DNA from: a virus
Strand: one strand, 5' to 3'
Length of the DNA: 27,161 nt
IMG/VR virus record: IMGVR_UViG_3300037961_006151
Coordinates: 4,727 to 31,887 of that record
Both the position numbers and the translations under genes were made by a program. The notes below the pieces were generated by a model, which was not told where the DNA came from, did no database searches, and worked only from the letters and a program-made list of their open reading frames with translations. How positions within the stretch are numbered: position 1 is the first letter of the stretch; every line of letters begins with the position of its first letter. Of this stretch, positions 1 to 27,161 are shown piece after piece.

Positions 1-3000
1 AAAATGTGACTTCCAAGGGCTGACGAAAAATTGTTATTTTTATAAATTAAGTCGTAAGTAGTTGTATCTTTAATTAAAGATGCGGTTCTTGCGTTGTTTT
101 GGTTTGTGCCACCAATCGTAAGTCCGACAAACTCGCCCGAGGCGGCATCATTGCCGTTGCTTACATGCAGTCGAGAGCCAGGACTTGCCGTTCCAATGCC
201 AACGTTGCTGTTGGAAGCGATGCGCATAGCTTCACCGCTTTGTGTATCAAACGCTAAGTGAGTTCCAGACACACTGCCTGAAGTGCCAATTGTCAATACT
301 TTTTGCGATTCATCCGAATGGAATCGAAGCATTGGATTATTGGTTTGGCCTTCAATCCTGAATCGAGCAAGCTCAACTTCACCTGTTGAAGATCTAACCA
401 CCTCAAGTGGAGCATCAGGACTTGACGTCCCAATGCCAACGTTGCCATTGCCCGCTTTAATTGCAAAGCGAGTATCAGTGCCTTCTTTAATGCTAAATCC
501 AAAATTTCCTGCCGTGTTATCAGCAACTAAATCCCAGTAATTATCTACGGAATTGCCGGCACCAGATTCGGCTAACCTTAGAGCAGCTCTTGCTGTAGTA
601 ATAGAAGTTTGTGTATCTCTAATACAAACCGTAGGACTAGAAGCAACAGCCTCAAGGATTTCCGTAGGATTACTTGTTCCAATGCCAACTTTGCCATCGC
701 CGGTGATGCGCACCCTCTCTTGACGGCGGTCTACATTTCTTACTCCCGCAGGTGTAGTTCCAAAGATTAAGGTTGAGCTTCCGTCTGTGTTGTGATCACA
801 GAAAAAATGAGCATCTACGCCGTCTACATTGTTTCTAAAATCGATGTAGCTAGTGGTTACTGCAGCAGAGCTATCCTTGCCGTTTTTAAGCGTTAAACCT
901 TGATATTGATCTGTGGTAGTAGTTGGCCCAAACGTTACGCTCTCGCCTTGTACATCTAAGCCAGCGCCGAAGTAGCCTCGGCCTTTGTAGCTAACAGTGA
1001 ATGTGTCAGTTCCACTATTGTTGCGAGCCTTAAAAGCTTTATTTGTATGTGTCGATTGAGTGTTAGTAGACCTTGAGACAATTCCCAAGGAGCTTTCACT
1101 ACGTACTTCTAGTTGGCCGTCTACGCTTGTGGTGCCAATACCGACGAGACCTGCGTTATTTATACGCATCCTCTCCTGTGCGAACTGAGCCCCGTTCGGG
1201 GTGGTCGAAAACGTTAAACGCCCTGGCATGTCATCATTGCCAGGTGCTCCGTCTACAAAAGCCTCAATCTGAGCCGCCTGCGCGTAATTAGTGCCATCAC
1301 TTCCTGCAAAGTGAATACCCCCTACAGTGTCGTTATTTTGAATAACAACGTGAGCATTTGCGCTAGTTCCCCGTGTCTTGCATAGATCGATTCGTGCCCC
1401 AAATGTTGTCGCGCCAAAGTTTTGGAAAGTGTTAGTGCTGCTGCTTGAAGCCGCATGGAAAGACGGAACAGTGCCAAAAGCACCAGTGCCTGCTACGGAA
1501 GTACCAAGCAACAGCCTGCCTGCGCTATCGATTTGAACTCTTTCCGAACCCGACGTTGCAAATTTAATAACTCCGCCCGTTCCACTCAACTGACCCAGCT
1601 CCATAATCGAGTTGTTATTTAGCTGGAAAATGCGAAAAGCATTTGCAGTGGAAACATCAATAGTCGCACCAACTGATGTTTTGTCCGGGTTATAAATTGC
1701 TATTTGACCACCTTCACCGCCTGTGTTTTCGGGCCTAATTTCAACATCCCCTTCATGCAAAACGGTACCAACTGTGTGTAATTTTGCGACAGGATTTGAC
1801 GTACCGATGCCTACATTGCCCGAGCTATTGATGCGCACCTTTTCACCGTCTGCTCGACCAAAAATATGCTGGTCAGCAGTGGTAATGATATTGACAAAAG
1901 ATGCTGTTGCGCGGTTGTAGTGATTAACAGTGTTGTTGCCTGTACTGCTGCCGGGATAAAACTCAAAGCCTTCTGTACCAGCGTCTGAGACAACAAGTGC
2001 CCTTTCAGGCGAGGCCGTTCCAATGCCAACGTAACCTGCGCTTGATATGCGCATCCGCTCTGCATTGGCGGTGTAATCGTAAGCAGCAAATTGACCATCA
2101 ACGCTTGTGTACCAGCCGTATTTGCGACCGCCGCTGCCTGTTGATTCAAACAACATTCGTGCGGTAACGCTGTCAGTTATCTGCAGTGTTTTTGTTGAAG
2201 AGGCAGCAGTAGCTGCACCATTTATACCAACGTTGCCTGAGCCGTCAACTGTTAAAAGCGTAGAGTTGTTGTCAGCTCGATCTAAATTAAAATGGTTATT
2301 TGCTTGATCAACCCTAAACCCGTAATGAATAGTGCTGTCAGCCGGTTGAACTGACAAAGCAACATCACCAGCTGTATTGCTTCTAGATCTACGGGTTTGA
2401 ACATCGCCAGAGCTCGTGATACGCATCCGCTCCGTCGAGGATGACGTATTTCTGAAAATAAGTGACGCAGATTTTCTGTTTTCAAAAACAAAATTTCCGT
2501 CGCTGTTGTGACTTATAGATGCATAATCACTGCCTGCTCCATCACCATTTGAATCGCCGTCAAGTAATAGAGTTGCGCCAGCTGCATTGGTTGACCCGAT
2601 AAGACCATGAATGTGGCCTGACTTTTTAACCTCAAAGTCATAAGAACCAGAGGTTGCTCCCACTAGCAGCCTGCCTGAGCTGTCGACTCGCATTCGCTCT
2701 ACTGGCGGCCCGCCATTTGGATTAGTGCCAAAAGCAATCTCGTTTCCGTTTTGACTAGAGCCTGTACTTAGCGCACGGATATAAGCCAACCGATTTTCAC
2801 TTTGATCATTTAGTGCGTTGCTAAGTGAAATTTGAACTCCAGAGTTTGCACCTCCATTTCTATTTTGCAAAAACAAAAGGGCTTTAACATCATTACCATC
2901 GGCTCTTGCATGAAACTTAGATTCAGGAGTACTAGTCCCCGCACCAACATTTCCAACGTTATCGATAAATAGCCGTCCAGCGCCAGCGGTGCTGATGGCT

Positions 3001-3575
3001 ACTCGGTCTGCGCCTGGTGAATAAATACCAGTATCTGCATCGCCGTCGAAGCTCAGATCTGGTGCGGCGGCACTTGACGCGTTGTCCAATAACAACGCAC
3101 CAGTCATCGTGTCGCCGTTTACATCGACGAACGTGCCGGATTCACTGCGCCATGCAGTGCCGTCATAAATTTTCAGCACATAAGTGCCGCCGGTAGTATC
3201 CAACCATTGCTCACCTTTCTCAACACCTTGCTGGCCAGAAACAGTACCCGTACCAGTGGTTGTTCCCGTTGCAGTAAAGACTGTGCCGACTGTGTTAGCG
3301 CTTGCACCAACGCCAGTGAAGTCAGACGTACCAACCGTCAAGATTTGGTAGACGGTTCCGGTGACAAGTGCGGTAGCTGCAACGCTTGCCGGTGAAGAGT
3401 TTGGCGCGTCGGTGCCAATGTGAACTGGGCCTACTTTTACAAGATCGCCGTTACTGTCTTTGAAAAACAGGCCGGGTGATGCTTCGTTGATATTGACTGC
3501 GAGCTGGCCCGCCGACATCACAGACGGAATAGGCCGCTTGTGTGCGGTGCTAGTACGCAGATGTTGGAGAGCCAT
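1..3575 (-). CDS. Repetitive tail fibre protein, 3' end beyond the left edge (partial, 1191 codons visible)
   Basis: The frame opens at an ATG at 3575 and stays free of stops to base 3, so the C-terminus is missing. Residues 1-55 (start MALQHLRTSTAHKRP, then a GQLAVNIN and a VKVGPVHIG motif) look like the virion-attachment end of cyanophage fibres. Residues about 153-165 hold the NGDTMTGALLLD fibre motif, and about 175-200 a DGDADTGIYSPG motif. From residue about 205 onward the protein is a string of repeats of the type ERMRI..SGNVGIGTSSP...L.V, usual in trimeric beta-helical phage fibres, so it probably binds the host surface at the tail tip. Such fibres often end in an S74 intramolecular chaperone, which would lie outside this window. 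The start is preceded only by a weak AAGG abutting the ATG. The gene lies 47 bases after the other fibre gene. Fibre identity is confident; receptor and fold are inferred. Confidence 0.85.
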   Translation of the reverse strand, partial: MALQHLRTSTAHKRPIPSVMSAGQLAVNINEASPGLFFKDSNGDLVKVGPVHIGTDAPNSSPASVAATALVTGTVYQILTVGTSDFTGVGASANTVGTVFTATGTTTGTGTVSGQQGVEKGEQWLDTTGGTYVLKIYDGTAWRSESGTFVDVNGDTMTGALLLDNASSAAAPDLSFDGDADTGIYSPGADRVAISTAGAGRLFIDNVGNVGAGTSTPESKFHARADGNDVKALLFLQNRNGGANSGVQISLSNALNDQSENRLAYIRALSTGSSQNGNEIAFGTNPNGGPPVERMRVDSSGRLLVGATSGSYDFEVKKSGHIHGLIGSTNAAGATLLLDGDSNGDGAGSDYASISHNSDGNFVFENRKSASLIFRNTSSSTERMRITSSGDVQTRRSRSNTAGDVALSVQPADSTIHYGFRVDQANNHFNLDRADNNSTLLTVDGSGNVGINGAATAASSTKTLQITDSVTARMLFESTGSGGRKYGWYTSVDGQFAAYDYTANAERMRISSAGYVGIGTASPERALVVSDAGTEGFEFYPGSSTGNNTVNHYNRATASFVNIITTADQHIFGRADGEKVRINSSGNVGIGTSNPVAKLHTVGTVLHEGDVEIRPENTGGEGGQIAIYNPDKTSVGATIDVSTANAFRIFQLNNNSIMELGQLSGTGGVIKFATSGSERVQIDSAGRLLLGTSVAGTGAFGTVPSFHAASSSSTNTFQNFGATTFGARIDLCKTRGTSANAHVVIQNNDTVGGIHFAGSDGTNYAQAAQIEAFVDGAPGNDDMPGRLTFSTTPNGAQFAQERMRINNAGLVGIGTTSVDGQLEVRSESSLGIVSRSTNTQSTHTNKAFKARNNSGTDTFTVSYKGRGYFGAGLDVQGESVTFGPTTTTDQYQGLTLKNGKDSSAAVTTSYIDFRNNVDGVDAHFFCDHNTDGSSTLIFGTTPAGVRNVDRRQERVRITGDGKVGIGTSNPTEILEAVASSPTVCIRDTQTSITTARAALRLAESGAGNSVDNYWDLVADNTAGNFGFSIKEGTDTRFAIKAGNGNVGIGTSSPDAPLEVVRSSTGEVELARFRIEGQTNNPMLRFHSDESQKVLTIGTSGSVSGTHLAFDTQSGEAMRIASNSNVGIGTASPGSRLHVSNGNDAASGEFVGLTIGGTNQNNARTASLIKDTTTYDLIYKNNNFSSALGSHI
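188..2960 (-). repeat. GIGT-type fibre repeats (about ten copies)
   Basis: On the plus strand, variants of the word ccaatgccaacgttgcc recur near 188, 431, 677, 1132, 1500, 1798, 2007, 2226, 2655 and 2938, spaced about 210-455 bases. In the minus-strand protein they encode forms of GNVGIGTSSP, mostly preceded by a segment ending ERMRI or RVRI. Some copies are degenerate, for example GRLLLGTS near 1500 and GRLLVGAT near 2655. This is a coding repeat, not an intergenic element. Confidence 0.8.
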
Positions 3576-3622
3576 CCTTAACGCCTATTACTAGGCCGGA
3601 AATAACTCTCTTAGTTTAGTGA

Positions 3623-6600
3623 TCAGAACGTTCCGTCATCCAGCTGCGAAGTCAACGCAACTGTGCCGGTCAAATTAGGCAGTGTGACGGTGTGGTCGGC
3701 TGTTGGGTCTGCGGCGGCAAGGACCGTTTCAAAAGCGTCAGGGCTGGCACCTTCAAATACCAATGAAGCGGTGGTGTCGAACAAAACCTGGCCGGTAATC
3801 GTTCCACCGGCTTTTGGCAGTGCTGCAGCCGCTACGTCATAAGCAGTCTTGACGCCATTCGGTGTTGCTGCAGTTGTAGTACTGGATGATGCAACACCGT
3901 CGGTGAGCTGAAGAATACCGGCGGCACTTGTCGTTCCAGCGTCAACTGAAATAACAGGTGTTGTGGTTCCGGTTGCAACCTGAACTGGTGAAGTGCCGGT
4001 GACGCTGGTGACGGTGCCGACCTTGTTTTCGATCCACTCCAGGCCGGTGGTTGTGGTGCTATTGGCGCTGAGGATGTAACCGTTTGTGCCGACGGTTAAT
4101 TTGCTCAGTGTTGTTGTAGCACTTGCCGCGAGCAAATCACCTTTGGCGTATGCAGCAACTCCGGTGCCACCACGATCCACGGCAAGTGTGCCGGTGGTGA
4201 TGTTGTTGGCGTTGCGGCATTCGTTGCTGACTTCTTCAATGGCCGATTGGACATTGGTGCTGCCAACACTTGCGGCAGGAACAAATGCAACGTTGCTTGC
4301 AGTTTGTGCGGTGTAAGTACTGGAAACGTCAATCTCAATCCACTCACTACCCGTGGACAGGAGCAGGTCAGGCGGCGCAAGTGCAACGGTTGGTGCGGGT
4401 GACGTTCCAGTGCCTTGCTCTGAAACCACCAAGTAATAGTTTGAGTTGCTGTCGCTGGCAGACGGCAGTGCGTTACCGACGCTCAATCCGATTGCGGTGC
4501 CCTCGCCAGTTACCGTGGCGATCTGGTTCGTGTTGGCGTCGTAAGTTCCAGCAAGGATGATTGCGCCAGCTGAAATACCAATTGACTGCCAGACGTTGCC
4601 GTCCCACAGGAAGAAGTTTTTATCGAGCGGGTTGAAGAACAGTTGGCCGACAAAGTCGGCAACCGGAAGGCTTTCGCCGATTTGGGCAGTTGAGTAACTT
4701 GCAAGTTTGTCAGCCGTGATTGCGGCATCTGCAATCCGAGCTGTGGCCAACTCACCTGAAATAATTTTTGCAGCGTCAAGATTGGGAATGTCAGAGGCGA
4801 CCAGTGCGGTAGCTGCGCTGATATGGCCTTGTGCATCAAAGGTGATGCCAGAAATCGTGGCACCCGTGACGCTGTTGCTGTGGTTGAGCGTTCCACTGGT
4901 AACTTCTAAACCGGTGCCTGGTTGGATTACACCTTGGGTTGTTGCGGTTGCATCCGGCAGATCTTCGGGGACAAGTGCCCGGTAAGTCGGTGCTGCGTCG
5001 GCACCAGTGGTCGGACCAGCAAAGACTGTGTTGGCGCCTTGCGTGTCAAAGGTGATCGTTAGGTTTGAGGTGTAGGCGTCTGGGTAGTCAACTGCAATTG
5101 CAATTGGCGTAGTTTCGGTGATTGTGATCTCGTTAATACCCGCTTTTTGAGTCCAAGTTGTGCCGTTCCAGCAGTAGCTCTTGGAATCGCTGGTGTTAAA
5201 CCAGCCTTGGCCAATGAAAGCGCCAGTGCCTGATGGGGCTGCGCTTGCAACGATTGAGGTTGACTGGTCGCCTAGTTTTGCTTCTGTAATTGCGTCATCG
5301 TTAATTTTTGCGGTGGTTACAGCTGATGCTGAGATGTTTTCTTGGGCAACAGCGTCGACAGAGAGTTCTGTGACAAACGAACCAGTGCCGCTGCCGGTGA
5401 CGTCGCCCGTCAGGATAATGGTTTGGTCGCCGGTGTTTGTACCGCTCGATGTACCGCTGAAGCTAGAACCGTCGACCCAAGTGCCGGTTCCGGTGGCGAT
5501 GTCGCCTAAGCCAAGGGTAGAGCGTTGTGCTGCGGCGTCTTCGTCGTCGAGCAGAGCACGGCCAGCAGCGGTGCAAGAAATTTGTTCGACCGTTCCACCG
5601 CCAGCACTGCTGCGGCCTAGCACAACATCGGTGGTGGTTGTGTCTTGGATTTTTTCGTAAGTTACGCCGTCGTTGGCGAGTTCGGTTGTGCCGACAGCGC
5701 CAGCAGTGATTTGAGTGGCGAAAGTTCCGGTGCCGGTGCCGGTAACATCGCCGGTCAAAGTAATAGTTTGGTCGCCGGTATTGGTGCCGCTAGACGTACC
5801 GGAATGCGTACCACTGAAGGTGCCGTCTTGAGTCGCAAGGGTCCCAAGGCCGAGGGTTACTCGTTGGGCTGCGGCGTCGACATCGTCGATCAGTGCGCGA
5901 CCTGCGGTGGTGCAGGTGATTTCTTGGACGTCGCCTGCGCCGGGACCAATACGTCCCAGGATGATGTCGTCGGCTCCCGTGTTTTGGATCTTGGCGTATG
6001 TAACCGCGTTGTTGGCGATCTTGTCTGTTTCGACTGCGCTAGTAGCAAGTTGAGCAGTGCCAATGCCCAGGTTTGCAATGAGGTTTCCGGCAAGCTCTTG
6101 TGCATTCAGGCTGAGCTTGGCAATCGTTACTGAGTTTTCAGCCAGATCAGCCGTACCAATCGAAAGGTCAGTGATCTGTGCGCTACTTACTGAATCGAGG
6201 GTGGCAAGAGCGCCAAGGCCAAGTGTGGTTCGCTGCGCCGCAATATTAATGTCGTCAAGAAGTGCGCGGCCTGCAGCAGTACAGGTGATCTCTTCGTAGG
6301 TGCCTGTGCCACCCGTTTGGCGGCCTAGAAGCACATCGGTTTGGGTTGCATCTTGTAGTTTTTCAAGTGTGATTGCGTCATTTTGAATCTTGACCGTTGA
6401 AACTGAGTTGGTGCCAAGCTCGGTTTCAGAGATGTCGCCTGCAGTAATCAGGTTTCCGGCGAGATCACCAGCCACAAGGCCGAGTTTGCCAATGGTGACT
6501 GACCCATTTGCAAGTTCCGACGTCCCAACGGAACCATCGGTAATTGTTGTTGCGTCAACAGTGCTAAGAACGGCGAGACCACCAAGGCCAAGTGTTGTCC

Positions 6601-7303
6601 TGGCGGCTGTTGCATCGGCGTCGTTGACAAGTGATCGACCGTATGCAGTTATTTCGTAGGTTGCATAGGTGTCGGCTGCAGTTAGATAAATGCTTTGGTC
6701 AGCTGCAGTCGTAAGGCCAGAAATACTTTGCAGACCGGCGTCAAAGGCTTGAACGTTGGTGCCGATTTCGACGCCAAGGTTGGTGCGAGCATCTGCAGCA
6801 TTACTTGCGCCGGTGCCACCATCGGCAACTGCCAGATCTGTGATTCCAGTGATCGTGCCACTGGTGATGGTCAGGTTGGTAAGGGTTGCGCCGTCTGAGT
6901 CAAGAACGGCAATCGTCCCAAGGCCAAGTGTGGTGCGTTGGGCGGATGCGTCGGCGTCGTCAAGAATTGCACGACCGGCTGCAGTGCAGTTGATTTCCTC
7001 GACAATGCCCTGCCCGGAAGAAAAACGGCCCAGGATGCGGTCTTGGTTTACGCCTTGGATCTTGACGAAAGTAACCCCGCTATCGGCAAGCGCAGCCGTT
7101 CCAAGCTTGGTCGTACTCGCTTGGTTTAGTTTTGATAAATCAATTGAACTGCTTGCAAGCGTATTGAATTGTGCAGTTGCAAGATCGCCTACTGTGATCT
7201 TTTTAGTTTCGGACCCGCTAAGGTCGACAATCGCAAGAAGGTCAGTTGCGGCAGTACCAGCAGCGGAGAGTGCGGTAAGCTGTGTAATACGTTGGTCAGC
7301 CAA
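3623..7303 (-). CDS. Long repetitive tail fibre / virion structural protein, 1226 aa
   Basis: This is a complete low-complexity fibre protein rich in Thr, Gly, Ala and Asp. The TTG start at 7303 is chosen because AGGAG sits 8 bases upstream (7312-7316) and the product opens MADQRITQLTALSAA, a usual start of phage fibre proteins. Residues about 76-600 hold five units of roughly 110-124 residues centred on CTAAGRALLDD..AAQRTTLGLG. Two SGTNTGDQTI.LTGDVTG segments follow units 4 and 5. Further on are two related segments of the type FVGQLFFNPLDKNFFLWDG, and near residue 1155 a GGTITGQVLFD motif shared with the neighbouring fibre gene. It lies directly downstream of the tube-like protein gene, so it is probably attached to the tail tip. 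A structural fibre role is confident; receptor binding is inferred. No enzymatic domain or chaperone end is recognisable. Confidence 0.85.
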   Translation of the reverse strand: MADQRITQLTALSAAGTAATDLLAIVDLSGSETKKITVGDLATAQFNTLASSSIDLSKLNQASTTKLGTAALADSGVTFVKIQGVNQDRILGRFSSGQGIVEEINCTAAGRAILDDADASAQRTTLGLGTIAVLDSDGATLTNLTITSGTITGITDLAVADGGTGASNAADARTNLGVEIGTNVQAFDAGLQSISGLTTAADQSIYLTAADTYATYEITAYGRSLVNDADATAARTTLGLGGLAVLSTVDATTITDGSVGTSELANGSVTIGKLGLVAGDLAGNLITAGDISETELGTNSVSTVKIQNDAITLEKLQDATQTDVLLGRQTGGTGTYEEITCTAAGRALLDDINIAAQRTTLGLGALATLDSVSSAQITDLSIGTADLAENSVTIAKLSLNAQELAGNLIANLGIGTAQLATSAVETDKIANNAVTYAKIQNTGADDIILGRIGPGAGDVQEITCTTAGRALIDDVDAAAQRVTLGLGTLATQDGTFSGTHSGTSSGTNTGDQTITLTGDVTGTGTGTFATQITAGAVGTTELANDGVTYEKIQDTTTTDVVLGRSSAGGGTVEQISCTAAGRALLDDEDAAAQRSTLGLGDIATGTGTWVDGSSFSGTSSGTNTGDQTIILTGDVTGSGTGSFVTELSVDAVAQENISASAVTTAKINDDAITEAKLGDQSTSIVASAAPSGTGAFIGQGWFNTSDSKSYCWNGTTWTQKAGINEITITETTPIAIAVDYPDAYTSNLTITFDTQGANTVFAGPTTGADAAPTYRALVPEDLPDATATTQGVIQPGTGLEVTSGTLNHSNSVTGATISGITFDAQGHISAATALVASDIPNLDAAKIISGELATARIADAAITADKLASYSTAQIGESLPVADFVGQLFFNPLDKNFFLWDGNVWQSIGISAGAIILAGTYDANTNQIATVTGEGTAIGLSVGNALPSASDSNSNYYLVVSEQGTGTSPAPTVALAPPDLLLSTGSEWIEIDVSSTYTAQTASNVAFVPAASVGSTNVQSAIEEVSNECRNANNITTGTLAVDRGGTGVAAYAKGDLLAASATTTLSKLTVGTNGYILSANSTTTTGLEWIENKVGTVTSVTGTSPVQVATGTTTPVISVDAGTTSAAGILQLTDGVASSSTTTAATPNGVKTAYDVAAAALPKAGGTITGQVLFDTTASLVFEGASPDAFETVLAAADPTADHTVTLPNLTGTVALTSQLDDGTF
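5507..7080 (-). repeat. Five-unit fibre repeat array (AGRALLDD / TLGLG units)
   Basis: The plus-strand word ccaaggccaagtgtggt, encoding TLGLG in reverse, recurs near 6913, 6583, 6211, 5848 and 5507, a period of 330-372 bases. Four of the five units also share an upstream block VTYEKIQ....DVLLGR and a Cys in the I-x-C-T-x-A-G-R-A motif. The unit at about 6583 has lost both (EITAYGRSL). The units have diverged at the DNA level, so the duplication is not recent. Confidence 0.85.
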
Positions 7304-7342
7304 GGCCCGTACTCCTGACGCAAAGACGTGTGTAGTCTCAGT

Positions 7343-8218
7343 TTAGTCCGTGACTTCCTTAAGCAAGTAGTCAACAGATTGCTCCACTTGGATGCGGTCG
7401 GTGTCTTCTTTGAGGATGTACTCGATTGGACGGCCAAAAATTAACCGCAATTCGCCGGTAGTTACAAAATCAATGGTTGCCGTAATTACGCCATCGGTAG
7501 GAACTGTGATTCCAACATTGGTAATAACAGCAGTTAGCTTGTAAAAAACAGTTTTTGTTTCAGGTGTAATTTCGCTGTCGACGAGGTAGAAAAATGCGTC
7601 GAAGGCGCAACCCAGATCCAAGCGCTGGATCGTTTGCATTACGGATAGCGGTGCTTCGTCGACTCCAAGGGTTTCGTAGTTAAACGCGCAATCCATGCGG
7701 CCGCTGCCGCTTAGCAAACCTGCGTTGTATTGGTTGCGGAAATAGTCGTTAAGGGTTGTGCTGTCAATCGCTTCGCGTGATGCATTTAGCTCAAATCCAG
7801 TGACGTTGCCGAGCCTCGTTGCACCGACGTCTCGAATTTTTAAATTCGCTTGAATCGGATCGCCTGTAAAAGCCTGCAGCGCAATCTCTTGTGAGCGGTC
7901 GTTATTGACGGCTGCAGAAAAACTTGTGTAGAGGCGTAGGCCACCTGCTTCGTTGACGTGAACAAAACACGTAAACGTGTCTTCAATTTGATTAGACGTC
8001 CAGTTAGATGCCGGAATAAATGCAAGGCCGCGCGTATCTTCTGTACGTATGTCAACCCTGTCACCGACAATAACGTTGTCGATAGCACCATCAAAGCCAA
8101 CGCGATTAAGGCTTAGCGAAATATCGTCAGGTTCGATTGCAGCGGATAACGTTCCAAGCTCGAGTTCAGGCCCTCGCTTGAAGTTTACGGAGCCATAGTT
8201 ACCGAGAAAAAACGCCAT
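7343..8218 (-). CDS. Tail-tube-like minor tail protein, 291 aa
   Basis: I do not recognise the family with certainty. The ATG at 8218 overlaps the stop of the preceding gene in a TAATG, so the two are translationally coupled. Residues about 140-175 read TGFELNASREAIDSTTLNDYF followed by a GSG-R-DCAFNYE stretch. This resembles the motif of the major tail tube protein (EWSFEITRDEIDVTTIG, then GSGSATVYF) and of the 149-residue neighbour. The C-terminal third ends in beta-rich sequence and an Asp/Glu-rich tail. I infer a tube-fold protein sitting at or below the tail tip, between the central hub protein and the fibres, perhaps as a fibre adaptor. Family membership rests on motif similarity only. 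Confidence 0.65.
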   Translation of the reverse strand: MAFFLGNYGSVNFKRGPELELGTLSAAIEPDDISLSLNRVGFDGAIDNVIVGDRVDIRTEDTRGLAFIPASNWTSNQIEDTFTCFVHVNEAGGLRLYTSFSAAVNNDRSQEIALQAFTGDPIQANLKIRDVGATRLGNVTGFELNASREAIDSTTLNDYFRNQYNAGLLSGSGRMDCAFNYETLGVDEAPLSVMQTIQRLDLGCAFDAFFYLVDSEITPETKTVFYKLTAVITNVGITVPTDGVITATIDFVTTGELRLIFGRPIEYILKEDTDRIQVEQSVDYLLKEVTD

Positions 8219-8667
8219 TAAGCTGTTGCATTAAAAGTCTGGGTAAATTTCCCGTCGACCGTAAAGTTAATCGAAACTGTGCTCAACTCTCCGGTTGATA
8301 CAGACATTGATGCAGAAGTAATGTAACCTTTACATATAATGTCATCAGCAAGAGCATTCGACGCGTTTAGTTCAAAAGTAAGCAAGTCTGCTTCGGTTGC
8401 TCTATTTTCACTCATGATACCGCTATCTCTAAGAACATTAAATGCGTCTGTATGTGTAGCTGTGTTTTCGTTCTGTAGCCGGTACAGCAAGAGGGTTGCG
8501 CTTCCAGTTGCGCCTTTTACACCTGGCGTAAACGTGTTGAAGTTGCTGTCGATAGAGTTTGTCGACAGTAGTTCCATGGTGGATTCCAAGGACCAATCAC
8601 GGATTTTTGCGACTTTTTTACCCCTAATTTTGAGGGACCCGGATCGCCCTGTATAGAACCCAGCCAT
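8218..8667 (-). CDS. Tail-tube-like protein, 149 aa
   Basis: A small beta-rich protein with no signal peptide or membrane segment. Residues about 17-60 read VAKIRDWSLESTMELLSTNSID, later KGATGSATLLLYR, which lines up with VAQVREWSFEITRDEIDVTTIG and GSGSATVYF of the major tail tube protein at 18077-18850. The end (STVSINFTVDGKFTQTF) is also tube-like. It therefore looks like a short paralogue of the tube subunit, placed after the central tail tip gene instead of before the chaperones. The ATG at 8667 has no strong ribosome binding site. Its stop overlaps the next start in TAATG. It could be a distal-tail ring or a fibre-attachment protein. Confidence 0.7.
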   Translation of the reverse strand: MAGFYTGRSGSLKIRGKKVAKIRDWSLESTMELLSTNSIDSNFNTFTPGVKGATGSATLLLYRLQNENTATHTDAFNVLRDSGIMSENRATEADLLTFELNASNALADDIICKGYITSASMSVSTGELSTVSINFTVDGKFTQTFNATA

Positions 8668-8696
8668 GATCGGACGCGGTGGACATTGCTCTTATA

Positions 8697-11600
8697 TTAG
8701 CTGACGTCAAATTTGAAGCTACGGAAGTCGGCAACCTTAGCTCGTAGCTCGTTATCGCAGGGGTATTCCATGGCTTTGACCGAAACTTCGCCTTCCTCTT
8801 CTAAAGCGACTTCTGTAATACGGAAGACACGCTTTGATGGTGCGTCAAAGCCCATAACAAACAACCAGCCAACGTAAGGAAACAAATCATCAGCCTTTTT
8901 ATTGGTTACCTGCTTGTTGTTTAGCTTTACTGTCGCTCCAGACTTCTGGTCAAATAGTAGGAAGTTGTAGCGGCCGTTTCCTACTTGGTCATGCAGTGGG
9001 ATGTTTAGTTCGCCCCCGTCCATGACGATTCCAGACGAGTAAGCGTCCCAGCTGGTGTTGCCGACGTCAACGTAGATAAACGCCCCAGGTTCTAAAGGGT
9101 CTTGCGATGGGAAGGTTTTAAACTCGATGCCACGCCGAATGTGTCGGCGTTGGTTGACCAGCAGTTTGCCGATCATGATGGCCTGTTCTTTTTGTGTTAC
9201 AAAAGCGCTGGCGTCAAAAGTCTCGTTTACAGCTTTGCTTCGGCTGACATCTTTTAGTTTCACTTCGACTGTCGCTTTTTTGTCGAAGACAGACTCGACA
9301 GTAGTTTCCCGGTAAATAACGGTTGCAATGAGGTCTTGGGTCGTTGGGCCGTAGTCCAAAAACTCTTCTTTGTATGAACCTTCAAGAATGTTGCCGGTAG
9401 TAAAGAGTGCGCTTATTTGCAGAGGAACAGGTAGATTATTGTTTTCAGCTGCACGTCCAGCACTGTCCGTTGGGATTGCGGGGACAAGAGCGTCTTTGCC
9501 ATTTTTGCGGACAAACTCAAGCAAACTAAATGGGGCGTTGGAGATCCAGAACTCCCTCCAAGATGTGAGGTCTGCGATGACGCCATCAAAAAACAGCTGG
9601 ATTCTGCGGCCGCTTTCAACGGGTAGATGGTTGTTCTCGCAGAAGTTCTTTGCTTGGATCAATTGAGCCTTATTTAAAACAGCATCTGCACTTGGTATGT
9701 ACTTACCTACGCCGTTGACGGGGTCAATGGCTGTATCAACAAAAATATCAGGAGCGTAACTGGTGCTATTTTGGTTTATTTCAAATGGGTCGCTTGGACG
9801 TTTAGGTACTCGGTAAGACGCTTTCCCTTTTTCTACATAAGCAGTGACGCTGCGAAGATCTTCAATGCCTCTTCCGGCACGGATAATAAGTCCCATCGTC
9901 GACATATCCTTATATCGACTTCCTAAAACTTCAGTTTCACCAGCTCTAATCTGCTGTTCTGTTACACCCGCCAAAGTAAACTCCGGGCCGCCGTTAAAAC
10001 TGAATTGAATTTGTGAATCAGCATTGTTTGAGAACATAGCGTGCTCAAAAACTTTTTTGGGTTTTTCTGAATCTTCGTATGCCTTCGGAAAACCATCAGA
10101 GGCAAGTCCATACTCTTTTCGTCCGGACCACGCCCAAGAAACGCCTTGCTCTGTTTCCTTTATAACCTTGCCTTCACTTTCGATAAAGCCCACACCTTTT
10201 TGTCCGTTGTGTCTTATCTCAGCAACTAAATCAAAAACAGGTTCAAACTTGAACTGCCATCTTTGCCTGAGTTTCTCAGGTTCAAAATTCAGTTGGGAGT
10301 ACAAGCTGCTTTCCGATCCATGCCTGACTGCAAAGACGACAGGAAAAACGTTGTAAGCCGCATCCTGAATTCGTTTGTACTTTACGCGGAAAAAAATCGT
10401 TCTTGCTTTCAGACCGTTATCGCTATCGCTGTAATCACCTGCTTTGTTTTCGCCGTATCTACGTTGTCTACCTGAAATCCTACGAAATGCGGATGCTTTA
10501 AGGGAAAATTTGACTATGTCCACTTCAGAAATAGTTTCGTACGAACCAGACTCAGCTTTGACTAAGCATTTGGTGTGGAAAGATTTGTTTCTTTTTGCAA
10601 AATTTTTCTCTTGAATTTTTCTATCCCAGTCACTAAGTAATTCAATAATTTGATCAACTGCTGCTTGTTTTTCGTCGATAAGATCGTCATAAAAATCGTT
10701 TATAGCGTCAGCGCCTTTTTGGTCGATGATAAGGTTATTAGCTACCCAAGTATCAGAAAGCAAGTTTTCTAACTGTTTAGTGCCTGCAATGTAAGTGACA
10801 CCGTCAATTGCTGTATGTTCTTTTTTTGAATCCCGTACCAGGTTAATAAAAGGTCGCCTCTGTCTTTTAATTACCCGTGCTTCGCGGTTGCGTTTTTCTT
10901 CGTTTATAGTTTGAAGTCTTTCTTCTATTGCGTTTAAAAGTTTTTGCTTTTTCTTTTTACTTTTATTAGATTGTTCAACTTCCACTTGCTCCCGTTTTTG
11001 CTCTTTTTCCTGTTTTCTCAATGCTTTTAAAACGTTATCCTTTTTTAATTGTTTTTTAATTCGGTTGCTTAAAGCTCTTGCATAGTCTGTTTGAGCTGGC
11101 GCTCTTCTGTACACATCATATTCACCCACTTTAATTTGCTCAATTAAGTCTTCTTGTTGTCTGAGCTGCTTGCGTATGTCTTTGCGTGTTTCAGAAGTTT
11201 TGAGCTTTGGTGGATTATTGCTTGCACGGTTGCGTAACTTTTTAGTGTACTCAATGGAACCTTTGCGTTCCACCTCTTTACTTTGTTCCTGGCCGTTTTT
11301 ATCGGTCCAACTAACGGTGTCAGTTCTTGAAAAATTGTAATCAAGGCCAAAACCTGTGATGTTGAATTTGTCTTTTTGTTTTGCATCGCCTTTCAAACGC
11401 TTGCGAGTTTGAACGTATATTGACAGCCTAAGGTCAGCATCGGATGATTTAAGAGCACCGTCACTGTTGTAAGGTGTGCTTGGTTTTTGGCCTCTTTCTA
11501 TACATTCGAATTTGAAGAAAGCATCGCGCTTTTCAATGCTCCTATTGTCGTTTCTAATATTTTTCAACCTAAATTTTGCCGTTCCTAGCATGTAAGTTGC

Positions 11601-12629
11601 GCCGTAATCTAAGGCGTCTACGTATTGTTCACGTAAACTTGCACAATTTTTTGCGATGTTATCGTCACCAGATCTATTACGATTATCTTTAAATTGAATA
11701 GTTACTTCATCGCCAACGTCAAAGAAACTTCCTGCCCCTGGGTAGGCCTTGGTTTCGTCAGTAAGACCCTCAATCTTTACCCCATTAGGAGCGTCTTTTT
11801 GGTCGCCGTCCTCATCACGGCCAAGCTGCTTTACAAAGATGGGAATTGGGTCGTACGCACCAAACGAGATGGCCGTTGTGGGTGTGTAGGCTTGACTGAA
11901 GCCGTGTGGCGCATTTCTAGTTTCCGGTCTTAAACGCGAAACCTTGGTCCCGTTTGTTACGCCTTTTTTTAAAGAAGGCGGCAAAAATGAAATTTTTTGT
12001 CCTGTTGTGCCCGCTTCTTTGCCCTGCGGAATACCAAAAACGATGTTGCTGAATCGAACAGGGCCTGAGCCGGCTTTATCAAAAAAGAGCAAGGTAAGAG
12101 TTGGGTCTAAATCTTTGATAGCAATTTGACCAAAGGCCGTAAGGCTCGGATCAATTTTTTTAATCGTGCTCGCACCGAGTACAAGCAGCATCGTCATGTA
12201 TTGCGACGAACCGTAACTTTCAAGCTCTGACCAAACCAACGAACCAGCTAGACGCACACCGCCCCTGCTGTTTTGTTCTTTGTTGGTGTAGACAAGGTTT
12301 ACTGGGTCGTTGTAAACCGCTAGTTCTTGGGCTGAGTTAAATCCGAAAGTGGGTGCAAAGCGTTCTTCCCTTTTGCTGCGACGTTCCCCTTTAAGAGAAG
12401 GAACTTCGGGTTTTGGTGTCAGCAGCGCTGAGCCAACTTGAAACAGAATGCCAATGACGGTCAGAACAAGCGCTTGTGTTCCAGGGTCTGCGTTTCTTAC
12501 GTCGAGCTGGGTGCCAACTTTGGGGTCTTGGTATTCACGCTGAATATCGACAAAATTTAGATACTCTTCTTTTGTTACGCCAAGCGTTTCGATCAGCTGA
12601 TGCTCGTAAGGAAGAAGCTTGCGATCCAT
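8697..12629 (-). CDS. Central tail tip / hub protein (gpJ-like), 1310 aa
   Basis: Position, size and order after gpM-, gpL- and gpK-like genes identify it as the central tail tip protein that caps the tube and contacts the host, comparable to lambda gpJ. Direct sequence recognition is weaker. Residues 53-70 form a hydrophobic helix (ALVLTVIGILFQVGSALL), which may be membrane-active or may pack in the tip. Residues about 100-165 hold beta-rich sequence with VNLVYTN and SQYMTMLLVLGA. Residues about 480-592 are a highly charged Lys/Glu/Gln/Arg segment likely to form a coiled coil, unusual for this class. The C-terminal half is long and beta-rich, with fibronectin-like stretches possible. The ATG at 12629 overlaps the upstream stop as TGATG. 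DNA in the coiled-coil part is very AT-rich compared with the capsid genes. Confidence 0.75.
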   Translation of the reverse strand: MDRKLLPYEHQLIETLGVTKEEYLNFVDIQREYQDPKVGTQLDVRNADPGTQALVLTVIGILFQVGSALLTPKPEVPSLKGERRSKREERFAPTFGFNSAQELAVYNDPVNLVYTNKEQNSRGGVRLAGSLVWSELESYGSSQYMTMLLVLGASTIKKIDPSLTAFGQIAIKDLDPTLTLLFFDKAGSGPVRFSNIVFGIPQGKEAGTTGQKISFLPPSLKKGVTNGTKVSRLRPETRNAPHGFSQAYTPTTAISFGAYDPIPIFVKQLGRDEDGDQKDAPNGVKIEGLTDETKAYPGAGSFFDVGDEVTIQFKDNRNRSGDDNIAKNCASLREQYVDALDYGATYMLGTAKFRLKNIRNDNRSIEKRDAFFKFECIERGQKPSTPYNSDGALKSSDADLRLSIYVQTRKRLKGDAKQKDKFNITGFGLDYNFSRTDTVSWTDKNGQEQSKEVERKGSIEYTKKLRNRASNNPPKLKTSETRKDIRKQLRQQEDLIEQIKVGEYDVYRRAPAQTDYARALSNRIKKQLKKDNVLKALRKQEKEQKREQVEVEQSNKSKKKKQKLLNAIEERLQTINEEKRNREARVIKRQRRPFINLVRDSKKEHTAIDGVTYIAGTKQLENLLSDTWVANNLIIDQKGADAINDFYDDLIDEKQAAVDQIIELLSDWDRKIQEKNFAKRNKSFHTKCLVKAESGSYETISEVDIVKFSLKASAFRRISGRQRRYGENKAGDYSDSDNGLKARTIFFRVKYKRIQDAAYNVFPVVFAVRHGSESSLYSQLNFEPEKLRQRWQFKFEPVFDLVAEIRHNGQKGVGFIESEGKVIKETEQGVSWAWSGRKEYGLASDGFPKAYEDSEKPKKVFEHAMFSNNADSQIQFSFNGGPEFTLAGVTEQQIRAGETEVLGSRYKDMSTMGLIIRAGRGIEDLRSVTAYVEKGKASYRVPKRPSDPFEINQNSTSYAPDIFVDTAIDPVNGVGKYIPSADAVLNKAQLIQAKNFCENNHLPVESGRRIQLFFDGVIADLTSWREFWISNAPFSLLEFVRKNGKDALVPAIPTDSAGRAAENNNLPVPLQISALFTTGNILEGSYKEEFLDYGPTTQDLIATVIYRETTVESVFDKKATVEVKLKDVSRSKAVNETFDASAFVTQKEQAIMIGKLLVNQRRHIRRGIEFKTFPSQDPLEPGAFIYVDVGNTSWDAYSSGIVMDGGELNIPLHDQVGNGRYNFLLFDQKSGATVKLNNKQVTNKKADDLFPYVGWLFVMGFDAPSKRVFRITEVALEEEGEVSVKAMEYPCDNELRAKVADFRSFKFDVS

Positions 12630-13003
12630 CAGTCAACCCAGAAATAATGTGCAGTTGCACGTTCCACCGGAACACAAATGACGCGGCAACCTGGCGAAAT
12701 ACAGATCAGACCTTGATCTGTCACTGTGCCGAGGGCTGCGTTGTCTGGATCGGCGAGCAATGCAACAGCACCAACTCTTGGTATTTTAATCCGCGTACCG
12801 CTGTGTAATAACCAGCGTGCCATCCGTCTTGGTGGTAAAGACTTTTCGTCGTAGAGCCAGTAGGCCCACGAGTATTTTTCGCTGTAGTCAGAAAGGCCGA
12901 GCCTGGAACGGATTTCGCAAACGAGTTGAAAGCAGTCAGTTTTGCCGCGCCCGTCGTTTGGGTTAGCGCCCCAGCAGTATTCGAGACCTATAAGGTCGTT
13001 CAT
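12629..13003 (-). CDS. NlpC/P60-type tail assembly peptidase (gpK-like), 124 aa
   Basis: The N-terminus LIGLEYCWGANPNDGRGKTDC matches the catalytic-Cys end of NlpC/P60 domains (G-x-x-Y-x-W-G ... D-C), placing the nucleophile at Cys24. In phages such proteins act at the tail tip, trimming peptidoglycan or assisting tip assembly. The second half (VGAVALLADPDNAALGTVTD, then GLICISPG) corresponds to the segment where the family normally carries the His of the dyad, but here no His is present, so the enzyme may be inactive or use another residue (His67 or His119 are the only nearby candidates). Only the peptidase half of a gpK-like protein is present; there is no JAB/Mov34 domain. The start overlaps the upstream stop as ATGA, and the stop overlaps the next start as TGATG. 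Confidence 0.75.
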   Translation of the reverse strand: MNDLIGLEYCWGANPNDGRGKTDCFQLVCEIRSRLGLSDYSEKYSWAYWLYDEKSLPPRRMARWLLHSGTRIKIPRVGAVALLADPDNAALGTVTDQGLICISPGCRVICVPVERATAHYFWVD

Positions 13004-13473
13004 CGGAAATTCAGTTGAGAATCGAGTGGCAGGATTCCGGCATTTTGAGCGGTAAGCGTTCGTCCAGGCAGGTTTGGTGTAATGCCGTCAAGTGCAGAAC
13101 GAAAGCGTAGTTCCATCGTATCTTCACTAAACGAAGCGCCGATTCCTACGAAATAACTCGAAAACCCGCTTTTATTGACAATCGCGCCTTGGCCTGTGAT
13201 GTAGCGAGTGTGGACAGCTAAGGTGCTTTTTCGGTTGCCTTCGCCATATTCCACAAGACGTACCACGTATTCGGTGGCGGGAAACAAAAGCTGTATTTGT
13301 TCGTTGTCGCCGTTGAGGCTTGAAACGCCGCCTTCAATTTGAAACGGCGCAAAGTCGTATTGCTTGCCGCTAAAAGTTTTTACTTCCTTTATAAAGAAAT
13401 TTTGATACCTTTGAGTACCCTTTCCAGCAGGCTTGATTTCAATGAACTGACAGATGGCTATGGTTTGATCCAT
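13000..13473 (-). CDS. Minor tail protein (gpL-like position), 157 aa
   Basis: A beta-rich protein without a signal peptide or membrane segment. It lies exactly where lambda gpL-type tail tip proteins sit, between the gpM-like gene and the NlpC/P60 gene, and is coupled at both ends (TAATG upstream, ATGA downstream). Readable features are an early FFIKEVKTFSGKQYDFAPF block and a QIQLLFPATEYVVRLVE strand pair. The closing NAGILPLDSQLNFR resembles the end of DUF1833-like tail proteins, although I cannot confirm this. No Cys cluster of the kind that binds an iron-sulfur centre in lambda gpL is visible; the only Cys is near the N-terminus. A role in tail tip assembly is inferred from context. Confidence 0.65.
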   Translation of the reverse strand: MDQTIAICQFIEIKPAGKGTQRYQNFFIKEVKTFSGKQYDFAPFQIEGGVSSLNGDNEQIQLLFPATEYVVRLVEYGEGNRKSTLAVHTRYITGQGAIVNKSGFSSYFVGIGASFSEDTMELRFRSALDGITPNLPGRTLTAQNAGILPLDSQLNFR

Positions 13474-13892
13474 TAGACCTTGATCTCGCCTACGAGTTTG
13501 ACACTAACAGTACTTACGCCCTCAATCACAGACTTGACCTTTGGTGGTTCGGCGTAGCGCCACCTCAAATTGCTGTAAGGCTGTTGAATTTTGCTTTCAA
13601 GGCGATCAGTCATACCGGCAAAAACTTTATTCGGTAGTTCAAACGTTCCAAGTGTTGTTGAAACGTCGTTGTAGTGGTCGATAATGTCGACTGCCCTTCC
13701 TGCGCCGCTCAGCAGTTCGCCGCCTGAGTCGGCAATGTTTTTGTACTCAAGAGTCAGGGTGTAACCAAGTTGTTTGTTGCCGAAGACGCGCCGGACTGTG
13801 ACGCCTGATAAAGCTCTGTAAGTCTTTACCGGAAGCTCCCCCATCTGAAAACTTCGAGATGAAGGTTTCATTGGGGGAAATTTACGTGCCAT
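13473..13892 (-). CDS. Minor tail protein (gpM-like position), 139 aa
   Basis: The gene directly follows the tape measure gene, with its ATG overlapping the tape measure stop as TGATG, the position of gpM-like distal tail proteins in lambda-like phages. The sequence starts MARKFPPMKPSSRSFQMGELPVK, without a signal peptide, and continues with alternating beta-strand sequence (VTVRRVFGNKQLGYTLTLEY) and a middle DHYNDVSTTLGTFELPNKVFAG segment. The end, PYSNLRWRYAEPPKVKSV, is typical of small tail tip proteins in this position. It probably forms a ring between the tube and the tail tip hub. The assignment is by synteny and general character, not by a diagnostic motif. Confidence 0.7.
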   Translation of the reverse strand: MARKFPPMKPSSRSFQMGELPVKTYRALSGVTVRRVFGNKQLGYTLTLEYKNIADSGGELLSGAGRAVDIIDHYNDVSTTLGTFELPNKVFAGMTDRLESKIQQPYSNLRWRYAEPPKVKSVIEGVSTVSVKLVGEIKV

Positions 13893-16800
13893 CAGATACC
13901 TACGCGGCGGCGGGTTGCAGGGCTATGCTGCATTTTATCCAAAGTCATGTTCATACCTCGTTTCGCACCGTCGCTTGCAGCTTGTTTGCGGGTGACGGCC
14001 ATGGCGGCTTCGAGTTGCTCGCGGCTGACGTATTCCGTTCCACCGATATTGGTGGTCTCGAAGCTGAAGTTCAGGGCCGGTGCGTTTGACCGCTGCCTGG
14101 ACATAGCCGAGCGGAGGTCGCTGTTGGAGTCGATGCGGCCAGCTTGTGTTGGGCGGAACAGTTCTGGTCCGTTCTCGCCGACCATGTAAGTGCTGTTGCG
14201 GTTGACCGGACCACCGTTTGCTCGTGGAGGAACAAAAGATCCATATCGGCCACCTGTTCCGTAGTAAGAGTTTGCCTCCAAACCTGGAACGCCTGTACTG
14301 CCTTTAGTAGGCGTACCGCCGCTCAGACCGGCAAAGGCTTTGGCGATGCCGATGGCGATGTAGGTGGCGATCATTTGAGCTGCAGCATTGATTAAAGCGT
14401 CGCCGACATTTTTCAAGAAATCGGCAAATACTTCTTCGGCACTCTTCGTACCAGCAATTAGTTCAGACACGCCGGTGGTCATGGCGGTGGCAAAGGCGTT
14501 GCCAATGCCGAGCACTGCTGATTCCAATGCTTGTGCTTGGGTTTGAGCAATAACCATTTCTTGGGTCAGCTGTGCCAATTTGTTGGCTTCTTCCATAGTT
14601 CCGCCATCAATTAAAGTTTTTTCGAAAGCTTGGCCTGCTTGGCCAATAAAACCTGCTTGTAAACCCGCACCAGCAAATCTGGTTTGCTGCTGGATGTCGA
14701 ACTGCGCTTCAACTTTTCTTATGTCTCTAAGCAACTCTAATTTTCTTTGCAGTGTTTCAACTTCTTCCAAACTTATGCTGCCAATAGACTTAACTATTCC
14801 GTTAAGTTCTTGATTTAGGCGGACTTCTTCTTGCGTTCCGTTTAGTTTTGCTTGGATAAGCGCGATCTGTTTATCTAAATTTGCATTAGCTTCAACGGTA
14901 GCTTCAATTGCACGCTCCTGCTCTGTACGTTCTTTGATTACAAAGTTTGCGTTTTCTTGCTTAATAGCAAGATTTGCTTTGGCTATAATTTCTCTTTCTT
15001 TTTCTAGTCTTAGCTCCTCTCTAAGCCCTCGCTGTCTAAGTAAAAGTAGTTGATTATCTCTTTCTTTTTCAATTGTTGCAATTTGTTGGTCTCTAATTTG
15101 TTCGTTACTAAGTTTGCTGAACGGTGTTGGATCGGGCATTATAAAATCTTCAACACGTTTTTCAGCTTGGTTTGCTTCGATTACAGCTGTAAGAACTGCC
15201 TGTGCATCTTGTAAGCGACGTTTTATAGCTTCCGCTCTGCGGTTTTCTATATCTAAGTTTTCTTTGTTGAGACGGAGCTGCTCTCGCATGTTTATTGTTG
15301 CAATATCTCTAGCAGCGTTTAATTCTGCTTCGCGGAATAATTTTGCTTTTAGTAAGTTAACCGAAGCAACTGCTTCAATACGTTCTTTTCCAGTCAGTTT
15401 TAGTGCTTTTTCTAATTCAGCATTTATTCTTTGCCTAATACTTGCTTTATCTTTTTCAAGTTGAACTTGCCGTCTGGCAATTTTATTTTCTGCAGAATTA
15501 GAAGGGCCGATTCGTGCCAGCTTGAGGTCTAGATCTGCAGTTTGTTGTGCAAGCCCTAAGGCACGCAAAGTTTCATCAGCAAGTTTTTTCATCTCTGCTG
15601 TTGCTTCTGCTGCTGCAGGAGCAATGCTTTCAATAGCTTTTTGTATATTTCTTGCTGGGTCAATTATGTCTTCGACCGTCCTAAGGAGACCGCCTACAGC
15701 CGCAATAATACGGTTTATAAATTTGAAAATTTCAGCCACTACCTTCAGTACACCGGCTAAAGCAGCGGCCAAAGGAGCCGCAACCGAACCAAGCAAGACG
15801 CTGCCTGATGCGACAACTTCGTCAAAAGCTGCTTTAAGTAAATTGCCTGAATTAGCGATGTCTTTAATTACTGTTGCTGTGCTTCCTGTTTGTTGTGCAA
15901 CAGTTTGTTCGACTAAGGCCCTGGCTCGTGCAAAGTTTCCAGACTCCTTTAATTTTTCAACTTGGAATTTAAGTTCTTCAGATACGCGTATAGCTGACTG
16001 TTCAAGTGTGCTTAAGTCTAAAGTGCGCAGTGCGTTACCCATTTCTGTAACGCGCTTTGTCGCATCGTCAAAGGCTTGGCCGATTGCCGTACCAACCAAA
16101 GAAAGGCCAAAACCAAGTTGACCGCCTGCTTTACCACCAAAGAAACCACCTAAAGCACCGCCAGCCGATGCCCCAAGTCCTTGGCCAAACAGCAAGGGGA
16201 AGGCACCGCCTATAAGCGCATTTTCTTGGCCGCGCCTTAGCGCAGTGCCTTTTTTAATAGCCTCTTGTATTTTTTGTTCAGTTCTTAATTCACGTTGTTT
16301 CAAAATACCTTGCTCCTGAATAAGCCTTGTGTCTGTCTTTTCTAAATTGTTAATGTCAAGCCCCACAGCACGTTGCCTCTTTAAACCGTCTGATATTTTC
16401 TGGTTAAATGTAATTTGATCGTCTATAAGGCTGTTAATTTTTTCTCTTTGAGCAACTTCTCTGTCTAGGTTTATTTCTGGGAGTGCAACGGGAAAACCGG
16501 ATGCGGCTCGGGCTCCTGCTGCAGTGCGCACTGGGGATATGGGACTTGACTGTCCTGTTAAAGTCTCAAATCCCGTTAAACGATTAGTGCGTTCTACCGC
16601 CTCGCCCGTAGCAGTTTTAACAAGACCTAAATCTACTTGGCGTTTTTCTTCAGCAGCCTGTTTTTCTAAAAAGCGAACACCTCGTTGACGCTGACCATTA
16701 AGCGCAGTTTCAATACGAAGTTGACTTTCGTTTGCTTTAACGGAATCATCTAAAAGCTGGAGCCCGCGTTCTTGGAACTCGGGTAAAGCTAGTTGAGCAG

Positions 16801-17422
16801 CTGGTTGTTGTGCTCTAAATTTGGCTGCATCTGCTGTTCTTTGTAGAACAGTTAAATAGTCTGCCTGTAAATCTAAACGCGCGTTATGAGCGCGAATTGA
16901 ATCTTGGTCAAGCTTAGCTAAGTGCTCTCGTACAGCTGCTAAATCCTTGTCAGCTTGGAGTTGACGTTTAATTCTTTCATCTACTGGAGAAGAAGCAAAT
17001 TCTGGATCTCCTTGTCTTCCCGTGCCAGTAGGTACTTGCGGTCCGTATCGTGCTGCCGAAAACCCAGTTGAAGCCGCTTGGACAACACGATTAGCTGCAG
17101 TTTGCTTAGCAATTTGTTCTGTAATTAAACGGTTTTGTCGTGCTCTTGCTTCATTTGCTTCGCCTAATGCTTGAACGTACTGTTTTACAGCGTCTCGTTC
17201 TTCTTTTTGACCAAGCTCAACGTCTTTAAGATTTTCTGCGGCTACGTTTAAAGCATTACTATAATTTCGTACACTTTGAATAAGTTTAGGGTCGACAGGG
17301 TCAAAAATACTTTGATCATTTATATCGGTTATTTTTCGCGCAAGTGTATCAATACGTGTTTGTAGTTGTTCAAGTCTTTTTGCGCCCTTTACGCCGATCT
17401 CAATTTCAGCTCTGTAAGCCAC
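13892..17422 (-). CDS. Tail tape measure protein, 1176 aa
   Basis: This protein sets tail length and is threaded through the tube; it may help pass DNA across the host envelope. Length, position after the chaperone genes, long alpha-helical Gln/Glu/Arg/Ala-rich stretches (residues about 40-390 and 600-960) and hydrophobic islands all fit. The islands are a Gly-rich block near 398-455 (AFPLLFGQGLGASAGGALGG), one near 541-586 (SVAAPLAAALAGVLKVVAEI) and one near 970-1035 before a Gly-rich linker. The C-terminus is basic (GAKRGMNMTLDK, RRRVGI), as usual for the end that meets the tube initiator. No lytic or peptidase domain is visible. At about 1.5 angstrom per residue, the known rule for tape measures, the tail would be near 175 nm. 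The ATG at 17422 follows the G-T reading frame after 29 bases. Confidence 0.92.
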   Translation of the reverse strand: MAYRAEIEIGVKGAKRLEQLQTRIDTLARKITDINDQSIFDPVDPKLIQSVRNYSNALNVAAENLKDVELGQKEERDAVKQYVQALGEANEARARQNRLITEQIAKQTAANRVVQAASTGFSAARYGPQVPTGTGRQGDPEFASSPVDERIKRQLQADKDLAAVREHLAKLDQDSIRAHNARLDLQADYLTVLQRTADAAKFRAQQPAAQLALPEFQERGLQLLDDSVKANESQLRIETALNGQRQRGVRFLEKQAAEEKRQVDLGLVKTATGEAVERTNRLTGFETLTGQSSPISPVRTAAGARAASGFPVALPEINLDREVAQREKINSLIDDQITFNQKISDGLKRQRAVGLDINNLEKTDTRLIQEQGILKQRELRTEQKIQEAIKKGTALRRGQENALIGGAFPLLFGQGLGASAGGALGGFFGGKAGGQLGFGLSLVGTAIGQAFDDATKRVTEMGNALRTLDLSTLEQSAIRVSEELKFQVEKLKESGNFARARALVEQTVAQQTGSTATVIKDIANSGNLLKAAFDEVVASGSVLLGSVAAPLAAALAGVLKVVAEIFKFINRIIAAVGGLLRTVEDIIDPARNIQKAIESIAPAAAEATAEMKKLADETLRALGLAQQTADLDLKLARIGPSNSAENKIARRQVQLEKDKASIRQRINAELEKALKLTGKERIEAVASVNLLKAKLFREAELNAARDIATINMREQLRLNKENLDIENRRAEAIKRRLQDAQAVLTAVIEANQAEKRVEDFIMPDPTPFSKLSNEQIRDQQIATIEKERDNQLLLLRQRGLREELRLEKEREIIAKANLAIKQENANFVIKERTEQERAIEATVEANANLDKQIALIQAKLNGTQEEVRLNQELNGIVKSIGSISLEEVETLQRKLELLRDIRKVEAQFDIQQQTRFAGAGLQAGFIGQAGQAFEKTLIDGGTMEEANKLAQLTQEMVIAQTQAQALESAVLGIGNAFATAMTTGVSELIAGTKSAEEVFADFLKNVGDALINAAAQMIATYIAIGIAKAFAGLSGGTPTKGSTGVPGLEANSYYGTGGRYGSFVPPRANGGPVNRNSTYMVGENGPELFRPTQAGRIDSNSDLRSAMSRQRSNAPALNFSFETTNIGGTEYVSREQLEAAMAVTRKQAASDGAKRGMNMTLDKMQHSPATRRRVGI

Positions 17423-17451
17423 AACCGGATCGACATACCTGTTTTCCTACT

Positions 17452-17984
17452 TTAGCGGCGGCGTTTGGCCTTATCCATCTCTTTCTGCTGCTCGTCGTTG
17501 ATTACCTTGAAGTAGGCGCTCCAGCCGATGAGTTCTTCTGGGGTCATGGTGGCGCGAACTTGCGACAAGCTCATGCCCAGTTCTTTGGCAACGCCAAACT
17601 GCAACATGAGCCAGTTGTCTTTGCGAAGTTCAGCGCTCAGGATTTTGGGTCCATTTCGGCTGCTTCGTCGTCGGTAAGGACGCCAAGCATCAGTGCCTGC
17701 AGGTCTTTGTCTTTGACCTCATTTTTGAGGACGTCGATTTCGCCTGCGTTGAACAGCTTTTGGCCGTTTGAATCTTGGGCTTTTGCCACTAGGAGTTGCA
17801 GGGCGAAGGCGTTGGCGTCGTCAGACTTGGCGTTGCGCTGGGCACGCTCGCGTTCGGCCATGGTCAGCGGCGTCACGTACATCTCGAATGACGTTCCATC
17901 CGAAAGCTCGACTTCTTTTTTGACGGGCTCAAGATTTGCTGCTTTGCGGAGCTTGTCAATTGCACGCAGGTTTGAGGCGGGCAT
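17452..17984 (-). CDS. Tail assembly chaperone G-T fusion made by -1 frameshift (177 aa)
   Basis: The zero-frame chaperone ends in ...MDPKS. Slipping back one base on CCCAAAA (17649-17643) reads on as P-K-I-L-S-A-E-L-R-K and adds 63 residues up to a TAA at 17452-17454. The extension (DNWLMLQFGVAKELGMSLSQ, then EELIGWSAYFKVINDE, ending KRRR) has the Trp/Tyr-containing look of T domains in lambda-like G-T pairs. T domains recruit the tube subunit while G binds the tape measure. The extension ORF has no convincing start of its own, and the position directly before the tape measure gene is the family's fixed location. Coordinates span both frames. The join is 17984-17643, then 17643-17452 with base 17643 read twice. 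Confidence 0.85.
17637..17984 (-). CDS. Tail assembly chaperone G (zero-frame product), 115 aa
   Basis: A small charged helical protein (MPASNLRAIDKLRKAANL, SDGTSFEMYVTPLTMAERER) with the TPLTMAERERAQR block common to gpG-like chaperones. It should coat the tape measure protein during tail assembly and is not expected in the mature virion. It lies between the tube gene, with a terminator in the spacer, and the tape measure. Its stop TGA at 17637-17639 lies just after the slippery heptamer, so most ribosomes would make this short form and a minority the G-T form. There is no strong Shine-Dalgarno before the ATG at 17984. Confidence 0.85.
   Translation of the reverse strand: MPASNLRAIDKLRKAANLEPVKKEVELSDGTSFEMYVTPLTMAERERAQRNAKSDDANAFALQLLVAKAQDSNGQKLFNAGEIDVLKNEVKDKDLQALMLGVLTDDEAAEMDPKS
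17643..17649 (-). promoter_or_regulatory. Programmed -1 frameshift slippery site CCCAAAA
   Basis: On the minus strand the heptamer reads C-CCA-AAA in the zero frame, exactly the X-XXY-YYZ form. It occurs two codons before the G stop (AAA-TCC-TGA). The -1 frame is open for 63 codons beyond. No strong downstream hairpin is obvious; only a short GCG...CGC stem near 17632 is visible. Confidence 0.85.
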
Positions 17985-18023
17985 TAGTTACTTTGACGTA
18001 CAAACGTAATGTAGCGGACTAGC

Positions 18024-18051
18024 AATAAAAAACCCCGGCAGTTAGCCGGGG
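18024..18051 (-). terminator. Rho-independent terminator after the tail tube gene
   Basis: Read on the minus strand, CCCCGGC (18051-18045), loop TAACT, GCCGGGG, then TTTTTTATT. It lies 25 bases past the tube protein stop, as often seen after this very highly expressed gene. Confidence 0.9.
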
Positions 18052-18076
18052 CGAGCACCCTTGTTTGAATTCTAAG

Positions 18077-18850
18077 TTATGAGGACTTGGAGAAGTCGAA
18101 GCTTGGGGTGGTGGTTGGGCGGAAGTTGATTTCCACGGCTTGGGCGTCATCAGGGTTGATGGCCAGGCTTGCGGAAGTCAGGTTGGCTTCGAACTCAATC
18201 GAGCGTGACTTGGTGTTGTCGACAGTGCCACTGGTGAACACTTGGTCGGTGTAGAGCTTGAACTTACAGCCGGTTTGGATGCGCTGGAGGGAGTCCTCAA
18301 TCATCCGGTTGCCCAGTGCGTCGTCGGTGTCGGTGAAGTACACCGTTGCGCTGCCTGAACCGTCAGCGAAACCGGCGATGAACGTCCGGAACGGCACGAA
18401 TTGGCCAGGGGCGTTACCGATCGTGGTGACGTCGATTTCGTCGCGAGTGATCTCAAAGGACCATTCACGGACTTGTGCCACGGAAGCAAAGCTTGCGTAC
18501 TCGACCTGGAATTTGTTGGGAGCGAGTGCCGTTCCATCATCACCGATGGAAATGGTTGAACCGCCGGAAGTAGCCGACACCTGCATAACACCGGTGGTGT
18601 TGGTGTAGGCGATTACGTAGTAAGTGGTACCAGCAGAAATGCCGTTTGGCAGGGTGCCGGATCCGCTACCGCCGGTGGTGGTGTTTACGACACTGAACAC
18701 AACCGGGTCACCGGTTTTGAAGTTCAGGAATGGAGCGACGGTGAAGGTGTCTGCAGAGACATCAACATCGGATTCCGCAAACTGGCCTAGAGTGCCAGCA
18801 GGTTTGTAATACAGGGCACCAGCAGTGCCGGACAGAACGGTGGCGGCCAT
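18077..18850 (-). CDS. Major tail tube protein, 257 aa
   Basis: Hexameric rings of this protein stack to form the non-contractile tail tube. Evidence: it precedes the chaperone and tape measure genes, is followed by a strong terminator, and holds a tube-type core VAQVREWSFEITRDEIDVTTIGN with a GSGSATVYFTD strand pair. The last part (SIEFEANLTSASLAI, QAVEINFRPTTTP) also matches the core. The N-terminal part contains an extra beta-rich insert (residues about 33-105: TFTVAPFLNFKTGDPVVF, LPNGISAGTTYYVIAYTN) of a type found in many phage structural proteins, probably displayed outside the tube. The ATG at 18850 has no clear ribosome binding site. The assignment is confident by position and core motif; the display of the insert is inferred. 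Confidence 0.88.
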   Translation of the reverse strand: MAATVLSGTAGALYYKPAGTLGQFAESDVDVSADTFTVAPFLNFKTGDPVVFSVVNTTTGGSGSGTLPNGISAGTTYYVIAYTNTTGVMQVSATSGGSTISIGDDGTALAPNKFQVEYASFASVAQVREWSFEITRDEIDVTTIGNAPGQFVPFRTFIAGFADGSGSATVYFTDTDDALGNRMIEDSLQRIQTGCKFKLYTDQVFTSGTVDNTKSRSIEFEANLTSASLAINPDDAQAVEINFRPTTTPSFDFSKSS

Positions 18851-18917
18851 TGGCGTACCGGAGAATGAGGTTTTCTGCGGGCACTGCCCGGCTACTTACA
18901 GGATAGCCGCTTTCTAA

Positions 18918-19349
18918 TTAGCTCAAAACACTAGCTTTGTATCCAGTTTGAATACGACCCACAAAGTGGGGTGAATTATCGGTTGACGAAAAAGATGGGC
19001 CGTCAATTTGACCGACGCGGAAAAACACACCAGTGCCTGTGTTAGCCGTTTCGTTAATAGTTTCCAGTACGTCGACTGCAGTCGTCAAAAGGGTTTGGTT
19101 ACGAGCGGGGCCTTTGCCTTTTTCGGTAAAAACACGGATAACTACAGCACCACGGGCATAGTCGACGCTGCCGGTCAAAGTCGGTTCGTTTGTAATACCA
19201 AAGGTGACGTTCACACGAACGTATTCGGTAGTTGTGTTTGGTGGGACTGCGGTAATGTTGTCGAAATAAACCGGCACTGCGGGGGACAGCCCGTTGAACG
19301 CTGTTAAAAGCGGGTTTTCAATTGCAGCTCGGATGGCCTGATAATTCAT
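18918..19349 (-). CDS. Tail terminator protein (gpU/DUF4128-like), 143 aa
   Basis: A 143-residue alpha/beta protein opening MNYQAIRAAIENPLLTAFNGL and continuing with a PVYFDN segment, YVRVNVTFGI, a G-AVVIRVFTEKGKGPARN strand-turn, and an amphipathic helix (LLTTAVDVLETINE). This pattern is typical of tail terminators that cap the tube on the head side and stop its growth. Its place between the neck gene and the tube gene fits. The start overlaps the upstream stop as ATGA. The 67-base spacer downstream, before the tube gene, shows no terminator. Confidence 0.75.
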   Translation of the reverse strand: MNYQAIRAAIENPLLTAFNGLSPAVPVYFDNITAVPPNTTTEYVRVNVTFGITNEPTLTGSVDYARGAVVIRVFTEKGKGPARNQTLLTTAVDVLETINETANTGTGVFFRVGQIDGPSFSSTDNSPHFVGRIQTGYKASVLS

Positions 19350-19948
19350 AGCTCGCTAAACAGGTCGTCCATTTCTATTTTGACTGCTCGGTCAACTTTG
19401 CCGCTTTCTACATAAGTTGCGAACCAGTCCAAATCAGCGGTTGCGCTTGACTCGCGATCATCTGGCCCGCCTCCAATCAAACCTCGGTAAGTCGGAACTT
19501 GCATGTCCGTCCCTTCCCCACCTTCTCCTCTGGGGCGACCGCCATCGCCTTCACGAAACTTGCTCCGGCCCAAAGCCGTCTCGGGTCTTTCAGTAGGTCG
19601 AAACCATTCAGCTTCGACTAAGTCAGTGGCTTCAGCCACGTAGTCCGAAAAATTCGAGATAGTAAATACAACGCGGTCTTTAGCCAAAGTTGCTTTTAAG
19701 GCTTGACGGCCTGTCAGTGCAGGGACTGGCAAGGGTTTAGGTTCGCCAGGTCCACCGGTTCCTTTGAACGAACGGCCGTCAGAAGTTTCGATTTGCCATG
19801 AGTTTGAAAATCGGCCGGTCCAGCTAGGGCCTTCTTGCTGCAGTTCGCGAATAGTGCGATGTGCGGCGCGGATGGGGCCAAATGAAACAGCGGAAGCCGC
19901 GACCATGTCGAGCTTTTTAGCCAGTTTCATAAAATCGTTTTTCGCCAT
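19346..19948 (-). CDS. Neck / head-tail protein (HK97 gp10-like), 200 aa
   Basis: The N-terminal part is a basic helix (MAKNDFMKLAKKLDMVAAS) followed by helical sequence and GPSWTGRFSNSWQIET, a motif common in gp10/gpZ-like neck proteins that join head and tail. The middle (residues about 125-160) is Gly/Arg/Glu-rich (GDGGRPRGEGGEG) and probably disordered. The C-terminus is acidic (KIEMDDLFSEL). The ATG at 19948 overlaps the preceding stop as TAATG, and its own stop overlaps the tail terminator start as ATGA. A role in head-tail joining is inferred from order and motif. It is longer than many relatives because of the Gly-rich insert. Confidence 0.7.
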   Translation of the reverse strand: MAKNDFMKLAKKLDMVAASAVSFGPIRAAHRTIRELQQEGPSWTGRFSNSWQIETSDGRSFKGTGGPGEPKPLPVPALTGRQALKATLAKDRVVFTISNFSDYVAEATDLVEAEWFRPTERPETALGRSKFREGDGGRPRGEGGEGTDMQVPTYRGLIGGGPDDRESSATADLDWFATYVESGKVDRAVKIEMDDLFSEL

Positions 19949-20325
19949 TACTGCGGCCTCGCGATGATGCTGTGCATGACAGGCTTGTCGCCACGCTGAG
20001 TTTTGACGTCGAGGATCTTGGCTTCGCGGGTTTCGCCAGCTTGGGTGTACTGGATGCGGTCAGCCTGGGTTGGGTAATAATCGCCCAGTTCCTTGTTGCC
20101 GAAGATGATTTTGAGGTCGGTGGTTTGGTACAAGCCCTCAGACTCGCTGACGTTGACGCTGCTGATAAACGCACGGACAGTTACGTTGGTGTCCGCACCA
20201 GTGACTGACCCGGTGGTTGGGTCGTAGGTGCGCGGGGTGGTGGTTTTGATGTAGGTAATGTCCCGGCCCCAGTCGGTTAGTAGTGCCTCGGGGATAGAGC
20301 CGAAGATCTCGTCAATTAGTGCCAT
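19948..20325 (-). CDS. Head-tail stopper / head closure protein, 125 aa
   Basis: A beta-rich protein starting MALIDEIFGSIPEALLTDWG, with T-YDPTTGSVTGADTNVTVRAFIS and ending in a GDKPVMHSIIARPQ strand, the usual form of phage stoppers that close the portal channel after packaging. I use the ATG at 20325 rather than the GTG at 20364 because GGAG lies 10 bases upstream and it sits one base after the upstream stop (TGA-C-ATG). The GTG would overlap the neighbour by 38 bases. The downstream neighbour is joined through TAATG. Assignment is by position and length, with moderate family support. Confidence 0.7.
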   Translation of the reverse strand: MALIDEIFGSIPEALLTDWGRDITYIKTTTPRTYDPTTGSVTGADTNVTVRAFISSVNVSESEGLYQTTDLKIIFGNKELGDYYPTQADRIQYTQAGETREAKILDVKTQRGDKPVMHSIIARPQ

Positions 20326-20326
20326 G

Positions 20327-20857
20327 TCAGCCGCGCTCCACGCGGACGGAATAGTTGGAGCCACCCATACGGCAGTAAGGGCCGAGGTAGGTGGCTACCC
20401 AGGGGAATACGTCGAAAATGTTGTTGACCAAGCTGGCAGTTTGGGACTTGGTGTTGTACTTAACTTCGAGGTCACCCAGCTTGACTTCCTCGTAGACGCC
20501 ATCGGTGCCTTTGCTGCCGATAACTGCGTCAGTGTCGTTGGCAAGAGCGCGTGCCAGTTCAAAAGCCGCGATCTTGACTTCGTCGGGAATAAAAGTGCAC
20601 TTGATGTCAACGCCGTCGACTTTGTACTCTTTGCGGGGCCATTTCAGTGCTTGAGTGGTCGTGCAACGGGTGCCGTAATACGTCAGGCCGTCGAGCCAGG
20701 TGGTGGCTGAAATGATGGCGCGGTTTTTCTGGTCGTCAGTTTTGTCGTCCCAGTTCGCGCTACTTGGGACGGTTTCAAAGTATGAGTTTGCCTCGGCCAG
20801 CGTCACGTAGCTGTTGGCCGCAGTGCCTTGAAGAGTGGCGTCAATTGTTGCGGCCAC
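20327..20857 (-). CDS. Head-tail adaptor (DnaT-like/DUF family), 176 aa
   Basis: Residues about 18-50 (YVTLAEANSYFETVPSSANW, then AIISATTWLDGLTYYG) and the QALKWPRKEY motif match the family often labelled DnaT-like ssDNA-binding protein in phage annotations. In this location it is a helical head-tail adaptor bound below the portal. A mid helix PDEVKIAAFELARALANDTD and the C-terminal R-x-G-G-S-N-Y-S-V-R-V-E-R-G complete the pattern. The start codon is GTG at 20857, with an AAAAAGG stretch about 12 bases upstream. The ssDNA-binding label should not be taken as evidence of a replication role. Confidence 0.78.
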   Translation of the reverse strand: MAATIDATLQGTAANSYVTLAEANSYFETVPSSANWDDKTDDQKNRAIISATTWLDGLTYYGTRCTTTQALKWPRKEYKVDGVDIKCTFIPDEVKIAAFELARALANDTDAVIGSKGTDGVYEEVKLGDLEVKYNTKSQTASLVNNIFDVFPWVATYLGPYCRMGGSNYSVRVERG

Positions 20858-20860
20858 GGT

Positions 20861-21043
20861 TTAATACAACCTTTTTCTGAGTCTAGCTTTGGTCTTCTTT
20901 GCCGGTTTGGGTAGCACGCAGGCGTGGTAAACCGTTCCACCGGATAGTTCGATTTGGGCTTGGTGCTCGCCTAAGTCGCTGTTTGGTACGTCAATAAAAC
21001 TTTTTGTGTTATTGGTCAGAATGAAGAGTCGCACTAATTCCAT
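20861..21043 (-). CDS. Small hypothetical protein, 60 aa
   Basis: I do not recognise this gene. The product starts MELVRLFILTNNTKSFIDVP, continues with a beta-like SGGTVYHACVLPKP and ends in a very basic tail (KKTKARLRKRLY). The ATG at 21043 overlaps the start of the opposite-strand helix-turn-helix gene base for base (cATg). The frame could extend upstream to residue -49, but that part is antisense to the plus-strand gene and looks like its shadow. It sits just before the adaptor, with 3 bases between them, so it belongs to the connector operon. Function unknown; a connector or decoration role is possible. Confidence 0.55.
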   Translation of the reverse strand: MELVRLFILTNNTKSFIDVPNSDLGEHQAQIELSGGTVYHACVLPKPAKKTKARLRKRLY

Positions 21044-21326
21044 GACAGCCCAAAAGTCTGATTCAGATGCCTGCAGCGTAAAGAAGCCTGCTACTAAAGC
21101 TTGTGGGTTGAAAAAACCCGCAGCAGACAAGCCCCGGAAATGGTCCGACGTCAGCAAGCAAATTGTGGAGCTGAGGTCCAAAGGAGTCACTGTTCCAGAG
21201 ATTGCTGCTGAGTTGAAGCTGAACTACGCGCTGGTGAACCAGCACTGCTTGCGGTCGTACAAGATGACTATTCGTAGTCAGGAAGTGTTTGACCGCTGGG
21301 AGAAAAACCGGCTCGGATTGGCCTGA
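21042..21326 (+). CDS. Helix-turn-helix DNA-binding protein on the opposite strand, 94 aa
   Basis: This is the only convincing plus-strand gene. Residues about 37-72 (SDVSKQIVELRSKGVTVPEI, then AAELKLNYALVNQHC) form a clear helix-turn-helix of the kind found in small regulators and terminase small subunits. Residues 11-30 are two decapeptide repeats, CSVKKPATKA and CGLKKPAADK, giving a Lys/Pro-rich histone-like tail. I chose the ATG at 21042; an upstream ATG at 21021 would add seven residues (MKSRTNS). No good ribosome binding site precedes either. The gene lies convergent to the capsid gene, with a terminator between them, and divergent from the 60-codon gene. It is probably a DNA-binding regulator or nucleoid-type protein; its target is unknown. 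Confidence 0.7.
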   Translation: MTAQKSDSDACSVKKPATKACGLKKPAADKPRKWSDVSKQIVELRSKGVTVPEIAAELKLNYALVNQHCLRSYKMTIRSQEVFDRWEKNRLGLA

Positions 21327-21334
21327 TAGGCAAG

Positions 21335-21357
21335 AAAAAAGCCCCCTTTCGGGGGCT
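21335..21357 (-). terminator. Rho-independent terminator after the major capsid gene
   Basis: On the minus strand AGCCCCC (21357-21351), loop GAAA, GGGGGCT, then TTTTT. It lies 28 bases past the capsid stop. In the plus direction the same hairpin lacks a T-tract, so it serves mainly the leftward transcript, although it could also slow rightward polymerases leaving the helix-turn-helix gene. Confidence 0.9.
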
Positions 21358-21384
21358 GCAGCTCCTGTGTTCCTCTTGAGGTTA

Positions 21385-22494
21385 TCAGGAGTATGCGGTG
21401 CTGTCGAAGGGGGTGTTGACCAGCAGACGCACGATGGGAACCATCTTGGTCGTGGAGAACACCAAGCCCCAGCTGCTGGTGTTGGCCAGGTTGCCGGAGG
21501 TTGCGGCGTTGGTGGGGTTGTCGCCTGCGGCGGACCACTTGGTGCCAGTGATGTGGAAACCGTAGTGGTAATCCACAGCCAGGATGTCCTGCATGGACAG
21601 GATGTTCCGGTCGGCGGCGAGGCGCAGATCCTGTTGGATGCCCTCGGAAACAACGCCAGACTTGAACATGTAGACGGGGTACTTCACCGCGTGGGTAGCG
21701 GTACCACCGGTCAGGTAGGACAGCTGGTCGTCGATAACGACGCGCAGACCAGCGAAGGTTGCGACTTCGGGGTTACCGACGCCGACACCGCCGCCACCCC
21801 AGGTCACTGCGCCAGAGGCAGACAGTGCAGAGGTGCTGAACACCAGCATTCCGATCTGTTGCAGGTAGTAAGCAACGGCGGAGTGCATGGCGATCGTGTC
21901 GATCTCTTCGCCACGCTCACCCAGCAGGTTCTTGGCTTCCAGGACGTTGCCAACGGAGATGTAGTTGGCTTCGGCAGGGGTTGCGCCTGCAACGGAAGCG
22001 TCGTACTGGTTGGGTCCAAGGACGCCAGCGGCGGTAATGCCACCGAACAGACCCAGCAGCTGGGACTTCAGGGTGGAAGTCTTCAGCTTGTTGATTGCTG
22101 CGGTCAGCTGGTTGCGGACGTGAGCGAGGGGGTCAGCTCCGGATCCGAGCTTGCTGAGATCATCTGCGGCGTAGCTGAAGCCACGGTGCAGGATCGTCAT
22201 GATCTGCTCGTCGGCGGAGGTGCCCTGAGGGGTCAGGTAACCAGCGCCACCGGTGCCCCAGGTCGCGTTGCTGAGGATTTGCTCCTCAGTGGGGTTGATG
22301 GGGTCATGGAACGGCACACGCACGCGAGTACCGCCGGCACGGGCATCCAGAGCGGCGTTGCGCTGGATGATGCCGCTTTGCACCCACTTCGATTGCTCGA
22401 AAATGCCTTCAGAGGTGTACTGAAGGAATTCGGGGCGGGTAACAAGATCCGACAGAAAAGTTCCGCCGGAATAGTTTTCGGAGATAGCAGCCAT
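21385..22494 (-). CDS. Major capsid protein (HK97 fold expected), 369 aa
   Basis: Forms the icosahedral head shell. The gene follows the scaffold gene and is followed by a strong terminator, the standard context. The N-terminus reads MAAISENYSGGTFLSDLVTR; then come NAALDARAGGTRVRVPFHDP and an L-x-G-x-F-GG-ITAAG segment. A long helix near residues 195-210 precedes DTIAMHSAVAYYLQQIG, a pattern of coat proteins of this group. Near the end DYHYGFHITGTKW, DNPTNAATSG and SSWGLVFS recall the SPTNAEL..NW region of related coat proteins. There is no N-terminal delta domain of the HK97 cleaved type, consistent with a separate scaffold gene. The ATG at 22494 has only a weak AGG upstream. Confidence 0.88.
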   Translation of the reverse strand: MAAISENYSGGTFLSDLVTRPEFLQYTSEGIFEQSKWVQSGIIQRNAALDARAGGTRVRVPFHDPINPTEEQILSNATWGTGGAGYLTPQGTSADEQIMTILHRGFSYAADDLSKLGSGADPLAHVRNQLTAAINKLKTSTLKSQLLGLFGGITAAGVLGPNQYDASVAGATPAEANYISVGNVLEAKNLLGERGEEIDTIAMHSAVAYYLQQIGMLVFSTSALSASGAVTWGGGGVGVGNPEVATFAGLRVVIDDQLSYLTGGTATHAVKYPVYMFKSGVVSEGIQQDLRLAADRNILSMQDILAVDYHYGFHITGTKWSAAGDNPTNAATSGNLANTSSWGLVFSTTKMVPIVRLLVNTPFDSTAYS

Positions 22495-22529
22495 CGGAAG
22501 GGCCTAAAAGAGTGTTTGCGGATGTCCCA

Positions 22530-23240
22530 CTAGGACGAACGGCCAGCTTCAGCTTTAAGTAACCGGGCTTTTTCTGGATCCTTGCTCAGAAGAATCATCT
22601 GCTCGGTGACGTTAAAACTGTCCTTCAACCACGGGTTGGACTGGCCAGGAAGAGCGGTACTACGGGCACTACCCGCAACACCCATTCCGGCGGTATTTGT
22701 AGCTGCGAAGTGATGCTCGTAGCCACTGCCGGGATTTTTTAGGTTGGCCACATACTCGGCCACCGGAGTTTCTACGCCGCCAATAACAGCCACAGGCTGT
22801 CCATCTTTTGAACGCAGATTGTCCTCAACTAGACGATACAGCTGGTCCGGTGCTAGTGCACCAGCACTCGACAACTGAGAAATAGCAGCTGCCTTGAGTT
22901 GCTCTTTTGAGTAACCCTGGCGGATTTGCTCTACTTCCGACTCTTTGTCGGCCAGTTGTTGCTTCAGTGTTGTAATCGTCTGCTGAGCGTCTTCCCAAAG
23001 CGTCTTGTACTCGCCGGATTCGGCAAGTTTTGCGTCTTGGGCTTGTTTTTGGGCGGCCTGAACTGCGTCAAGTTGCTGTTGCAGCTTTTCGCGGTTCTCT
23101 TTGTCCTTTCGACGCTCGTTAATAAGCTCGAAATTCTTGGCCTTGAGTGCCTCAAGTTGAGCGCTGAGATCTTCAGTTCCAGCCACAGGCTGAGCAGGTG
23201 CGTTCTCCACAGGAGGTTGCGCTTGCTGTTCTTCAGACAC
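22530..23240 (-). CDS. Capsid scaffold protein, 236 aa
   Basis: Placed between portal and major capsid genes. The N-terminus is Gln/Pro/Ala-rich (MSEEQQAQPPVENAPAQPVA), followed by a long charged coiled coil (residues about 25-115: LSAQLEALKAKNFELINERR, QQLDAVQAAQ, LKQQLADKESEVEQIRQ). After it come helical SAGALAPDQLYRLVEDNL, a Gly-rich linker, and a C-terminal helix LSKDPEKARLLKAEAG suited to binding the coat protein. All of this is characteristic of phage scaffolds that leave the procapsid. No catalytic Ser/His protease motif is visible, so it is not a protease-scaffold fusion. The start is GTG at 23240, 22 bases past the portal stop, without a clear ribosome binding site. Confidence 0.85.
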   Translation of the reverse strand: MSEEQQAQPPVENAPAQPVAGTEDLSAQLEALKAKNFELINERRKDKENREKLQQQLDAVQAAQKQAQDAKLAESGEYKTLWEDAQQTITTLKQQLADKESEVEQIRQGYSKEQLKAAAISQLSSAGALAPDQLYRLVEDNLRSKDGQPVAVIGGVETPVAEYVANLKNPGSGYEHHFAATNTAGMGVAGSARSTALPGQSNPWLKDSFNVTEQMILLSKDPEKARLLKAEAGRSS

Positions 23241-23262
23241 GTTGTTTAGTAATTAACCAGTA

Positions 23263-24705
23263 TCAGTCTACAGAATTCTCTTCAACTACATTTTCAGGTT
23301 GTTGTACTACAGGAAGCTCAGGTTTTTCGGCTTCGATCTCTTCAATGCGGTCCAGTTCTTCTTGCATGTCGATGTTGTCGGGCAGGATTTCGCCGCGACG
23401 GAGTACTTCAAGAAGCATCTCGTTGCTGATCTTGCCGTTTTCGTTCAGGGCGGAAAGAACGGCGACGTCTTGGCCAATCAAGCGGTAGTAGTCGAAGTCG
23501 CGGTCCACCGTGATGGTGGGTGGTTCGATTCCGACGTATTTGCCCGCGATGGCAAAGGCTTGGTTGAGGGCGCTTTCGAGTTCTTGGCTAATAATTGCCA
23601 GAACGGAGTTGCTTTGCGCTTGGTCGATGCGCTTAGCCTCGGCAGACTCGGCGACGAACTTCTGGCCGAAGAGTTTAGTAACACCCAACGTTGACATTTG
23701 ACCCTCCAGTGACTGGAGTTCTTGCATCTGGGCGTCGAAGCTGGTGGCGTCGGCCTGCACGTAATACGCCTTATTGCCAGGTTGCATAGCAATGGCGTAG
23801 TTCACGCCCATTGATGCTGCGCCGGTGGTGTCGTCCCAGCCTTCGAGGACGAGGGTGGGCATTGCGGCAATGTGGAGGGCGTGGATTAGGTCAGCTTGAC
23901 GCTGGTAGTGGGTGATATTGAGGTTTGCAATGTCGAGCAGTGGGGGTTGAGAGCGCAACATGCCCCGTCGGTTGCTGTAAATGGGCACAACCGGAATTTC
24001 GTCCAGGCTGAATCCTCCGGTTTGAGAGAATTCGACAATGTCTTCGCCCAACGTGTACAAGTCATAACGTCCGGGGTAGATGACCCGCATCTGCTCAACT
24101 TGCTCTTCCCCGAAGTCGTTTAGGGGACGAGTGACGTACTCGTGGATGCGGATTTGGGTGAGGGGACTTCCAGGTTGGGTGTAATCTGCTTGCCGCCAAC
24201 CCCAGATTTGAGGCGCTTCAATGTGGCAGAAGTAGGGGCGTCGACCCTCGGCACGCTCCTCTCTAAGATTCTTAGCACCACTAGCGGCGGGATAGTCAAC
24301 CAACACAGCACTGTGGCCATAAGTAAGACTGCTGACCAGAGCACGACGCGCGTATTCATTGATATTCGAGCCAATTCCATCAATATTCTCGCTCAGTTCC
24401 AGCCAATAGGCATCGCCCTCGATCTGGATTGGCTTACGCAAGATCGCTCCAGCGGCGGTTTCGATTAGGCGGCTGGTGTACGGGGATAGAACGGAGCGGT
24501 CGACTCGGGTCTCATATGCTTCATCATCTTCTCTAGGTTCTTGTGGAAGAAATTCGTCGCTGCAGTCGCGGATGTAGTTCGTTCCACGGGTGACGGAGGC
24601 CATCACCTTCCAGTCGGCCATCATTGCGATGACGTCTAGATCCCTAACGAAAGGGGACTCGCTGACTACAGCGCCAGTCGGTGGGATGTTTGCGCTGTAG
24701 ACCAC
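23263..24705 (-). CDS. Portal protein (DUF4055-like), 480 aa
   Basis: Twelve copies form the channel through which DNA enters the head. The sequence carries the N-terminal signature of DUF4055 portals: ADWKVMASVTRGTNYIRDC (residues about 30-48), YETRVDRSVLSPYTSRLIET and AAGAILRKP. Then come WLELSENIDGIGSNINEYAR and SSLTYGHSAVLVDYP (portal core). Residues about 355-400 hold AESAEAKRIDQAQSNSVLAI and a helix LESALNQAFAIAGKYVG typical of the portal stem. The acidic tail is EEIEAEKPELP... The GTG start at 24705 lies 36 bases past the stop of the preceding small gene. A DUF4055 portal without a neighbouring MuF gene is consistent with this type of siphovirus. Confidence 0.9.
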   Translation of the reverse strand: MVYSANIPPTGAVVSESPFVRDLDVIAMMADWKVMASVTRGTNYIRDCSDEFLPQEPREDDEAYETRVDRSVLSPYTSRLIETAAGAILRKPIQIEGDAYWLELSENIDGIGSNINEYARRALVSSLTYGHSAVLVDYPAASGAKNLREERAEGRRPYFCHIEAPQIWGWRQADYTQPGSPLTQIRIHEYVTRPLNDFGEEQVEQMRVIYPGRYDLYTLGEDIVEFSQTGGFSLDEIPVVPIYSNRRGMLRSQPPLLDIANLNITHYQRQADLIHALHIAAMPTLVLEGWDDTTGAASMGVNYAIAMQPGNKAYYVQADATSFDAQMQELQSLEGQMSTLGVTKLFGQKFVAESAEAKRIDQAQSNSVLAIISQELESALNQAFAIAGKYVGIEPPTITVDRDFDYYRLIGQDVAVLSALNENGKISNEMLLEVLRRGEILPDNIDMQEELDRIEEIEAEKPELPVVQQPENVVEENSVD

Positions 24706-24741
24706 GGCTTTAGTTCTACTTTTTACTATTTTGGCAGAGGC

Positions 24742-24996
24742 TCACCACTTCACACGATTAGCCCAATAAGCCGCCGACATCTTGCCTTTGGCGATGTTTT
24801 TGGCGTGGCGAGCTTTAAAAGACTTATTACGGGCAGAACCTTTAGGGCTACCTTTGACGCCCTGCTGGCCGAAGCGAATAAGTTTTACTTTGTCGCCCTC
24901 TTTTGCAAGGACGGCGTGTGATTTCTTGGGGTGGCCCGGTGTGCGTTTTGGCTTGTTGTAGCCGCTGAATTTTTCGCCCCGGTGTTCAATCGCCAT
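24742..24996 (-). CDS. Small basic phage protein (DUF6321-like), 84 aa
   Basis: Conserved in many tailed phages of environmental origin. The product opens MAIEHRGEKFSGYNKPKRTP and ends MSAAYWANRVKW, with KVKLIRFGQQGVKG and KARHAKNIAKGK between, which I associate with the DUF6321-type family (name from memory). It has 16 Lys and 6 Arg in 84 residues. Function is unknown; the basic nature and position between terminase and portal hint at nucleic acid contact or packaging. The ATG at 24996 overlaps the preceding 59-codon gene by 11 bases. No signal peptide or membrane segment. Confidence 0.8.
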   Translation of the reverse strand: MAIEHRGEKFSGYNKPKRTPGHPKKSHAVLAKEGDKVKLIRFGQQGVKGSPKGSARNKSFKARHAKNIAKGKMSAAYWANRVKW

Positions 24997-25165
24997 CGTC
25001 TTCGACCGAGATCATGACTTCTATGCCGGATGCTAGGCGCACCATCAATCCAGCGAAGTCTTCGACGTCGTTGGGGGTCATGAAGGTGAAGGTCGCGATT
25101 GTGGTGTGGCTATCTGCATCCACGTCGATGTGTTTGCAGTAGCCGGGAACAATGCGAGTACCCAT
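24986..25165 (-). CDS. Small hypothetical protein, 59 aa
   Basis: Not recognised. It starts MGTRIVPGYCKHIDVDADSH, then TTIATFTFMTPNDVEDFAGL and ends acidic (ISVEDDGD), unlike its Lys-rich neighbours. The ATG at 25165 overlaps the TAA of the upstream gene as TAATG, and the last 11 bases overlap the next gene, so it is tightly embedded in the operon, good evidence that it is real. The alternation of hydrophobic and charged residues suggests a small alpha/beta fold. No function can be assigned. Confidence 0.65.
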   Translation of the reverse strand: MGTRIVPGYCKHIDVDADSHTTIATFTFMTPNDVEDFAGLMVRLASGIEVMISVEDDGD

Positions 25166-25332
25166 TACTTTTTCTTGGGCTTGCGCTTTTTGGCGGTTTT
25201 GGCGGAGTCCTTGAAGTCTTTGGCGGTTGGGGCGCCTTTAGCTCCAGGTTTGCGCATCTTTTCGCCAGATCCGGCGGCGATGCGCTTACGCTTCGCGTTG
25301 ATGTTGGCGTAGAGGCCGCGCTTTTTACGCAT
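25165..25332 (-). CDS. Small Lys-rich protein, 55 aa
   Basis: The product MRKKRGLYANINAKRKRIAA continues with GSGEKMRKPGAKGAPTAKDF and a poly-basic end KRKPKKK; 22 of 55 residues are Lys or Arg. I recall closely similar short proteins from cyanophages, all without known function. It lacks hydrophobic segments and Cys, so it is probably an unstructured nucleic-acid-binding peptide. The stop overlaps the next start (TAATG), and a 25-base spacer separates it from the preceding 21-codon gene. Nucleic acid binding is inference from charge only. Confidence 0.75.
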   Translation of the reverse strand: MRKKRGLYANINAKRKRIAAGSGEKMRKPGAKGAPTAKDFKDSAKTAKKRKPKKK

Positions 25333-25357
25333 GGATCTGGCTGCGTTTAGCCCGATG

Positions 25358-25423
25358 CTACTTCTTCTTTTTGCCCTTGCCTTTGGGCTTTTTCTTACCG
25401 CCGTGGCCGTAATGTCCGGGCAT
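25358..25423 (-). CDS. Very small Lys-rich peptide, 21 aa
   Basis: ATG at 25423, TAG at 25358-25360, product MPGHYGHGGKKKPKGKGKKK plus one K. Nine of 21 residues are Lys. It lies in the tight chain between the terminase and portal genes, 7 bases after the preceding stop, and its opening MPGHYG resembles short peptides known from cyanophages. Because it is so short, coding status rests on context and composition; it may simply be a coding-like stretch. Confidence 0.45.
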   Translation of the reverse strand: MPGHYGHGGKKKPKGKGKKKK

Positions 25424-25430
25424 TAGTCGA

Positions 25431-25622
25431 CTAAGTCTGATAAGGCCAGCCTAGCTCGATGTCGGCGTTCCAGGCATCGTCGGTAAGCGGGATCTGCTTA
25501 ATGTGGTCCTTTAATAGCTGCTTTAGTTGCGGCAAGGGCAGGTTTAATTCTTTTGCTTTCACAGCAACATTCGTCTGGCCTTTGTAGAGAAGGCCCAAGG
25601 CTTCTTCGATTTCCGGGGTCAT
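25431..25622 (-). CDS. Small conserved hypothetical protein with helix-rich core, 63 aa
   Basis: Starts MTPEIEEALGLLYKGQTNVA, then VKAKELNLPLPQLKQLLKDH, which looks like a small helix-turn-helix, and ends in DDAWNADIELGWPYQT, a Trp/Asp-rich closing motif that seems conserved in relatives. I use the ATG at 25622, which overlaps the terminase stop as TGATG; a GTG one codon upstream is also possible. A DNA-binding role is plausible from the helix pattern, and its position next to the terminase invites a packaging role, but neither is shown. Confidence 0.7.
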   Translation of the reverse strand: MTPEIEEALGLLYKGQTNVAVKAKELNLPLPQLKQLLKDHIKQIPLTDDAWNADIELGWPYQT

Positions 25623-26872
25623 CACCAGACGCGGTAGTTTGTTGCGCCGATGTTCTCGGGTTTAGCCAGGTTGAATACTTGTAGGCATAGGTAGCCCAGA
25701 GCATCGAAAGCATGGTCAACACCGAGGTTTTTGTTAGGTAGGCCCGTTCCAGGGGCGTAGGTGAGGGTGCGGAGGGATTTGATCAACTCTTTGCAGCGGG
25801 GGTGGATAAACAGGCGGCGGGTGTTTGTGGCATCGAGGAGGGCGGTGTTGACGCAGGTGATCTTGTCGCGGATCTTCCAGGGGGCGCGTGGGGTGGAAAC
25901 GGTGAAGCCGGATTTGCGGAGGATGCTGTGGTCCGTCGTTCCAACGCCCTGGGTTTTGCGGGCGCCGCCGGTGGGGTCGGGGCAGCTGATGATGCGGCGG
26001 TCTACGCCGTAGCGGTTTTGGACCTCTTCGCAGAAGTCCCAGGTGGTTGCGCCGCCGGTCATGATGATTTCGTCAAAGACCCAGAGAACATCGCCCTTCT
26101 TGACGGCGCAGATGCCGGACATGGGGTCCACGTTGAAGTCGACGCCCAGAAGGAGGGGGAGGACAGGAAGGTCTTGGACGTCCTTCGAGATGTTGGCGTC
26201 GGCGAAGCTGACTGCGACGAGGCCGCTTAGGTTCTCGAACGACGCTTCGAATTCCTGGCGGAAAGTGCGCGCATCAAGTTGAGCTCTTGCAGCCGCAACC
26301 TCCTCCGGGGGTACGTTTCCGCCCTCAATCGTTGTGAAGCACCAGCGAGCCCACTCTCCGGTCTTGTCCTCGGGGACGTAACACCACATGTCGTAGAACC
26401 AGCTGGCGGTTCCGTCGGGGGTGCTGATGAAGAGCGCCCAGCCTTGTTTGTCGGCGAGGGCGGGACGGATGACCTCGAACCAGACACTGGTGTCCATGAA
26501 CGCCGCCTCGTCAAGAACAACGCCCGCCAGAGAGCGGCCACGAAGCGCCATGGCGTTTTCCGTGCCCTTGAGTTCGATCGTCGAGTCATTGACAAGTTCG
26601 ATCTTGAGGTCGGTTTCATTTTTAGCGCGAATGTATTGGGGTGGGATGATCTTTTTTATCGTTTTCCAGGCAATGTCCTTTGCCATGCGGTACGTCGGGG
26701 CGCAGTAAAAGAACGTTTCGCCCGGACGATTGATTGCTTTGAGGAATAATTCGATGCAGGCCAGGTATGACTTGCCAAAGCGGCGGCCTGCAACAAGGAC
26801 TCGGAAGCGTTTGTTGCTGTTGAAAACTTCGGATTGGGCGTGTCTGAGGCTTAAATCAAGCGTTTTCGGCAT
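25622..26872 (-). CDS. terL: Terminase large subunit, 416 aa
   Basis: The DNA packaging motor. Residues 28-35 AGRRFGKS are the Walker A loop; residues 118-122 VVLDE, followed by AAFMD, are the Walker B motif with catalytic Glu. STPDGT (150-155) is the coupling motif. The C-terminal RNase H-like nuclease shows GVDFNVDPMSG (Asp245), CPDPTGG (Asp299) and DHAFDALGY (Asp386, Asp390). All motifs needed for ATPase and nuclease are present, so it should be active. The length is on the short side of the family. The ATG at 26872 overlaps the terminase small subunit gene by 17 bases, and the stop overlaps the next start (TGATG). No intein or insertion is visible. Confidence 0.95.
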   Translation of the reverse strand: MPKTLDLSLRHAQSEVFNSNKRFRVLVAGRRFGKSYLACIELFLKAINRPGETFFYCAPTYRMAKDIAWKTIKKIIPPQYIRAKNETDLKIELVNDSTIELKGTENAMALRGRSLAGVVLDEAAFMDTSVWFEVIRPALADKQGWALFISTPDGTASWFYDMWCYVPEDKTGEWARWCFTTIEGGNVPPEEVAAARAQLDARTFRQEFEASFENLSGLVAVSFADANISKDVQDLPVLPLLLGVDFNVDPMSGICAVKKGDVLWVFDEIIMTGGATTWDFCEEVQNRYGVDRRIISCPDPTGGARKTQGVGTTDHSILRKSGFTVSTPRAPWKIRDKITCVNTALLDATNTRRLFIHPRCKELIKSLRTLTYAPGTGLPNKNLGVDHAFDALGYLCLQVFNLAKPENIGATNYRVW

Positions 26873-27161
26873 CTTCTGTCTCGGTTACATCGATTGCGGG
26901 TAGTTGCGTTGGTTCCGTCCCAGCGATGGGGGCTGGGGGTTCGACGCGGACGCGGATTTCGGGCAGCATGTCGTTGCTTTGAGGCTCGTCACAGCCCACT
27001 TGGCGTGCCAGTGAGTCCAAAACTTGGGCGGCGGTGTTCATTTGGCCGCGACGCATGGCTGCGTTGAAGACTTTTTGGCGCAGAGCAAAGATTCGGGCGC
27101 CCATTGTCTCGCGTTCGCGGGCGAAATCTTCGTCGTTCAGCTTTGCAACCTCGCGCCAGTC
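26856..27161 (-). CDS. Terminase small subunit, C-terminal part (5' end beyond the right edge)
   Basis: The frame is open from the right edge to a stop at 26856-26858, giving 101 visible residues. They begin DWREVAKLNDEDFARERETM and go on with GARIFALRQKVFNAAMRRGQ, a helical block like the oligomerisation part of small terminases, then a disordered Pro/Glu tail (RVEPPAPIAGTEP, ETEDAENA). An internal ATG at 27104 could start a shorter protein, but the upstream sequence reads as protein in the same frame, so the N-terminal DNA-binding part is probably outside the window. Overlap with the large subunit gene by 17 bases supports the assignment. Confidence 0.75.
   Translation of the reverse strand, partial: DWREVAKLNDEDFARERETMGARIFALRQKVFNAAMRRGQMNTAAQVLDSLARQVGCDEPQSNDMLPEIRVRVEPPAPIAGTEPTQLPAIDVTETEDAENA

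Follow-up and report, generated by a model that had tools for sequence, protein, structure and literature searches.

A conserved pair of divergent small genes, one encoding a predicted helix-turn-helix protein, at the boundary of the capsid and neck/tail units in a likely cyanophage

The late genes of phages are usually drawn as one-way operons, and the accessory genes with their own promoter that lie between structural genes are referred to as morons. The lytic and lysogenic promoters of P2-like phages lie face to face, 40-60 bp apart (PMC7498355). Here, we describe a viral locus whose layout is a variant of these themes, namely a divergent regulator, face-to-face promoters (putative at this locus) and accessory genes between structural genes, the variant itself being new. 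As in the P2/186 switch, two small genes diverge and their inferred promoters would face each other, here with about 45 bp between the inferred starts; the likeness is limited to layout. The present pair differs in lying between the capsid and adaptor genes rather than in an early control region, in having start codons that overlap in the tetranucleotide CATG and in having its putative promoters inside the opposing coding sequences. It also differs in belonging to a record without a detected tyrosine integrase, a search for the PF00589 Phage_integrase domain giving no match in the 48.4 kb while the control genomes matched.

The stretch of DNA that was analysed (the window, 27,161 nucleotides) spans positions 4727-31887 of a 48,428-base virus record, IMGVR_UViG_3300037961_006151. 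Late genes run leftward and a rightward early module occupies approximately 34-48 kb of the record, outside the window, so that the helix-turn-helix (HTH) gene described below has early-gene orientation. Among named phages, marine virus AG-345-A17 (47%) and cyanophage S-2L (41%) come nearest by capsid protein, and the record encodes ThyX as well as a sigma factor whose best-fitting subfamily is the cyanobacterial RpoD-like one (TIGR02997, E 3.4e-72, short of the curated cut-off; G000 46331-47194, or L165 14331-15194, plus strand); on these grounds, the host is likely to be cyanobacterial. The same HNH endonuclease sequence occurs at both ends of the record (G000 97-405 and 48156-48428; L163, L165); the two ends of the contig therefore probably overlap, and it may be complete.

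The HTH gene, 94 codons from an ATG start (21042-21326, plus strand), is flanked on one side by the major capsid (head) protein gene (21385-22494, minus strand; phrog_247, E 8.5e-43), which ends the upstream unit and is followed by a leftward intrinsic terminator (21340-21357, minus strand; AGCCCCC-GAAA-GGGGGCT, then a T run). On the other side, beyond a 60-codon gene termed mn60, the head-tail adaptor gene Ad1 (20327-20857, minus strand; phrog_477, E 2.9e-37) is the first gene of the neck/tail unit. The first-pass annotation of this DNA had placed a 94-codon plus-strand gene between the capsid terminator and the connector genes, which the open reading frame, the hairpin at 21357-21340 and the two profile matches bear out, but had set it inside a virion operon, whereas it stands at a terminator-marked break between units. 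The hairpin and T-run are kept in relatives with and without the HTH/mn60 pair, their stem sequences having changed; this conserved leftward terminator puts the pair at the boundary between two late units, and transcription of the neck/tail genes must accordingly start anew or depend on read-through. For rightward transcripts, the window hairpin has no T-run; in many relatives, the hairpin also has an A-run before it and could stop transcripts in that direction. On the same side of the capsid gene, some relatives carry a gene for an HNH_3 endonuclease (Pfam match at E 2.3e-14) inserted between the capsid and HTH genes (L078, 1441-1977); similar gaps are found in L045, L049, L068, L072 and L085, and the 3' flank of the capsid gene resembles a site of homing-endonuclease insertion.

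The 94-codon gene is real. A profile scan of viral contigs gave 160 stretches encoding relatives of its 94-residue product, the best 80 of which were kept, as were the best 80 loci from each of the capsid and adaptor scans. Among the best 80 of 160, which reach down to approximately 34% identity, the gene keeps its place and orientation, the adaptor gene adjoining it in all 80 and the capsid gene being visible too in 78, which is the synteny that the first-pass annotation had proposed examining. That annotation had also named lack of conservation, or a dN/dS near 1, as what would tell against the gene; the protein is conserved, with a median dN/dS of 0.26 over 72 distinct coding sequences and values of 0-0.2 for the 12 most similar pairs that could be used. 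Conservation runs from end to end, with invariant residues also outside the HTH core. A start at an ATG 21 nt upstream is disfavoured, being missing in many relatives. No other plus-strand reading frame in the window is gene-like, the longer ones sitting opposite virion genes; a 414-codon frame that stays open opposite the full length of the capsid gene (21289-22533, plus strand) is probably an effect of codon usage. No DNA match of the region to annotated phages was found, nor any protein relative in them beyond one chance-level match; searches of bacterial and archaeal species genomes, made with a limited set of patterns, returned no relative of either the HTH protein or mn60, and the HTH protein gave no alignment with a 64-residue frame beside the terminase gene, checked as a possible paralogue.

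The helix-turn-helix that had been read in the product from its sequence is supported by an AlphaFold2 model, in which helices at residues 34-46, 51-58 and 62-70, at pLDDT above 80 (block means of 81-86 across residues 31-70), form a tri-helical core (34-70), preceded by a basic, low-confidence N-terminus (1-33) and followed by a C-terminal helix (79-91). The predicted fold is that of a DNA-binding HTH protein; its best structural neighbours are the HTHs of Tc3 transposase, resolvase and paired domains (Z of about 5), and the best rows of a PDB sequence search are a designed repeat protein and Sleeping Beauty transposase. The protein reaches no curated Pfam cut-off, and its matches in Pfam and PHROG are weak, mostly to generic HTHs of varied families. 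Among the PHROGs, it weakly matches 323 (D5-like transcriptional regulator, E 8.3e-06) and 3855 (HTH DNA binding protein, E 0.0016), both over the HTH part; the profile of PHROG 323 is 319 positions long, of which only 132-189 are matched, and most family members are without this match (it is found in 4/40).

These weak matches to HTH and transcription-regulator profiles include no head or packaging family, which tells against a role for the protein in packaging or as a DNA-binding component of the virion that is merely encoded on the other strand. Such a role, which we regard as improbable, would suit the adjoining capsid and connector genes, the basic N-terminal tail and the divergence of the gene, which tracks that of the capsid gene (Spearman 0.72, compared with 0.66 for mn60) more than that of the adaptor gene (0.33). 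Against it stand also the orientation opposed to the virion genes and the existence of sister phages that have the same neck genes without the HTH gene. A homing endonuclease of which only the HTH domain is left is a very remote prospect: a few members weakly match homing/HNH endonuclease profiles and some relatives have the HNH_3 gene inserted beside the HTH gene, but there is no nuclease domain in the protein, and its end-to-end conservation, invariant residues outside the core and purifying selection are unlike those of a remnant.

Although it is the only gene-like plus-strand reading frame in the window, the HTH gene is not as lone as had been described, as it shares its start with mn60 (20861-21043, minus strand). 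This divergent partner is conserved in 74 distinct loci, is 60-65 codons long across relatives and is under purifying selection (median dN/dS 0.33). There is no space between the two genes: the ATG of the HTH gene on the plus strand and that of mn60 on the minus strand overlap by two bases in CATG (21041-21044) in 74/74 distinct loci having both genes, and the tetranucleotide is also found in 79 of the 80 profile matches kept for the HTH protein (best 80 of 160). One locus in which BLAST missed mn60 (L046) has the overlapping starts too, while a divergent relative (L215) keeps the HTH gene and has no mn60. As CATG is used by both genes, neither start can shift or change without harming the other, and its conservation shows that both starts are used, not by itself that anything is regulated. 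A longer leftward frame overlapping the HTH gene (20861-21190) was rejected, the leftward frame of several relatives starting at the CATG ATG. The first-pass annotation missed mn60 and the overlap, together with the promoter-like elements buried in the two genes and the absence of the pair from sister phages.

The model of mn60 (pLDDT 89) is a small beta-beta-alpha-beta domain with a basic C-terminal tail. Its top PDB neighbours are the phycobilisome linker domains CpcD/ApcC (Z 5.9, Foldseek E 0.025), with T7 Gp2, through which that phage inhibits the RNA polymerase of its host, nearly level (Z 5.5). Sequence profiles favour neither: even with E values as high as 10 allowed, the linker family PF01383 has no match in the record, and none of 36 mn60 members matches it. 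At such scores, these matches may simply reflect a common small fold; a host-directed function is possible on the strength of the modelled likeness, and either resemblance would be of interest in a cyanophage.

Sister phages, whose capsids are 46-55% identical, have the terminator after the capsid gene and neither the HTH gene nor mn60. Their capsid-adaptor gap is 62-116 bases in most and 236 in two, compared with approximately 500-550 here. In cyanophage S-2L, at 41% capsid identity, a connector gene comes after the capsid gene, and neither gene of the pair was found in the stretches read of S-2L and AG-345-A17. On the capsid tree, presence and absence of the pair each cluster, with a long branch between them, the tree being poorly resolved inside. 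The HTH gene is accordingly accessory, and general late expression does not depend on the pair. A subset of sister phages has a -10-like TTAAACTGAAACAAAGC or TACACT approximately 23 nt before the GTG of the adaptor gene, which the end of mn60 (CTARACTCAAACAAAGG) resembles; the pair thus probably occupies the interval from the terminator to a neck promoter that predates it and is now probably part of the mn60 coding sequence.

The pair shares with morons its insertion between genes that nearly adjoin in sister phages, and its conserved promoter-like boxes may be counterparts of a moron's own promoter; it may have arrived with its promoters as such a cassette, acting on host or other phage functions rather than on the neck/tail unit. 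We consider this unlikely, though worth keeping in view: a G+C of 0.49, below the 0.61 of the capsid gene, and the modelled likeness of mn60 to phycobilisome linkers and to T7 Gp2, each suggestive of a host target, would agree with it. The same G+C is, however, near that of other nearby genes (0.48-0.55), the fold matches of mn60 are weak and lack sequence support, and a leftward box is positioned to serve the neck genes too. Compared with morons, this is a fused divergent pair that a large group keeps throughout and that may be wired into the neck/tail unit; its hairpin is a good leftward terminator that could serve both directions in some relatives.

As there is no room between the two genes for promoters, codon choice was examined at positions where the amino acids are common to relatives, by comparison with 1000 synonymous-codon shuffles over clusters drawn at 85% identity; the clusters are related by descent and the motif sought, TAnnnT, is short. 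HTH codons 12-13 are mostly AGC GTA, so that the other strand reads TACGCT, a leftward -10-like box (21075-21080, minus strand) 37 nt before the mn60 ATG. TAnnnT is found at -37 to -34 from that ATG in 74/74 loci, and the box falls in the same alignment column in 29/34 clusters, the shuffles giving at most 7. Facing it, mn60 codons 10-12, which in many relatives read TTATCCTG on the HTH strand, hold a rightward box (21010-21015, plus strand) 32 nt before the HTH ATG, with TAnnnT at -32 in 70/74 loci and in 31/32 clusters (at most 22 in the shuffles). This element gives some substance to the suggestion that the orientation of the gene implies a promoter of its own, although TATCCT or similar, the form of most relatives, is replaced by a degenerate TATTGG in the window copy. 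A third box, TAGACT (20880-20885, minus strand), lies at the end of mn60, approximately 22 nt before the adaptor start, where codons 53-55 give TARACT across relatives, in 32/32 clusters against at most 13 in the shuffles. That these boxes inside opposing genes act as promoters is our reading of codon conservation. A sigma-70 consensus scan of the region found no promoter and no -35 box was seen; no operator-like repeats common to relatives were found at the locus, and an Rfam search gave no match. Elsewhere in the HTH gene, codons 70-85 (21258-21300) also show excess codon conservation, with TAC for Tyr73 in 70/72 and an over-conserved GTG for Val82, which no promoter-like box there accounts for.

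A nearly invariant stretch lies before the major tail protein gene (18880-18908, minus strand), with GCTAWCCTGTA leading into a short perfect hairpin, AGCCGGGCAGTGCCCGC. It is shared by 64 distinct loci, those of sister phages among them, and is probably a late promoter with a 5' leader element; its GCTAWCCTGTA closely resembles the rightward HTH box. The sigma factor encoded by the phage is a candidate recogniser of such -10-only boxes.

The reading that we favour, and to which we give an even chance, is that the HTH protein is an autoregulated small DNA-binding regulator of neck/tail transcription, its promoters, target and function all being inferred. Standing at the boundary of the capsid and neck/tail units and reading away from the latter, the HTH gene would carry in its codons 12-13 the leftward promoter serving mn60 and the neck genes, while mn60 codons 10-12 would carry the rightward promoter serving the HTH gene. 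With starts placed approximately 7 nt after each -10, at about 21022 rightward and 21068 leftward, the two would lie face to face some 45 bp apart, such that the transcripts would share approximately 45 nt of complementary leader and the polymerases would interfere. For a protein encoded divergently from the neck/tail unit, with interleaved promoters, the simplest role is regulation of that region and of itself: it would bind there, limit its own synthesis and determine when or how strongly the neck/tail genes are transcribed. The sign could be either, with the neck/tail genes held back until capsid is made or boosted; binding site, sign and regulated unit are each inferred. A regulatory role, as the first-pass annotation had suggested, is plausible from the way the gene diverges from the neck/tail unit.

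In support of this autoregulated regulator are the conserved place and orientation (80/80 among the best 80 of 160), the low dN/dS, the predicted HTH fold with its weak regulator matches, and the shared CATG (74/74) with synonymous constraint exactly at the -10-like boxes in both directions, to which may be added the resemblance of the rightward box to the one before the major tail protein gene, the conserved upstream terminator and the phage-encoded cyanobacterial-type sigma factor. Weighing on the other side are the shortness of TAnnnT in related sequences, the lack of a -35 box or sigma-70 consensus, the TATTGG of the window and the lack of conserved operator repeats, as well as sister phages without the pair, the HTH gene without mn60 in L215 and profile matches that are weak and varied.

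Two further possibilities turn on the overlapping leaders. The first, a late head/tail switch in which HTH protein and polymerase collision jointly set the ratio or timing of capsid versus neck/tail production, we put forward only tentatively; it would consist of two tiny genes fused at CATG, with mutual promoters and complementary leaders, in a phage with no tyrosine integrase detected. The second makes the rightward transcript itself the main agent, with the mn60/neck leader or the capsid mRNA as the target of its antisense action. It has little probability in our view: the inferred leaders do overlap by approximately 45 nt, and the window copy has no good rightward terminator between the HTH gene and the capsid antisense strand, but the protein sequence is under purifying selection, and the hairpin, which in many relatives also has an A-run before it, could stop rightward transcripts there.

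For late gene expression, a conserved, opposed regulator between the capsid and neck/tail units would let head and tail production be tuned separately. Fused starts with mutually embedded boxes would make this a compact natural case of transcription interference and of selection on overlapping signals, and synonymous-site tests of the kind used here could reveal buried promoters elsewhere.
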